Source: Pseudaquabacterium terrae
GTDB taxonomy: Bacteria; Pseudomonadota; Gammaproteobacteria; Burkholderiales; Burkholderiaceae_C
NCBI RefSeq assembly: GCF_013266755.1
Contig: NZ_JABRWJ010000005.1
Coordinates: forward strand, 186,001 to 250,000
Reading direction: 5' to 3'
DNA length: 64,000 nucleotides
Each line of letters opens with the position of its first letter. Position 1 is the first letter of the stretch. Made by a program: the position numbers and the translations under genes. This document shows, piece by piece, positions 1 through 64,000 of this stretch. Under the pieces are notes generated by a model. The model was not told the origin of the DNA, did no database searches, and saw only the letters and a program-made list of their open reading frames with translations.

Positions 1-183
1 ATGACGAACGTCGCCAACGACTTGATCGCAGACAGGCGCCGCGCGTTCGACGCCGTCGCGCGCAAGTACGGCTGCACGCTGCAGACGCTGGCAGCGGAGC
101 ACGTCGCCGAGGAGCGCCTGGGCGACCTGTTCGCCGATCTGCGCCGCCTCGAAGCCGAGCTGCAGGAGGGCGACGGATGCTGA
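1..183 (+). CDS. small hypothetical protein of the mobile element
   Basis: A 60-residue, charged, probably helical protein with no family I recognise. It begins with an ATG at the first base of the window, so a longer N-terminus starting upstream cannot be excluded. Its end overlaps the start of the primase-helicase gene by 7 bp, which suggests co-transcription and translational coupling with the replication gene. The C-terminal half is rich in Glu, Leu and Arg and could form a coiled coil. Function unknown; the position suggests a small accessory of the replication module. Confidence 0.55.
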   Translation: MTNVANDLIADRRRAFDAVARKYGCTLQTLAAEHVAEERLGDLFADLRRLEAELQEGDGC

Positions 184-2936
184 ACCAGCACATCACCACC
201 CTCCGCACGCGCGGCCCCCTGCTCGCAAAACAGTGGCGAGCTGACGGCACGATCGCCAACTACGATTCGCCGCGGCAGTACACGTTCAAGCGCCAGGTCG
301 TCGGCGGCATCGACCACCTGTACCTGTTGCTGCAGGAACTGCAGCGCGACCCGCGCAGCTGCATCATCCGCGGCCAGCCGAAGGCCGGCACCGACCCGAA
401 GGCGGTGGTGCTGCGCAACCTCGACACCTTCGAGGACGAGCCCAGCCACCTGTTCATGGTCGACGTCGACCGGTTCGAAGGCACGGTCGAGGAGTTCGTC
501 GCCACGCTGCCCGCGCCGCTGCAGGACGCGTCTTTCGTGTGGCAGCTGTCCGGCTCGCACGGCCACCCGTCGAAGGGCGGCGGGCTGCGGGCTCACCTGT
601 GGTTCTGGCTCGAGACACCACTCACGTCCGAGCAGGCCGAGGCCTGGGCGAAACAGTGGATCCCGCAGGCCGACTGCACCGTCCACCGCACCGTGCAGGT
701 CAACTACACCGCGGCGCCCGTGATGGATGACGGCGTCAGCGATCCGATCGCGCAGCGCCTGGGCTTCGTCGAGGGCATGCTCGGCCACAACGTCATCATC
801 CCCGCGGACATGCCCGTGCCCGAAGGGCAGACCCGGCGCACGCGCCGCGCGGAGCGCGCGAGCGGGATGGTGGATCCGCGCGACAAGCCCGGCATCATCG
901 GCGCGCTCGCCAGGGCGCACCCCGCCGCCGAGATCGTCACGCTGTGGCCCGACCACTTCGAGGCCGGCAGCAAAGAGCATCGGATCACGTGGCTCGCCGG
1001 TGGCGGCGCGAAGGAGGGCGTGGGCGTCGCCGACAACGGCACGCACCTGTTCAACACGCACAGCACGAGCCCCATCGCCGACCGCGCGGCCAACCTCTTT
1101 GACTTCGTGCGCGCGCACGTCTTCGGCCACCTCGACGAGGGCATCGACCAGGACGTGCTTGACCTGGACGTCACCGCGGCGCCGAGCTACCTCGCCACCG
1201 TCGAATGGGCGCTGTCCCTGCCGACCGTGCAAGCCGAAGTGCAGGCCGAGCAAGCGGCCATGGCTGAGATGCGGGAGACGCTGGCCGCCGGGGCCGACGC
1301 CGCCACCAGGGACTATGAGGACGCACCGAATGCCGCGGGAGCGGCTGTCTACTTCGCGAGCAACCTGCCAGCTGCGGACCCGGGCGCGGAGTCGGCTGCG
1401 CGTTGCCCGGCCGAAAGCACAGTAGCCACCCCAGCGGATTCCAGCGGCGTCGTCGGGCCGGCCGTCGCGGCCGAGGCCGAGGCCGACGCCGACGATGGAC
1501 AAGAGGACGAGGACGAGCGCCGGGTGCTGGTGCCGGGTGAGCACTCCGTGATCGCCAGCAAGTTGTGGCGGCGCAAGTTCGGCGGCCCCACCGCGCCCGG
1601 CCTGATTCGCTGGAACTGTGACTGGTACCGGCGATCCGGTGACGGCTCGCACTTCGGCGAGATGCCGGGGGAGGCCCTGGCCGCCGCGTGCCACAGGTAC
1701 CTCGTGAGCGCCCGGAAGATGACCCAGCCAGGGCCTGCCGGCGAGCCGGCGAGGCTGGTGCCCTTCAACCCCAACAAGCAGGCGACGGATGAGGTGATCT
1801 ACGCGCTGCGGACGCTGTGCCATCTCGACGAGCAGGCGGCGCCCGTCTGGATCGGCGGCAAGGCCCCGACGGGCTATGAAGGCCTCCGGGCAGCGGACCT
1901 GGTGGCGCTGCGCAACGGCCTGTTCCACCTCCCGACGCGTCGCCTGTTTCCGCACACGCCGCACCGCTTCGGCCTCGCGGCCCTGCCGTACGAGTTCGAC
2001 CCGACCGCACAGTGCCCGGAATGGCTTAAGTTCGTGCGGTCCGTGTGGCCGAATGACGATCAGACCATCGGAGCTCTGCAAGAGACGCTCGGCTACCTCG
2101 TCTCCGGCGACACGCGACAGCAGAAGGTGTTCTTCCTGGTGGGCCCTCGCCGCAGCGGCAAGGGGACGATCTGCCGCGTAATCAACGGCCTGCTGGGTAG
2201 CGACAACGTGGCCGGGCCGACGCTTCAGACACTGGCGAGTCAGTTCGGCATGGCATCCCTGATCGGCCGCACGGCTGCGATCATCGGCGACGCGCGCAGT
2301 GGCGGCGCCAACGTGCAGACCACCGTCGAGCGCCTGCTCGGCATCAGCGGCGGCGATGTCCAGACAGTCGAGAGGAAGAACCGCACCGACTGGATCGGCC
2401 GGCTTGGCGTGCGCTTCGTCATCTGCTCCAACGAGGTGCCGAAGCTGCCCGACGCCAGCGGCGCGCTCGTCGGCCGGATGCTGGTGCTGCGAATGGAGCA
2501 CTCGTTCTTCGGCAAGGAGGACCCCGCCTTGGCTGACCGGCTGGTGCAGGAACTGCCGGGCATCCTGAACTGGGCCCTCGAAGGCCTGCAGCGCGTGGAG
2601 CAGCGCGGCCGGTTCCAGCAACCTGACGCGAGCGCGCAAGTGATCGAGCAGATGGAGGCGCTCGGGTCGCAGGTCGGCGAGTTCCTGAAGGACTGCTGCA
2701 TCCTCGGCGCCGGCGAGCGCATGCCGAAACAACCGTCCTACAACGCCTATCGGCTGTGGGCCCGCGATCAGGGCATCAGCCACCCCGACCCGTTGGGCAC
2801 GTTCGCTCGCAACCTGTACGCGGCGGGGGTCGGCATCCGCGAGGTTCGCCCGAACGGAGCTCAACGGGCGCGGGCGTTCGCCGGCATGCGGTTGACAGAC
2901 GAGTGGGCCGACCGCGTGGACACTGCAGAGCTGTAG
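177..2936 (+). CDS. primase-helicase, phage P4 alpha-like (PrimPol plus SF3 helicase)
   Basis: A 919-residue replication protein. The N-terminal part looks like an archaeo-eukaryotic-type primase: an acidic MVDVD motif (D96, D98) and a GLRAHLWFW motif (H140). An Ala/Glu/Asp-rich linker (about residues 360-460) leads to a D5_N-like region and an SF3 helicase. The helicase has Walker A GPRRSGKGT (K662), a Walker B-like stretch TAAIIGDARSG, and motif C VICSNE (N752). Such proteins prime and unwind DNA at the origin of P4-like satellites, phages and plasmids; P4 alpha also binds the origin iterons. An iteron-bearing inverted repeat begins about 50 bp after the stop codon, supporting a self-contained replicon. 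It overlaps the preceding small ORF. Family assignment is confident; origin recognition is inferred. Confidence 0.9.
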   Translation: MLNQHITTLRTRGPLLAKQWRADGTIANYDSPRQYTFKRQVVGGIDHLYLLLQELQRDPRSCIIRGQPKAGTDPKAVVLRNLDTFEDEPSHLFMVDVDRFEGTVEEFVATLPAPLQDASFVWQLSGSHGHPSKGGGLRAHLWFWLETPLTSEQAEAWAKQWIPQADCTVHRTVQVNYTAAPVMDDGVSDPIAQRLGFVEGMLGHNVIIPADMPVPEGQTRRTRRAERASGMVDPRDKPGIIGALARAHPAAEIVTLWPDHFEAGSKEHRITWLAGGGAKEGVGVADNGTHLFNTHSTSPIADRAANLFDFVRAHVFGHLDEGIDQDVLDLDVTAAPSYLATVEWALSLPTVQAEVQAEQAAMAEMRETLAAGADAATRDYEDAPNAAGAAVYFASNLPAADPGAESAARCPAESTVATPADSSGVVGPAVAAEAEADADDGQEDEDERRVLVPGEHSVIASKLWRRKFGGPTAPGLIRWNCDWYRRSGDGSHFGEMPGEALAAACHRYLVSARKMTQPGPAGEPARLVPFNPNKQATDEVIYALRTLCHLDEQAAPVWIGGKAPTGYEGLRAADLVALRNGLFHLPTRRLFPHTPHRFGLAALPYEFDPTAQCPEWLKFVRSVWPNDDQTIGALQETLGYLVSGDTRQQKVFFLVGPRRSGKGTICRVINGLLGSDNVAGPTLQTLASQFGMASLIGRTAAIIGDARSGGANVQTTVERLLGISGGDVQTVERKNRTDWIGRLGVRFVICSNEVPKLPDASGALVGRMLVLRMEHSFFGKEDPALADRLVQELPGILNWALEGLQRVEQRGRFQQPDASAQVIEQMEALGSQVGEFLKDCCILGAGERMPKQPSYNAYRLWARDQGISHPDPLGTFARNLYAAGVGIREVRPNGAQRARAFAGMRLTDEWADRVDTAEL

Positions 2937-2984
2937 GCCAAGAGCTACCGCGGCAGTCCCCCGGGTGCGGTCCACTCCGGGGGG

Positions 2985-3232
2985 CCGTCCAACCACCGTC
3001 CACCATCCCGTCCGGGGCGCGCAGGCGCCGCGAAGTTGCTTACGTTGCCGGGTGGGGTCAGGAGTTGTCGTCGGTAAACGACCCGTCCACCCGTCCACCC
3101 CCGTCCACCCTATTTTGAGGTTCAATTTTCCTAAGGGGAGTCTTGGGCCAGGGAGCGCAACACAAGGCGCGAGGCATAGGTGTGTGAGCCGCAATGGCCC
3201 GTCCGGGTGGACGGGGGTGGACGGATGGACGG
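2985..3232. other. probable replication origin of the element (inverted iteron array with AT-rich core)
   Basis: The 627-bp gap after the primase-helicase holds eight copies of a 9-mer, CCGTCCACC or its complement GGTGGACGG. Copies in one orientation lie at 2985 (one mismatch), 2996, 3083, 3091 and 3101. Copies in the other orientation lie at 3206, 3216 and 3224 (one mismatch). The 28-bp blocks 3083-3110 and 3205-3232 are inverted copies with 27 of 28 matches, separated by 94 bp. The spacer starts with a very AT-rich stretch at 3111-3134, unusual in this GC-rich DNA and suited to strand opening. The 9-mer matches the P4 alpha iteron core GGTGAACAG at seven of nine positions (from memory of the P4 literature). 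Origin function is inferred from location and architecture. Confidence 0.7.
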
Positions 3233-3563
3233 CAGCCCCACGGGCGCGCGCCCTGGCCCTGCTGGTGCGGAAGCGTGGTTTCGACGCGACGCACATGCGG
3301 CACCGCTAACACTCCGCTGACGCGCGTGTGAAGCCGGCGTGCAAGTTCAGCTGACCATGACTCACGAGGCGCGGCGCGTGCCTACCCGTTCCGCGGCAGG
3401 GGCGCGTGCTCCTGCTCGATCCACACCCTGCGCAGTCGGTCGCGAACGCTCTCGTGTGAGCAGCGCTAACCGCAGTGTCGTCGAGGGAATCCTGCGCTGC
3501 CTTGGTCGGCGCCGGCACTGGACCTAGGCTGCGCAGCTTCTCCACTTCACCGAGCAACCACTC

Positions 3564-3953
3564 ATGACGGACGTGCCGAAGAAGACGCGCAGGACGAAGA
3601 CACCGCAGGAGGCCGCAGCCGCCGCCGGGCTTGAAGGCCTGCAGCTGATCGGCGCTGACGACCTCGCCGCCCTGCTCGGCCGGTCGCCCCGAACCGTGAG
3701 GGTCGACGCGTCCCGCAACCCTGGGAACCTGCCCCCTCGTTTCCACGTGCCCGGCACCCGCAAGCTCGCGTGGCGCGTCGTCGATGTGCGGCGCTGGTCC
3801 GAGTCAACCGCAGCAGAGGCGCGCGTGAAGGCTGCGGCTGCGAAGGCGCTGTACGAGCGCGAACAGCAGGCGGCGAGGACAGCGAGCCTGCGCGTCAAGT
3901 CGGTGAAGCTACCTCCCCCAACCGCGTGGCCCAGCGAGCCGGACGACGAGTGA
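3564..3953 (+). CDS. AlpA-like winged helix-turn-helix regulator
   Basis: A 129-residue protein with a basic N-terminal tail, then a MerR/AlpA-type winged HTH at about residues 27-80: LIGADDLAALLGRSPRTVR forms the helix-turn-helix and the RKLAWRVVDVRRW stretch the wing. The C-terminal third is Ala/Lys/Arg-rich and probably helical. AlpA-like proteins control excision and replication genes of P4-like elements, which fits the neighbouring alpha-type primase and origin. No strong Shine-Dalgarno is visible before the ATG. The regulatory target is unknown; it could equally be an excisionase. Confidence 0.7.
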   Translation: MTDVPKKTRRTKTPQEAAAAAGLEGLQLIGADDLAALLGRSPRTVRVDASRNPGNLPPRFHVPGTRKLAWRVVDVRRWSESTAAEARVKAAAAKALYEREQQAARTASLRVKSVKLPPPTAWPSEPDDE

Positions 3954-3979
3954 TACTCGATCGCGAGGAGGCGCGACGC

Positions 3980-4306
3980 ATGACGACCTTTCAGAGGGCG
4001 GCGCTCAGTTTGACGCTTGCCGCGATGCTCGGCGCTGCCTGGATGCTGCGGCACACGGTAGTCGTCGTCCCGCGCGACGGAGGCGCGATTGCCTATCTGC
4101 AAGACCGATGGACCGGGCGCGTCGACCTGGTGATAGGCGATCAGCGGCACCTGATCCGCGGCCCCAACTTCTTCGACCAAATGGACGGCAAGAGCTCGTC
4201 CGGTGCTCCCGTCGTGGGCGAGATCCGGGAGGGCTATCGCTTCCTCGGTGGCGACCCGGCCGACCGAAGCAGCTGGGCCAAGGCGACGGCTGCTGAGCGT
4301 CGCTGA
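3980..4306 (+). CDS. small single-pass membrane protein, unknown
   Basis: A 108-residue protein. The start is the ATG at 3980, preceded by a GAGGAGG ribosome-binding site at 3965-3971. An N-terminal hydrophobic segment (about residues 6-31, through AALSLTLAAMLGAAW and the following Val-rich stretch) is probably a membrane anchor or signal anchor. The remainder is soluble and mixed, without motifs I recognise. It lies 26 bp downstream of the AlpA-like gene and may be co-transcribed. Unknown function. Confidence 0.55.
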   Translation: MTTFQRAALSLTLAAMLGAAWMLRHTVVVVPRDGGAIAYLQDRWTGRVDLVIGDQRHLIRGPNFFDQMDGKSSSGAPVVGEIREGYRFLGGDPADRSSWAKATAAERR

Positions 4307-4540
4307 ACAGGCGGACACTGCCCGCGGCGCCTTGCCCCGAGATCAGCCGCGCGCGGCCGCACGCTGGGCCGCTGTCCCCTTACCTCCGCCGCCATTGTCA
4401 GCGGGACTGCCAGCTTTGCGAAGCGACCGCGCGACCCGGCGCTCGGGCCCCCTGAGGCACAAGGCGCTGCACAACACAGCATCCCAGCGACACGACGCCC
4501 ATCGCGTTTACATGAGTGCTGGCCGCGCACGATCGCCGAT

Positions 4541-5047
4541 ATGCTGCCCGCCATGTTGGTGACACAGACACGTGGCCAGCCGGACAGAGCCGCCCGTGAG
4601 ATTCCACTGGGCGAATTGCTCCATCACCCCGCCCTCTCGGGCCTACGGCCGGGTGATCGCGACGCACTTCACCTCGCCGCCGACCAGCTCGAACGCTTGG
4701 CCGATGACGGGATCGCTGTGCGCGTGCGCATCGCGCATGTTGGGGATCTGGTGCCGATCAGCCTCTTCGACGCCCGCGCAGCCGTCTACTGCACGACCGG
4801 CTCAACGCGTGAGGTGCACGTGTGGGTCAACGGCGATGACGTGACCGGGAAGTCGGGTGCGTCCACGCCGGTGCTGTTGCAGGTGCTCGCCGGTGCCGCT
4901 GGTGCGCATGCGCCGGCGCTGTTCTGGGCAGACGTCGACCTTCCGCTGGCTGGTGCGATCAACGGGCCGCTGTACCCACTCGACGGCGAGGCAACTTCCA
5001 TGTTGAAGCAGGCCGCGCTCGGCGAGAGCGTCCAAACCAAAGCGTAG
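4541..5047 (+). CDS. hypothetical protein of the mobile element
   Basis: A 168-residue open frame with good third-position GC and a globular-looking sequence: alternating hydrophobic beta-type stretches such as VRVRIAHVGDLVPISLF and a C-terminal helix. I recognise no family. The start is uncertain: ATGs at 4541 and 4553 and a GTG at 4559 are in frame, and none has a clear Shine-Dalgarno. The 234 bp upstream shows no convincing gene. It converges on the PIN-domain operon, with small hairpins between them. Confidence 0.45.
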   Translation: MLPAMLVTQTRGQPDRAAREIPLGELLHHPALSGLRPGDRDALHLAADQLERLADDGIAVRVRIAHVGDLVPISLFDARAAVYCTTGSTREVHVWVNGDDVTGKSGASTPVLLQVLAGAAGAHAPALFWADVDLPLAGAINGPLYPLDGEATSMLKQAALGESVQTKA

Positions 5048-5051
5048 AGCG

Positions 5052-5117
5052 CTGCCTCCGCAGGCAGTGCCGACTGCCGTCTCGCTGTGCTCGGCGACCG
5101 GCAACTACCGCAGTTGC
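5052..5117. terminator. two short hairpins between convergent genes
   Basis: Two perfect 6-bp stems lie between the convergent gene ends at 5047 and 5183: CTGCCT/AGGCAG (5052-5067) and GCAACT/AGTTGC (5101-5117). Neither has a T-tract, so intrinsic termination is only a possibility. Confidence 0.25.
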
Positions 5118-5182
5118 TAGGTTCGTCCCGGCGACCGCAGACGTGGCAGGCCAGTCGGAGCCCATTGGCCCGCGGCCAAGCG

Positions 5183-5791
5183 CTACTCGACACCGCCCAG
5201 CGTCGAAGGGGGCAGGGAAGCGGCAGCGGGCGACGCCGCCAAAGGTTCACCGCCCTCGGCCCCTGCCGCGGCTTGCGCGGCGGCATTCGTCGCGCCCTCC
5301 TGCAGATCGAGCTTCCACTGGCGAGCCGAGTCGGGGAGCGGAAGGTCCGACACTGAGGTGGCCTGCATGCCGAGGGACTTGGCCGTCTGACAGAGCCCGG
5401 CGTCATCACTGATGATCATCGTTGCTCCGGCGACCTTGGCGATTGCCACCACCTGCCGGTCGATCTTGATCCGCTGCCACGCGTCCTTCCGCCCTCCGCG
5501 CTTGTCACCCTTCCTGATGAGTTCTCGATCGATCTGGGCGCACTCCATCGCAGCGCGCCTATCGAACGGCGCGACCTGCACCGCCGCCTTGCGATCGAGT
5601 GTGGTCAGCCAGTCCGCGGAACCTGCATCGGCCCCGACGAGAAATTCGGCGACGACCGGCGTGGGAATGACAACTCGGCCCTTCACTGCCGCAACGCGCG
5701 TGAGGAGAAACTCGAAGCGCTGGCGATCCGGATCGTCTGGGTCAAGACGTGACCAGCACACAAGACACTTGGTGTCGAGCGCGACGATCAC
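5183..5791 (-). CDS. PIN-domain ribonuclease-like protein (VapC-like)
   Basis: A 202-residue protein. The PIN fold carries the expected acidic residues: D6 in ALDTK, E49 in VVAEFL, D111 in IDRQVVAIAK, and D129/D130 in IISDDAGL. PIN domains are metal-dependent RNases found as VapC toxins and in defence genes. The catalytic acids look intact, so activity is expected. The C-terminal 40 residues are a low-complexity Ala/Gly/Pro tail not needed for the fold. It is the second gene of a minus-strand pair: its ATG overlaps the stop of the 251-residue partner by 4 bp (ATGA), indicating translational coupling. Toxin function is inferred; the partner is not a standard VapB. Confidence 0.8.
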   Translation of the reverse strand: MIVALDTKCLVCWSRLDPDDPDRQRFEFLLTRVAAVKGRVVIPTPVVAEFLVGADAGSADWLTTLDRKAAVQVAPFDRRAAMECAQIDRELIRKGDKRGGRKDAWQRIKIDRQVVAIAKVAGATMIISDDAGLCQTAKSLGMQATSVSDLPLPDSARQWKLDLQEGATNAAAQAAAGAEGGEPLAASPAAASLPPSTLGGVE

Positions 5792-6543
5792 TCGCGGCCC
5801 CTGATGTCATCGAGGAGCTTCGAGGCATCCTCCTTGGACATGTTTGCCCAGCCGGTATGGCGGATCGCGCCCAGGTCCCCGAACACCTCCACAGCACTTC
5901 GCTGATCGAGCTGCTCGATCGCGTCGGCATAGAGCGAGTTCGGCACCCAGTTCCCTTCTGGTGTGCGCTTCCACGTGCCGTGCACGCGGATGCGAAGGGC
6001 AGCACCTCGAAAGCATGCTGCAGCCTGTCGGGCAAGCGCCATGTCCCGCACTTGCACGCTCGTGATCGCCTTGGTGCTCGGGTCCAGCAGGCGAATGTGA
6101 GCCGTGTCGTCCACGCCTTCTACGGCGACCACGACGCCATCGATGTCGGCGACATCAGCGACTACGACCTCAGCCGAAATGCTCGGCTGGGGCAGCGATG
6201 GAAAAACGATGACTTCGTCATTCTTCTCATCGACGACTGCACCTCGCGCCCCGTCGGACCGCAACAGGCTTGTGAGCCTCTCATAGGCAGACCGACCTGG
6301 AGCCTCGTCGTCGTTCGCCGCTTTGCGAAGCCGCTGCCGCGTGGTCGACACGAGACGCGTGTTCCGTTCCTTCACACGAAGGACGACACTGCCCTTCACC
6401 ACCCCGGCGAAGACGGGCCGGCCATCGTCGCCGAGCAGGTCGGCGAATCGACCTAGATACTCGGCCAGGCGCCCAAGTTGAAGCGTCGACAGGCTCACGC
6501 CGCGAATGCGGAGTGCGAAGTCCCAGTCGGCGCGGCGGGTCAT
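5788..6543 (-). CDS. uncharacterised partner of the PIN nuclease
   Basis: A 251-residue protein from an unknown family. The N-terminal 70 residues contain helices and then a beta-rich motif (FAGVVKGSVVLRVKERNTR). The middle is charged, the stretch from about residue 120 (ISAEVVVADVADIDGVVVAVEG) is beta-rich, and the C-terminus (about 215-251) is helical. No DNA-binding or catalytic motif is obvious. It is translated first and overlaps the PIN gene by 4 bp, the position an antitoxin or regulatory partner would occupy. It is much larger than VapB-type antitoxins, so the pair may be a distinct two-gene toxin-antitoxin or defence unit. A LexA box lies 55 bp upstream of its start. Confidence 0.6.
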   Translation of the reverse strand: MTRRADWDFALRIRGVSLSTLQLGRLAEYLGRFADLLGDDGRPVFAGVVKGSVVLRVKERNTRLVSTTRQRLRKAANDDEAPGRSAYERLTSLLRSDGARGAVVDEKNDEVIVFPSLPQPSISAEVVVADVADIDGVVVAVEGVDDTAHIRLLDPSTKAITSVQVRDMALARQAAACFRGAALRIRVHGTWKRTPEGNWVPNSLYADAIEQLDQRSAVEVFGDLGAIRHTGWANMSKEDASKLLDDIRGRE

Positions 6544-6597
6544 GTGATCGAGTATGTCACCCGTTCGGCGCCGTGGTAGGGCATGCCCCCTCTAAGA

Positions 6598-6613
6598 CTG
6601 TATATTTGTACAG
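6598..6613. promoter_or_regulatory. LexA (SOS) box
   Basis: CTGTATATTTGTACAG is a full match to CTGT-N8-ACAG, the LexA site of gamma- and betaproteobacteria, with an AT-rich centre. It sits between the divergent PIN operon (start 6543) and the plus-strand 123-residue gene. An embedded TATATT (6601-6606) could be the -10 of a plus-strand promoter, so LexA would block it directly. Divergent control of both sides is plausible but unproven. Confidence 0.75.
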
Positions 6614-6984
6614 TGATCGTGGACGTGACTGTGCTCCGCCGAGACGGCCGGAAGCTTCCTGAACTTGAGTTGCGGCTGCAACCTGTCCTGCGTGGCGATC
6701 TTGGTGTCGAGCACGAAGGCCAGAGCGGCCCGGTCGCGCGACTTCGGTCGTCGACCGCGCGGCATGAGCTGTTCAGGCCGTTGCTGAACGTCCGCATCGT
6801 ACCGATGCGAGGCGACAGCTTTGTCGTCGCCGGCGTACAGGAGACGCAACCTCCCGGGGCTTCACGGCTACTTCAGCGACAGGCCTGGTGGTGTCGGTTG
6901 CCAAAGGACGACTTAGCCGCCGCGCAGCGCCTGCTGCTCGCCAAGCTTGGCATCGGCACCGGAGTGCTGGTCGACGACGACTGA
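6613..6984 (+). CDS. hypothetical protein downstream of the LexA box
   Basis: About 123 residues with a beta-rich start (VIVDVTVLRRDGRKLPELELRL) and a second conserved-looking block (LLNVRIVPMRGDSFVVAGVQE). It has no recognised family, but composition and periodicity look like a real protein. The start is uncertain: an upstream ATG at 6583 is in frame but would put the LexA box inside the gene, so GTG at 6613, 6619 or 6625 is preferred. If the embedded -10 is used, the transcript would be almost leaderless. Possibly an SOS-induced element gene. Confidence 0.45.
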   Translation: MIVDVTVLRRDGRKLPELELRLQPVLRGDLGVEHEGQSGPVARLRSSTARHELFRPLLNVRIVPMRGDSFVVAGVQETQPPGASRLLQRQAWWCRLPKDDLAAAQRLLLAKLGIGTGVLVDDD

Positions 6985-7166
6985 ACTTCTGTGCGCCCTC
7001 CGAGAGTGATGGACAGTAGGTCTCGAGCGACGCACAGTGCGAGCCGGATCTGGGCCAAGGGCAGCGAACATTGCCATATTCGCAGGCTGGACACCACGGA
7101 GCGGCGCGCGCCGACTCCCGGCGTGATCGCCCAGATCCGCCGAACTTGAATTTCGTTGGGAGAAAT

Positions 7167-8678
7167 ATGCAGCAGACGACAACAGCGCAGCCGGTGGTCT
7201 GGGAAGGCGACTTCTTTCAGCGTCATCGCTTCGCCGACTTCTTGACGGAGTACCTCAGGACCCAGTCGCACGCGCCTGGGAAGTCCGAACTGCGTCCCTT
7301 CTCGCTTGCGCTTGATGCTGGCTGGGGCCGAGGCAAAACGTTCTTCGTCGAGCGGTGGGCAAAGGACTTGTCGACGAGAGCACCGAGACACCCGGTGCTG
7401 CTGTTCAACGCTTGGGCAGCCGACATCGCTGCGGACCCGCTCGTCGCATTCATGGCGGCGTTCAAGGCAAAACTCGACGAGGAAGTTCAGGCTCTCGACT
7501 TGGTAGCTGCCACCGGGGAGAGCGTTAAGAAGATGGTGAAAGGCATGCGACGCGCTTACCTCCCAGCCGGCAAAGTGCTGTTGAGGGGGCTCTTCGAGAA
7601 GTGGAGCGGCGCGGGTGCTGACGAATTCTTCGAGGCGCTCAAGACCGGAGACACGGACATCGATCAAGCGAGACTCGAAGAACTGGGCGAAGAGAGCTTC
7701 AAGACAGTCGGCAAAGGGTTGGATGAGTTCTTTCAAAAGGCGCTTGCAGAGCAAACCGACCTTGCCAAGGTCGTCGCTGAGCTTCGTTCGTCGATCGAAA
7801 TGACGTTGTCAACTCTTGCCCAACAGGGAGGAGTCGCCCTTCCGATGTTTGTGTTCGTCGACGAGCTGGATCGCTGCCGGCCGCCGTTCGCGATTGCGAT
7901 GCTCGAGGGCATTAAGCACCTGTTTGGGGTAAAGGGCGTCTGCTACGTCGTCTCGACGAACTTGGCTCAGTTGGCAGAGGCGACGCGCGCTGTCTATGGG
8001 CCTGGCTTCAATGGTGCGGGATACCTCAAGCGGTTCTTCGACGTTCAGTGCGAGCTACCCGCGCCCTCACCGCTGAAGTTCGCCGAGTCGTTGTTTGCGG
8101 CGAGCTCTGTGATGGCAGCAGCTCAAGGCCGGCTCGCTCACGGAATGCCCGACGGTGGCCTAAAGGACACCGACTGGGGCGAGACTGCACCCGCAGCCTT
8201 TTGCTGGGTAGCGGAAGAGTTCGGCCTCGACTTCCGCTCTCAGCAGCAAATGTTCGCGGTGGCAGAAGCCAGCGTCAGCGCCCTAGGCACGCAAGACATC
8301 CACCTCCTTTGGCTAGTCATCCTCTGCGCGATTCGGCACGCCAATCCGCCGTTCTTCGAAAGACTCGCGCGCCGTGAAATGGATATCGAGGCGGCCTGGT
8401 CCGATCTGCTAATTGTGACGAGACCATACAGGCGTACCGCATACGACGCGAGCAGCCCCCAAGGGGCCGAGGCAGGTGTGACCCTTCGCGAGGTTGCCGC
8501 GCAGTTCTACGCGAATGCGTTCAAACTCTCCAAGGCTGCCGCGAGAGCGCCAACGACGGATTTTGACTACCCCAAGCGCTGGCTTCAGCACCTGAAGAAG
8601 GCGGGCCCACGAGGGGATTCAGAGTTGCGCCAGTACTTCTCGGCCGTGCGCTGCGCAGGGTTCATATCCATCGACTAA
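7167..8678 (+). CDS. KAP-family P-loop NTPase
   Basis: A 503-residue protein. The start is the ATG at 7167, with GGGAGA just upstream. Walker A is GWGRGKT (residues 52-58, K57), and Walker B is FVFVDELDRC (about 228-237), the typical KAP signature. After it comes the IKHLFGVKGVCYVVSTN sensor region and an arginine-containing LKRFFD. Many KAP proteins have membrane helices inserted between the Walker motifs. Here the insert (about 95-220) is long, charged and helical without a clear transmembrane segment, so the protein is probably soluble. KAP NTPases occur in phage-exclusion and defence contexts. The gene looks less GC-rich than the chromosomal part and stands alone, with 182 bp of non-coding DNA upstream. 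A defence role is inference. Confidence 0.85.
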   Translation: MQQTTTAQPVVWEGDFFQRHRFADFLTEYLRTQSHAPGKSELRPFSLALDAGWGRGKTFFVERWAKDLSTRAPRHPVLLFNAWAADIAADPLVAFMAAFKAKLDEEVQALDLVAATGESVKKMVKGMRRAYLPAGKVLLRGLFEKWSGAGADEFFEALKTGDTDIDQARLEELGEESFKTVGKGLDEFFQKALAEQTDLAKVVAELRSSIEMTLSTLAQQGGVALPMFVFVDELDRCRPPFAIAMLEGIKHLFGVKGVCYVVSTNLAQLAEATRAVYGPGFNGAGYLKRFFDVQCELPAPSPLKFAESLFAASSVMAAAQGRLAHGMPDGGLKDTDWGETAPAAFCWVAEEFGLDFRSQQQMFAVAEASVSALGTQDIHLLWLVILCAIRHANPPFFERLARREMDIEAAWSDLLIVTRPYRRTAYDASSPQGAEAGVTLREVAAQFYANAFKLSKAAARAPTTDFDYPKRWLQHLKKAGPRGDSELRQYFSAVRCAGFISID

Positions 8679-8685
8679 CGCAAGG

Positions 8686-9696
8686 TCAAAGCGGCGCGAT
8701 GTCCCCTCGTTTCCGGACATCCAGCTCGATCTCGATGTCGGCCTTGTCGAGCCACGGGACATCCCGCCGCTTGAGCATCGCCGCCAGCTCGGCGGTCGAG
8801 TACGCGGCGAACTTTCGCCCCGGGACCTGGCTGGGCTTGCGATCGTCGACACCGGCCGTCGACTGCCCGGCGAACGAACCCCATGGACCACGCGCAGCGC
8901 CCGGCTGCACCTGAACGCCCCCACCCGGGCGGCGAACCTCTCGCGTCGTCGTCTTCGTCTCGGCACCGGTCTTCGGATCGATCTCGTTGCGCTCGATCGT
9001 GGTCATGTCCTGCTCGCGCGGCCCGGTGGCGCCCTGCCCGTTCTTCGCCTTGATCAGGGCCACCTGCTGCTGCAGTTCAGACAGGCGCTTGACCTTCTCG
9101 GCGTCGCCGATGGCCGGGTTCGCGTTCAGCGAGGCGGCCTGCTCGTAGAGTGCGCCGAGCTTCTGCTGGTCCTCGAGCGTCAGCCGCTTCGCGTCGAGCT
9201 CGACGCCCAGGATGCGGGTGCGCGCCGCGGACTCAGCCGTGGCGGCGCGGGAGGCCGCCGTCTCGGTCGCCGCCGTCTTGTTGCGCAGGCCCTGCAGGTG
9301 GCGCGGGTCGTTGAGCGCCGCCGTCTCGGCGTCGTGCCGCGCTTGGTCGACCAGCCGCTGCCGCTCCACCTCGATCGGCGTCAGCGCCAAGCCGCGTTCG
9401 ACATCCACGGGGATCTCGGCCCTTTTCTGGTCGAGCGCGCGGGCCGCGGCCGCCCTGGCGCTACGCGCCGTGAACTCCAGCTGTGCCGCTGCTTGCTGCC
9501 CGGTCAACCGATCGAGTGCGTCCTCTCGCTCAGCCTTGCGCCGGTACGCGTCGATGCGCAGCGCCTTCTGCTCGTCGATGTCGGCCATCTGCTTGGCGAG
9601 CGTCCCCCGGCGCTGGTCCTCGATGTGCCGCTGCGCGACTTCGCCGAGCGCGCCCGCGGCGCCGCCCATCGCGCCGGCGATGATTCCGATATTCAT
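8686..9696 (-). CDS. phage-like coiled-coil protein (possible internal virion protein)
   Basis: A 336-residue protein. The start is the ATG at 9696, chosen because AAGGAA lies just upstream. It begins with a Gly/Ala-rich hydrophobic stretch (NIGIIAGAMGGAAGALGE), followed by about 200 residues of Ala/Arg/Glu/Gln-rich heptad-like coiled coil, then a low-complexity Thr/Gly region and a short ordered C-terminus. This layout resembles internal virion or tail-associated proteins of podophage-like phages, but I cannot name a family. It converges on the KAP gene with a 7-bp gap. No other virion genes are present, so it looks like the surviving end of a late operon or a captured gene. Confidence 0.6.
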   Translation of the reverse strand: MNIGIIAGAMGGAAGALGEVAQRHIEDQRRGTLAKQMADIDEQKALRIDAYRRKAEREDALDRLTGQQAAAQLEFTARSARAAAARALDQKRAEIPVDVERGLALTPIEVERQRLVDQARHDAETAALNDPRHLQGLRNKTAATETAASRAATAESAARTRILGVELDAKRLTLEDQQKLGALYEQAASLNANPAIGDAEKVKRLSELQQQVALIKAKNGQGATGPREQDMTTIERNEIDPKTGAETKTTTREVRRPGGGVQVQPGAARGPWGSFAGQSTAGVDDRKPSQVPGRKFAAYSTAELAAMLKRRDVPWLDKADIEIELDVRKRGDIAPL

Positions 9697-10184
9697 GCTG
9701 GTTCCTTTCGGCGCGAGGACGGCGCCGGCTTCTGTGGCTGAGCGCTGGATCGGCGCGGCCATGAAAAAAGCGCCTCTCGGGCGCTGTGGATGATGGAGGG
9801 CGTAAGGGCCCTACCCCGGATTCTAGCCCACGCCCCGGGTGCAGCTTGGGACCCGTTGCTAACGCACAAAATACAGGGGTTGAGGGGGTCGATCTCTGAG
9901 GACCGTTCCGAGGGCAAAATCTTGGAAAACTGGTCCACGACCGCGCGAAATGGTGCTGAACAAGGGGGAACCTGCGCCGGCGACTTCGCCAGGGGTGTAC
10001 CGGGGTCAGTGCGTCCCCCTTCGATTTGGGGGAGCGTTTTCCCGGATTTTTCCCTTGCCTCGTATCGGCGGGCAGCCCATGAGTGGTGATCGCGCCGACC
10101 GGCCCCCCGCCAAGATGACCGGGGCCCCACTTTGCCGGGTATCCAGATTGGTATCCGAAGACGGCTCACGAGACCAGAAAGCAC
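9697..10184. other. non-coding end of the mobile element
   Basis: About 490 bp with no convincing gene between the coiled-coil gene and the tRNA terminator. It contains a small stem TCCCCC/GGGGGA (10014-10033) followed by GCGTTTT, which could be a weak plus-strand terminator. Being next to the 3' end of tRNA-Pro, it is a likely place for the attachment-site arm, but no second copy of the tRNA end is visible in the window. Confidence 0.4.
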
Positions 10185-10217
10185 AACGGGCCAGCTCCTT
10201 GTGAGAGCTAACCCGTT
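10185..10217 (-). terminator. terminator-like hairpin after tRNA-Pro
   Basis: Arms 10185-10197 and 10205-10217 form a 13-bp RNA stem (two G-U pairs on the minus strand) with a 7-nt loop. It lies 20 nt beyond the CCA end of tRNA-Pro in its direction of transcription. The following T-tract is poor (TTGTGCTTTC), so it may act as a processing or termination signal for the merR-tRNA transcript. Confidence 0.5.
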
Positions 10218-10236
10218 GATTTTCCTACAAGTTCAA

Positions 10237-10313
10237 TGGTCGGGGTGGCGGGATTCGAACTCGCGACCCCTTGCACCCCATGCAAGTGCGCTACCAGGCT
10301 GCGCTACACCCCG
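10237..10313 (-). tRNA. tRNA-Pro (anticodon GGG)
   Basis: The minus strand folds as a 77-nt tRNA with encoded CCA: an acceptor stem CGGGGTG/CACCCCG (closing pair C-G), a D-arm with AGCGCAGCCTGGTAGCGC, an anticodon stem CTTGC/GCAAG with loop ATGGGGT (anticodon GGG), and a T-arm containing GTTCGAATC. It reads CCC proline codons (and CCU by wobble). It lies 35 bp after the merR-type gene in the same orientation, and its 3' end faces the mobile element, as expected for an integration target. Confidence 0.95.
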
Positions 10314-10348
10314 ACGAAGCTGCGCATTATGCCAGCCAATTCCCCGCT

Positions 10349-10792
10349 TCAGACCAACAGCAGCTCGCGGATCGACAGCAGCTCTGCACGCAGTTGCGAC
10401 GGCGCGAGCTCATGCACCTCGGGCAACGGCAGCACGATGACGGCCTCGACCGCTTCGGCGGCTACCACCGCTTCGATCTCGGCGGCCATCGACCCGATGC
10501 CGTCGAGCGTGCCGGCCCCATCCGCGATGCGCGGCGCCACGGCATCGGTCAACTGGTTGCGCGCACCGCTGATCGTGAAGCCCTGGTCATAGAGCAACTC
10601 GCGAATGCGGCGGATCAGCAGCACCTCGTGGTGCTGGTAGTAGCGCCGGTTGCCGCGCCGCTTCATCGGCTTGAGCTGCGTGAACTCCTGTTCCCAATAG
10701 CGCAGAACATACGGCTTCACACCGCACAAGTCGCTGACCTCACCAATCGTGAAGTAGCGCTTGGCCGGGATGGCGGGAAGCGGTTTCTCCAT
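10349..10792 (-). CDS. MerR-family transcriptional regulator
   Basis: A 147-residue protein with an N-terminal MerR HTH ([27 protein letters not shown], about residues 12-38) and the conserved wing RRGNRRYYQ. The C-terminal half is Ala/Glu-rich without the cysteines of metal-sensing MerR proteins. This type sits directly after ihfA in many Burkholderiales and has no settled role. The start is taken at 10792; an in-frame ATG at 10801 would add three residues. It probably forms the end of the pheST-ihfA transcription unit. Confidence 0.88.
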
Positions 10793-10826
10793 TGAAATCA
10801 ACGGGGTGCGCGAGCAAACCTAGACT

Positions 10827-11189
10827 TTACTCGAACTCCTCCCCGACCGGGGCGTCACCTTGCACGATCGCCTTCAGCTTGTGACTGGCATGGAAGGTCA
10901 CGACGTTGCGGGCCTTGATCGGTATCGCCTCGCCGGTGCGCGGGTTGCGCCCCGGGCGCGGCGCCTTGCGCCGGATGTTGAAGTTGCCGAAGCCCGACAG
11001 CTTGACGTCGTCACCGTTGACCAGCGTCTGGTGCACCAGCTCGAAGAAGGCTTCGACCATGTCCTTGGATTCGCGCTTGTTCAACCCCAGCCGCTCGAAC
11101 AGCAGCTCGGCCAGCTCGGCCTTGGTCAGCGTCGGTGTCTCCAGTGACGGCAGGATCACGCGATCGGGGGTCGGCTCCTCGTTGCTCAT
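10827..11189 (-). CDS. ihfA: integration host factor subunit alpha
   Basis: A 120-residue HU/IHF-family DNA-bending protein. It has the conserved [28 protein letters not shown] helices, [12 protein letters not shown], and the beta-arm [26 protein letters not shown], whose Pro intercalates in bent DNA. An N-terminal extension of about 20 residues is common in betaproteobacteria. IHF works as a heterodimer with IhfB in recombination, replication and transcription. It lies 35 bp after pheT, the standard arrangement, and is probably co-transcribed with it. Confidence 0.97.
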
Positions 11190-11224
11190 GCGCTTGTGTT
11201 TTCGGTCGTTGTTCGTCGATCGGG

Positions 11225-13678
11225 TCAGGTTCGCAAGCGGGCGCCGACGGCCTCGGCCGCGCGGGCGACCGCCGCTGCCACCGTCGCATCGATGCGCTCG
11301 TCGGTCCAGGTGGCGTCGGCGTCCAGCAGTTCCAGCCGGACCGCCATGCTGCGCTCGCCGGCGCCGATGTCGGTGCTCGGCCCAGCGGGCTTGTAGACAT
11401 CGAAGAGCGTCACGTCGCGCACATGGCCTGCCGGGTCGGCGCGCAACGCGCCGACCAGCGCGTCGTGACCCGCACCGTCGGGCACCACCAGCGCCAGGTC
11501 GCGCCAGGCAGGCTGATGGCGCGAGATCGGCTCGAAGCGCGGCAGCGGCCGTTCCAGCACGGCGGCGAGATCGAGCTCGAACAGCACGGGCGCCTGCGGC
11601 AGCTCGTAGCCCTGGCGCCAGCGGGGATGCAGCTCGCCGACGATCCCGATCTCACGCCCATCGTCATCGAGCAGCACACGGGCGCTGCGGCCCGGATGCA
11701 ACGCCGGGTGGCTGGCCGGCTCGAAGCGCACGGCGCGCGGCGCCAGCAGCGCTTCGACATCACCTTTGACGTCGAAGAAGTCGACCAGCCGCTCTTTCTC
11801 GCCCCACTGCAGCTCGTCGGCCGCCCCATAAGCCAGTCCGCCCACGCGTTGCGGTTGCGCGATGCCAGCGACTGTCAGATCACCCGCCATCACCGACGCA
11901 TCGCGGCGCGACACGCGCCCCAGCTCGAACACCCGCACGCGGTTCGTCTTGCGCGCGAGGTTGTGGCGCAGCACGTTGACCAGGCTGCCGACGAGGCTCG
12001 AACGCATCACCGCCAGCGGAGCGGCGATCGGATTCAGCACGCGGATCGGATCGGGGTTGCCGGCCAGCTCGCTTTCCCAGCGCTGCTCGACGAAGCTGAA
12101 GTTGATCGTCTCCTGGTAATCGAGCGCTGCCAGCAGCCGCCGCACCGCGTGACCGCTGCGTCGCTCTTCGTCGAGCGGGCGCGCGGCAATCGGAGCCAGC
12201 GGCGGCGTCGCCGGCAGCTTGTCGTAGCCGATGACGCGGATCACCTCCTCGATCAGGTCTTCCTCGATCGTCAGGTCGAAGCGCCAGCTCGGCGGCGTGA
12301 CACTCAGTGTGCCCGCTGCCGATTCGCTGAACGGCATCCCCAGCCGCGTGAACACCGCCTCGCAATCGGCCTGCGTGACGGGCATCCCGATGACCTTGGC
12401 CGCGCGATCCACACGCAGCGTGACCGGCCGCGGCTGCGGCAGGTTGACCTGCTGGTCGTCCATCGGACCGCACACCGTCTCCGGCGTGCCGCAGATGTCG
12501 ATGATCAGCTGCGTGATGCGCTCGATGTGCTCGACGGTGCGCGCCGGGTCGACACCGCGCTCGAAGCGGTGGCCGGCATCGGTGGCAAAGTTGAAGCGCC
12601 GCGAACGCCCGGCAACCGCTTCCGGCCACCAGAAAGCCGCTTCGACGTAGACGTGGCGCGTGTCGTCCGAGACCGCCGTCTTGTCGCCGCCCATGATGCC
12701 GGCGAGCGATTCGACGGCCTGGTCGTCGGCGATCACGCCGACGGCCGCGTCGACCTCGATGGAGTTGCCGTTCAGCAGCTTCAGCGTTTCGCCCGCCCTG
12801 CCCCAACGGACCACCAGTCCGCCGTGGATCTTGTCGAGATCGAAGATGTGCGACGGCCGGCCGTACTCGAACATCACGTAGTTCGAGATGTCGACGAGTG
12901 CGGTCACCGAGCGCTGCCCGCAGCGCGCGAGGCGGTCGACCATCCACGCCGGTGTCCTGGCCTTGGTGTTGACGTTGCGCACGATGCGGCCGGAGAAGCG
13001 GCCGCACAGGTCGGGCGCCTCGATTCGCACTGGCAGGCGCGCATCGTCGCGCGGCGCGACCGGCTGAATCGCCGGGGTCTGCAGCGGCGCGCCGGTCAGC
13101 GCCGAGACCTCGCGCGCGATGCCGTAGACCGACAACGCATGGCCCAAGTTCGGCGTCAGCTTCAGCGTGAACAGCGTGTCGTCGAGCGACAGCACCTGAC
13201 GGAGATCAGCCCCCAGCGGCGCATCCGCCGGCAGCTCGAGCAGGCCACCGTGATCCTCGCTGAGCTTCAGCTCACGCGCCGAGCACAACATGCCGAAGCT
13301 CTCGACACCACGCAGCTTGCCGGTCTTGATCTCGAACGGCTCGCCACCCGAGTTTTCGCCCTCCGCGGGCGGCAGCAGCGCACCGACCACCGCCAGCGGC
13401 ACCTTGATGCCGACGCGCGCATTCGGTGCACCGCAGACGATCTGCAGCGGCCCGTCCTTCGAGAATCCGCCGGCATCGACGCGGCAGACCCGCAGGCGAT
13501 CGGCGTTCGGATGCTGCTCGGCCTCGACGATCTCGGCGACGACGACGCCCGAGAACGGCGGCGCGACCGGCCGCAGCTCTTCGACCTCCATGCCGGACAT
13601 CGTCAGCAGGTCGGCCAGGGCCTGGGTGGTCAGCGCGGGGTTGCAGAACTCGCGCAACCAGGATTCGGGGAATTGCAT
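11225..13678 (-). CDS. pheT: phenylalanyl-tRNA synthetase beta subunit
   Basis: An 817-residue protein of full family length. The N-terminal tRNA-binding (EMAP II-like) domain spans about residues 40-150 ([23 protein letters not shown]). B3/B4 editing-related and B5 domains follow, and the C-terminus is an FDX-ACB anticodon-binding domain (from about 720). PheT pairs with PheS as a heterotetramer that charges tRNA-Phe and hydrolyses mischarged Tyr-tRNA. It follows pheS with a 9-bp gap and is clearly in the same operon. Confidence 0.98.
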
Positions 13679-13687
13679 GGTCGGGAA

Positions 13688-14743
13688 TCAGCGGAACTGG
13701 GACAGGAAGCGCAGGTCGCCATCGAAATACAGGCGCAGGTCGTTGATGCCGTAACGCAGCATCGTCAGCCGATCCGGACCCATGCCGAACGCGAAGCCGA
13801 TGTGGCGCTCGGGATCGAGGCCGAAGTTGCGCACGACGTTCGGGTGCACCTGGCCGGAGCCGGCGACCTCGAGCCAGCGGCCCTTCAGCGGGCCGCTGGA
13901 GAAGGCGATGTCGATCTCGGCGGACGGTTCGGTGAACGGGAAGAACGAGGGCCGGAAGCGCAGTTGCAGGTCGTCGGTCTCGAAGAAGCGGCGGCAGAAA
14001 TCGGTGAACACCGACTTCAGGTCCTTGAAGCTGACGTTCTCGCCGATCCACAGGCCTTCGCACTGGTGGAACATCGGCGAGTGCGTCGCGTCGCTGTCGA
14101 CGCGGTAGGTTCGGCCCGGCGCGATCACGCGGATCTCGGGCATCGTGCCGCCCTGCGCGATCACGTCGGCATAACGCCCCGCATGAGCGCGCGCGTAGCG
14201 CACCTGCATCGGCGAGGTGTGCGGGCGCAGGTTCAGCCAGCGACCCTCCTCGTCCTTCATGTCGACGTAGAAGGTGTCCTGCATCGACCGGGCCGGATGA
14301 TTCTCCGGATTGTTCAACGCGGTGAAACTCATCCAGTCGGTCTCGATCTCGGGACCGTCGGCGACGTCGAAGCCCATCGAGCCGAAGATCAGCTCGATGC
14401 GCTCCATCGTGCGCGACACCGGATGCAGGCCACCGCTGCCGCGCCGGCGCCCGGGCATCGTGACGTCGAGCGCTTCGGCCTGGAGTTGGGCCGCGAGCTC
14501 GGCTTCGGCCAGCGCCTGGCGGCACGATTGCAGCGCCGCTTCGATGCGCTGCTTGGCCAGGTTGATGTCCGCGCCGCGCGCCTTCTTCTCCTCGGGCGTC
14601 AGCGCGGCAAGGCCCTTCAGCAGCTCCGTCACGCGGCCGGACTTGCCGAGGTAGCGCGCCTTCGCGTTTTCGAGTTCGGCCGGGGTCGGCGCGGCCGCGA
14701 ACTCGGCGCTTGCACCGGCCACCAGTTGATCGAGATCGTTCAT
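13688..14743 (-). CDS. pheS: phenylalanyl-tRNA synthetase alpha subunit
   Basis: A 351-residue class II synthetase catalytic subunit. The N-terminal coiled-coil arm covers about residues 1-95. The class II core includes HTSPMQVRY, the tetramer-interface and motif 2 region around [16 protein letters not shown], and motif 3 [19 protein letters not shown] near the C-terminus. It activates phenylalanine and transfers it to tRNA-Phe with PheT. The 114-bp gap between rplT and pheS contains two hairpins, one a terminator, and a mini-ORF whose stop overlaps the pheS ATG, suggesting attenuation. Confidence 0.98.
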
Positions 14744-14811
14744 CGTCGGTCGGACGTCAATCGGACAAATGAAAAAGGCCGCCCCGAGGTGACGGCCTTG
14801 AATGCTTGCAT
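14740..14811 (-). CDS. possible pheS leader mini-ORF
   Basis: A 23-codon ORF whose TGA overlaps the pheS ATG (ATGA). Phe codons fall at positions 4, 13 and 15, and the terminator stem lies over codons 5-13. A ribosome at codon 4 would sit directly on the 5' side of the hairpin. There is no strong Shine-Dalgarno. It could be a PheM-like control peptide or simply a coupling ORF. Confidence 0.3.
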
Positions 14812-14845
14812 ACCCGTGGGCTCGTGTCTGTTGCCAGACGAGCCC
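14771..14845 (-). terminator. pheS leader hairpins with intrinsic terminator
   Basis: Two stems read on the minus strand. The first is GGGCTCGTCTG paired with CAGACACGAGCCC (plus coordinates 14818-14845, two-base bulge), just after the rplT stop. The second is a terminator, AAGGCCG/CGGCCTT (14775-14799), followed by TTTTTC. Because pheST lies downstream in the same operon, this is probably a partial terminator or attenuator, as between rplT and pheS in enterobacteria. Confidence 0.65.
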
Positions 14846-14857
14846 GCGGGCAGGGGA

Positions 14858-15214
14858 TCAAGCGAGCTGGGCCTTCACCTTCGCAACGATGCTGCCAAAG
14901 GCAGCCGGGTCGTTGACGGCCAGGTCGGCAAGGACCTTGCGGTCGATGTCGATCGAAGCCTTCTTCAGGCCGGCCATGAACTTGCTGTACGACAAGCCGA
15001 GGCCGCGCGAAGCGGCGTTGATACGGGCGATCCACAGCTGACGGAAGACGCGCTTGCGGGTGCGGCGGTCACGGTAGGCGTATTGGCCCGCCTTCATCAC
15101 CGCCTGCTTGGCGATGCGGAAGACGTTCTTGCGGCGGCCGCGGAAGCCCTTGGCCAGGGCCAGGATCTTCTTGTGGCGGGCGCGAGCGGTTACACCACGT
15201 TTGACGCGAGGCAT
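14858..15214 (-). CDS. rplT: 50S ribosomal protein L20
   Basis: A 118-residue basic protein with the family signature [24 protein letters not shown] and the C-terminal globular domain ([26 protein letters not shown]). L20 assembles early on 23S rRNA and in other bacteria represses its own rpmI-rplT message. It follows rpmI after 25 bp and carries a clean Shine-Dalgarno (GAAAGGAAA) upstream. Confidence 0.98.
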
Positions 15215-15239
15215 GTTGGTTTCCTTTCAGTCCGTCAGG

Positions 15240-15443
15240 TCACAGGCCGGCAAACGGCAGCATCTGCGCCATGTGGCCCATGTTGGTCTCGTGCACGTTG
15301 GCGGCGCCGCGGAGGTGGCGCTTTCGCGTGGTGGACTTCTTGGTGAGGATGTGGCGCTTGAACGCCTGACCGCGCTTGACGGTACCCCCCGGACGGACGC
15401 GGAACCGCTTGGCCGCGCTCTTCTTGGTCTTCATCTTGGGCAT
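15240..15443 (-). CDS. rpmI: 50S ribosomal protein L35
   Basis: A 67-residue, very basic protein that starts [20 protein letters not shown], the usual L35 N-terminus. The ATG at 15443 has an AGAAGGAG ribosome-binding site a few bases upstream, which decides the start against a longer in-frame extension. It lies between infC and rplT in the conserved operon. Control by L20 is likely but not shown. Confidence 0.97.
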
Positions 15444-15528
15444 GACTGCTCCTTCTATGTGACCCCTGCAGGCGGCTTGGGGCAATGCCCGAAGCACTTG
15501 TACGGCCTTGCAGCGGCTTCTCTCCAAT

Positions 15529-15552
15529 CGCCGCGGTGACCAGACCGCGGCG
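15529..15552 (-). promoter_or_regulatory. perfect hairpin in the infC-rpmI gap
   Basis: A 9-bp GC stem CGCCGCGGT/ACCGCGGCG with a 6-nt loop lies in the 132-bp gap between infC and rpmI. It has no T-tract, so it is not an intrinsic terminator. In other bacteria this leader holds the L20 autoregulatory site; a similar role here is a guess from position. Confidence 0.35.
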
Positions 15553-15575
15553 CGGATCCTTCAAAACTCAAACTT

Positions 15576-16127
15576 TCACTGCTTCTTCTTCGGCGCCAGC
15601 ACCATGATCATCTGCCGGCCCTCGAGCTTGGGCATGTGCTCGACCACCGCCACATCGGCCAGCTCGTCGCGGATCCGCTCCAGCAGGCGCATGCCGATGT
15701 CCTGGTGCGTGATCTCGCGGCCGCGGAAGCGCAACGTGACCTTGCCCTTGTCGCCGTCCTCGGCGATGAATCGCCGCAGATTGCGCATCTTGATGTTGTA
15801 GTCGCCTTCATCGGTACCGGGCCGGAACTTGACTTCCTTGACCTCGATGACCTTCTGCTTCGACTTGGCTTCTGCGGCCTTCTTCTGTTCCAGGTACTTG
15901 AACTTGCCGTAATCCATCAGCCGGCAGACCGGCGGATCGGCCGTGGCCGCGATTTCGACCAGGTCCACGTCCGACTCGCCGGACAGTCGCAGCGCTTCCT
16001 GGATGCTCACGATGCCCAAGGGCTCGTTGTTGACCCCGTTCAAGCGAACCATGGGCGCCATGATTTCGCGGTTGAGTCGATGCTTGCGCTCGACATTGGG
16101 CATCCGGCGATCGAGAAAAGTAGCGAT
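15576..16127 (-). CDS. infC: translation initiation factor IF-3 (ATC start)
   Basis: A 183-residue IF-3 with the N-domain ([21 protein letters not shown]), linker and C-domain ([41 protein letters not shown]). IF-3 checks initiator codon-anticodon pairing on the 30S subunit and keeps subunits apart. No ATG, GTG or TTG is well placed. An ATC codon at 16127 starts the expected [22 protein letters not shown]-terminus and has AGGGG eight bases upstream. Non-canonical AUU/AUC starts are a hallmark of infC: IF-3 rejects them, giving autoregulation. It lies 74 bp after thrS in the same operon. Confidence 0.95.
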
Positions 16128-16201
16128 GGTGCTAACCCCTACACGGCCCCAAGGCAAGCAACGGGCTCAGAAAAAGCAAATGCGCGCGCCGGAGGACCGC
16201 T

Positions 16202-18121
16202 TCAGACCTTGTGGGCGATGTCGTCGGCGAGCTTGCGGGCGAAGTCGTCGAGAGCCATCACACCGAGGTCCTGGTTGCCCCGAGCGCGCACGGCAACGGC
16301 CCCGCTTGCCTTCTCCTTGTCGCCAGCGACGAGGATGTACGGGACCTTTTGCAATGAATGCTCGCGGATTTTATACGTGATCTTTTCGTTCCGCAAATCG
16401 GCCGCCACTCTAACTCCTTGTTTTTGAAGTGTTTTCGCGACTTCAGCAACATAGTTTGCATGGGCTTCCGTGATGTTGGCCACGACCACCTGCGTCGGCG
16501 CCAGCCAGGCGGGCAGCGCGCCGGCGTGCTGCTCGATCAGGATGCCGATGAAACGCTCGAGGCTGCCGACGATCGCCCGGTGCAACATCAGCGGGCGCTT
16601 GCGTGAGCCATCCTCGGCGACGTACTCGGCATCGAGCCGCTCCGGCATGTTCGGGTCGATCTGCATCGTGCCGCACTGCCACTGACGGCCGAGGGCGTCC
16701 TTTAGCGTGTACTCGACCTTCGGCCCGTAGAAGGCGCCCTCGCCCGGCGCGATCTCGAAGTCGACGCCAGAGCGCCGCAGGCCCTCCATCAAGGCCTGCT
16801 CGGCGCGCTCCCAGGATTCGTCGCTGCCGATGCGCGCATCGGGCCGCGTGGCGACCTTGTAGATGATCTGCGTGAAGCCGAAGTCCTTGTAGACCTGCTG
16901 CAGCAGCGTCGTGAAGGCCGCGCACTCGGCGAGCACCTGCTCTTCCGTGCAGAAGACGTGGCCATCGTCCTGCGTGAAGGCGCGCACGCGCATGATCCCG
17001 TGCAGGCCGCCCGTCGGCTCGTTGCGATGGCACTGGCCGAACTCGCCGAAGCGCAAGGGCAGGTCGCGGTAGCTCTTAATGCCCTGCTTGAAGATCAGCA
17101 GGTGGCCGGGGCAGTTCATCGGCTTCAGCGCGTATTCGCGCTTCTCCGATTCCGTCGTGAACATGTTCTCGCGGTACTTGCCCCAGTGGCCCGTCTTCTC
17201 CCACAGGCTCTGGTCCAGGATCTGCGGGCCCTTGACCTCGAGGTAGCCGTTGTCGCGGTAGACGCGGCGCATGTACTGCTCGACCTCCTGCCACAGCGTC
17301 CAGCCCTTCGGATGCCAGAACACCGTGCCGGGCGAGTGCTCGTCGAGGTGGAAGAGATCCAGCTCTCGGCCGAGCTTGCGGTGGTCGCGCTTCTCGGCCT
17401 CCTCGAGCATGCGCAGGTGGTTCTGCAGGTCTTCCTTGCTGGCCCAGGCCGTGCCGTAGATGCGTTGCAGCATCTCGTTGCGGTGGTCACCGCGCCAGTA
17501 GGCGCCGGCGACCTTCATCAGCTTGAAGTGCTTCAGCTTGCCCGTGCTCGGCACGTGCGGCCCACGGCAGAGGTCTTCGAAGGCGCCTTCGCGGTACAGC
17601 GAGACATCCTCGTTGCTCGGGATGCTGGCGATGATCTCGGCCTTGTAGTGCTCGCCGAGCCCCTTGAAGTAGGCCACCGCCTCGTCGCGCGGCAGCACGC
17701 GGCGTGCCACCGGCTCGTCCTTCTTCGCCAGCTCCTGCATGCGGGCCTCGATCGCCGCCAGGTCCTCGGGCGTGAAGGGCCGCTTGTACGCGAAGTCGTA
17801 GTAGAAGCCGTTCTCGATGACCGGGCCGATCGTCACCTGGGCTTCGGGGAACAGCTCCTTGACGGCATAGGCCAGCAGGTGCGCCGTCGAGTGGCGGATC
17901 AGCTCGAGGCCGGCCGGGTCCTTGTCCGTGACGATCGCCAGCGTCGTGTCGGCGTCGATGCGGTGGCTCGTGTCGACCAGCTTCGCGTCGGCGCCCTCGC
18001 CGACGCGGCCGCCGAGCGCAGCCTTGGCGAGGCCGGCGCCGATCGATGCCGCGACGTCGGCGACCGTGACGGCCTGGTCGTACTCGCGTTGGGATCCATC
18101 GGGCAACGTGATCTTGATCAT
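16202..18121 (-). CDS. thrS: threonyl-tRNA synthetase
   Basis: A 639-residue protein of full length. It has an N-terminal TGS domain (about 1-60), an editing domain with [16 protein letters not shown], a class II catalytic core including the zinc-site MNCPGHL and [30 protein letters not shown] (motif 2), and an anticodon-binding domain from about residue 540. It charges tRNA-Thr and edits Ser-tRNA-Thr. The 197-bp leader holds a Thr-codon mini-ORF and an intrinsic terminator 26 bp before the ATG, pointing to attenuation by threonyl-tRNA supply. Confidence 0.98.
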
Positions 18122-18147
18122 GGGACTCTCTCGGAACGGGCAACAAA

Positions 18148-18171
18148 AAAGCGCGGTGGAGACCGCGCTTT
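18148..18171 (-). terminator. thrS leader terminator (attenuator)
   Basis: A perfect 10-bp stem AAAGCGCGGT/ACCGCGCTTT with a 4-nt loop, followed on the minus strand by a T run and TTGTTG. It lies 26 bp before the thrS ATG. It might end the upstream HupE-gene transcript, but the Thr-rich mini-ORF between them makes attenuation of thrS more likely. The 5' arm CGCGGT can also pair with ACCGCG inside the mini-ORF, a possible antiterminator. Confidence 0.75.
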
Positions 18172-18219
18172 CAGGTTGTTCGGGGGAAAGGTGCGAACAG
18201 GCGTGACGGCGCGGCCGAA

Positions 18220-18261
18220 TCAGTCGGCAGTGGCGAACGTAGTCCGCGGTGTCACAACCAT
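18220..18261 (-). CDS. putative thrS leader peptide
   Basis: A 13-codon ORF on the minus strand encoding [13 protein letters not shown], then TGA. Four of 13 codons are Thr (ACA, ACT, ACG, ACT), two of them adjacent. AAAGG lies about 4 bases before the ATG. It is followed 48 bases later by an intrinsic terminator and then thrS. A ribosome stalled at the Thr codons would cover ACCGCG and alter pairing with the terminator arm. I know of no described case for this operon; inferred from sequence. Confidence 0.55.
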
Positions 18262-18299
18262 GATGCCTTTCTCGCCCTTGTTGATTGGTGGAAGGCGCG

Positions 18300-18305
18300 A
18301 TTCTA
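18300..18305 (-). promoter_or_regulatory. candidate -10 box for thrS
   Basis: TAGAAT on the minus strand lies about 39 bases before the leader-peptide ATG. No good -35 at 16-18 bp is visible, so this is a weak candidate. Confidence 0.3.
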
Positions 18306-18318
18306 GTTCAGGCCACCG

Positions 18319-19476
18319 TCAAAACGGCAACAGGCTGACGTCGGCCGTGCGCTCGAACAGCCACACCGCCGCGAGCAGCATCGCGGCCGCCGAGCCGGCG
18401 ACCATCACGCCGGGCACGTAGAGCCGGCGCCGGCGCAGCAGATACAGCATCGGCACGACCAGCAGCACCATCGCCAGCTGACCCAGCTCGAGCCCGAGGT
18501 TGAACTGGAACAGTGCCCAGCCGAAGGCGGCCGGCGGCAGCTGCAGCTCGCCGAGCACGCCGGCGAAGCCGAAGCCGTGGATCAGGCCGAAGAAGAACGT
18601 CACCCAGCCGCGCCGCTTTCCGATCAGGGGCCGGATGTTGTCAAGCGCCGCCAGGATGATCGTCACCGCGATGGCCGGCTCGACGAACGCCGGCGACAGT
18701 CGCACCCAGCCCAGCGTCGCGAGCGCCAGCGTTACCGAGTGCGCCAGCGTGAACAGCGTGACCGTCTTGGCGACCGGCCACAGCGCGGCGCGCCAGCTGT
18801 CGACCGCCTGCCAGCGGCCGTCCTCGCGCCGCAGCACCGCGGGCAGCAGCAGGCAGAACAGGAACAGCAGGTGGTCGTAGCCGGTGACGATGTGGTGCAC
18901 GCCTTCGCGCAAGAACGCGGCCGCCGTCCCGGGCTCGACTGAAGCGGGCGTCGCGGACACCGCCGGCACGGCGGCCGGCTGCTGCGGATCGAGCAGCCGC
19001 ACCGCGCTGCTGCCGTCGGCCCGCTGGATCTTCAGGATGCCGCGGTGTGTCGGGTCGACGTCGGCGAACAGCGTGTAGCGCAGCGGCGTGCGTTCGTCGA
19101 TCGTGCACGGCGCGCGCAGCAGCAGCACCGCATAAGCGCCGTCGTTGCGACGCTCCAACGCGTGGCCGGTGACTTCGAAGCGGCAGCCCGGCGCCGACAG
19201 TGCGGCCAGCGCCAGCGCGTCGATCGAGGCCCAGGCGCTGCGCAGCTCGCGCCAGGTGAGCTGGCGATCGCCGTCGGCATCGAGCGGCAGCGCGGCATCG
19301 AGGTCGCGCAAGGCGATGTCCCATCGCATTTGCGTGTTATCACCGCGTGTCTCGATGAACAGATAGGCATCGCTCGCCTTGTGCGCCGCGGCCGGCAGCG
19401 GCGGCAACAGCGCACACAGCAGCAGCATCGCCGCGCGGAACGCCGCGAGCAGCGTCGCGGTGCCGTCAGATCGCAT
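18319..19476 (-). CDS. HupE/UreJ-like membrane protein
   Basis: About 385 residues with a signal peptide (MLLLCALLPPLPAAAH), a periplasmic-type domain (HKASDAYLFIETRGDNTQMRWDIALRDLDAAL with the calcium-like DADGDRQLTWREL), then a C-terminal HupE/UreJ_2 membrane domain of six or seven helices. The latter carries HHIVTGYDHLLFLFCLLLP, FTLAHSVTLALA and FFGLIHGFGFAGVLGEL. The conserved His residues suggest metal (nickel/cobalt-like) handling, but substrates are unknown for this subgroup. The start at 19476 gives an 11-bp overlap with the TPR gene; in-frame ATG 19488 is an alternative. It is the last gene of the DUF4331 module. Confidence 0.85.
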   Translation of the reverse strand: MRSDGTATLLAAFRAAMLLLCALLPPLPAAAHKASDAYLFIETRGDNTQMRWDIALRDLDAALPLDADGDRQLTWRELRSAWASIDALALAALSAPGCRFEVTGHALERRNDGAYAVLLLRAPCTIDERTPLRYTLFADVDPTHRGILKIQRADGSSAVRLLDPQQPAAVPAVSATPASVEPGTAAAFLREGVHHIVTGYDHLLFLFCLLLPAVLRREDGRWQAVDSWRAALWPVAKTVTLFTLAHSVTLALATLGWVRLSPAFVEPAIAVTIILAALDNIRPLIGKRRGWVTFFFGLIHGFGFAGVLGELQLPPAAFGWALFQFNLGLELGQLAMVLLVVPMLYLLRRRRLYVPGVMVAGSAAAMLLAAVWLFERTADVSLLPF

Positions 19477-20572
19477 CCAGCCGCGCATCGCGCATCCCCA
19501 TGCGTTCGGCCAGCGTGCGCGCCTGGGCACGCGCGGCGGCATCACCCGCCGCGGCCGCGCAACGCGCCAGCAGCAGCACATCGAGCGGCTCGCGCTGCTG
19601 CTCGACGTTCTGTCGCGCCGCCCGCAGCGCGGCCGCCGCATCGCCTTCGATCTCCAGCGCCATCAGCGCGCGCTCGCGCTCGTGGCCGCTCGGACCGCTG
19701 CGCTGGTCGGCCAACGCAAAACGCTCGCGCAGTTCATCGCGCAGCGTGGCCGCTTCGGGCAATCCCGCGCGCTGCGCGGCGATCGCCAAACGCAGCAGCG
19801 CGGCATCACTGCGCTGCTCGCCTTGCAGCAGTCCCCAAGCCTCGCGCGGCCGACGCTGATCGAGCAGGAAGTCGGCATAGGAAATCGCCGCATAACTGTC
19901 GCGCGCGCTGGCCAGCGACTGGCGCCAGGCCTGGTCGGACGCCGCCGCGCGGCCGGCGCGTTGTTCGAGCTCGGCCAGCGTCGTCAGCAGCCAGGCCCGG
20001 GTGGTCGGTTGGGTGGCCCGCGCGATCAAGGGCTGCAGTTGCCGGCGCGCCGGCTCGTGCTCGCCGCGCAGCGCGAGGTTCTCGGCGCTGCAGGCTGCGG
20101 CATAGGGCTGCATGCCCAGGCGCTGCAGCGCCTGGCACGCGGTGTCGGACTGCGCGTAGCGGCCTTGCACGCGATGCAGCGTCGCGAGCATCAGCCAGGC
20201 GCGCGGCTGGCCCGGATCACGCTGGACGAGCGCTTCGAGGCGCACGACGGCCGATCCGAACTGGTGCAGGTACTGCTCGGTGTCGGCGATCAGCAGCACC
20301 AGCTCGGCCGGCGCGCGGGCATCCGCCTGCCAGCGCGCCAGGCGCGCCAGCGCGCGGCCGGCCAGCCGCGGATCACCTTGCTCGCGGCCGGCATCGAGCA
20401 GCGCCTTCGCCTCACGCAGCGCGACCGCCGGATCGCTGCTGGCGCTGCCGCGGGCGACCGCCGGCAGGCGCTCGATGACTTCGTCGTCGTGCTGCGGCAC
20501 GATCGGCGCGGCGAGCGCCGCCGGGCCGGAAAGCACCGCCATCAAGAGCGCCGCGCGGGACAGGATTCGCAT
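19466..20572 (-). CDS. secreted TPR-repeat protein
   Basis: A 368-residue protein with a cleavable signal peptide (MRILSRAALLMAVLSGPAALAA) followed by helix-turn-helix repeats of the tetratricopeptide type over most of its length (for example PRAWLMLATLHRVQGRYAQSDTACQAL). No enzymatic motif is visible. Probably a periplasmic scaffold. It lies between the small lipoprotein gene (64 bp upstream) and the HupE-like gene (overlapping), so it is part of the DUF4331 module. Confidence 0.8.
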   Translation of the reverse strand: MRILSRAALLMAVLSGPAALAAPIVPQHDDEVIERLPAVARGSASSDPAVALREAKALLDAGREQGDPRLAGRALARLARWQADARAPAELVLLIADTEQYLHQFGSAVVRLEALVQRDPGQPRAWLMLATLHRVQGRYAQSDTACQALQRLGMQPYAAACSAENLALRGEHEPARRQLQPLIARATQPTTRAWLLTTLAELEQRAGRAAASDQAWRQSLASARDSYAAISYADFLLDQRRPREAWGLLQGEQRSDAALLRLAIAAQRAGLPEAATLRDELRERFALADQRSGPSGHERERALMALEIEGDAAAALRAARQNVEQQREPLDVLLLARCAAAAGDAAARAQARTLAERMGMRDARLDAI

Positions 20573-20636
20573 CGTTCTCCTCCGATGGACACGGCTGCGC
20601 CCGCCGCATTCTGCGCTTAGGCGGGCGCAGCGGGCG

Positions 20637-20924
20637 TCAGAGCGCGGACGGCTCCGACGTGTCGCTGCTGGGCAGCGTCAGCGTCGCGCCGATGTCGATC
20701 GGCTCGCGCGTGTCGTTGAGGTTCATGCCCAAGGTCTTCAGGTAGGCGATCAGGCCCTCGATCGACTGCGTCGCGCTGGCCGGCACCGCGGCCAGCGGAT
20801 CCGGCGGCGGTGGCGCCGGTGCGGGCGGCGGCGGTGGCGGCGCGGTGTAGTCGTCGTCCCCGCCGCAGCCGCCGAGCAGTGCGGCGGCGGCGAACAGCAG
20901 CGTCAGCGTGTGACTGGTCTTCAT
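20637..20924 (-). CDS. small proline-rich lipoprotein
   Basis: A 95-residue lipoprotein. The signal peptide ends in the lipobox LLGGC (Cys about residue 20), followed by an acidic and proline-rich spacer (GDDDYTAPPPPPPAP) and a 50-residue globular tail containing IEGLIAYLKTLGMNLND. The start at 20924 is set by the GAGGAG upstream and the signal peptide. It lies 11 bp after the DUF4331 gene, so they are certainly co-transcribed. Function unknown. Confidence 0.75.
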   Translation of the reverse strand: MKTSHTLTLLFAAAALLGGCGGDDDYTAPPPPPPAPAPPPPDPLAAVPASATQSIEGLIAYLKTLGMNLNDTREPIDIGATLTLPSSDTSEPSAL

Positions 20925-20935
20925 CGCAGCGCTCC

Positions 20936-22459
20936 TCACTTGGATCCCGGCGTCGGCGTCGCCAGGTAGGGGAAGCCCGGCAGCAGCGGCACGACCGCCT
21001 GGTCGACCGCGTCGTGCAGCTTCAGCGAGGTGGCGCCGAGCGGCACGTTGGCCGGCTTGCAGTCGGCGCCCATGTTCAGCGTATTGCCGTCGCCGTTGAC
21101 CATGCACAGCCCGCCCATCACCGCGACCAGCGAGATGTCGACGATGTCGTCCTTCGGCCGGCGGCCGTTCGGGAAGCCGGCGGCGTCACCACCGGCCAGA
21201 CCCAGGCGATGCTGGCTGGCCGACGGCGTCGGCGCGGTGGCGGTGTTCAGCCGCAGCATCTCCGAGGCAACCACGTTGGCCGGCTGGTTGACGTTCCTGA
21301 TGCCGGTCAGGAAGGTGACCACCAAGTCGTTGCGCGGGATGTTCTTCGGCGCGGCGCCCGGCAGGGCCAGCGCGATCTCCAGCAGCGCCGGCAGCGTCGG
21401 GTTCGTCACGTAGTCGGCGAACTGGCCGTCGTCCTTCGGCTTGCTCGAGTTGAAGCGGTCCTTGTCGGGCAGGCCGATGACGACTTCGTTGACCAGCGGC
21501 ATGCCCAGCCGCGACACCTGCACCCAGGCGCCGCCCGGCACGCCGGTGGTCTGGTGGCCTTTGCCCGGCGCCGGGTTCAGCAGGCCACCCTGGCGCAGGC
21601 TGGCGGTGGTCCAGCCGCCGATCACCGTCTCGCTGCCTTGCGTCAGGCAGCTGCGATGGACTTCGAGCGCCATCGAAGAAACGTTGGTGTTGTCGATGGT
21701 GTTCGGCACCGCATTGATCAGCGCCGGATCGGTGATCACCGCGACCGGCGCGTTGACCAGGTCGAAGATCGTGCCGAGGTTGACCGCGAAGGCTTCCTTG
21801 CGCTGCCCGACGAAGAGCTTGGCCGGCTGCGTGCAGCCCGGAATCGTGACGTCGTAGATGTGCTTCGCTGCGTACGCGGCGTAGTCGGGAATCGTCTTCA
21901 TGCCGATGTAGTCGACCGGCTTGTTGAAGCTCGCGCCGCCACCCGATGCGTTGGTGATCGCCGCCTTGGTGCCGCTGCGGCGGTCACCGCGCACGATGTC
22001 GACGCTGAAGGTCTCGTTGAGGTTCAGGGCAGCCGCATTCGGGTCCGTAACGCCGCCGGCCTGGATCAGCGGAATCGCGACGTTCTTGCCGCCGATCGGC
22101 AGCGTGATGCTCTTGAGCGCATTCTTGAAGCGGAACTGGAAGCTGATGTCTTCCTTCGCGTCGCCGTTGTTGTCGATGTGGATCTCGTAGAGCGCGTTCG
22201 GATCCATCGAGAAGTAGTTCGGGCCGCCGTACGGCGCCTGCAGCGGCTGGTAGTTGGCGATCAGCGTGACGTAGCCGCTGCGGCCCGGCTCGTAGCTGGA
22301 GAACATGTAGAAGTCGGTGCCGTCGACCTTGGGCTGGGTCGTGATGTACGGCGCCTCGCGGTGGCTCGACGCCTGGGCCGGCAGCGCGGCGGCGAAGGCG
22401 GCCAGCGCGGCCGCGGCGACGGGCAGCAGGCGCTGCACCGGGAGCATTGTGAGGGTCAT
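20936..22459 (-). CDS. DUF4331 family secreted protein
   Basis: A 507-residue protein with a signal peptide (MTLTMLPVQRLLPVAAAALAAF, cut near ALPAQAS). The mature protein starts SSHREAPYITTQPKVDGTDFYMFSSYEPGRSGYVTLIANY, the hallmark of DUF4331. Later blocks include TIDNTNVSSMALEV and NEVVIGLPDKDRFN. It is probably a beta-rich envelope protein of unknown role. The start at 22459 is chosen for the GAGGAC upstream; 22480 is an alternative. It heads an operon with the lipoprotein, TPR and HupE-like genes. The 170 bp upstream to the patatin gene shows nothing definite. Confidence 0.88.
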   Translation of the reverse strand: MTLTMLPVQRLLPVAAAALAAFAAALPAQASSHREAPYITTQPKVDGTDFYMFSSYEPGRSGYVTLIANYQPLQAPYGGPNYFSMDPNALYEIHIDNNGDAKEDISFQFRFKNALKSITLPIGGKNVAIPLIQAGGVTDPNAAALNLNETFSVDIVRGDRRSGTKAAITNASGGGASFNKPVDYIGMKTIPDYAAYAAKHIYDVTIPGCTQPAKLFVGQRKEAFAVNLGTIFDLVNAPVAVITDPALINAVPNTIDNTNVSSMALEVHRSCLTQGSETVIGGWTTASLRQGGLLNPAPGKGHQTTGVPGGAWVQVSRLGMPLVNEVVIGLPDKDRFNSSKPKDDGQFADYVTNPTLPALLEIALALPGAAPKNIPRNDLVVTFLTGIRNVNQPANVVASEMLRLNTATAPTPSASQHRLGLAGGDAAGFPNGRRPKDDIVDISLVAVMGGLCMVNGDGNTLNMGADCKPANVPLGATSLKLHDAVDQAVVPLLPGFPYLATPTPGSK

Positions 22460-22629
22460 GGTGTTCGTCCTCGAGCGCATGAAAGTCCATGCCGCCGCGG
22501 CGTCGGAGGGCCGCTTCGGCGCTGGACACCTCCGGCTTGTTGTCAGCGCCAGCGGGTGTCTGGCAGGCTGATACGCGGGGAGCTCGAAAACGGATGCGCT
22601 TGTCGGCAAAGGCCCGCCGGCCGGCGCAC

Positions 22630-23700
22630 CTAGGGCAGCGGCGCGGCGTCGATCGACGTCTTCGAGGCGAGCTGCTCGAATTCGTCGGCCAGCCGAGCGC
22701 TCATCGTCAAGGCCTGGCGCCAGGCCGCGGCACGGCCGGCGTGATCCAGGCCGTAGGCCTTGAAGTCGCTGCGGTCGGGCAGCTTGGCGTTCGGCAAGGT
22801 TCTGACCCACTCGGGGTTCGGCGCCAGCACGATCACATTCTCGAGCCGCGCGCTCGCGCGGTGGCGATGGCGCAGGCCCTTGTCGAGCCAGCCCGGCACC
22901 AGCTGGCGCTGGAAGTGCGGGTACAGCACCAGGCCCTCGCCCATCGACGCGTAGTCGAGGTGCAGGTGGTAGTCGGTGATGCCGCCGTCCCAGTAGGCGC
23001 CGGCCGGCGCGCCGGGGATGTCGTGCACTGCGGCGAGCACGAACGGTATCGAGCAGCTCGCCAGCACCGAGGACGTCAAGTTCTGCGCCGACAGCGCCAC
23101 CTGGTGCGTGCGGTAGTCGTGCAGGTGGAAGGGCAGCGGCTCGCGCCGATCGGAGAAGATCACGCGCTCCAGCCAGCCGCCCATCGCCCGCCGGCTGACC
23201 AGGTTGGTCGTGAAGGCGCCGAGGTAGCCGAGCGGCGTGCGCAGCCGGCCCTCGCGGCGCAACAGCCCGCGGCCGAGGCTCGTGAAGACGTGCAGCCGGT
23301 AGCGCGGATGGTTCAGCGCCTCGGCCTCGCGGCCGTCGAAGTGCTCGCGCAGCCGCAGGCCGAAGACATCCGACATCTGCTGCGCGACCCGGCCGCCGCC
23401 CGGCCGCACCGGGTACTGCTGCGCGATGTAGTCGTCGGCCAGTCGCTGCAGCGCGCGCGCCGGCTCGTCGAGCGTCGCGCAGGCCAGGCGCCAGGCGCCG
23501 ATCGAGGCGCCGACGAGGTGGATCGTCTGCGCGCTGCCGGTGAGCCAGCGGCCGAAGATCGCCTGGTCGAGCGGGTTCAGCACCAGGCCCTTCGGCCCGC
23601 CGGCGGCACCGGCGATGACGCGGATGTCATCGGGCTGCAGGCCGCGCTCACGCAGCCGCGCGCGGGCGCGCGGTCCGGCGTGGATGTGCAGCGCTTGCAT
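22630..23700 (-). CDS. patatin-like phospholipase
   Basis: A 356-residue protein with the patatin catalytic elements: an oxyanion-type GAAGGPKG (31-38), nucleophile elbow GASIGAW (Ser66), and the DGG of YWDGGITD for the Asp. Patatins are Ser-Asp dyad acyl hydrolases of phospholipids or related lipids. There is no signal peptide, so it is probably cytoplasmic or membrane-associated. It lies between the DUF4331 module and tex without obvious coupling. Substrate unknown. Confidence 0.85.
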   Translation of the reverse strand: MQALHIHAGPRARARLRERGLQPDDIRVIAGAAGGPKGLVLNPLDQAIFGRWLTGSAQTIHLVGASIGAWRLACATLDEPARALQRLADDYIAQQYPVRPGGGRVAQQMSDVFGLRLREHFDGREAEALNHPRYRLHVFTSLGRGLLRREGRLRTPLGYLGAFTTNLVSRRAMGGWLERVIFSDRREPLPFHLHDYRTHQVALSAQNLTSSVLASCSIPFVLAAVHDIPGAPAGAYWDGGITDYHLHLDYASMGEGLVLYPHFQRQLVPGWLDKGLRHRHRASARLENVIVLAPNPEWVRTLPNAKLPDRSDFKAYGLDHAGRAAAWRQALTMSARLADEFEQLASKTSIDAAPLP

Positions 23701-23729
23701 CGTGGCCGGCGGTATCGCGCGTTAGCAGC

Positions 23730-26090
<2,361 letters not shown>

Positions 26091-26295
26091 GAAGGGCCCT
26101 GAAAAGACAAAGCGCGCGAGTTTGCCATAGCGATTCTGGCCCTCGTGAACCACCTGTCCGGGGGTGGTTACCTAGGGGGCAGCGCCAAGGCGGCCGCGGG
26201 GGTCGATTCGGCATAATCGCGGCGATCGGCGGCGCAGCCGGTCCGGCCCGGGGCTGGGAGGCCCGCGCTGCACACTTACATATTCAAGACATCCG

Positions 26296-26382
26296 ATGGA
26301 CATGATGGTGCTGGGCCTGTCGCAGGGCCCGCTGGTCGAGGTTTTGCCCGTGCCCGGTCAACGGGCCGCCGCCGGCCGATGA
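26296..26382 (+). CDS. 28-codon upstream ORF coupled to the chorismatase gene
   Basis: A short ORF starting MDMMVLGLSQGPLVEVLP. Its TGA overlaps the chorismatase ATG (ATGA), the same coupling used by all genes in this arm. It could be a leader peptide that delivers ribosomes to the next gene, or a degenerate remnant. I recognise no family. A CATAAT at about 26211-26216 could be a -10 for this transcript. Confidence 0.3.
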   Translation: MDMMVLGLSQGPLVEVLPVPGQRAAAGR

Positions 26383-27362
26383 GCGTGCTGTCCACCGTGA
26401 ACGCGCTGGCGCTGCGAGCCGAACGCCGCCCCGCCGGCGCCGCGGCCGATGCGGCCACGCTGCTCGGCGAGCTGCCCTTCGGCGCCGCGCTGCCGCTGCT
26501 GGCCGGCAGCCGCGAAGTGATCGATGCCTGGCTCAGCGACGGGCCGATGACCGAGGGCCGCAGCGGCCTGCTGCACTGGCGCCACAACGCCGAATGGCTG
26601 TACGGCGCGCTGGCCTTCGATGCGCCGGTGGGCGAGCTGGCCGCGTGCGTCGAACAGGCCTATCTCGACCTGTTCGATGCCTTGCGCAGCACCGGCTTCG
26701 TGCACCCGCTGCGGCTGTGGAACTACGTGCCGCGCATCAATGCCGACGAAGGTGGCCTCGAGCGTTATCGCCACTTCAACCTCGGGCGCCAGCAGGCTTT
26801 CCTGAAGGCCGGCCAGGCCGCCTTCGAAGGCTCGCCGGCAGCCTGCGCGCTCGGACCGCAATACGGACCGATCGTCATCCGCGTGCTCGCCGGGCGCCGG
26901 CCGTCGCGGCCGATCGAGAACCCGCGCCAGGTCTCGGCCTACCACTACCCGAACCAGTACGGTCCGCGCGCACCGACCTTCTCGCGCGCAGCGCTCGCCG
27001 ATGCCGGCGGCGGCCAGGTGGTGCTGTCGATCTCCGGCACCGCCAGCATCGTCGGCCACCAGTCGGTGCATGTCGGCGACCTCGCCGGCCAGGTGCGCGA
27101 GACGCTGGCCAACCTCGAAGCGGTGATCGGCACGGCGCACCGGCACACCAGCGCCCGCTTCGCCCTGCGCGACCTGCTGTTCACCGTCTACGTGCGGCAT
27201 GCCGCCGACGGACCCGCCGTGCGCACGATGCTCGAGCAGGCCCTGGGCGCCGATGCGCCCGCGGTGCGCGAGGCCGTGTTGCTGCAGGCCGACATCTGCC
27301 GGCATGACCTGCTGGTCGAAATCGAGGCGCAGGCCCATGCGCCGGGCGAGGTGTGCGCATGA
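26379..27362 (+). CDS. chorismatase (FkbO/Hyg5/XanB2 family)
   Basis: A 327-residue member of the chorismatase family, once annotated as pteridine-dependent dioxygenase. The conserved WNYVPRINADEGGLERYRHFNLGR block lies mid-protein, followed by SAYHYPNQYGPRAPTFSRA and ISGTASIVGH. Near the C-terminus, C307 precedes the catalytic-type E314 (ICRHDLLVEIE) by seven residues. As I recall, this Cys is present in Hyg5/XanB2-type enzymes that make hydroxybenzoates and absent from FkbO-type. XanB2 supplies the hydroxybenzoate starter of xanthomonadin. Here it opens the plus-strand arm of an aryl-polyene cluster, so starter supply is the likely role. Overlaps the next gene by 4 bp. Confidence 0.9.
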   Translation: MSVLSTVNALALRAERRPAGAAADAATLLGELPFGAALPLLAGSREVIDAWLSDGPMTEGRSGLLHWRHNAEWLYGALAFDAPVGELAACVEQAYLDLFDALRSTGFVHPLRLWNYVPRINADEGGLERYRHFNLGRQQAFLKAGQAAFEGSPAACALGPQYGPIVIRVLAGRRPSRPIENPRQVSAYHYPNQYGPRAPTFSRAALADAGGGQVVLSISGTASIVGHQSVHVGDLAGQVRETLANLEAVIGTAHRHTSARFALRDLLFTVYVRHAADGPAVRTMLEQALGADAPAVREAVLLQADICRHDLLVEIEAQAHAPGEVCA

Positions 27363-28216
27363 TCGGCCGGCGTCCCACTCGCATCGGCGCGTTCGCCGGG
27401 CTCGCCGCGTTGACGATGACGCTGGCGCTGCCCGCCGCCGCCGTGCAGCGGCCGCTGTGGGAGCTGGGCCTGGGCGTCGGCAGCCTGCGCCTGCCGCACT
27501 ACCGCGGCTCCGACCAGTCCAGCGCCTGGCTGCTGCCGGTGCCCTACATCGCCTACCGCGGCGAGATCTTCAAGGCCGACCGCGACGGCGCGCGCGCGGT
27601 GCTGCTCGATTCTCAGCGCTTCGACGTCGATGTGAGCGCCTCGGCCAGCACGCCGACGCGCAGCCGCGACAACCATGCCCGCGAAGGCATGCCGGACCTG
27701 AAGCCGACGATCGAGCTGGGCCCGAACGTCAACTGGACGCTCGGTCGCGGCCGCGGCGCGGTGGCGGGCATCGCCGAATGGAAGCTCGACCTGCGGCTGC
27801 CGCTGCGCGCCGCGCTCAGCATCGAGTCGCAGCCGCGGGTCGTCGGCTGGATCGCGACGCCGAACGTCAACCTCGACCTGCGCACCGCCGGCGGCTGGAA
27901 CGTCGGCCTGCTCGCCGGCCCGGTGATCGGCGACCGCAAGCTGCACGGCTACTTCTACGACGTGGCGCCGGCCCACGCCACCGCCGGGCGCCCGGCCTAC
28001 CGCGCGCGCGGCGGTTACGCCGGCGCGACCGCGCTGGCCGGGCTGTCGCGGCGCGATGGTCCGCGCTGGATCGGCTTCTTCGTCAAGGTCGACAGCCTGC
28101 GCGGCGCGGCCTTCGAAGACAGCCCGCTGGTGCGCCAGCGCAGCCAGTGGTCGGCGGGCCTGGCGATGTCGTGGGTGCTGACCGGCTCGTCACGCAGCGT
28201 GGACGTCGACGAATGA
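27359..28216 (+). CDS. MipA/OmpV-like outer membrane protein
   Basis: A 285-residue protein with a signal peptide (about 1-29, ending LALPAAAV). The mature part begins WELGLGVGSLRLPHYRGSDQSSAWLLPVPYIAYRGEIFKADRDG, the MipA/OmpV signature, and continues as alternating beta strands to a C-terminal SAGLAMSWVL. It is expected as an outer membrane beta-barrel. Coupled by 4-bp overlaps to the chorismatase and acyltransferase genes. A role in placing the polyene lipid in the outer membrane is plausible but inferred. Confidence 0.85.
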   Translation: MIGRRPTRIGAFAGLAALTMTLALPAAAVQRPLWELGLGVGSLRLPHYRGSDQSSAWLLPVPYIAYRGEIFKADRDGARAVLLDSQRFDVDVSASASTPTRSRDNHAREGMPDLKPTIELGPNVNWTLGRGRGAVAGIAEWKLDLRLPLRAALSIESQPRVVGWIATPNVNLDLRTAGGWNVGLLAGPVIGDRKLHGYFYDVAPAHATAGRPAYRARGGYAGATALAGLSRRDGPRWIGFFVKVDSLRGAAFEDSPLVRQRSQWSAGLAMSWVLTGSSRSVDVDE

Positions 28217-29034
28217 AGCCGCTGCGTTCATCGCTCACTGCCGAGTCCTCGCCGCAGCCGCGCCGCATCGCCTGGCCGGTCGCGCTGCCGATGACGCTGC
28301 TGCTGTACCTGCTGCTGCTGCTGCTCGGCCTGATGTCCTTGAGCTGGAACCTGGTCGCGATGCTGCTGTACCCGGTGCTGTCGCGCCAACGCGGGCAAGC
28401 CATCGGCCGCGCCGCCATCGCCTATGTCTACCGGATGTTCTGGGCCATCGCTGCGTTCACCGGCATGCTGCGGCTCGAGGCGGGCCTGCTGGACGCGCTG
28501 CGCGACGAACCGGGGCTGGTCATCGCCGCCAACCATCCGAGCATGCTCGACGCGCTGATGCTGGTCGCGCGGCTGCCGCGCGCCACCTGCATCATGAAGG
28601 CGAGCCTGCTGCGCAACCCCTTCCTCAGCGCTGGCGCGCGGCTGGCGCGCTACGTCAGCAACGACGCGCCGCTGGCGATGGTGCGCCAGGCGGTCGATAC
28701 GCTGAAGCAAGGCGGCCAGCTGGTGATGTTCCCCGAGGGCACGCGTACGACGCAGCCGCCGGTGAACCCCTTCATGCCCGGCGTCACGCTGATCGCCAAG
28801 CTGGCCAAGGCGCCGATCCAGACCGTCTTCATCGACACCGACTCGCCCTACCTCGGCAAGGGCTGGCCGCTGTGGCGGTTGCCACCGCTGCCGATCGTCT
28901 TCAGCGTGCGCATCGGCGAGCGTTTCGAGCCGCAGCGCGATTCGGACGCGCTGCTGCATGAGCTCGAAGCCTATTTCGCGTCCGGCGTCAGGCCGAACAA
29001 GTCGATGTCCAAGACGACGGGCAGCAGTTCGTGA
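28213..29034 (+). CDS. PlsC-type 1-acylglycerol-phosphate acyltransferase family protein
   Basis: A 273-residue protein with two N-terminal hydrophobic segments (LPMTLLLYLLLLLLGLMSL and nearby) and the acyltransferase motifs NHPSMLD (HX4D) and FPEGTR. Such enzymes move acyl groups onto glycerol or sugar hydroxyls at the inner membrane. In aryl-polyene clusters they are thought to attach the polyene or a fatty acid to the lipid anchor. Overlaps neighbours by 4 bp on both sides. Confidence 0.88.
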   Translation: MKPLRSSLTAESSPQPRRIAWPVALPMTLLLYLLLLLLGLMSLSWNLVAMLLYPVLSRQRGQAIGRAAIAYVYRMFWAIAAFTGMLRLEAGLLDALRDEPGLVIAANHPSMLDALMLVARLPRATCIMKASLLRNPFLSAGARLARYVSNDAPLAMVRQAVDTLKQGGQLVMFPEGTRTTQPPVNPFMPGVTLIAKLAKAPIQTVFIDTDSPYLGKGWPLWRLPPLPIVFSVRIGERFEPQRDSDALLHELEAYFASGVRPNKSMSKTTGSSS

Positions 29035-29825
29035 GCGCGCGCCCGCTGGTCGAGACCGCGTCGCGCAGCCACCTGGTGCTGATCCCCAGCTACAACACCG
29101 GCCGGCTGTTGCTGCAGACGGTGGCCGCCGCGCGCGCGCAATGGAACCCGGTGTGGGTCGTGATCGACGGCAGCACCGACGGCTCCGAGCTGCCGCTGCT
29201 GGCGCGCGCCGCGGCCGACCCCGGGCTGCAGGTCTTCGTGCTGCCGCGCAACCAGGGCAAGGGCGCCGCGGTGCTGCACGGGCTGCGCCTGGCGCTGCAA
29301 TCGGGCGTCACGCACGTGCTGACGATGGACGCCGACGGCCAGCATCCGGCGGCGCTGATCCCGCACTTCATGCAGCAATCGCAGGCGCGGCCGGACACGA
29401 TGGTGCTCGGCAAGCCGGTGTTCGATGCCAGCGCGCCGCTGCTGCGCGTGCGCGGCCGGCGCGTCTCGAACGCCTGGACCAACCTCGAGACGCTCGGCGC
29501 CGGCGTCGGCGATTCGCTGTTCGGATTCCGCGTCTACCCGGCCGCGGCGTTGGCGGCGGTGATGCGGCGCCAGCCGTGGATGCGGCGCTTCGACTTCGAC
29601 ACCGAGGCGGTCGTGCGGCTGGCGTGGCGCGGCGTCAAGCCGGTCAACGTCGATGCACCGGTCAAGTACCCGCGGCCCGAGGACGGCGGCATCTCGCACT
29701 TCAAGTACGGCCGCGATAACGCGCTATTGACATGGATGCATGCGCGGCTGATGCTCGAGTTCGTGCTGCGGCTGCCGCTGCTGCTGACGCGGCGGCTGCT
29801 GCGCAAGCCGCCGTACCAACGCTGA
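29031..29825 (+). CDS. glycosyltransferase family 2
   Basis: A 264-residue GT-A type transferase with a GTG start overlapping the acyltransferase stop (GTGA). Motifs: LVLIPSYNTGRLLLQTV, VVIDGSTDGS, LPRNQGKGAAVLHG, and the metal-binding MDADGQHP. There is a short hydrophobic C-terminal stretch (LMLEFVLRLPLLL). Probably adds a sugar or sugar-like group to the polyene head or lipid anchor. It ends 22 bp before the convergent ketoreductase gene. Confidence 0.88.
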   Translation: MSARPLVETASRSHLVLIPSYNTGRLLLQTVAAARAQWNPVWVVIDGSTDGSELPLLARAAADPGLQVFVLPRNQGKGAAVLHGLRLALQSGVTHVLTMDADGQHPAALIPHFMQQSQARPDTMVLGKPVFDASAPLLRVRGRRVSNAWTNLETLGAGVGDSLFGFRVYPAAALAAVMRRQPWMRRFDFDTEAVVRLAWRGVKPVNVDAPVKYPRPEDGGISHFKYGRDNALLTWMHARLMLEFVLRLPLLLTRRLLRKPPYQR

Positions 29826-29846
29826 GCTGGGCGCGCTTGGCACGCG

Positions 29847-30590
29847 TCAGCTCATGCCGCCGTCGATCGAGATCACCTGACCGCTGATGTACGCGGCCAG
29901 CGGGCTGGCGAGAAACGCCACCAGCTCGGCGACCTCCTGCGGCGTGCCGGCGCGCTTGACCGGCACCAGCTGCGCGATCTGCGCCGCATCGAAGGCGGCC
30001 TCGGCCATCGGCGACGCGATGATGCCGGGCGCCACCGCATTGACGGTGACGCCGCGGCTGGCGACCTCGAGCGACAGCGCCTTGGTCGCGCTGTTCAGCG
30101 CGCCCTTGGCCGCCGCGTAGTTGACCTGGCCCCGGTTGCCGATCAGCGACGCGACCGACGAGATGTTGACGATGCGGCCCCAGCGCGTGCGCAGCATCGG
30201 CAGCAGCAGCGGCTGCGTGACGTGGAAGAAGCCGTGCAGCGAGACGTCGATCACGCGGTGCCATTGCTCGGCGCGCATGCCGGGGAACACCGCATCGTCG
30301 TGCACGCCGGCGTTGTTGACGATCACCTGCACCGCGCCGCCTTCGAGCATCGCGGTGGTCGCCGCCTGCGTGGCCGCGGCATCGGCGATGTCGAAGACAT
30401 GGCATTGCGCGCTGCCGCCGGCCGCACGCAGCTCGTCGGCCAGCGCTTCGATGATTGCCGCACCGCGGTTCGCGTGCAGCAGCAGCGTGGCGCCGTCGGC
30501 CGCGAGGCGGCGGGCGATCGCGCCGCCGAGCGCGCCGCTGGCGCCGGTGACCAGCGCGCGCTTGCCGGCGAGCCGAGGAGGCGCCGTCAC
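29847..30590 (-). CDS. 3-oxoacyl-ACP reductase (FabG-like) of the aryl-polyene cluster
   Basis: A 247-residue short-chain reductase with a GTG start at 30590. It has the nucleotide motif TGASGALGG (15-23), NNAG (92-95), the active-site set S144/S145, Y158, K162 (YAAAK), and a C-terminal SGQVISIDGG. It reduces the beta-keto group after each condensation. It is the last gene of the minus-strand arm and overlaps the dehydratase gene by 4 bp. Confidence 0.92.
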   Translation of the reverse strand: MTAPPRLAGKRALVTGASGALGGAIARRLAADGATLLLHANRGAAIIEALADELRAAGGSAQCHVFDIADAAATQAATTAMLEGGAVQVIVNNAGVHDDAVFPGMRAEQWHRVIDVSLHGFFHVTQPLLLPMLRTRWGRIVNISSVASLIGNRGQVNYAAAKGALNSATKALSLEVASRGVTVNAVAPGIIASPMAEAAFDAAQIAQLVPVKRAGTPQEVAELVAFLASPLAAYISGQVISIDGGMS

Positions 30591-31048
30591 GCGGTGTGCT
30601 CCGGCATCACATTCAGCACCACCGTCGCCCGTCCGTCGGCGACGGCGCCGCCGGCGCCGTCGCGCACTGCGAAGCGGTAGAGGATCTGGCGCTGATCGCC
30701 GGCCAGGCGCTCGGCTTCGACCTGCAGCTCGCCCGCCAGCGTGTGCAGGGCCGGCACCGCCAGCCGCACCTCGCGCACGCTCGCCAGGTACCCCGGCGTC
30801 GGCCGGCTGCCGGGCGGCGCGATCAGCGCGCCGTGCAGGGCCATCGCCTGCGCCGCGTATTCGATGGCACACGGCGCAAGCAGGCCGCTGGCGCTGCGCA
30901 GCGGATGGTCCGGTGCGTGGTGGCTGCGTGCGCTGCAGCGGATGCGTTCGGGCGTCCAGTCGAGCAAGGCATCGAGCAGGCACATGCGGCCGGCATGCGG
31001 GATGCGTTCGGCGATGCCGGCGTGGTCCAGCGTCGGCGGCAGGTTCAT
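30587..31048 (-). CDS. hotdog 3-hydroxyacyl-ACP dehydratase-like protein
   Basis: A 153-residue protein with IPHAGRMCLLDALLDWTPERI at residues 16-36 (candidate active-site H18), then SGLLAPCAIEYAAQAMALHGAL, typical of the dehydratases in aryl-polyene clusters. It would remove water to leave the conjugated trans double bonds. Overlaps ketoreductase and chain-length-factor-like genes by 4 bp each. Confidence 0.85.
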   Translation of the reverse strand: MNLPPTLDHAGIAERIPHAGRMCLLDALLDWTPERIRCSARSHHAPDHPLRSASGLLAPCAIEYAAQAMALHGALIAPPGSRPTPGYLASVREVRLAVPALHTLAGELQVEAERLAGDQRQILYRFAVRDGAGGAVADGRATVVLNVMPEHTA

Positions 31049-31848
31049 CGGGTCTGCACCTGCAGCACCAGGTGCAGGTCTTCGAGGTAGTCGATGCGCA
31101 GCGTCGCGGCCGGGGCAGGAGCGGCCAGTTGCTCGAGCAGCGGCAACCCGCGCGCCGCGGGAATCGCTGCACGCAGCGCCTCGAAGCCGGGGTGCGTGCA
31201 GGGCGTGGCCGCTGCGGTGGCCGCCGCGAGGCTGAGCCCCAGACGCACGCCGCCGAGCGCCGGATCGGCATCCAGCAGCAGCGCCAGGCCGAAGGCGTCC
31301 GGCAGCGGCCGCGTGCCGTTCAGCGGCTCGGGATACGGCACGTCGGCGGCCACCAGCAGCACCGGCCGGCGCAGTGACACGGCTTGCGCCGCCGCTTCGA
31401 GCAGCCCGGCGGCGAAGCTGCCGTCGAAGGCACACAGGCTGGTCGATGGCGCGCGCGATTGCGTCGCGATGTGCCAGTAACCGGCGGCGGCGTTGTGCAC
31501 CGAGTTCGTGAAGCGGGTCGGCGAGACGATGCGCTCGGGCTGCGCCAGCGCTTCGCACAAGGCATGGCAGTTGGCCGAGTCGGATCCCGTCGAGCTGAAG
31601 ACGGTGGCCAGCGTGTGCACGTCGACGCCCGCCTGCGCGCAGGCCTGGTCGGCGACGGCGAAAGACAGCTTGACGATGGCGCCGGCGCGGCGGCGCTCGG
31701 TCGGTGCCAGGCGGGCCGGCGCGGTGAGCACGGTCGGCGCCGAGGCCCAGCCGGCCGGCTCGCCCAGCAGCACCTGCCCCTGCGTCCAGTCGGCCAGCCC
31801 CGGACCGACCAATCCCACGCCGCGGACGCTCACTTCGAAAGCCATCAT
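31045..31848 (-). CDS. ketosynthase-like chain-length-factor protein (short)
   Basis: A 267-residue protein of the Ketoacyl-synt_2 type. It has the N-terminal thiolase-like half (TVFSSTGSDSANCHALCEAL, TNSVHNAAAGYWHIATQ) and a Cys-containing stretch STSLCAFDGSFAAG (C139). The C-terminal half with the catalytic His motifs (HGT and GH) is absent. It probably pairs with the full ketosynthase next door to set chain length, rather than condensing alone. Start taken at 31848; a second ATG is at 31845. ATGA overlap with the ketosynthase stop. Confidence 0.8.
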   Translation of the reverse strand: MMAFEVSVRGVGLVGPGLADWTQGQVLLGEPAGWASAPTVLTAPARLAPTERRRAGAIVKLSFAVADQACAQAGVDVHTLATVFSSTGSDSANCHALCEALAQPERIVSPTRFTNSVHNAAAGYWHIATQSRAPSTSLCAFDGSFAAGLLEAAAQAVSLRRPVLLVAADVPYPEPLNGTRPLPDAFGLALLLDADPALGGVRLGLSLAAATAAATPCTHPGFEALRAAIPAARGLPLLEQLAAPAPAATLRIDYLEDLHLVLQVQTR

Positions 31849-33038
31849 GCCGCCTCCCGCCCGAAGATCAGGCAGGCATTGCTGCCGCCGAAACCGAACG
31901 AGTTGCTGGCGATGCGGCGCGGCGCTGCGGCGCGGTTTTCGCTGAGGTAGGCGCAGCGCAGCGCGGGGTCGGGCGTGCGCACGTTCAACCCCGCCGGCAA
32001 CAGGCCGTGCTGCAGCGCCAGCATCGAGATCACCGCCTCCAGCCCGCCGGCTGCGCCGAGCGTGTGGCCGGTGGCGCCCTTGGTCGAGCTGCACGGCAGC
32101 TGGGCGCCGAACACCGTGCGCACCGCCAGATCCTCGACCGTGTCGTTGTTCGGCGTCGCGGTGCCGTGCAGGTTGATGTAGTCGACCTCAGCCGGCGTCA
32201 GCCGGGCACTGGCCAGCGCGCCGCGCATCGCGGCGGCGGCGCCGGCGCCTTCGGGATGCGGGCTGCTCATGTGGTGGCCGTCGCTGCTCTCGCCGCAGCC
32301 GAGCAGCCAGGCGGCGGCATCGCCATCGCGTTCGAGCAGGGCGAACGCTGCCGCTTCGCCGAGCGACAGCCCGTGCCGGTTCGCATCCCAGGGCCGGCAG
32401 ATCTCCGGCGACAGCAGCTCGAGCGACGAGAAGCCGTACAGCGTCGTCAGGCACAGGCTGTCGACGCCGCCGACGACCGCCGCGTCGACCAGGCCCAGCG
32501 CCAGCCAGCGCGCGGCCTGCGCGAAGACCTTGGCGCTCGACGAGCAGGCGGTCGAGACGACCATCGCCGGGCCCTGCAGATCGAGCGCGGCGCGCACGAA
32601 CTCGGCCAGCGAATGGGTGTTGTGCGTCTGCCGGTAGTGAAAATCGGCCGGCAGCGCGCCGGTGGCCGCGTCACGCCGGCGATAGGCTTCTTCGGTCTGC
32701 AGGATGCCGGACGTGCTGGTGCCGAGCAGCACGGCGATGCGTTCCGCCCCGTGGCGCTGCCGCGCCTGCGCGACGCGCGCTGCGAAACCGTCGGCGTGCA
32801 GGCCCTGCCAGGCGAGGCGGTTGTTGCGGCAGTCGTAGGCCGACAGCGCTGCGGGCAGCCGTTCCTCGTCGACGCCCGGCACCTCGCCGATCCACAGCGG
32901 CCGGTCGACGGTTTCGAAGCAGCGATGCGCCAGGCCGCTGCGCTGCTCGCGCAGGGCCGCCAGCGTCGCGGCCTGGCCGATGCCCAGCGCGCTGCTGACG
33001 CTGAAGGCGCTCACCGCCACCGGTGCAATGACACTCAT
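31845..33038 (-). CDS. beta-ketoacyl-ACP synthase of the aryl-polyene cluster
   Basis: A 397-residue type II ketosynthase with a complete triad: C165 in STACSSSAK, H291 in NLHGTATPNND, and H325 in KGATGHTLGAAGG (K320). It extends the hydroxybenzoate-derived starter with malonyl-ACP units. The next gene encodes a shortened ketosynthase-like partner, so the working enzyme is probably a heterodimer. Starts at 33038, overlapping the methyltransferase stop by 4 bp. Confidence 0.92.
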   Translation of the reverse strand: MSVIAPVAVSAFSVSSALGIGQAATLAALREQRSGLAHRCFETVDRPLWIGEVPGVDEERLPAALSAYDCRNNRLAWQGLHADGFAARVAQARQRHGAERIAVLLGTSTSGILQTEEAYRRRDAATGALPADFHYRQTHNTHSLAEFVRAALDLQGPAMVVSTACSSSAKVFAQAARWLALGLVDAAVVGGVDSLCLTTLYGFSSLELLSPEICRPWDANRHGLSLGEAAAFALLERDGDAAAWLLGCGESSDGHHMSSPHPEGAGAAAAMRGALASARLTPAEVDYINLHGTATPNNDTVEDLAVRTVFGAQLPCSSTKGATGHTLGAAGGLEAVISMLALQHGLLPAGLNVRTPDPALRCAYLSENRAAAPRRIASNSFGFGGSNACLIFGREAA

Positions 33039-33823
33039 GTGGGGTCCTCCGGCTTGTCGGCCACCAGCAGCACGTTGGCGAACGGCGTGCCTCGGCTCAT
33101 CGGCACCGGTTGCACGACGAAGCCGTGTTCGCGCAGCAGCTCGATCCACTGCATCAGCGTGCGGCCCCAGGTCGGTGGCGCGCGGTGGCCGCGCACCCAG
33201 GTGACGAGCCGGTCGACCCACTGGCTGACGGCGAAGCCGCGCCGGTTCGACGCGTCGCCGATGCGCAGCAGCAGCCGGCCGCCGGGCTGCAGCGCGTCGA
33301 GGATGCGGCCGAGCAGCGCGGCCTGCGCCGCGTGGTCGACGTAGTGCAGCACGTCGAGGATCACGACCACCTCGCACGGCGGCAGCGCGACCTCGCGCAT
33401 GTCGCCGCAGACGAAGCGCGGCTGCGTCGGCAGGTCGCCGACGGCGGCTTCGGCGCGGGCGATGTCGCGCGGCATCAGCTCGATGCCGGTGTAGCGGCAG
33501 CCCTGCGGCGCGGTGGGCCAGCTCGCCGGCCAGGCGCCGCGTGCGACCAGCGCGTCGATCGACGAGAACAGGCTCGCCAGCAAGCCCTGCCCGCAGCCGA
33601 TGTCGACCACCCGGGCGTGCGCACGCAGGTCGCCGCGCTCGAGCATGCCGCGGAACACCGGATCACGGCCGAGCTTGCCGCGCGCGAAGTTCCAGGCGAA
33701 TCGGCCGGCGCGGCGATACGGCGCGCAGGCCGCATCGTGCAGCGTGCGCCAGGCCGCGTCGGTGGCCGGCGTGCGGGGAGGCGGGGGCGACTCGACGGTG
33801 GACGTCAGGACAACGGAGCTCAT
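33035..33823 (-). CDS. SAM-dependent methyltransferase
   Basis: A 262-residue class I methyltransferase: motif I VVDIGCGQGLLASLF, acidic GIELM, then ILDVLHYVD and a PGGRLLLRIGD motif. Characterised aryl polyenes carry ring methyl or methoxy groups, so action on the aryl head group is plausible. Lies between ketosynthase and deacetylase genes (gap of 7 bp). Confidence 0.85.
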   Translation of the reverse strand: MSSVVLTSTVESPPPPRTPATDAAWRTLHDAACAPYRRAGRFAWNFARGKLGRDPVFRGMLERGDLRAHARVVDIGCGQGLLASLFSSIDALVARGAWPASWPTAPQGCRYTGIELMPRDIARAEAAVGDLPTQPRFVCGDMREVALPPCEVVVILDVLHYVDHAAQAALLGRILDALQPGGRLLLRIGDASNRRGFAVSQWVDRLVTWVRGHRAPPTWGRTLMQWIELLREHGFVVQPVPMSRGTPFANVLLVADKPEDPT

Positions 33824-33830
33824 GCGTATT

Positions 33831-34772
33831 TCAGGCGTTAGGAGTTCGTGCCGTGGCCTCGGCGAAGGCCGTAGGCAGGGTCACGGAATGCAGGCCGGTG
33901 TCGTTCAGGCGCTGCAGCAGCGGCGGCAGCACCGCCAGCACCACCGGCTCGCCGCCGCTGCCGCGGGCCGCGTGGCCGTCGTGCAGCAGCAGGATGTCGC
34001 CGGCGGCGAGATCGCGCGTCAGGCGTGCCAGCACGCGCTGCGGATCGGACTCGCGGGTGTCGAAGCCGCGCCGCGTCCAGCTGGTCAGCTGCAGGCCGTG
34101 CCGCTGCAGCACCGGCTGGAGGAAGGGGTTGCGCAGGCCCGCGGGAGCGCGAAAGAAACGCGGCCGCTCGCCGGTCAACGCGCGCAGCTGCGATTGCGCG
34201 CGTTCCAGCTCGCGGTGAAAGCCGCGCGGGCCGAGCAGCGAGAAGTTGTGGCGGTGGTGAAAGCTGTGGTTCTGCACGCTGTGGCCGCGCGCGAGGATCT
34301 CGGCGACCAGCGCCGGATGGCGCGCGGCGCGCTCGGCGATGACGAAGAAGGTGGCGCGGGCGCCGTGGCGATCCAGCAGGTCCAGCACCGCGGGCGTCAC
34401 TGCCGGATCGGGACCGTCGTCGATCGTCAGCGCAACCTCGCCGCGTGCGGCGGCTGCCGCCGGCAGCCGCGTGATGTTCGGCCCCAGCAGGCGCGCACGC
34501 GGCCACAGGCCGGCTGCCGCCAGCAGCACGTGGTTGGCGATCAGCGCGGCGAGCGCCCAGCGCCAGCTGCCGGCCCAGAACCACGGCAGGCTGAAGGCCA
34601 GCAGGTGCACGACGACGGTGACGCGCAGCAGCGGGCTCCAGCGCGTGTCGGCCGGGACCGGCGTGTCGGCGGCGGTGGTGGAGGGGAGGGCAGCGGTCAC
34701 GGGGCGACGAAAGGAGGCGCGGATTTTCCCATGCACCCTTCGGCGTTTCCGCCACACCGGCCCCTGGGACAT
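33831..34772 (-). CDS. polysaccharide deacetylase (NodB-like), membrane-anchored
   Basis: A protein of up to 313 residues. Two hydrophobic segments (about 49-90) precede a NodB-homology domain with all usual motifs: LTIDDGPDP (metal Asp), HSVQNHSFHHRHN (metal His), RFFRAPAG and LLLHDGH. These Zn enzymes remove N-acetyl groups from sugars at the membrane or periplasm. The start is uncertain: ATG 34772 is within a small hairpin (ATCCCC/GGGGAT), and GTGs at 34736 and 34700 are alternatives. In an aryl-polyene operon it would fit tailoring of a sugar added by the GT2, an inference. Confidence 0.85.
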   Translation of the reverse strand: MSQGPVWRKRRRVHGKIRASFRRPVTAALPSTTAADTPVPADTRWSPLLRVTVVVHLLAFSLPWFWAGSWRWALAALIANHVLLAAAGLWPRARLLGPNITRLPAAAAARGEVALTIDDGPDPAVTPAVLDLLDRHGARATFFVIAERAARHPALVAEILARGHSVQNHSFHHRHNFSLLGPRGFHRELERAQSQLRALTGERPRFFRAPAGLRNPFLQPVLQRHGLQLTSWTRRGFDTRESDPQRVLARLTRDLAAGDILLLHDGHAARGSGGEPVVLAVLPPLLQRLNDTGLHSVTLPTAFAEATARTPNA

Positions 34773-34805
34773 CCCCGAGGCCGGGGATGCGCCTAGGGGG
34801 TCGAC

Positions 34806-37196
34806 TCAGGCTGAGCGACGTGTCATTCGTGACCGAATACACGCCGCCGACAGCAGCAGCGCGAGCAAGGCGCCCGGCGCGACCACCTGCCCGATCGCCG
34901 CGAGCGCCGGGATCTTCGACTGCGCGATCAGGCCGAACGAGATCACCGTCGTCGCATTGGCCAGCAGCAGCGAGGCGAGCGTGTCGGCATCGGCGGGTCC
35001 GCCCTGGGCGAGCTGGTCGAAGAACAGCGCGTAGTTCGAGCCGACCGCAACGACGAGCAGCAGGCCGACCAGGTGCAGGATGCCCAGCGGCACGCCGGCG
35101 GCGACGAGCCCGGCCAGGGTCAGCAGCACCGCCAGTCCCAGCGGCAGGCACAGCACCAGCAGCCGCCGCGCCGAGCGCAGCGCGACGGCCAGCAGCAGCA
35201 CCAGCGCCGCCGCGCCGAGCGCGGACTGCCACAGCGCCTCGCGCAGGTAGCGCTGGTACAGGCTGTCGAGCTCGTGCTTGATGTCGACGACCTGCAGGCC
35301 GGGAAGGCCCTGCAGCGCGGTGCGCACCGCGGCCGCATCGATCGGCTGCGCGCCGGGCTGCAGCGGCAGCAGCGCCACCCAGGCGCGATCGCTGCCCGAG
35401 CCGCTGCGCTGGAACAGCATGGCTTCGAGCAGCGGCGCAAGCGGCGTGCCCGCCAGCGCGGCGGGTTCGATCGGCGGCAGCGCACGCGCCGCCTGCACCT
35501 GCGCGACGAAGGGCTGCAGCCGCTCGGCTTTCAGCGGGCCGCCTGCCGTGGCTTCAGCCAGGCGTGCCGCGAGCACCGGTGCCTCGGGCAGGCTGGCCAG
35601 GCGGGCGCGCTGCGTGGCCAGGCTGGGCAGCCAGCGCGCCGGGCTGTCGTAGCCGCCCAGGCCGCCCTCGGCCACCAGCGCATCGAGCCGCGCGCCGGCG
35701 GCCTCGGCGGCCTGCAGCGCGGCTTCGGCGCTCGCGGCCTGCGCGATCACCAGCGTGCCGGCGTCGCTGGCCGCCAGGTCGGCGCGCAAATCGGTGTCCA
35801 GCGCCATCAAGGCGCGCGGCACCGGGCTCAGCGAGCTCAGGTCACCATGCCACAGCGGCCCGCGCGGCCATGCCAGCACGGCCAGCGCGACCGCCGCGAG
35901 CAGCCACACCCAGCGGCGCGCGCGCTGCAGGCCCGCGATGCCGTGCCCGGCCTGCACGCCGAGCCAGCGCCGCAGCCCGACGCCGGGCGCGCCGTCCGGC
36001 CGCAGCGCGGGCAGCAGCCAGCGCGTCGCCGCCGCCGCGCCACACAGCCCGGCGATCGAGAACAGGCCGAGCTGCGCGAGCCCGGGAAAGCCGGAGAACA
36101 GCAGCGCCGCGAAGCCGCACACCGAGGTCAGCAGCCCGAGCCGCACCGTCGGCCAGGACTGCACCAGCCAGTGCCGCCAGCCCTGCCCCGGCTGGGCGGC
36201 ACCGCGGGCCTGGATCAGGTAATAAATCGCATAGTCCACGGCCTCGCCGATCAGCGTGCTGCCGAAGCCGAGCGTCATGCCGTGCACCGAGCCGAAGCCG
36301 AGCGCCACCGCGGCGATGCCGGCGACCACGCCGCTGGCCACCGGCACGAAGGCGATCGCCACCGCCGACAGCGAGCCGAAGGCCAGCAGCAGCAAGGCGC
36401 CGATCACCAGCGTTCCGGCAATCGCCAGCTCGATGACCTCGGTCTCGATGCGCTCGCGGCTGTCGACCGCGAACAGCGGCGGGCCCGAGATCTGCAGCTG
36501 CAGCCCGGCCAGCGCGGGCTCGCGCTGGACGGCGGCGAACGCGGCGCGCACCTCGGCGATCAACGCGGCCTGCGCCTGCAGGTCACCGCCGGCGACGCGC
36601 CCCTGCAGCATCAGCACCGCACGCGGCGCGCGCCGCGAGGCCCAGACGCCCTCCTCGATGCGCGGGCCCTGCGCCGGCAGCAGCGCTTCGGCGATGCGCT
36701 GGGTCTCGCCCGTCGGATCGCTGTCGAGCAAGGGTTTCAGTGCCGCGCCCGCCGGGGTGCCGAGCAGCGACAGCGTCTCGTCGATCGCCGCGCGCAGGCC
36801 GGCCACGCTGAAGCGCTCGGCGTCCACCGCCGGGCTCAGGTGGTAGCGATGACGGAACACCCACTCGCCGGTCGTGGCCCAGGCTTCCTGGTCGCCGTTG
36901 TGCACCTGCTCGAAGTGGCCGCTGGCGCGCAGCGTCGTGGCCAGCCGCCGCGATGCGTCGGCGCGCTGCCTGGCATCGCCGCCCTCGACGCCCAGCATGA
37001 GCGTGCGCGCGGCGACGCCGCTGTGCAGCTGCTCGAGCAGCACGCGCTGCGCCGGTTCGGGCGACGCCGGCAGGAAGGCCGACAGGTCGGCGCTGAACGG
37101 CGTGCGCGCGATCAGCCAGCCCGCGGCGAGCATCACGACGGCCCAGACGAGCAGCGCCGTGGCGCGCCGCGCCGGTCGCTGCGGCAGTTCGCTCAC
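34806..37196 (-). CDS. MMPL/RND-family exporter
   Basis: A 796-residue membrane transporter with a GTG start overlapping the LolA-like stop by 4 bp. It shows two pseudo-repeats, each a single helix, a large periplasmic domain (about 40-250 and 430-590) and a five-helix bundle (from ELAIAGTLVIGALLLLAFGS and from ALWQSALGAAALVLLLAVAL). Proteins of this type in aryl-polyene clusters are thought to move the finished lipid-linked pigment toward the outer membrane with the LolA-like partner encoded upstream. Confidence 0.9.
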   Translation of the reverse strand: MSELPQRPARRATALLVWAVVMLAAGWLIARTPFSADLSAFLPASPEPAQRVLLEQLHSGVAARTLMLGVEGGDARQRADASRRLATTLRASGHFEQVHNGDQEAWATTGEWVFRHRYHLSPAVDAERFSVAGLRAAIDETLSLLGTPAGAALKPLLDSDPTGETQRIAEALLPAQGPRIEEGVWASRRAPRAVLMLQGRVAGGDLQAQAALIAEVRAAFAAVQREPALAGLQLQISGPPLFAVDSRERIETEVIELAIAGTLVIGALLLLAFGSLSAVAIAFVPVASGVVAGIAAVALGFGSVHGMTLGFGSTLIGEAVDYAIYYLIQARGAAQPGQGWRHWLVQSWPTVRLGLLTSVCGFAALLFSGFPGLAQLGLFSIAGLCGAAAATRWLLPALRPDGAPGVGLRRWLGVQAGHGIAGLQRARRWVWLLAAVALAVLAWPRGPLWHGDLSSLSPVPRALMALDTDLRADLAASDAGTLVIAQAASAEAALQAAEAAGARLDALVAEGGLGGYDSPARWLPSLATQRARLASLPEAPVLAARLAEATAGGPLKAERLQPFVAQVQAARALPPIEPAALAGTPLAPLLEAMLFQRSGSGSDRAWVALLPLQPGAQPIDAAAVRTALQGLPGLQVVDIKHELDSLYQRYLREALWQSALGAAALVLLLAVALRSARRLLVLCLPLGLAVLLTLAGLVAAGVPLGILHLVGLLLVVAVGSNYALFFDQLAQGGPADADTLASLLLANATTVISFGLIAQSKIPALAAIGQVVAPGALLALLLSAACIRSRMTRRSA

Positions 37197-37786
37197 TGCT
37201 TGGTCACACCCGAGATCGGCTCGATGGTCATCAGCGAGCGATCCCCGTCGGCCATCTTCATCTCGATGCTGCGCAGCTCGCCGCCCCGCCCGGCGATGCG
37301 CACGCCGGCGAGCATCACCTGCAGCCGCGGCGTCAGCGGCTTGAGGTCCAGCGTCCACTGCTCGGCACTGCCCAGCACGCCGATGCGAAAGTGCTGCTGC
37401 AGACTTTGCGCGTTACCGGTCAGCGTGCCGCGCACCGATTCGACGATCGCCTCGGTCTCCGGCGAGGCGTCGAGCGCGACGCTGCGGGTGCGGCCGTTGC
37501 GGGTCAGCGTGACGATGTTGCCGACCACCTCCATGCTCTCGGCGCGCGGCGCCAGCGTCTTGCGGCTGAAGCGGTCGGGCGCGGCGAAGCTCAGCGTGCC
37601 GCTGCTGGTCAGCGGCGCATCGAGGCCGCGCACCTCGCGCTGTTCGGTGAAGCGGGCTTCGCCGCTGCGCTTGGCCGCCAGCAGGGCCATCAGCTCGGGC
37701 AGATCGAGCGCCTGCGCCGCCGGGCTCGCCAGCAGCAGCAGCGCGAGCAGCAGGCGCTCAATGCGCGTCTTCACGCCAGAAGTCAT
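37193..37786 (-). CDS. LolA-like periplasmic lipoprotein carrier
   Basis: A 197-residue protein with a signal peptide (LLLALLLLASPAAQAL) and a LolA fold: ARFTEQREVRGLDAPLTSSGTLSFAAPDRFSRKTL and later strands. It would carry a hydrophobic product through the periplasm. Start: ATG 37786 overlaps the acyltransferase by 29 bp; GTG 37774 overlaps by 17 bp and is equally possible. Coupled to the MMPL gene. Confidence 0.85.
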   Translation of the reverse strand: MTSGVKTRIERLLLALLLLASPAAQALDLPELMALLAAKRSGEARFTEQREVRGLDAPLTSSGTLSFAAPDRFSRKTLAPRAESMEVVGNIVTLTRNGRTRSVALDASPETEAIVESVRGTLTGNAQSLQQHFRIGVLGSAEQWTLDLKPLTPRLQVMLAGVRIAGRGGELRSIEMKMADGDRSLMTIEPISGVTKQ

Positions 37787-38678
37787 GGAAGTTGAACCAG
37801 TTGTAGGGCTGCTCGCGGCACAGCGATTCTAGGCGGGCGACATACGCGGCCAGCGCGGCGCGGATGCGCGCTTCGCGCTCGGCGGCGTCGGCCGGCCGCG
37901 CGCTGAAATCGGCCAGCGGCTCGAAGCGCACCTCGTAGCGCGGCCCGCCCAGGTACAGCCCGACCATGAAGACGATGCGCTGGCGCAGCAGGTCGGCCAG
38001 GCGGAACGGGGCATCGCTGAACACGGCCTCGGTGCCGAGGAACGGCAGGCGCACGAACTGCGCGCGCGGCGACTCGGCCTGCAGCGCCCGGTCGGCCAGG
38101 ATGCCGATCAGCACGCCCTCGGCCAGCCGGTCGCGGATCTGCAGCATCGATTCCGGCCTGCCGAGCGCAATGATGTCGGGCACCGCGTCGGGTGCGATCG
38201 CCGCCAGCGCGGCATTGATCTTGCGCGCGTTGTCCGGGTACATGACCATGGCGATGCGCTTGTCGGTCTGCTCGTGGGCGGCAGCGGCGCGCAGCGCCTC
38301 GAAGCTGCCGACGTGGGCGCCCATCAGGAAGGCGCCGCGGCCTTCATCCAGCGCCTGCAGCACCGTGTCATGGCCGTGCAGCGTCAGCTCGAGCCAATCG
38401 GTGTGCCGGCGCAGGAAATAGACGCGGTCGAGGATCGTCGCGGCGAAGCAGAACACGTGCGCGTACAGCTCGCGCCAGCGCGGCGGGCGGCCGAAGATCC
38501 GGCCGAGGTAACGCGTGCTGGCGCGCCGCGCTGCCGGTGCGAACAGCACGAAGTAGGCGGCGATCAGGTGCAGCACGCCGCGCGCGATGCGCCGGCCGCA
38601 GCGCAGCGCGATCCAGCTCATCAGCTTCAGCGCCAGCGCGTTGCTGCGTTCGCGCTCGGCGGTCCAGCCGGCCTTCAC
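37758..38678 (-). CDS. LpxL/HtrB-like acyltransferase of the aryl-polyene cluster
   Basis: A 306-residue protein of the lysophospholipid acyltransferase superfamily: an N-terminal hydrophobic helix (GVLHLIAAYFVLFAP) and the HX4E catalytic motif in GAHVGSFEAL, with GILADRALQ later. It ends in YNWFNFHDFW, a variant of the LpxL C-terminal motif. Likely transfers an acyl or polyenoyl chain onto the lipid anchor at the inner membrane. Overlaps the hotdog gene by 4 bp. Confidence 0.87.
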   Translation of the reverse strand: MKAGWTAERERSNALALKLMSWIALRCGRRIARGVLHLIAAYFVLFAPAARRASTRYLGRIFGRPPRWRELYAHVFCFAATILDRVYFLRRHTDWLELTLHGHDTVLQALDEGRGAFLMGAHVGSFEALRAAAAHEQTDKRIAMVMYPDNARKINAALAAIAPDAVPDIIALGRPESMLQIRDRLAEGVLIGILADRALQAESPRAQFVRLPFLGTEAVFSDAPFRLADLLRQRIVFMVGLYLGGPRYEVRFEPLADFSARPADAAEREARIRAALAAYVARLESLCREQPYNWFNFHDFWREDAH

Positions 38679-38980
38679 GGGGCCGCCAGGCTGCCGCTGG
38701 CGGCCAGCACCCCGTCGGCATGAATCTCGAAGCGCCAGCCGCCGCGGTTGCTGACGTTCAAAGTGATCGTCAGCTCGGCGCCCGGGCCGACCGGCGCGAG
38801 GAACTTCGCGGCCTGGATCGTCAAGGTGTCGGCCGCTTCGCCGTGCGCGCGCAGCGCCTCGACCACCTCGGCCAGCAGCAGCACGCCGGGCAGGATCGGC
38901 CGGCCCGGGAAGTGGCCGGCGAAGGCCGGATGGTCTGCTGCGATCCGCCGGCGCAGCACCAGCGGTTCAGTGCCCGCCAT
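38675..38980 (-). CDS. FabZ-like hotdog protein, altered acid residue
   Basis: A 101-residue single hotdog domain with HPAFAGHFPGRPILPGVLLLAEVVEAL near the N-terminus. H23 is in place. FabZ has its catalytic Glu 14 residues after the His; here that position is A37, with Glu next at E38. It may use E38, or be a binding/partner dehydratase alongside the 153-residue one. It overlaps the AMP ligase by 14 bp and the acyltransferase by 4 bp. Confidence 0.8.
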   Translation of the reverse strand: MAGTEPLVLRRRIAADHPAFAGHFPGRPILPGVLLLAEVVEALRAHGEAADTLTIQAAKFLAPVGPGAELTITLNVSNRGGWRFEIHADGVLAASGSLAAP

Positions 38981-40355
38981 CGTGACGAAGCTGCGCGAGC
39001 GCAAAATCGCGCAGGGCACCCTGTGTGAGCTTGCCGGTCGCCTCGCGCGGCAACGCGTCGACGTGCACGATGCGGCGCGGCACAAAGACGGCTTCGAGCC
39101 GCGCGCGCAGCCCGGCGGCAATCGCCTGCGCCGACAGCTCGGGCGCGACGACGAAGGCCACCGGCCGCACGACGGCGTCGGGCACCTCGTCGGGCAGCCA
39201 GAACGCGCCGTCCTGCACGCCCTCGATGCTGTTGAGATGGAAGTTCAGGTGGCCCAGCGAGCTGCGCCGGCCGGCGACGTGGATCAGGTCGTTGGCGCGG
39301 CCGAGCAGCATGAAGTGCCGCGCGTCGTCGAGCCGCAGCAGGTCGGCCAGCGGCGTCGGCTCGAGCACGTGGCCGCCTTCGACGATGAAGCGCTCCTGCG
39401 CATCTGCGGCCGCCGGCTCGTGGCGCAGGCGCAGCTCGCCGAAGGTCTGCCAGACTTCGCCGGCGGCGGTGCGCCGCGTCGCGACCTGGCCCGCTTCGGT
39501 GCAGCCGTAAATTTCGATCAGCGCACCGTCGAAGCGGCGCTCGGCCTCGCGCGCGAGCTGCGGCGACAGCGGCGCGGTCGCGCTCAGCACCAGATCGACC
39601 GGCGGCAACGCGAGCCCGGCGCCGAGCAGCGCCTTCAGGTGGAACGGCGTCGTCACCAGCGCGCGCGGCCGCGGCACCTCGGCGAGCGCGCGCACGATGT
39701 CGGCCGGATAGAAGGGCCGCCCGCTGTGGAAGGCGGCGCCGCCGTGCAGAGCAAGCAGGAGGCTCGATTCGAAGCCGTAGCTGTGCTGCGGCGGCACGGT
39801 GGCCACCAGCGTCAGCCCGTTCATCGTCGGCCGCCCGAGCATCTCGGCCAGCCGCGCGCTGCCGCCGCGCGTATTCGCGTGCAGCTGTGCCCAGGTCTTG
39901 GCATGCGGCTGCGGCGTGCCGGTCGATCCGGAGGTCAGCAGGCAGGCGGCGAGCAGTGCCGCATCGATCGCCGGCGGGTCCAAGGATGCAGGCGATGACG
40001 CGTCGCCGATTGCCAGCAGCAGCACCTCGCAGCCCGGCACACGCGTTTCGGGATCGTCGGCGACGACGAACAGCGCACCATGTTCAGCGCGCACCGCCGC
40101 CAGCGTTTCGGGCCGTGCGTTCGGCGGCAACAGGCTGGTGCGGCCGCGCAGCAGCGCCGCGCCGAAGGCGACCGCGAAGGCATAGCGGTCGCTGCACAGG
40201 TTGACCGCCGCGCCGCGCGCCGGCAGCCGGGCGGCGAAGGCCAACACGTCAGCCAGGTAGCGGGCGGCCGTCCGCGGCCGGCCATCGCGCCAGGCCAGCA
40301 CCGAATCCGCGTGATGGCCGGCCAGCAGCGGCAGTTGTGATGCAGCTGCGCTCAT
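38967..40355 (-). CDS. AMP-dependent ligase activating the aryl starter
   Basis: A 462-residue ANL-superfamily enzyme with the P-loop LTSGSTGTPQPHAKTW, IYGCTEAGQ, and the C-terminal lysine region DALPREATGKLTQGALRDF. In characterised aryl-polyene systems this enzyme adenylates 4-hydroxybenzoate and loads it on ACP. The nearby chorismatase could supply that acid. It overlaps the COG4648 gene by 4 bp. Confidence 0.88.
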   Translation of the reverse strand: MSAAASQLPLLAGHHADSVLAWRDGRPRTAARYLADVLAFAARLPARGAAVNLCSDRYAFAVAFGAALLRGRTSLLPPNARPETLAAVRAEHGALFVVADDPETRVPGCEVLLLAIGDASSPASLDPPAIDAALLAACLLTSGSTGTPQPHAKTWAQLHANTRGGSARLAEMLGRPTMNGLTLVATVPPQHSYGFESSLLLALHGGAAFHSGRPFYPADIVRALAEVPRPRALVTTPFHLKALLGAGLALPPVDLVLSATAPLSPQLAREAERRFDGALIEIYGCTEAGQVATRRTAAGEVWQTFGELRLRHEPAAADAQERFIVEGGHVLEPTPLADLLRLDDARHFMLLGRANDLIHVAGRRSSLGHLNFHLNSIEGVQDGAFWLPDEVPDAVVRPVAFVVAPELSAQAIAAGLRARLEAVFVPRRIVHVDALPREATGKLTQGALRDFALAQLRHDGGH

Positions 40356-40993
40356 CGGCCGAGCGGGGCGGAGGTGTCGCGCTGCTGGAACGCACGCACC
40401 GCGGCGGCCAGCGAGATGCGCTCGAACTCCGGATGCAGCCGGTAGCGCACGAGGTACTCGCCGACGAAGACCAGCGCGATCGCCAGCGGCGTGAGCAGGT
40501 TGGCGAGCAGCGACCAGGCCGACCACGGTGCCCAGACGAAGACCACGACCGACAGCGCGGCCATGCCGAAGAAGTAGCCGACCCACAGCCGCGTGACCCG
40601 CGTGGTGTACAGGCGCATCGCCGGCGTCAGCTGCCCGCCGTGCAGCCGGTGAGCGATGCGGCTGATCGCCGACAGCCCGGGGCCGCGCAGGCTGGCGGCG
40701 AAGCCGATGCCGAGCGAAAGATGCACGCCGGCGTGCTGCGCCAGGTAGAGCCGGCGCACATCACCGAGGCCGCCGGCAGCGACGATCAGGATCAGCGCGA
40801 TCAACGCGGCGATGGTGGCCGTGAGCGCCGGCCAGTGGCCGCGCCGCCAGGCCAGCGCCAGGCACGGCAGCAGCAGCGGGCCGAACAGCGCGGCGATGGC
40901 CCACGGCGCGTCGGCGGCGTACAGCATCAGCAGGTGCGACAGCAGCGCATACAGCACCACTGCGCCGAGGCCCAGCAGCAGGCGCAAGCTCAC
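40352..40993 (-). CDS. COG4648-type membrane protein of aryl-polyene clusters
   Basis: A 213-residue integral membrane protein with about six hydrophobic helices (LLLGLGAVVLYALLSHLLML, WAIAALFGPLLLPCLALAW, ALTATIAALIALILIVAAG and others). It is a constant companion of aryl-polyene ligases but has no assigned biochemical role. It lies between the ligase gene and an extragenic palindromic repeat that separates it from the ACP gene. Confidence 0.8.
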   Translation of the reverse strand: MSLRLLLGLGAVVLYALLSHLLMLYAADAPWAIAALFGPLLLPCLALAWRRGHWPALTATIAALIALILIVAAGGLGDVRRLYLAQHAGVHLSLGIGFAASLRGPGLSAISRIAHRLHGGQLTPAMRLYTTRVTRLWVGYFFGMAALSVVVFVWAPWSAWSLLANLLTPLAIALVFVGEYLVRYRLHPEFERISLAAAVRAFQQRDTSAPLGR

Positions 40994-41040
40994 GCCGATC
41001 CTCGGCAGTCAGTCGGCGCCGGGCCGTTCCCAAGCCGACT

Positions 41041-41085
41041 GAGCGCCCCTCGGGGGCCGCGAACGAAGTGAGCTGGGGGCTGACA
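41041..41085. repeat. extragenic palindromic repeat, copy 1
   Basis: About 45 bp: GCGCCCCTCGGGGG, then CGCGAACGAAGTGAGC, then TGGGGGC. It is closely related to the copy at 57656-57702. Both fill the gap between a stop codon and the next gene of a minus-strand unit. Repeats of this style are common in Comamonadaceae-like genomes. Confidence 0.65.
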
Positions 41086-41394
41086 TCAGACCGTCCGGTG
41101 CGCGGCGACGTGGCCCGCCAGGCTGCGCAGCGACTGGAAGATCAGGTGGTTGTTCTCGTCGTCGGAGCGCAGCTGGAAGCCGTAGCGCCGCGAGACCTCG
41201 AGCGCCAGCTCGAGGATGTCGATCGAGTCGAGGCCAAGGCCATCGCCGTACAGCGGCGCGGTCGGGTCGATCTCGGCCGGTGTCACTTCGAGGTTCAGCG
41301 CCTCGACCAGCAGCGCCGCCAGTTCCGGCTCCAGCGCGTGGGGTTCAGCCGCTGCGCCGGGCATCGAGGGATTGGACGAGGCTGAAACAGACAT
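41086..41394 (-). CDS. acyl carrier protein of the aryl-polyene cluster
   Basis: A 102-residue protein with the phosphopantetheine site GLDSIDILEL (Ser57). The first 20 residues are a low-complexity extension. The start at 41394 follows weak upstream signals; a longer in-frame extension to 41454 is unlikely. It carries the growing polyene. Described clusters usually encode two ACPs, but only one is seen here. First gene of the minus-strand arm, about 30 bases after a candidate promoter. Confidence 0.92.
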   Translation of the reverse strand: MSVSASSNPSMPGAAAEPHALEPELAALLVEALNLEVTPAEIDPTAPLYGDGLGLDSIDILELALEVSRRYGFQLRSDDENNHLIFQSLRSLAGHVAAHRTV

Positions 41395-41429
41395 GATCGA
41401 CAAGCGGGGGACTTCCTGAGAAGCGGGTG

Positions 41430-41435
41430 ATTGTA
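41430..41435 (-). promoter_or_regulatory. candidate -10 box of the aryl-polyene operon
   Basis: TACAAT on the minus strand, about 35 bases before the ACP start codon. No clear -35 is present at normal spacing, so activation by a regulator would be needed if it is used. It lies in the 112-bp divergent gap shared with the HDOD gene. Confidence 0.35.
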
Positions 41436-41506
41436 CCGGGGGGTCGGGCCCCACCTGGGGGTCATTGCCCAGCCCCGCCGGCGATGCGATGCGCTAGCCT
41501 GCCGGC

Positions 41507-42841
41507 ATGCTGCGATCCTGGTTCGACCGCCTGCTCGGCCGCGCGCCGGCCCCTCCCCCGCCGCGCGGCGCGCGGCGCGAAGTGGCGGCGCCCCGTGCCA
41601 CCGCGGCGGCGCCGATGCTGCCGGCGGCAGTCGGCGCGCACCGGCCGCTGGTCTCGGCGCAGGGTGGCATCGCCGGCTTCGAGTTCCGCATCGCCGATGC
41701 GGCGCTGCAGCGCCTGCGCGGCCGTGCCGATCCGGCCGCCGCCAGCGCCGGCACCGCCGCGCTGCTGGCGGCGATGCGTCTGACAGCGCAGCGCGGCCAG
41801 GTTGCATTCTGCGAGCTGCCCCTGGTCTGGCTGGTGCGCGCCGGCGACGACGCGCGGCTGCAGGCCGGCATGCAGATCGCGCTCGCACCGGCCGACGCCG
41901 AGGATGCGGCGATCGAGGGGCTGCCGACGCTGATCTCCGGCTGGCGCGCCAGCGGCGCGGCCATCGGCTGGCGGCCGGACGCGGCGCCCGCGGGCCTCGG
42001 CGCCGACGCGCGGCCGGACTTCGTGCTGCTCCAGTCCGACGGCGCGACCGCCGCGCTGGTCGACAGCCTGCGCTCGTGGCGCGCACGCCAGCCGGCGCTG
42101 CCGCTGATCGTGCTCGACCTGCCCGGCCTCGACGCGCTCGAGGCCGTGCTGCTCGCCGGCGCGGCGCTGGCCGGCTGCGCCATCGACGGCGCTGGCGAGC
42201 CGAAGGAAGCGCGCGCCCTGCCCGCGCAGACCCAGCAACTGCTGCGGCTGATGAACCAGCTCGCGCAGGATGCCGACACCGCCGAAGTGGTCAAGGCAAT
42301 CAAGGCCGACGTCGGCCTGAGCTACCGATTGCTGCGCCAGCTCAACAGCGCAGCGCTGTCACCCGGCGGCGCGGAGCTGGGCTCGATCGAACAGGCCGTG
42401 GCGCTGCTCGGCCGCAATGAGCTCTACCGCTGGGTCTCGGTGCTGCTGGTGCGCCAGGCGCCGGCGCGGCCGGTGTCGTCGGCGCTGCAGTCGATGGCGC
42501 TGGCGCGCGCGCGTTTCTTCGAGCTGCTGGCCGAGTCCCGCGGCGAAACGCCGGCCGGCGCGCTCTTCACGCTGGGGCTGGCGTCGATGCTGCCGCAGCT
42601 GCTGCAGACGCGGCTGGTCGACGCGCTGGCCTCGCTGCAGCTGCACCGCCAAGCGGCGGCCGCGCTCCTGGAACGCCAGGGGCCGTGGGTCGAGTATTTG
42701 ACGCTGGCCGAGGTGCTCGACGAGGGCGACCTGGTCGAGGCGGCCGAGATGGCGGCGGCCTACGGCGGGCTGCCGCAGGTGTTGCTGCTGTCGGCCAAGG
42801 CCTGGCTGTTCGCCAGCAGCGCCGGCAAGCCCCCCGTTTAG
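41507..42841 (+). CDS. HDOD-domain signalling protein
   Basis: A 444-residue protein. The N-terminal part (about 50-230) looks like a degenerate EAL-type domain without its catalytic motif. The C-terminal HDOD domain (about 240-430: LPAQTQQLLRLMNQLAQDADTAEVVKAIKADVGLSYRLLRQLNSA and QAVALLGRNELYRWVSVLLV) lacks HD-phosphodiesterase residues. HDOD proteins act as non-enzymatic signalling scaffolds. Divergent from the ACP gene; its stop overlaps the convergent SDR stop by 4 bp. Confidence 0.85.
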   Translation: MLRSWFDRLLGRAPAPPPPRGARREVAAPRATAAAPMLPAAVGAHRPLVSAQGGIAGFEFRIADAALQRLRGRADPAAASAGTAALLAAMRLTAQRGQVAFCELPLVWLVRAGDDARLQAGMQIALAPADAEDAAIEGLPTLISGWRASGAAIGWRPDAAPAGLGADARPDFVLLQSDGATAALVDSLRSWRARQPALPLIVLDLPGLDALEAVLLAGAALAGCAIDGAGEPKEARALPAQTQQLLRLMNQLAQDADTAEVVKAIKADVGLSYRLLRQLNSAALSPGGAELGSIEQAVALLGRNELYRWVSVLLVRQAPARPVSSALQSMALARARFFELLAESRGETPAGALFTLGLASMLPQLLQTRLVDALASLQLHRQAAAALLERQGPWVEYLTLAEVLDEGDLVEAAEMAAAYGGLPQVLLLSAKAWLFASSAGKPPV

Positions 42842-43746
42842 CCGCGCAGCGCGTCCTGCAGTTGCTGGCGGAATTCCGGGCGGTCCTTGTACGGATCGGT
42901 CGGGTTGCGCTGCTGCATCACGTCCTCGAGCCGCGTCTGCACCGGGGCCAGCGCCTTCGGCGTCGGGTGGCTGAAGATGTAGAAGCGCCGGGCCTCGACC
43001 GCGTCGAAGACATATTGCGCAACGTCAGCGGCCGTGACACGGCCGCTGGACACGGCCTTCTCGCCCAGGATCTTGGCCGCGCGCTGGCTCGGTGTCAGCG
43101 TGGTCTCGTCCTGCAGGTCGGCCGGTCGCGCGCGGTCGCTGTGGATGATGCCGGTGGGCACGAAGTACGGGCACAGCACGTGGGCGTGCACCTGGCTCGT
43201 GACCAGCGACAGGTCCTGGTAGAGCGTCTCGCTGATCGACACGACGCCGTGCTTGGTGACGTTGTAGGCGCCCATGTTCGGCATGTTGACCATGCCGGCC
43301 ATCGACGCGGTGTTGACGATGTGGCCCTCGTAGCCCGGATCGGCCTGGGCCGCTTCCAGCATCATCGGCGTGAACACGCGCACGCCGTGCGCGACGCCCA
43401 TCAGGTTGACGCCGACGGTCCATTCCCAGTCCTTGACCGTCTGTTCCCAGATCAGCCCGCCGGTGGAGATGCCGGCGTTGTTGAAGACCAGGTGCGGCGC
43501 GCCGAAACGCTGCTTCACCGCGGCGCCGAGCGCCTCGACCTCTGACGCCTTCGACACGTCGAGCCGGAACGGCAGCACCGCGGCGCCGAGCGCCTCGATC
43601 TCGGCCGCGGCCTTCTGCAGCGATTCGGCCATCACGTCGGCCATCACGACGTTCATGCCGCGGCGCGCGGCTATGCGCGACGCTTCGAGGCCGAAGCCGG
43701 AACCCGCGCCGGTGATGACCGCGGTGCGGCCCTGGAACTCGTTCAT
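42838..43746 (-). CDS. SDR-family oxidoreductase
   Basis: A 302-residue short-chain dehydrogenase with TGAGSGFGLEASRIAARRG, NNAG, the S-Y-K set (NTASMAGMVNMPNMGAYNVTKHG), and a C-terminal extension of about 50 residues. The substrate is unknown. It follows the GST-like gene with a 4-bp overlap, in what looks like a lipid-metabolism operon running from 59 kb downwards. Confidence 0.87.
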   Translation of the reverse strand: MNEFQGRTAVITGAGSGFGLEASRIAARRGMNVVMADVMAESLQKAAAEIEALGAAVLPFRLDVSKASEVEALGAAVKQRFGAPHLVFNNAGISTGGLIWEQTVKDWEWTVGVNLMGVAHGVRVFTPMMLEAAQADPGYEGHIVNTASMAGMVNMPNMGAYNVTKHGVVSISETLYQDLSLVTSQVHAHVLCPYFVPTGIIHSDRARPADLQDETTLTPSQRAAKILGEKAVSSGRVTAADVAQYVFDAVEARRFYIFSHPTPKALAPVQTRLEDVMQQRNPTDPYKDRPEFRQQLQDALRG

Positions 43747-44672
43747 TGCAGCTTTTCCTTCTTGACCTGGAAGCCGGCGCGCGGGAAGTGCACGTGCAGC
43801 GTGCCGGCGCGTTCGTCGTTGCGCTCGAGCACGACTTCGTCGACCGACAGGCCGACCAGCGTGCCGGCGACCGGGTCGCTGGCGTAGTCGGTGGCGTAGA
43901 CGCTGACCCGTTGGCCGGGCTCGAAGCCGAGCCCGGGCTCGACGGCGGTCGGCGCATGGCCGGTAGCCGCGGCGGCAATCGCCAGCGCTTCGGTGCTCGA
44001 CAGCTTGTCGTGCGTCGCGTTGCCGAATTCCATCATGCGTTCGTACCAGCGGTTCAGCGCCGTGTACGGCTCGAGGATCTGCGAGACCGTGCCGGGCCGG
44101 CGGATGAACCAGATCGAGTGCACGACCGAGAAGTCGGCGATCGTCAGTTCGGCGCCGAACAGGAACGGCCCGCCCTGCGCGAGCTGCGCATCGATCGCCG
44201 CCAGATGCGTCTTCAGCTGCACCGTCGCATCGGCCAGCGTCAAGCGCGTCATGTTGCCGGTCATCGCCGCGCGGTCGATCGCGAAGGCCTTCATCACCTC
44301 CGGGCTGCCGCCGCCGAGCAGCGCCGCCGCGCCGGCCGGCTGCATCGTCCAGGTCGTCGCGCACCAGAAGAAGGTGAAGTCCGCCCATTGCGCGAACGGC
44401 ACCGCGAGCGGCGCCGTGCGCGGGTACAGCGTCGGTTGCGGCTGGCGTTGTTCGAGCAGCCGGGCGATCAGTGCGGTGTCGCAATAGATGTCGGCGCCGA
44501 CCTGCAGGAACGGCGTCTTGCGGTAGCCGCCGGTCAGCGCGACCACGTCGGGCTTGGGCATCACCGCCGGGATCAGCACCGAGCGCCAGGCCAGGCCCTT
44601 GGCGCCGAAGATCAGCCGGATCTTTTCGGAGAACAGCGAGTTCGGATAGTGGTGGAGGATCAAGTCACTCAT
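43743..44672 (-). CDS. glutathione S-transferase-like protein
   Basis: A 309-residue protein with an N-terminal thioredoxin-like GST domain (LILHHYPNSLFSEKIRLIFGAKGL, KTPFLQVGADIYCDTALIARLLE) and a helical C-domain (LTIADFSVVHSIWFIRR). The extra C-terminal 80 residues are not standard and may be a small beta domain (GQRVSVYATDYASDPVAGTLVGLSVDEVVLERN). Substrate unknown. Overlaps the SDR gene by 4 bp and lies 9 bp after the AidB-like gene. Confidence 0.87.
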   Translation of the reverse strand: MSDLILHHYPNSLFSEKIRLIFGAKGLAWRSVLIPAVMPKPDVVALTGGYRKTPFLQVGADIYCDTALIARLLEQRQPQPTLYPRTAPLAVPFAQWADFTFFWCATTWTMQPAGAAALLGGGSPEVMKAFAIDRAAMTGNMTRLTLADATVQLKTHLAAIDAQLAQGGPFLFGAELTIADFSVVHSIWFIRRPGTVSQILEPYTALNRWYERMMEFGNATHDKLSSTEALAIAAAATGHAPTAVEPGLGFEPGQRVSVYATDYASDPVAGTLVGLSVDEVVLERNDERAGTLHVHFPRAGFQVKKEKLQ

Positions 44673-44681
44673 GGTCGGCCC

Positions 44682-46346
44682 TCAATGCAGTTGTGCGCGG
44701 CTGATGATCGCGTCGAGCCCGCAGCCCGAGGGCAGCGCGCCAAAGACATCCGAGCCCTGCTGCAGCCGCGCCGTGCAGAAGGCGCCGAAGACCGCGCTGG
44801 GCGCGTGCTGCCGCAGCAGCGCCGCCTGGATCACCAGGGCAGTGTCGCGCGCCAGGCGCCGCGCCTCGGTCTCCTCGGTGACACCGTCCAGGCCGTCGAG
44901 CACGCGCTCGAGCACCGCATCGAAGGCCGCGTGCGCACCGCGCGCGGGTGCCACCTCGTCGCGCAGCGCCTCGGCCACCGGACCGCCGCGCAGCGCGCGC
45001 AGCAAGTCGAGCGCCATGATGTTGCCGGCCCCTTCCCAGATCGAATTCAGCGGCATCTCGCGGTAGATGCGCGCCATCACGCCTTCACCGTCGGCCTCGA
45101 CATACCCATTGCCGCCGAGGCATTCCATCGCTTCCTGCGCCAGGTGGCTGCCGCGCTTGCAGATCCAGAATTTCGCGATCGGCGTCAGCACGCGGCGCAT
45201 GACAGCCTCATGGCTGTCATTCCGATTCCCGGCCTCGTGCTCCTCGCTGCCGTTCTCGGTGCGGTCGACCGCGCGCGCCAGGCGCAATGCCAGCGCGGTG
45301 GCCGCTTCGCTCTCCAGCGCCAGGTCGGCCAGCACGTTCTTCATCAGCGGCTGCTCGATCAAGCGCTTGCCGAACGCGCGCCGCTCTTCGCAGTGGTGCA
45401 GCGCGATGCTCAAGGCCTGCCGCATCAGCCCGGCGGTGCCGAGCGCGCAATCGAGCCGCGTCAATGCACCCATCGACAGGATCTGCGGCACGCCGCGGCC
45501 CTCTTCGCCGATCAGCCAGGCGGCGGCGCCGTGGAACTCGACCTCGGAGCTCGCATTGGCGTGGTTGCCGAGCTTGTGCTTCAGGCGCTGGATCTGCAGC
45601 GCATTGATGCTGCCATCAGGCAAAAGACGCGGCAGGAAGAAGCAGCTCAAGCCACCGGCGGTCTGCGCCAGCACCAGGAAGGCATCGCACATCGGCGCCG
45701 AGAAGAACCACTTGTGGCCGGTCAGGCGGTAACGCGCACCCCAGCGGTCGGTGCCGTCGGGCTCGGCGCGCGTGGTGTTCGCGCGCACGTCGGAGCCGCC
45801 CTGCTTCTCGGTCATGCCCATGCCCAGCGTCACCGCGCTCTTGGCATGCCAGGGCGCGAAGTGCGGGTCGTACTGCGTGCTGGTGATCTTCGGCCCCCAG
45901 TCGGCGTACAGCGCTTCGTGGCTGCGCAGCGCGGGGGTCACCGCGTAGCTCATCGACACGGGGCACAGCACCGATGATTCGGCCTCGGTGAACAGCATGA
46001 AGCCGGCGGCGCGCTCGAGGTGCCCGCCGGCGCCCAGCGACCACGGCGTGCCGTGCAGCCCATGGCGCAGCGCGGCGCCGAGCAGCACGTGGTAGCTCGG
46101 ATGGAATTCCACTGAGTCGATGCGGCGGCCGACGCGGTCGTGCGTGTGCAGCAGCGGCGGATGCTGGTTCGCCAGCCGCGCATGCGCCTGCATCGCCGCC
46201 GAGCCCATCTCGGCGCCGAGCGCGACCAGCCGCGTCGTGTCCAGCGCCGGCGCGTTGAAGCGCAGCGCGTCCTGCAGCGGCTGGTTGCCGCTGAAGAGAT
46301 TCACGTCCGCCAGCGGCGTGCTCTGGTTGAAGACCTCGTGGGTCAT
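44682..46346 (-). CDS. AidB-like acyl-CoA dehydrogenase
   Basis: A 554-residue protein, close to AidB length. It has the flavoprotein elements MGMTEKQGGSDVRANTTRA, YRLTGHKWFFSAPMCDAFLVLAQT, and the C-terminal core LGGNGYVEADGEGVMARIYREMPLNSIWEGAGNIMALDLLRAL. AidB proteins are linked to the response to alkylating agents, but many relatives are metabolic; the setting here favours lipid metabolism. A repeat-like stretch lies in the 94 bp upstream. Confidence 0.9.
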   Translation of the reverse strand: MTHEVFNQSTPLADVNLFSGNQPLQDALRFNAPALDTTRLVALGAEMGSAAMQAHARLANQHPPLLHTHDRVGRRIDSVEFHPSYHVLLGAALRHGLHGTPWSLGAGGHLERAAGFMLFTEAESSVLCPVSMSYAVTPALRSHEALYADWGPKITSTQYDPHFAPWHAKSAVTLGMGMTEKQGGSDVRANTTRAEPDGTDRWGARYRLTGHKWFFSAPMCDAFLVLAQTAGGLSCFFLPRLLPDGSINALQIQRLKHKLGNHANASSEVEFHGAAAWLIGEEGRGVPQILSMGALTRLDCALGTAGLMRQALSIALHHCEERRAFGKRLIEQPLMKNVLADLALESEAATALALRLARAVDRTENGSEEHEAGNRNDSHEAVMRRVLTPIAKFWICKRGSHLAQEAMECLGGNGYVEADGEGVMARIYREMPLNSIWEGAGNIMALDLLRALRGGPVAEALRDEVAPARGAHAAFDAVLERVLDGLDGVTEETEARRLARDTALVIQAALLRQHAPSAVFGAFCTARLQQGSDVFGALPSGCGLDAIISRAQLH

Positions 46347-46369
46347 GTCCGCCCCTCGTCCGATGAGTA

Positions 46370-46432
46370 CATCGGCCGATCCCCCGAGGGGATGCGGGCC
46401 GGCTTGGGAGCGGCCCGGCGCTCGGCCCGCCA
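46370..46432. repeat. GC-rich palindromic repeat, possible REP element
   Basis: Contains CCGATCCCCCGAGGGGAT followed by GCGGGCCGGCTTGGGAGC and a further GC palindrome. It shares the CCCC-GAGGGG core and GGCTTGGG segment with the two clearer repeats, but similarity is partial. It fills the gap between the ElaA-like and AidB-like genes. Confidence 0.4.
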
Positions 46433-46440
46433 ATTCATGT

Positions 46441-46893
46441 TCACGGCTGCCTCCACATCTCGACGTGCGGGATGCCATCTTCGTCGTACTCGTCGCCGAC
46501 GCTCGCAAAACCGTGCCGGCCGTAGAAGCGCTGCAGATGAGCCTGCGCGCCGATGCGGTTGCCGCGGCCGGGCCACGTGGTGTCGCAGCGCACGAGCGCT
46601 TCGCGCAGCAGCTCGTCGGCCGCACCGCTGCCGCGCAGCGAGGCATCGAGCACGACGCGACCGATCGACGGCGCGTCGAACTTCAATCCCGGGTCGACGA
46701 CGCGCAGGTAGGCGCGCAGCACGCCCTGCGCATCGCGGCCGAGCAGGTGCCAGCTGTCGCGGTCGAGGCCGTCGGGGTCGAGGTAGGCGCAGTTCTGCTC
46801 GACGACGAAGATCCGGTTGCGCAGCGCGAGCATGTCGTAGACGCTGTCGCCGTCGAGCGCGGCGAAACGGCACCAGGTCCAGTTCAGGCCCAT
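46441..46893 (-). CDS. GNAT acetyltransferase, ElaA-like
   Basis: A 150-residue protein with the ElaA pattern: YDMLALRNRIFVVEQNCAYLDPDGLDRDSWHLLG, GRVVLDASLRGSGAADELLREAL, and a C-terminal AQAHLQRFYGRHGFASVGDEYDEDGIPHVEM. It transfers acetyl from acetyl-CoA to an unknown acceptor. It starts 9 bp after the oxidoreductase stop, so it is in the same operon. Confidence 0.88.
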   Translation of the reverse strand: MGLNWTWCRFAALDGDSVYDMLALRNRIFVVEQNCAYLDPDGLDRDSWHLLGRDAQGVLRAYLRVVDPGLKFDAPSIGRVVLDASLRGSGAADELLREALVRCDTTWPGRGNRIGAQAHLQRFYGRHGFASVGDEYDEDGIPHVEMWRQP

Positions 46894-46901
46894 CGCTGCG
46901 A

Positions 46902-47921
46902 TCAGACGAGCTTCACCAGCTGCTTGCCGAAGTTCTTGCCCTTGAGCAGGCCGAGGAAGGCTTCCGGCGCTGCGGCGAGGCCGTCGGCAATCGACTCGCG
47001 GTACTTCAGCTGCTTGGTCGCCACGCGCGTGCCGAGCTCGGTCAGCGCCTCGGGCCAGACCTCCATGTGCTCGCTGACGATGAAGCCCTCGAGCTTCATG
47101 CGGTTGGTCAGCAGCAGCTGTGGCGCGGCCATCGGGATCGGCTCGCCGTTGTAGCCGCTGATCATTCCGCACAGGGCAATGCGGGAGAAGGCGTTCGCGC
47201 GTTGCATCACCGCATCGAGGATCGTGCCGCCGACGTTCTCGAAGTAGCCGTCGATGCCGTCGGGACAGGCTTGCTTCAGCGCCGCCGACAGCTCCTTGAC
47301 ACCGACCTGCGCCTTGTAGTCGATGCAGGCGTCGAAGCCGAGTTCGTTCACCACGTACGCGCACTTGTCGGCGCCGCCGGCGATGCCGACCGCGCGGCAG
47401 CCGCGCGCCTTCGCCAGCTGGCCGACGACGCTGCCGACCGCGCCGCTGGCGGCACTGACGACCACCGTCTCGCCGGCCTTCGGCGCGATGATCTTCACCA
47501 GGCCGTACCAGGCCGTGACGCCGGGCATGCCGACCGCGCCGAGGTAGGCCGACAGGGGGATGTGCGTCGTGTCCACCGTGCGCAGCATGCCGCGCTGGCT
47601 GGCATCGATGATCACGTAGTCCTGCCAGCCGCCCATGCCGACGACCTTGTCGCCGACCTGGAAGGCCGGGTTCTTCGATGCCGCCACAACGCCTGCGGTG
47701 CCGCCGAGCATCACCGTGTCGAGCGCCTGCGGCTGCGCGTAGCTCTTGCTGTCGTTCATGCGGCCGCGCATGTACGGGTCGAGGCTCAGGTAGTGGTTGC
47801 GCACCAGCACCTGGCCATCGCTCAGCTCGGGGACCGGCGTCTCGACGATGCGGAAGTTGTCGGCCGCGGCTTCGCCGCTTGGCCGCGAGGCGAGCAGCAC
47901 CTGCTTGTTGACGAGGCTCAT
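46902..47921 (-). CDS. NADP-dependent oxidoreductase, MDR/CurA-like
   Basis: A 339-residue zinc-free medium-chain reductase: YLSLDPYMRGRM, GTAGVVAASKNPAFQVGDKVVG, VTAWYGLVKI, and the nucleotide motif VSAASGAVGSVVGQLAKARG. It resembles leukotriene B4 12-hydroxydehydrogenase and curcumin reductase, which reduce alpha,beta-unsaturated ketones. Substrate not known. Overlaps the thioesterase gene by 4 bp. Confidence 0.92.
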   Translation of the reverse strand: MSLVNKQVLLASRPSGEAAADNFRIVETPVPELSDGQVLVRNHYLSLDPYMRGRMNDSKSYAQPQALDTVMLGGTAGVVAASKNPAFQVGDKVVGMGGWQDYVIIDASQRGMLRTVDTTHIPLSAYLGAVGMPGVTAWYGLVKIIAPKAGETVVVSAASGAVGSVVGQLAKARGCRAVGIAGGADKCAYVVNELGFDACIDYKAQVGVKELSAALKQACPDGIDGYFENVGGTILDAVMQRANAFSRIALCGMISGYNGEPIPMAAPQLLLTNRMKLEGFIVSEHMEVWPEALTELGTRVATKQLKYRESIADGLAAAPEAFLGLLKGKNFGKQLVKLV

Positions 47922-48394
47922 GGCGTGTCTTTCGGAAGAGGGTCGGAGGTCGGAGTTTGGCTCGTCACGCGGCCGCGCGCCGGCAGGCCGCGCAAGTACT
48001 TGAAGGTGCCGGTGGCTTGCGCGCACAGCGCGCCGTGTTCATCGAACAGCGAGGCTTCGCAGAAGGCCATCGTCGCCGTGCGGTGCAGCAGCTTGCCCAC
48101 CGCGCGCAGCGCGCCTTCGGCCGGGCGCATGAAGCTGGTCTTCATCTCGATCGTCGCGACGCCGGAGCCGGTCGCGGGGCCACCGCCATGGCCACTGCGC
48201 GCGGCATGCGCCATCGCCACGTCGAGCATCGTCATCACGACGCCGCCGTGCGCGACTTCCCACGAATTCAGCAGCGCCTCGTGCAGGTCGCAGCGCAGCT
48301 CGGCCTGGCCGTCGCCGAAGGCATGCAGCTCCAGGCCCAGCTTCTCGACGAACGGGATGCGGACCGGGAACGGAATCCGGGCCGGCTTGCTCAT
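47918..48394 (-). CDS. PaaI-type acyl-CoA thioesterase
   Basis: A 158-residue hotdog thioesterase with LNSWEVAHGGVVMTMLDVAMAHAAR (the HGG motif) and VATIEMKTSFMRPAEG. It hydrolyses medium-chain or aromatic acyl-CoA. It starts at 48394, sharing one base with the preceding SDR stop, and overlaps the following reductase gene. Confidence 0.88.
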   Translation of the reverse strand: MSKPARIPFPVRIPFVEKLGLELHAFGDGQAELRCDLHEALLNSWEVAHGGVVMTMLDVAMAHAARSGHGGGPATGSGVATIEMKTSFMRPAEGALRAVGKLLHRTATMAFCEASLFDEHGALCAQATGTFKYLRGLPARGRVTSQTPTSDPLPKDTP

Positions 48395-49185
48395 CAGCCG
48401 CCGGAAATGCAGGACACGCCGCCATCCACCGCCAGGATCTGCCCGGTGATGTGCTTGCCGGCGGCCGACGCAAACAGCAGCGCCGCGCCCTTCAGGTCGT
48501 CGTCGTCGCCCAGGCGCTTCAGCGGCGCGTGTGCAGCCAGCGCGTCCTCGCCGAAACGGTCGAGGGTGGCGCGCGTCATCTTGCTCGGGAAGAAGCCGGG
48601 CGCCAGCGCGTTGACGGTGATGCCGTGCTCGCCCCACTCTGCCGCCAGCACGCGGGTGAAATTGACCACCGCGCCCTTGCTGGTGTTGTAGGCCACGGTC
48701 TCCATGCCTGGCGGGTTGCCGCCGAGGCCGGCGATCGACGCGACGTTGATGATGCGGCCGTAACGGCGCGGGATCATGCAGGCTTTGCCGATCGCCTGCG
48801 CGAAGACGAACAGGCTGCGGATGTTCAGGTTCATCACCTTGTCCCAGGCCTCGAGCGGATGGTCCTCGGCCGGCGCGCCCCAGGCGGCACCGGCGTTGTT
48901 GACGAGGATGTCGACGGGACCCAGACGCTCCAGCGTTTCGCTGCAGACGCGGCGCGCGTCGTCGGGGTCGGCGGCGTCGGCCGCGATCCAGCGCGCGTCG
49001 ATGCCGCGCTGCGACAGGTGGGCGGCGGCCTCTTCGAGGTCACCCGCCTTGCGCGAGGTCAGCATGACCTTCGCGCCGGCTTCGCCGAGCGCCTCGGCGA
49101 TCTGCAGACCGAGGCCACGCGAGCCGCCGGTGACCAGCGCGATGCGGCCTTCGAGGTTGAAGAGGGATTGCACGGGGGTGCTCAT
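48394..49185 (-). CDS. SDR-family oxidoreductase (3-hydroxyacyl-type)
   Basis: A 263-residue short-chain dehydrogenase: TGGSRGLGLQIAEALGEAG, NNAG, the S-Y-K triad (NVASIAGLGGNPPGMETVAYNTSKG), and the C-terminal TGQILAVDGG. It resembles gluconate/hydroxyacyl dehydrogenases; given its neighbours, a hydroxyacyl-CoA substrate is plausible. It starts one base before the stop of the small membrane protein gene upstream. Confidence 0.88.
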   Translation of the reverse strand: MSTPVQSLFNLEGRIALVTGGSRGLGLQIAEALGEAGAKVMLTSRKAGDLEEAAAHLSQRGIDARWIAADAADPDDARRVCSETLERLGPVDILVNNAGAAWGAPAEDHPLEAWDKVMNLNIRSLFVFAQAIGKACMIPRRYGRIINVASIAGLGGNPPGMETVAYNTSKGAVVNFTRVLAAEWGEHGITVNALAPGFFPSKMTRATLDRFGEDALAAHAPLKRLGDDDDLKGAALLFASAAGKHITGQILAVDGGVSCISGG

Positions 49186-49186
49186 G

Positions 49187-49399
49187 TCATGTCCTTTGTC
49201 TGTTATCTGTTTTCATGCGCGAGCGCAGGAAGATCAGGAAGATTCCGGTGGCCGCGGCGATGCCGCCGCCGACGACGATCGACCAGCCGAGCGGAAAATC
49301 CCGGCGCTCGACCGCCAGGCCGAACACCAGCGCCAGCAGGCCGCCGTAGAGCAGGATCCAGATCCAGAGCTCGACCCGCGCGATGGTCTTGTCGGACAT
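49187..49399 (-). CDS. small two-helix membrane protein
   Basis: A 70-residue protein with two hydrophobic helices (LWIWILLYGGLLALVFGLAV and SIVVGGGIAAATGIFLIFL) and a basic tail. It starts at 49399, sharing a base with the stop of the acyl-CoA dehydrogenase gene. Not a family I recognise; tight linkage to the FadE-type gene suggests a membrane partner. Shown as a gene because of the operon fit and codon pattern. Confidence 0.65.
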   Translation of the reverse strand: MSDKTIARVELWIWILLYGGLLALVFGLAVERRDFPLGWSIVVGGGIAAATGIFLIFLRSRMKTDNRQRT

Positions 49400-51222
49400 C
49401 AGAACCACTCCTCGCGCATCTCGCGGCAGGTCGGGTTGCGGCTGGCGACGACCGCCAGCCAGGCGTCGATCTTCGGCAGCTCGTAGTCGAAGAAGTAGCG
49501 GCAGGCCTGCAGCTTGCCGCGGAAGAAGGCGTCGTCGGCCGCCAGGCGCTCGCGCGCCGCCAGGCCGACATCGAGCCAGATCCACGCCAGCACCAGGTGG
49601 CCGAAGGCCTGCAGGTAGGGCGTCGCGTTGGCCAGCGCCTCTTCCGGCACGCCGCTGGCCCAGGCCGCCTTCGTCGCCGCGCCGAGGCGCTGCAGCGCCG
49701 CGGCCAGCGCACTCGCGTGGTCGGCAAGGTGGTCGACCTGCAGCGCCCGCTCTATCGTCCGATTGACGCGGCCGGCGACCAGCTTCAGCCCGGCGCCGCC
49801 GTCCATCACGACCTTGCGGCCGAGCAGGTCCAGCGCCTGGATGCCGTGCGTGCCCTCGTGGATCATGTTCAGGCGGTTGTCGCGCCAGTACTGCTCGACG
49901 GGAAAGTCGCGCGTGTAGCCGTAGCCGCCCAACACCTGGATCGCCAGGCTGTTGGCTTCCACGCACCATTCGCTCGGCCAGCTCTTGGCGATCGGCGTCA
50001 GCACCTCGAGCAGCAGTGCGGCCTCGCGCGCGCTGTCCGCCTCGCCGGTGTGCTGCTCGTCGACCAGCCGCGCGCAGTAGAGCTCCAGCGCCAGCGCGCC
50101 TTCGGCGTACGACTTCTGCGCCAAGAGCATGCGCTTGACGTCGGCGTGCTGGATGATCGGCACCTGCGGCGCGTCGGCCTTCTTGCCGCCTTCGGTGACC
50201 GGCCGGCCCTGGGGCCGCTGCTTCGCGTAGTCCAGCGAGGCCTCGTAGCCGGCCATGCCGAGCATCGTCGCCGCCATGCCGACGCCGATGCGCGCCTCGT
50301 TCATCATGTGGAACATGCAGCGCAGGCCCTCGCCCGGCCGGCCGACCAGGTAGCCGATGGCGCCGCGCTTGCCGCCCGGGGTGAACTTGCCTTCGCCGAA
50401 GTTCAGCAGCGTGTTCGTCGTGCCGCGCCAGCCGCACTTGTGGTTCAGGCCCGCCAGCGCGACGTCGTTGCGTTCGCCGGTCAACTCGCCGCGGGTGTTC
50501 ACCAGCTTCTTCGGCACGACGAACAGCGAGATGCCCTTGGTGCCCGGCACCGGCTTGCCGTCCGGGCCCGGGATCTTCGCCAGCACCAGGTGGACGATGT
50601 TTTCGGTCAGCTCGTGCTCGCCGGCCGAGATCCACATCTTGTTGCCGGTGAGCCGAAAGCGCGGGCCCAGTGGATCGGCTTCGAAGTCGGCGCCGTCGGG
50701 CTCGGCGCGCGTCGCGACGTCCGACAGGCTCGACCCGGCCTGAGGCTCGGACAGGCACATCGTGCCGCACCAGCGCCCGCTGAACTCGTTCAGCGCGAAG
50801 ACTTCTTTCTGCGCCGCGGTGCCATGCGCCATCAGCAGGTTCGCGTTGCCGACCGTCAACAGCCCGCCGCCGATGCTGACCGAGGCCTTGCCGAAGAAGC
50901 CGTTGGCCGCGGCTTCCACGGTATAGGGCAGCTGCATGCCGCCGATGTTCTGGTCCTGCGATGCGCTGAGCATGCCGGACTCGGCATACGCGGCCCAGGC
51001 CGCATGCGTGGCCTGCGGCAGGATCACGCGTTCGCCGTCGAAGCGTGGCTCCTCGGTGTCGACCAGGCGGTTGAAGGGCGCGTACCTCTCGCGCGCGATG
51101 CGTTCGCAGGTGTCGAGCACCTGGGCGAAGGTCTCGCGCGAATGGTCCGCGAAGCGCGGGCGTTCCAGCAGCTCAGCGATCCCGAGCCAGTCGCCGAGCA
51201 GGAAGTCGATCGTCCGCCGCAT
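49399..51222 (-). CDS. large acyl-CoA dehydrogenase (FadE-type)
   Basis: A 607-residue flavoprotein longer than ordinary acyl-CoA dehydrogenases because of a C-terminal extension. Key blocks: [70 protein letters not shown], and [39 protein letters not shown], which includes the catalytic-type Glu. It performs the first step of fatty-acyl-CoA beta-oxidation. It is followed at its 3' side by a small membrane protein and preceded by thiolase. A paralogue lies at 59.3 kb. Confidence 0.93.
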   Translation of the reverse strand: MRRTIDFLLGDWLGIAELLERPRFADHSRETFAQVLDTCERIARERYAPFNRLVDTEEPRFDGERVILPQATHAAWAAYAESGMLSASQDQNIGGMQLPYTVEAAANGFFGKASVSIGGGLLTVGNANLLMAHGTAAQKEVFALNEFSGRWCGTMCLSEPQAGSSLSDVATRAEPDGADFEADPLGPRFRLTGNKMWISAGEHELTENIVHLVLAKIPGPDGKPVPGTKGISLFVVPKKLVNTRGELTGERNDVALAGLNHKCGWRGTTNTLLNFGEGKFTPGGKRGAIGYLVGRPGEGLRCMFHMMNEARIGVGMAATMLGMAGYEASLDYAKQRPQGRPVTEGGKKADAPQVPIIQHADVKRMLLAQKSYAEGALALELYCARLVDEQHTGEADSAREAALLLEVLTPIAKSWPSEWCVEANSLAIQVLGGYGYTRDFPVEQYWRDNRLNMIHEGTHGIQALDLLGRKVVMDGGAGLKLVAGRVNRTIERALQVDHLADHASALAAALQRLGAATKAAWASGVPEEALANATPYLQAFGHLVLAWIWLDVGLAARERLAADDAFFRGKLQACRYFFDYELPKIDAWLAVVASRNPTCREMREEWF

Positions 51223-51228
51223 CGCGGG

Positions 51229-52400
<1,172 letters not shown>

Positions 52401-52404
<4 letters not shown>

Positions 52405-53909
52405 GGTGAGGCTCCTTCGGTGGATTTGGATGACGGCGGGCCTGCGGACTGTTGCAGCAGGCGGTGGTAGAAGCGGACCAGCTCGGCGAGGTTGGTCAGC
52501 GCGATGCGTTCGTTGGTGCCGTGGAAGCGGCTCAGGTCCTCGGGGCCGGCGCGCACCGGCGAGAACTTGAAGATGTTCGGCGACAGCGCCTGGAAATGGC
52601 GCGAATCGGTGCCCCCGAGCATCAGCCCGGGCGCGACGACGGTGCCGGGAAAGAGCTCGCGGATCGTGCGGGTGATGGCCTGGTAGCCGCGCGAGCTGGT
52701 CGACGCGACGGCCGACGGGTTGCTGGACCCGGGCAGAACCTTCAGCTCGATGCCGTCGTCCGCGATGACGCGCCGCACATGCTCGGTGACGCTCTCGATC
52801 GTGCTGCCCGGCAGCAGCCGGAAGTTGACCACGCCTTCCGCGCGGCCGGGCAACACGTTGTCCTTGTTGCCGGCGTTGACGATGGTCAGCGCCGTCGTCG
52901 TGCGCAGCAGCGCGTTGGTGCTCGGCGCCTGCTCGAGCTGGCCGCGCAGCACCGGGCCGAACAGCCAGCGGTTGCTCAAGGCCACGCGCGGGAAGCCCGA
53001 CATCTCGGGCGCCACCGCATCGAACATCTCGCCGGCGATGCCGCCGATCGACGCGGGCATCGGCTGCTGATCGAGCTTGACCAGCGCCCGGCTCATCTGC
53101 GCGATCGCCGAGCGCCCGGCTTCAGGCGGCGGCATCGACGAGTGGCCGGGCGTCGCCTTGGCCTGCAGCTGCATCGACAGGTAACCCTTCTCCGCGACGC
53201 CGACCAGCGCCGCCGGTGGCGTCAGCCCCTTCAGCAGGCCGTGCGTGATCAGCAGCCCCTCGTCGATCACGAAGTCGAGCTTCACGCCGCGCTGCTGCAG
53301 CAGCTTCGCGATCTGCAGCGCGCCGCGTTCGCCGCCGACTTCCTCGTCGGCGCCGAACACCAGGTAGATCGAGCGCTGCGGCTTGAAGCCGGCAGCGACC
53401 AGCGCCTCGACCGCCTCGAGCTGCGCGATCAGGTTGCCCTTGTCGTCCCACGAGCCGCGGCCCCAGACGAAGCCGTCCATCACCTCGCCGCCGAAGGGTT
53501 GAGCTTGCCAGTCGTCCTCGGTGCCTGGGGCCACCGGCACGACGTCCTGGTGCGCCATCAGCGCGATGCCGGGTGCCGCCGCATCGCTGCCGCGCCAGGT
53601 GTAGAGCAGGCTCAGGCCCCCGATCACCTCGCGCTGCAGCGTGGCGTGCAGCTTCGGATAGCGCACCTGCAGGTGCTCGTGCAGCAGCTTGAACTGGTCG
53701 GCGTTCAGCGACGGATCGTCGAGCGACGAGATCGTGCGCGCGCGAATCGCCACCGCCAGCGAAGCGGCCACCGCGCCCTCGTCGACCACCAGGCCCTGCA
53801 CGGCCGGCACGTCGAGCTGGCGTGAACCCTGGCGCCAGGTGTTCACCGCCAGCACGACCACCAGCAGCGCGATCAGCGCCACGAGGCCGAGCAGTGCGCG
53901 CTTGAGCAT
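52401..53909 (-). CDS. M20 family metallopeptidase
   Basis: A 502-residue protein with an N-terminal membrane anchor ([18 protein letters not shown]) and the M20 metal ligands: [32 protein letters not shown], and a late GGTDSRHF. It resembles PM20D1/carboxypeptidase S-type proteins, which in animals handle N-acyl amino acids; such a substrate would fit the fatty-acid operon, but this is speculative. It lies between the FadB-type and thiolase genes. Confidence 0.9.
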
Positions 53910-53930
53910 CGCTGACGCCCGCTTCAGACG

Positions 53931-56036
53931 TTAGCTGAAGCTCTTGCCTTCGGCCGCCAGCTTCGCCAGCAGTGGCGCCGGCTGCCAGAACGACGCGTCG
54001 TCGTGCGGGTTCGCGGCGAAGCGCTTCATCGCCGAGACGACGTTGAAGAGGCCGAGCGTGTCCGCGTAACACAGCGGGCCGCCGCGGTGCAGCGGGAAGC
54101 CGTAGCCGGTGAGGTAGACCATGTCGATGTCGCTGGCCTTGTTGGCGATGCCCTCCTCGAGGATCTTGGCGCCCTCGTTGACCAGCGCGAAGACCAGGCG
54201 TTGCACGATCTCTTCATCGCTGATCTTGCGCGGCGCAATGCCCTGCTCCTTGCGGTAGTCGGCGATCATCTGCTCGACCTTGGCCGACGGGATCGCATCG
54301 CGCTTGCCGGCCTGGTAGTCGTACCAGCCGGCTTGCGTCTTCTGGCCATAGCGGCCCATCTCGCACAGCAGGTCCGCGGTCTTGCTGTAGCGCATGCCGG
54401 GCCGTTCCTGCGCGCGGCGCTTGCGGATCGCCCAGCCGATGTCGTTGCCGGCCAGGTCGCCCATGCGGAACGGGCCCATCGCGAAGCCGAACTTCTCGAC
54501 CGCCTTGTCGACCTGTTGCGGCGTCGCGCCTTCGTCGAGCAGGTAGCCGGCCTGGCGGCTGTACTGCTCGATCATGCGGTTGCCGATGAAGCCGTCGCAG
54601 ACGCCGGAGACGACCGAGGTCTTCTTGATCTTCTTGCCAATGGACATCACGGTGGCCAGCACGTCCTTGCCCGTGGCCTTGCCGCGCACCACTTCCAGCA
54701 GCTTCATCACGTTGGCGGGGCTGAAGAAGTGCATGCCGACGACGTCCTGCGGCCGCTTCGTGAACGCGGCGATCTTGTCGACATCGAGCGTCGAGGTGTT
54801 CGAGGCCAGGATCGCGCCCGGCTTGGCCACTTCGTCCAGCTGCTTGAACACCGCTTCCTTGACGCCCATCTCCTCGAACACCGCTTCGATGATCAGGTCG
54901 GCGTCCTTCAGGTCGCCGTAGCTCAGCGTCGTCTTCAGCAGCGCCATGCGCTGCTCGTACTTGTCCTGCTTCAGCTTGCCCTTCTTGACCTGCGCCTCGT
55001 AGTTCTTGCGGATCGTCGCGACGCCGCGGTCGAGCGCTTCCTGCTTGGTCTCGAGGATGGTCACCGGGATGCCGGCGTTCAGGAAGTTCATGCTGATGCC
55101 GCCGCCCATCGTGCCGGCACCGATCACGCCCACCTGCTTGATCTCGCGCTGCGGCGTGTCGTCCGGCACGTCGGGGATCTTGCTCGCGGCGCGCTCGCCG
55201 AAGAAGGCATGGCGCAGCGCCTTGCACTCGGGCGTGAACATCAGCGAGGTGAAGATCTCGCGCTCGCCCTGCATGCCCTCGTCGAACTTGCGCTTGATCG
55301 ACATCTCGACGGCGTCGACACACTTCGCCGGCGCCGGGAAGTTCTTGCTCATCGCCTTGACGGTGTTGCGCGAGAACTGGATGAAGCCGTCGGGGTTCGG
55401 ATGCGTGACCTTCAGGTCGCGCACCAACGGCAGCGGCTTGCCGCCGGCATGGGCCGCGGCCACTTCGTTCGCGAAAGCCAGTGCGCCGGCCATCAGGTCG
55501 CCGTCGATCACCTTGTCGAAGAGCTTCTGGCCCGGCAGCGACGCGAGCAGTTCGCTCTTCACCGGCTCGCCGCTGACGATGATGTTCAGCGCCGTCTCGA
55601 GGCCGAGCACGCGCGGCAGGCGCTGCGTGCCGCCTGCCCCCGGGACCAGGCCGATCTTCACTTCGGGCAGCGCGATCTGCGCGCCGGGCGCGGTGACGCG
55701 GTAGTGGCACCCCAGCGCCAGCTCGAGCCCGCCACCCATGCAGACGGTGTGGATCGCGGCAACGATCGGCTTCGAGCTCAGCTCGAGCGCGCGGATCAGG
55801 CTCAGCAGGTTCGGCTCAGCGGTGGCCTTCGGCGAGCCGAACTCGCGGATGTCGGCGCCGCCCGAGAAAGCCTTGCCGGCGCCGGTGATCACCACCGCCT
55901 TGACCGCCGCATCGGCCTGCGCACGCTCCAGGCCGTCGACGACCGCGCGCCGCGTGTCGTAGCCGAGGCCGTTGACCGGCGGGTTGTTCAGCGTGATGAC
56001 GGCGATGCCATCGCGAATCTCGTAGCTGGCGCTCAT
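53931..56036 (-). CDS. FadB-type 3-hydroxyacyl-CoA dehydrogenase/enoyl-CoA hydratase
   Basis: A 701-residue bifunctional enzyme. The N-terminal crotonase half has GKAFSGGADIREFG, CMGGGLELALGCHYRVT and KIGLVPGAGGTQRLPR. The NAD-binding half starts at about residue 300 (VGVIGAGTMGGGISMNFL) and contains HFFSPANVMKLLEVV and CDGFIGNRM. It hydrates enoyl-CoA and oxidises 3-hydroxyacyl-CoA. The ATG at 56036 follows AGGGGGCC. A 16-bp palindrome lies 8 bp upstream, a candidate operator. It is the first gene of the thiolase/FadE operon. Confidence 0.95.
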   Translation of the reverse strand: MSASYEIRDGIAVITLNNPPVNGLGYDTRRAVVDGLERAQADAAVKAVVITGAGKAFSGGADIREFGSPKATAEPNLLSLIRALELSSKPIVAAIHTVCMGGGLELALGCHYRVTAPGAQIALPEVKIGLVPGAGGTQRLPRVLGLETALNIIVSGEPVKSELLASLPGQKLFDKVIDGDLMAGALAFANEVAAAHAGGKPLPLVRDLKVTHPNPDGFIQFSRNTVKAMSKNFPAPAKCVDAVEMSIKRKFDEGMQGEREIFTSLMFTPECKALRHAFFGERAASKIPDVPDDTPQREIKQVGVIGAGTMGGGISMNFLNAGIPVTILETKQEALDRGVATIRKNYEAQVKKGKLKQDKYEQRMALLKTTLSYGDLKDADLIIEAVFEEMGVKEAVFKQLDEVAKPGAILASNTSTLDVDKIAAFTKRPQDVVGMHFFSPANVMKLLEVVRGKATGKDVLATVMSIGKKIKKTSVVSGVCDGFIGNRMIEQYSRQAGYLLDEGATPQQVDKAVEKFGFAMGPFRMGDLAGNDIGWAIRKRRAQERPGMRYSKTADLLCEMGRYGQKTQAGWYDYQAGKRDAIPSAKVEQMIADYRKEQGIAPRKISDEEIVQRLVFALVNEGAKILEEGIANKASDIDMVYLTGYGFPLHRGGPLCYADTLGLFNVVSAMKRFAANPHDDASFWQPAPLLAKLAAEGKSFS

Positions 56037-56044
56037 GGGGCCCC

Positions 56045-56060
56045 CTTCAACATGTTGAAG
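56045..56060. promoter_or_regulatory. 16-bp palindrome upstream of the FadB-type gene
   Basis: CTTCAACATGTTGAAG is a perfect palindrome ending 8 bp before the start codon on the minus strand. Its place, between probable promoter and ribosome-binding site, suits a repressor operator such as a TetR-family fatty-acid regulator. The binding protein is unknown. Confidence 0.45.
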
Positions 56061-56171
56061 AAAAGTGAAACCGGTGGAAAAGCACGATCGTTCGATTCTA
56101 GGTAGGCCCCATCCTCGGCCGATGTCCCTGGAGCGACAAGCGCAGGGTCGCTGGTACAAACCCTAGGCCGA

Positions 56172-57626
56172 TCAGCGGCGCCAGAACTGTGGTGACAGCA
56201 GCACCAGCACGCTCAGCAGCTCGAGCCGTCCGAGCAGCATGCCGAGCGTGCAGACCCAGGTCTGGAAGTCCGACAGTACGCCGAAATTGCCGGCCGGCCC
56301 GACCGCGCCCAGACCGGGCCCGATGTTGTTGACGCTGGCGACCACCGCGCTCAGCGCGGTCACCGGCTCCAGCCCGGACGCCAGCAGCAGCAGGGTCAGG
56401 ATCACCAGCGTCGCGCCATAGATCATCATGTACGCGACCACCGCGTGCATCACGCGCGGCCCGACGATGTTGCCCGCCATCACCACCGGGTTGACGGCAT
56501 TCGGGTGCACCACGCGCACCAGCTCGCGGTGCACCTGCTTCAGCAGCAGCAGCAGGCGCAGCATCTTGATGCCGCCGCCGGTGGAGCCGGCGCAGGTGGC
56601 GAAGCAACCGACCAGCAGCATCAGCACGGCCGGGAACAGCGGCCACAGCCCGTAGTCGCGCGAGGCGTAGCCAGTGGTCGTCGCCAAGGACACGACGTGG
56701 AAGGCGGCGTGGCGCAACGCCTCGACGGCGCTCGGGTAGACCTGGTTGGCGAGCAGGTGGCCGGTCACCAGCAGCGCGGTGGCGAGCACGGTGAACAGGT
56801 AGGCGCGAACTTCCAGCTCGCGCCAGACGATGCGCCACGAGCGCTGCCGGATGGCGATGAAGTACAGCGCGAAGTTGATGCCTGCCAGCAGCATGAACAG
56901 CCCCGCCACCGCTTCGAGCAGCGGCGAATCCCAGTGGCCGAAGCTCGCGTCGTGCGACGAGAAGCCGCCCAGCCCCATCGTCGTGCACATGTGCATGAAG
57001 GCGTCAGCCCAGTCCATGCCGCAGAGGCGGTAGGCGAAGAAGCAGGCGATCGCCAGCGCGAAGTACACCATCCACAGCCCGCGCGCCGTCTCGGCCATGC
57101 GCGGCGTCAGCTTGTGGTCCTTCATCGGCCCGCTCATCTCGACCTTGAACAGCTGCGCGCCGCCGACACCCAGCAGCGGCAGGATCGCCACCGCCAGCAC
57201 GATGATGCCCAGGCCACCGATCAGCATCATGAAACAGCGCCAGACGTTCACGCTCAGCGGCAGCGCATCGAGGCCCGACAGCACCGTCGCGCCGCTGGCG
57301 GTCAGGCCGGACACGGCCTCGAAATAGGCGTCGGTGGGGCTCAGCCCCGGCAGCGCGAGCCACAGCGGCAGCGCGCCGAAGGCCGGCAGCAGCACCCAGG
57401 TCAGCGTGACCAGCAGGAAGCCGTCGCGCGGCAGCAGCTCGCGCCGGTAGCGCCCGGTCGCCAGCGACATCGCGCCGCCGGCCAGCAGCGTGACCACGAT
57501 CGTCACCGCGAATGCGCGCTCGCCGGCGTCGTGGTCGAACCAGGCGAAAGCCAGCGGCACGACCATCAACAGGCCGAACAGCACCACCATGCGGCCGACG
57601 AGCGCGACGACTGCGAGCGGCGACAT
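56172..57626 (-). CDS. trkH: potassium uptake protein TrkH
   Basis: A 484-residue membrane protein of the Trk/Ktr/HKT superfamily with the four selectivity-loop repeats (for example GLTASGATVLSGLDALPLSVNVWRCFMMLIGGLG, TTMGLGGFSSHDASFGHW, TTTGYASRDYGLWP, NNIGPGLGAVGPAGNFG). It moves K+ inward and is gated by TrkA, encoded directly upstream. Between the two genes lies an extragenic palindromic repeat. Confidence 0.96.
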   Translation of the reverse strand: MSPLAVVALVGRMVVLFGLLMVVPLAFAWFDHDAGERAFAVTIVVTLLAGGAMSLATGRYRRELLPRDGFLLVTLTWVLLPAFGALPLWLALPGLSPTDAYFEAVSGLTASGATVLSGLDALPLSVNVWRCFMMLIGGLGIIVLAVAILPLLGVGGAQLFKVEMSGPMKDHKLTPRMAETARGLWMVYFALAIACFFAYRLCGMDWADAFMHMCTTMGLGGFSSHDASFGHWDSPLLEAVAGLFMLLAGINFALYFIAIRQRSWRIVWRELEVRAYLFTVLATALLVTGHLLANQVYPSAVEALRHAAFHVVSLATTTGYASRDYGLWPLFPAVLMLLVGCFATCAGSTGGGIKMLRLLLLLKQVHRELVRVVHPNAVNPVVMAGNIVGPRVMHAVVAYMMIYGATLVILTLLLLASGLEPVTALSAVVASVNNIGPGLGAVGPAGNFGVLSDFQTWVCTLGMLLGRLELLSVLVLLSPQFWRR

Positions 57627-57655
57627 GTCAGTGGCGCCCGGCCGCCCGAAGCCAC

Positions 57656-57702
57656 TGACGCGCCCCCTCGGGGGGCAGCGAGCGCAGCGAGCTTGGGGGC
57701 CT
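57656..57702. repeat. extragenic palindromic repeat, copy 2
   Basis: About 47 bp: GCGCCCCCTCGGGGGGC, then AGCGAGCGCAGCGAGC, then TTGGGGGC. It is nearly the same design as 41041-41085. It occupies the gap between the trkA stop codon and trkH start and may act as a transcript-stabilising or partial terminator hairpin. Confidence 0.65.
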
Positions 57703-57705
57703 CAT

Positions 57706-59121
57706 CTAGAACAGGAAGGTGGCGCTGACCTGGAACAGCTTCTCGACCTCGCGCACCATGCGCTTGCTCGGCACGAAGGCGATGATCTGGTCGTCGCGCT
57801 CGATCAGCGTGTCGTGGTGCGGAATGATCACGCGGCGCTCGCCCTCGCGCTCGGACACCTTGCGCACGATGGCGCCGATCTCGGCGCCCTTGGGCAGCGG
57901 GATCTCCTCGATGCGCCGGCCGACCACGCGCGAGGTCTTGCGGTCGCCGCGCGCCACCGCCTGCAGCGCCTCGGCGGCACCGCGGCGCAGGCTGTACACC
58001 GCCTCGACGTCGCCGCGACGCACGTGCGCCAGAAGCTCGCCGATCACCGTCTGCGCCGGCGACAGCGCGATGTCGATCTGCGTGCCCTGCACCAGGTCGG
58101 CATAGGCGCGCCGGTTGATCAGCGCCAGCACGCGCCGCGCACCCATGCGCTTGGCGAGCAGGCAGCTCATGATGTTGTCCTCGTCGTCGCTGGTCACGGC
58201 GATGAAGAGGTCGCACTCGTCGATGTTCTCGCGCTCCAGCAGCTCCTCGTCGGTGGAGTCGCCGTTGAGCACCAGCGCATCGCTCTCGAGCTGGGTCGTC
58301 AGGTACTCGCAGCGCTGCAGGTTGGGCTCGATGATCTTCAGGCGGATCTCGGCCTCGATCGCGCGCGCCAGGCGCAGGCCGATGCGGCCGCCGCCGGCGA
58401 TGAAGACGCGTTTCACCGGCCGGTCGCGCTGGCGCAGCGCGTCCAGCACCCGTCGAATGTTGGCTGTGGCGGCGAGCACGAAGACCTCGTCGCCCGGCTC
58501 GATGCGCGTGCCGCCGTCGCAGATCACGCGCCGGTCCTGGCCCTGCTCGGTGCGGCGGTAGATGGCGACGAAGCGCATCTCCAGGTCCGGCACCAGCTGC
58601 GGCAGCTCGGAGATCACGTGCCGCACCAGCGGGCCGCCGGTCACCGCGCGCACGGCGATCAGGCTGACCGCGCCATCGGCGAACTCCAGCACCTGCAGCG
58701 CCTCGGGGTAGTCGATCAGCTTGCGGATCGTGTTGGTCACCGAGGCCTCGGGGCAGATCACCTCGTCGACGGCGAAGTTGTCGTCGCCGAGCAGGTCGGC
58801 GGCGTCGATGAACTCCTGCGAACGCAGCCGCGCGATGCGCATCGGAATGCCGAAGATGCGCTGCGCGACCTTGCAGGCCACCAGGTTGGTTTCGTCCTGC
58901 GGCGCGCAGGCGATCAGCATGTCGGCATCGCGCGCGCCGGCGCTGGCCAGCACCGAGGGCTGGATGCCGTTACCCGGCACACCGCGCAGGTCCAGCCGGT
59001 CCTGCAGATCACGCAGGCGCTGCGGATCGGTGTCGATGACGGTGATGTCGTTCTTCTCGGAGGCGAGGCTCTCGGCCACGCTCTCGCCGACACGGCCGGC
59101 GCCAAGAATGATGATGTTCAT
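57706..59121 (-). CDS. trkA: Trk system potassium uptake protein TrkA
   Basis: A 471-residue regulatory subunit with two RCK-N Rossmann domains: IIILGAGRVGESVAESLASEKNDITVIDTD at the N-terminus and VFIAGGGRIGLRLARAIEAE from about residue 240. Each is followed by a TrkA-C domain. It binds NAD(H) or ATP and controls TrkH conductance. The start is the ATG at 59121; a longer in-frame extension is not supported. Divergent from the second FadE-type operon. Confidence 0.96.
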   Translation of the reverse strand: MNIIILGAGRVGESVAESLASEKNDITVIDTDPQRLRDLQDRLDLRGVPGNGIQPSVLASAGARDADMLIACAPQDETNLVACKVAQRIFGIPMRIARLRSQEFIDAADLLGDDNFAVDEVICPEASVTNTIRKLIDYPEALQVLEFADGAVSLIAVRAVTGGPLVRHVISELPQLVPDLEMRFVAIYRRTEQGQDRRVICDGGTRIEPGDEVFVLAATANIRRVLDALRQRDRPVKRVFIAGGGRIGLRLARAIEAEIRLKIIEPNLQRCEYLTTQLESDALVLNGDSTDEELLERENIDECDLFIAVTSDDEDNIMSCLLAKRMGARRVLALINRRAYADLVQGTQIDIALSPAQTVIGELLAHVRRGDVEAVYSLRRGAAEALQAVARGDRKTSRVVGRRIEEIPLPKGAEIGAIVRKVSEREGERRVIIPHHDTLIERDDQIIAFVPSKRMVREVEKLFQVSATFLF

Positions 59122-59241
59122 GGCCGGGATCATAAGGAGATGGCATGAACGCGCCATCGGGATTGCCGGCGCTGCCGTGTCACCTGCGCGTCGCCCGGTC
59201 GGCAACGAATGCCCTACGCTAGCGCCATCAACGGAAATTGA

Positions 59242-59256
59242 TTCCGATACACGGAA
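59242..59256. promoter_or_regulatory. inverted repeat before the second acyl-CoA dehydrogenase operon
   Basis: TTCCG-N5-CGGAA, overlapping a second imperfect dyad (GGAAATTGATTCC, 59233-59245), ends 12 bp before the start codon at 59269. The position and dyad symmetry fit a TetR-type operator; the regulator is not encoded nearby. Confidence 0.4.
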
Positions 59257-59268
59257 CTAAGCCCGAAC

Positions 59269-61053
59269 ATGCGCAGCCAGCTGATCGATCGCCGCGACCT
59301 CCAGTTCCTGCTGCACGAGCTGCTCGCGGTGGAGACCCTGACGCAGCTGCCGCGCTTTGCCGAGCACAGCCGCGAGACCTTCGACGCGGCGATCGACAGC
59401 GCGCTGCGCATCGCCACCGAGCGCTACGCGCCGCATCGGCAGCGTTCCGACAGCGACGAACCGCGCATCGAGGCCGGCCGCGTGGTGCTGCCGCCCGAGG
59501 TGGCGCCGGCGCTGCGGGCCTTCGTCGACGCCGGCTTCCTGGCCGCCACCCACGACCACGAGGACGGCGGCATGCAGCTGCCGCGCACCGTGGCCAACGC
59601 CTGCTGGGCGCTGTTCAAGAGCGCCAACGTCGCCACCGACACCTATGCGACGCTGACGATAGGCGTGGCCAACATGGTCCACGCCTTCGGCAGCGCCGCG
59701 CAGCGCGCGCGCTGGCTGCCGCCGCTGCTCGACGGCCGGCACTTCGGCACGATGGTGCTGACCGAGCCGCAGGCCGGCTCGTCGCTGGCCGAGATCCGCG
59801 CCAGCGCAACACCGCGCGCCGACGGCCGCTACATCATCCGCGCGCAGAAGATCTTCATCACCGCCGGCGACCACGAGCTCAGCGACAACATCGTGCACCT
59901 GGTGCTGGCACGGCTGCCCGATGCGCCACCCGGCGTCAAGGGCCTCTCGCTCTTCATCGTGCCGAAGCGGCGCGACGACGGCACGCCGAACGATGTCGCG
60001 CTGGCCGGGCTGATCCACAAGATGGGCAGCCGCGGCACGACCTCGACGATGCTCAACTTCGGCGAGCGCGGCGACTGCATCGGCGAGTTGCTCGGCCCGC
60101 CGCACCAGGGCCTGGCCTGCATGTTCCAGATGATGAACGAGGCGCGCATCAACGTCGGCATCTCGGCGACGATGCTGGCCTATGCCGGCTACCTGCACGC
60201 GCTGGCCTATGCGCGCGAACGCATGCAGGGCCGCGCCACGCCCGACCCGCGCTCGCCGCCGGTGCCGATCGTGCGCCACGCCGACGTGCGGCGCATGCTG
60301 CTGGCGCAGAAGGTGGTGGCCGAAGGTGGCCTCGCGCTGTGCCTGCACGCCTCGCTGCTGGCCGACCGCGCCGAGCTCGATCCGGACGCGACGGAACGCC
60401 ATCAGGCGCGCCTGCAGCTCGACCTGCTGACGCCGGTGATCAAGGCCTGGTGTTCGACGCAGGGCGTGCTGGCCAACTCGCTGGCCATCCAGGTGCACGG
60501 CGGCTACGGCTATACGCGTGAGTACCCGGTCGAGCAGCTGCTGCGCGACAACCGGCTGAACTCGATCCACGAAGGCACCGACGGCATCCAGGCGCTCGAC
60601 CTGCTCGGCCGCAAGGTCGGGGCCGAAGGTGGCGCGGCGCTGGCGCTGCTGGGCACGGCGATGCTACGCACGGTGGCCGAAACGCGCGCGCTGGATGACG
60701 AGACGCTGGCGGCACACGCGACCCAGCTCGAACGCGCCTGGCACGAGCTGGCGCACACCACCGCCACGCTGCTCGCCGCGCTGCCGGCGCAGCCGCAACT
60801 CGCGCTGGCCAACGCCAGCGTCTACCTCGAGGCCTTCGGCCACACGCTGGTGGCCTGGCTGTGGCTGCGCCAGGCGGTGATTGCGCAGCCGCACCGCAAT
60901 CACCCCGACGACGCAGAAGCCCGCTTCTACCGCGGCAAGCTCGCCGCCGCGCGCCACTTCTTCAGCCATGAGCTGCCGCGCACCGCGCCGCAGCACACGC
61001 TGCTGCGCAGCCTCGACGCCGGCCTGGTCGAGCTCGACGACACCTGCCTGTGA
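59269..61053 (+). CDS. large acyl-CoA dehydrogenase (FadE-type), second copy
   Basis: A 594-residue paralogue of the 49.4-kb dehydrogenase, with the same layout: [51 protein letters not shown], and [39 protein letters not shown], plus the long C-terminal domain. It performs alpha,beta-dehydrogenation of an acyl-CoA. First gene of a plus-strand operon with hydratase, a second dehydrogenase and a ligase, which together suggest a dedicated degradation route. An inverted repeat lies directly upstream. Confidence 0.93.
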
Positions 61054-61067
61054 ACCGGAGGCCAACG

Positions 61068-61829
61068 ATGTCCCACATCCACACCGAGCTGCACGATGGC
61101 GTGCAGCACATCCAGCTCAACCGGCCGCAGAAGAAGAACGCGTTGACGGTGGAGATGTACGCCGCGCTGGCCGACGCGCTGCGCGCGGCCGAGGCCGACC
61201 CCGCGGTGCGCGTGATCCTGCTGCGCGGGCTGCCCGAGGTCTTCACCAGCGGCAACGATGGCGGCGACTTCCTGCACCAGCCGGTGCAGAGCCTGGACGC
61301 GCCGGTGTTCCAGTTCCTGCGCGCGCTGATGCAGGCCGAGAAGCCGCTGATCGCCGCGGTGGCCGGCGACGCGGTGGGCATCGGCACCACGCTGCTGCTG
61401 CACTGCGACCTGGTGATCGCCGCCGACAACGCGCGCTTCTCGCTGCCCTTCACCAAGCTCGGCCTGTGCGCCGAAGCGGCGTCGAGCCTGGCCTTGCCGC
61501 TGATCGTCGGCTGGCGGCGCGCTGCCGAGCTGCTGCTGTCGGGCGAGCCGATCAGCGCGGCGCGCGCCTGCGACTGGGGCCTGGTCAACCGGGTCGTGCC
61601 GGCGCCCGAGCTGCAAGCCCATGCACTGGCCGCCGCGGCGCAGCTCGTCGCCCGGCCGCCGGAGGCCGTGCGCGCCTGCAAGAGCCTGCTGCGCCGCCGC
61701 CTGCTGCCGGCGCTGGAGCAGGCGCTGGTCGACGAAGCGCACGAGTTCCATGCGCTGCTCGGCCGGCCCGCCGCGCAGGAAGCGCTGAGCGCCTTCGTAC
61801 ACAAGCGCGCACCGCGCTTCGCCTTCTGA
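61068..61829 (+). CDS. enoyl-CoA hydratase/isomerase
   Basis: A 253-residue crotonase-fold protein from the ATG at 61068 (CGGAGG upstream); the GTG at 61050 is less likely. It has [30 protein letters not shown], and [34 protein letters not shown]. The usual first catalytic Glu of hydratases is not in the GIGTT stretch, so it may be an isomerase or another crotonase reaction. Lies 14 bp after the dehydrogenase gene and 14 bp before the next. Confidence 0.9.
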
Positions 61830-61843
61830 TTGGAGCCCCCCCA

Positions 61844-63049
61844 ATGAACTTCGAATACTCGGACAAGACAAAGGCACTGGTGGCGCGCGTCAGCGCGTTC
61901 ATGGATGAGCACATCTACCCCAACGAGCAGCGGCATGCGCGCGAGGTCGCGCAGGGTGAGCGCTGGAAGGTGCTGCCGGTGGTGCAGGAGCTGAAGGCCG
62001 TGGCGAAGGCGCAGGGTCTGTGGAACCTGTTCCTGCCCGAATCGGCGCGCGGCGCCGGCCTGACGAATCTGGAATACGCGCCGCTGTGCGAAGTGATGGG
62101 CCGCGTGCTGTGGTCGGCCGAGGTCTTCAACTGCGCGGCACCCGACACCGGCAACATGGAGCTGCTGGAACGCTACGGCAGCGCAGAGCACAAGCAGCGC
62201 TGGCTCGAGCCGCTGCTGGCCGGCGAGATCCGCAGCTGCTTCGCGATGACCGAGCCGGACGTGGCCTCGAGCGACGCCACCAACATCGAATGCTCGATCA
62301 CCCGCGACGGCGACGAGTACGTGATCGACGGCCGCAAGTGGTGGTCCTCGGGCGCCGTCGATCCGCGCTGCGCGCTGTTCATCGTGATGGGCAAAACCGA
62401 TCCGAACCACCCCGACCGGCACCGCCAGCAGTCGATGATCATCGTGCCGCGCGACACGCCGGGCGTCACCGTCGTGCGGCCGCTGACGGTGTTCGGCTAC
62501 GACGACGCGCCGCACGGCCATGCCGAGCTGATATTCGACAAAGTACGCGTGCCGGCCTCGAACCTGCTGCTCGGCGAAGGCCGCGGTTTCGAGATCGCGC
62601 AGGGCCGCCTCGGGCCCGGCCGCATCCACCACTGCATGCGGGCGATCGGCATGGCCGAGCGCGCGCTCGAATTCATGTGCAAGCGCAGCGTGCAGCGCGA
62701 GGCCTTCGGCAAGCGCCTGGCCGAGCAGGGCGTGACGCTGGAGCGCATCGCGCAATCGCGCATCCTGATCGACCAGGCGCGGCTGCTGGTGCTGAAGGCG
62801 GCCGACATGATGGACCGCGTCGGCAACAAGGCGGCGCTGAAGGAGATCGGCATGATCAAGGTCGCCGCCCCGGCGATGGCCTGCCAGGTGATCGACTGGG
62901 CGATGCAGCTGCACGGCGCGGGCGGTCTGTCGAGCGACTTTCCGCTGGCCTACGACTACGCGCAGGTGCGCACGCTGCGCTTCGCGGATGGGCCGGACGA
63001 GGTGCACCGCAACCAGATCGCCAAGCTCGAGCTCGCGCGGTATCGCTGA
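61844..63049 (+). CDS. acyl-CoA dehydrogenase family protein
   Basis: A 401-residue dehydrogenase: [58 protein letters not shown], and the C-terminal [42 protein letters not shown]. It resembles the ACAD10/11 C-terminal type of acyl-CoA dehydrogenase, associated with unusual or hydroxylated acids, though that is not certain. Followed after 24 bp by an acyl-CoA ligase in the same operon. Confidence 0.92.
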
Positions 63050-63073
63050 GAACGACTGAACCAGGAGACGACG

Positions 63074-64000
63074 ATGGCAGAGCATCCGTGGATCAAGTCG
63101 TACCCGGAGGGCGTGCGCTGGGACGCCGCGCTCGAGCTCGGCAGCGTGCCGCAGATCCTGGACGGCGCGGCCGCGCGCTGGCCGGGGCTGCCGGCGCTGC
63201 ACTTCCAGGGCCGCAGCTTCACCTACCGCGAGCTGAAGGCGCTGTGCGACCGCGCGGCCGTCGGCTTCCGGCGCCTGGGTGTCGGCCCGGGCGTGCATGT
63301 CGGGCTCTACCTGCCGAACACGCCGCACTACCTGATCGCCTTCTTCGGCGTGCTGAAGGCCGGCGGCACCGTCGTCAACTACTCGCCGCTGGATGTCGAG
63401 CGGGTGATCGAGCACAAGGTCGAGGACAGCCGCACCGAGATCATGGTGACGCTCGACATGCCGGCGCTGCGGGACGTCGTCGAGCGGCTGCTCACCCACA
63501 CGCCGCTGCGTTGCGCGGTGGTGGGCGGCCTCGCCGAGTTCAGCGGTGACACGTCGCCGGCGCGGCCTGCCGCCCTCCCCGGCGATGGCCGGCACCTGCA
63601 CTTCGAGGACCTGCTGGCCAACAGCGGCGACTACGAGCGCTACCCGCTGCGGCCCGACGCGGCGATCGCCGTGCTGCAGTACACCGGCGGCACCACCGGC
63701 GAGCCGAAGGCCGCGATGCTCACGCATGCCAACCTCAGCGCCGCGTGCGGCCAGATGTGGGCCATCGTCAACGGCCGGCCGAAGATGCTGGACCTGGGCA
63801 GCGAGCGCGTGCTCGTGGTGCTGCCGCTGTTCCACATCTATGCGCTGGTGGCCGACATGCTGTTCGGCCTGATGATCGGCGCCGAGCTGGTGCTGCAGCT
63901 GCGCTTCGAGGTCGATACCGCGCTGGAGGTCTTGTCGGAGCGGCTTATCACCGTGTTCCCCGGCGTGCCGACGATGTTCGCGGCGATCGTCGACCATCCG
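63074..64000 (+). CDS. AMP-dependent acyl-CoA ligase, truncated by the window end
   Basis: The first 309 residues of a long-chain fatty-acid-CoA ligase type enzyme, open at base 64000. It starts at the ATG 63074 after CAGGAGACG. Visible: FTYRELKALCDRAAVGFRRLGVGPG, LYLPNTPHYLIAFFGVLKAGGTVVNYSP, the P-loop YTGGTTGEPKAAMLTH, and VLPLFHIYALVADMLFGLMIGAE. It activates a fatty acid for the dehydrogenases and hydratase of this operon. Confidence 0.93.
   Translation, partial: MAEHPWIKSYPEGVRWDAALELGSVPQILDGAAARWPGLPALHFQGRSFTYRELKALCDRAAVGFRRLGVGPGVHVGLYLPNTPHYLIAFFGVLKAGGTVVNYSPLDVERVIEHKVEDSRTEIMVTLDMPALRDVVERLLTHTPLRCAVVGGLAEFSGDTSPARPAALPGDGRHLHFEDLLANSGDYERYPLRPDAAIAVLQYTGGTTGEPKAAMLTHANLSAACGQMWAIVNGRPKMLDLGSERVLVVLPLFHIYALVADMLFGLMIGAELVLQLRFEVDTALEVLSERLITVFPGVPTMFAAIVDHP

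Follow-up and report, generated by a model that had tools for sequence, protein, structure and literature searches.

In Gram-negative PICIs, the replication origin lies immediately 3' of the initiator gene, and two sets of iterons always flank an AT-rich region there. A pri-ori segment of EcCICFT073 sustained a plasmid, and a PICI needs no more than rep plus the site 3' of it (PMC6092414). In SaPIs, it is the C-terminal domain of Rep that recognises the downstream origin (PMC7581432). P4 is organized differently: in its record (X51522), the iterons clustered just past the 3' end of the alpha gene are annotated as crr, and the annotated origin (9086-9809) lies beyond the opposite end of alpha. 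P4-like satellites have a core of int, psu, delta, sid, alpA, epsilon, and alpha, of which at most two are missing (PMC8628076). The archaeal plasmid pRN1 requires a 100-nt stem-loop located 54 bp 3' of its gene, for which the paper states that there is no iteron structure (PMC4234260).

Here, we focus on a repeat array in a window of 64,000 nucleotides, by which we mean the whole stretch of DNA analysed. The array is very likely where the initiator binds in the replication origin of a 13.9-kb mobile element, and it is probably that origin in full; the replication module of the element is of the PICI type. The origin would thus belong to a known class, and the element that bears it is PICI-like and not P4-like. 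What is unexpected is the repeat word, which is shared with phages that carry another family of helicase.

Repeat units, geometry, and frequency of the word

The array (2985-3232) starts 48 bp past the stop (2936) of a gene for a P4-family (TIGR01613) primase-helicase, as the initial annotation had placed it. It is made of eight CCGTCCACC/GGTGGACGG units, of which six are exact and two carry one mismatch; the eight copies first reported are therefore obtained if one mismatch is allowed, but not as exact copies. Its parts are as follows.

2985..3004, minus strand: outer left iterons, CCGTCCAAC at 2985 (one mismatch) and CCGTCCACC at 2996 (exact)
3083..3110, minus strand: left arm, three exact iterons as CCGTCCACC at 3083, 3091, and 3101
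3111..3204, no strand: spacer, candidate melting region, 94 bp
3205..3232, plus strand: right arm, opposed to the left arm, GGTGGACGG at 3206 and 3216 (exact) and GATGGACGG at 3224 (one mismatch)

The two 28-nt arms are identical at 27/28 positions, in agreement with the original description of opposed blocks around a 94-bp spacer. The first 30 bases of the spacer, which had been called very AT-rich, have an A+T content of 63%, compared with 44% for the whole spacer and 30% for the whole window. The spacer is AT-rich relative to the genome, although the value is modest in absolute terms.

Such an array is not expected by chance. The exact 9-mer occurs seven times in the window, six of them inside the array, against 0.49 expected and a maximum of three in 100 shuffles. 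The array holds eight near-copies, and no 250-bp stretch held more than three in 20 shuffles of the 64 kb. The inverted-repeat score in the 500 bp 3' of the gene is 25, compared with a maximum of 14 in 200 shuffles. It had been asked whether the word might simply be common through the genome. There are 76 exact matches on both strands (37 + 39) in 8.04 Mb, of which six are in the array, and the reversed word occurs 212 times (106 + 106); the objection of a common word thus fails.

No second cluster was found among the 76 genomic matches. A helper or competitor phage with the same word in the same genome, which was considered, is therefore unsupported. A DNA similarity search with the array against phages and plasmids gave only short, weak matches (best E 0.07). 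The repeats are not coding sequence either: the array lies past the stop at 2936, and the ORFs that cross it are overlapping frames on both strands.

The element and its putative initiator

The array and the primase-helicase gene are inside a 13.9-kb element integrated in a tRNA-Pro gene. The features of the element that fall within the window are listed below.

177..2936, plus strand: P4-family primase-helicase gene, 919 aa (TIGR01613, PF19263, PF08706, phrog_16950)
3564..3953, plus strand: small excisionase/regulator-like protein, 129 aa (phrog_66, E 1.6e-6)
5183..5791, minus strand: PIN-domain protein, cargo (PF01850, E 2.3e-8)
5788..6543, minus strand: phrog_19868 protein, cargo paired with the PIN protein (E 2.9e-22)
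7071..8678, plus strand: KAP-family P-loop NTPase, cargo, candidate defence protein (PF07693, E 2.3e-31; PADLOC PDC-S20, E 3.7e-71)
10233..10286, no strand: attR, 54 bp overlapping the tRNA-Pro gene
10237..10313, minus strand: tRNA-Pro (ggg), integration target, at the right end of the element

The attL copy, identical to attR at 53/54 positions, lies 13,937 bp to the left, beyond the window edge. The borders are firm because a genome of the same genus (L305) has the empty site as one contiguous sequence: the left flank, one 54-bp copy, and the right flank. The element thus combines direct end repeats, an integrase (PF00589), and an empty site in a relative, as a site-specific integrated element does. 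In another genome of the genus (G1128:C40:37024-41761), a second copy of the 3' part of this tRNA-Pro lies at a distance of about 4.7 kb and points to a further, smaller insertion at the same site.

From the left, the order of genes is tyrosine integrase (PF00589), a small phrog_66 protein (L003:18524-18937; phrog_66 E 7e-5, and HTH_17 at E 0.029, below the cut-off), primase-helicase, array, a second phrog_66 protein, and cargo. No capsid or packaging genes were found among the ORFs scanned. The cargo at 5183-8678 (PIN, phrog_19868, and KAP NTPase genes, with the PADLOC PDC-S20 match and weaker matches to QatA and PifA) is a candidate defence island.

The initial annotation spoke of a P4-like replicon, a label that the gene content does not sustain. 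Of the P4 core, general PHROGs searches of 11 ORFs and Pfam searches of 12 ORFs found only an integrase, a primase, and phrog_66, and neither Psu, Sid, delta, nor epsilon; by the content of the ORFs scanned, the element falls outside the definition of a P4-like satellite. The PICI/SaPI pri-rep-ori organization is closer. The site is 3' of the initiator gene and has two iteron sets around an AT-rich region, as a PICI-type replication module does, and an integrase and a small regulator are encoded upstream on the same strand (PMC6092414). The element differs from these islands in its cargo, which is on both strands: the integrase, regulator, and primase genes run rightward, and ORFs at 5183-6543 and 8686-9762 run leftward, so the unidirectional rightward transcription of Gram-negative PICIs is lacking. 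As regards their AlpA-type regulator, the first phrog_66 protein is a candidate, with its HTH_17 match short of the cut-off. The repeat word also differs, in that it is absent from the PICI descriptions consulted in that paper.

The 919-aa protein belongs to the P4 family (TIGR01613, 171.9 bits against a curated cut-off of 108.7). It has an SF3 helicase with D5_N (PF08706) and DUF5906 (PF19263) and a primase-like N-terminal region. Residues 4-216 match phrog_16950, 'DNA primase', a match to a PHROGs family only; the N-terminal 216 residues matched no Pfam family. The N-terminal region may be a primase of the archaeo-eukaryotic type, as its DxD-like and SxH-like stretches suggest. The C-terminus resembles a winged helix, as judged from profile comparison: with its C-terminal part, the family profile hits the winged helices of RFX5 (E 1.3e-4) and RFX1 (E 9.5e-4), both of which have known structures. 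High-identity records covering 80% of the protein numbered zero among phages and zero among plasmids. Full-length relatives (E 1e-50 to 1e-60) were found in a single genome besides its own among 399 genomes of the order, 369 of the class, and 398 of the phylum. The same genome encodes a second P4-family primase homologue with 43% identity (L005, G000:C55:186001-203000, gene 6003-8549), and the region 3' of it has neither a GTGGACG cluster nor a facing repeat by score.

We propose that these parts act as follows. The element would excise, and the primase-helicase (177-2936) would bind the iterons via its C-terminal winged helix. The two facing sets of three iterons, spaced about one helical turn apart, would each seat one helicase ring, one per side of the AT-rich spacer. 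The spacer would then melt and the rings leave in opposite directions, so that replication would start bidirectionally and would depend on excision.

The location of the array between the primase gene and a small regulator-like gene is also what one would expect if the array served one of the element's regulators, e.g., the phrog_66 protein at 3564-3953, as an operator and had no origin function. This is very improbable. In relatives, what precedes the array is the primase or VapE gene, and among the loci looked at the next gene past it differs; moreover, a scan of 2850-3600, weak for this organism, found no sigma-70-like promoter.

The site 3' of the gene in P4-type relatives

The element and P4 have in common the TIGR01613 helicase family, iterons clustered immediately 3' of the gene, and a repeat that agrees at 7/9 positions (P4 type 1 repeat, GGTGAACAG, X51522). 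They differ in that P4 has two separate sites and the element has one array, and in that residues 1-241 of the window protein have no Toprim match. The 7/9 agreement, from which a P4-like iteron had been inferred, is correct as a count but carries little weight because P4-type relatives use differing words. Among 388 confirmed matches in viral contigs, we took the best 80 (L218-L297), of which 79 were scorable, and 0/79 had at least two GTGGACG within 500 bp 3' of the gene. The exact 9-mer is, in addition, shared with VapE-type phages, and the agreement was set aside as evidence.

What several of the closest relatives share is the site. With an inverted-repeat score of at least 14 in the 400 bp 3' of the gene as the threshold, an opposed repeat pair was found in 7/12 of the closest distinct viral-contig relatives, in the same place as the array and with other repeat words, and in 11/64 of all distinct ones among the best 80 of 388. 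At control positions, the threshold was reached in 0/64 cases inside the gene and in 0/54 cases at 800-1200 bp beyond. The remaining 5/12 close relatives score below 14, and only 4 of the 52 more distant ones reach it. In L220, the geometry is near that of the window: three + three TGGTCCGCG units around a 90-bp spacer. Facing repeats 3' of the gene are also present in two plasmids (L011, L012) and in a viral contig (L009). Just under the threshold is L007 (13); L014 scores 11, and by the same score no array is present in the near homologues L005 (8) and L010 (10). Whether relatives lack the repeats beside the gene, the question on which the first reading was made to hang, thus has two answers: they lack the exact word, but the closest ones do not lack the architecture.

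P4 suggests a further reading, in which the array is an accessory site like crr, bound by the initiator and needed in cis, while replication starts elsewhere in the element. The cluster that P4 has in this position is crr and not ori, and it has facing repeats too (score 12, shuffles up to 11). For this reason, the earlier description of a complete origin is unproven; by analogy with P4 the array would be half a replicator, and by the precedent of PICIs, where the site 3' of rep suffices with rep, a whole origin (PMC6092414). Against a crr-like role, no second iteron array turned up in the element, and its other 400-bp stretches hold at most three copies of any 8-mer. We consider this role unlikely.

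The arms could also act as the stem of a hairpin (cruciform) origin, as proposed for pRN1, rather than as protein-binding words. A single strand of the array folds much better than shuffled sequences do (z -6.3, 0/200), although this z-score does not discriminate because any perfect inverted repeat folds. The need of pRN1 for a stem-loop 3' of the gene also speaks for a hairpin, as its helicase is of the same family and has a C-terminal winged helix (PMC4234260). Yet two units of the array (2985 and 2996) lie outside the stem, and tandem repeats are superfluous for a stem. To look at tandem repetition, arms were picked solely as inverted repeats; 17/74 distinct regions passed, some of which are kin to each other (L243, L255, L294). 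In these 17 loci, the self-identity of the left arm is 0.43 at shift 9 and 0.50 at shift 10, compared with 0.22-0.31 at other shifts between 3 and 15. The mean of the arms' best self-identity at shifts 7-12 is 0.67, against 0.43 for shuffled arms and a largest value of 0.48 among 300 shuffled means. The period persists without the window and both pRN plasmids (0.40 at shift 9 and 0.52 at shift 10). A period of 9-10 bp favours tandem protein sites one helical turn apart over a plain stem, and a hairpin origin is accordingly rather unlikely.

Iterons read by the initiator, the reading we prefer, may also apply to the pRN plasmids. Like the window element, pRN1 and pRN2 combine a TIGR/DUF5906 helicase with a C-terminal winged helix and have inverted arms (20-21 nt, with a spacer of 57-58 bp). 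They differ in print, where the site is a stem-loop without iterons (PMC4234260). The arms of pRN1 can be read as TGTCCA twice, 9 bp apart, facing the complement.

A repeat word shared with VapE-type phages

In viral contigs, at least 120 stretches contain two copies of the word close together. Among those listed, 22 have at least six GTGGACG in a span of 400 bp; the orientation is uniform in 12 of these and mixed in 10. The single-orientation clusters (L051, L129, L028, L039, L057, and seven more of L018-L137) often have spacings that are multiples of 12 and are probably repeats in coding sequence. Of the 10 mixed-orientation clusters listed, seven (L029, L045, L075, L094, L098, L110, L119) lie directly 3' of a gene with a VapE domain (PF05272); L107 has too little flanking sequence, and L060 is without a recognised neighbour gene. 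In these phages as in the window element, a helicase gene is followed at once on its 3' side by an array with the exact word GGTGGACGG. They differ in helicase family, and the phage arrays are longer, with alternating orientations. Among the top-ranked literature matches listed, none connects iterons with this word or with VapE.

Used as an aligned query, the seven VapE proteins gave 561 relatives, of which the best 80 were kept (L138-L217) and 76 were scorable. At least three GTGGACG occur within 500 bp 3' of the VapE gene in 25/76, which is not a prevalence because the seven seeds, picked for arrays with this same word and recognised by C-terminus, score, or contig name, are among the 25. 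More distant VapE relatives have other words in the same place, e.g., GGTTGGACG, AGGTTAGACG, AGGTTGGGAA, AGGTATGGAA, and TCTGGACG. Seen across the VapE 3' regions, GGTGGACGG and GGTTGGACG-TCTGGACG form a series of related words that tracks the helicase C-terminal domain.

With nine words picked by eye, 57/76 VapE loci could be classed. The class was common to a locus and its nearest C-terminus neighbour (<60% identity) in 48/53 cases, whereas 300 shuffles averaged 13.6 and reached at most 24. With neighbours kept under 50% identity, it was 26/53 against a shuffle maximum of 24. That the word class follows the C-terminus would fit a reading head in this domain, although much of the pattern would arise from common descent by itself.

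The window protein could have acquired its C-terminal domain from VapE-type phages, but this is unsupported: its likeness to VapE-type C-termini is 1.0 bit, rank 5 of 59 P4-type C-termini. Since its C-terminus is not noticeably more VapE-like than other P4-type C-termini are, the simpler reading of these comparisons is that the element and the phages may have reached GGTGGACGG independently.

Taken more widely, and tentatively, it could be that a single origin module serves SF3 helicase initiators that end in a winged helix, in bacterial satellites, phages, and archaeal plasmids alike. In this module, two arms of two to three iterons each, with a helical turn between neighbouring iterons, would face each other across about 55-105 bp of spacer, immediately 3' of the gene. 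The 'stem-loop' of pRN1 would then consist of opposed iterons, with TGTCCA twice in each arm, and would not be a hairpin. The word would be set by the C-terminal domain, would change fast, and would have been reached independently by a P4-type element and VapE-type phages, which may cross-react in one cell. As arm periodicity in pRN1 (p 0.047) and pRN2 (p 0.22) is weak singly, and no facing arms were found 3' of BPP-1 bbp29, a relative credited in print with such a site (score 9, shuffles up to 11), this wider module stays a proposal. A possible consequence of the shared word is that the element and an unrelated VapE-type phage may compete for the same sites. The proposed origin is compact and well bounded, with its putative initiator adjoining, and there is a set of relatives that keep the architecture while the word changes. 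The system therefore lets two questions be addressed directly, namely what makes the C-terminal winged helix select a given word and whether 'stem-loop' origins are facing iterons.

Two further occurrences of the word were seen. Because its C-terminus is the same as that of L160, a VapE-type locus with a GGTGGACGG array from the same bacterial family as the window (L348, G1283:C1:4022000-4036000) is not an independent case. At L089:1751-1889, with no recognised helicase adjoining, eight GTGGACG in mixed orientation lie directly 3' of an FtsK/SpoIIIE-like gene.
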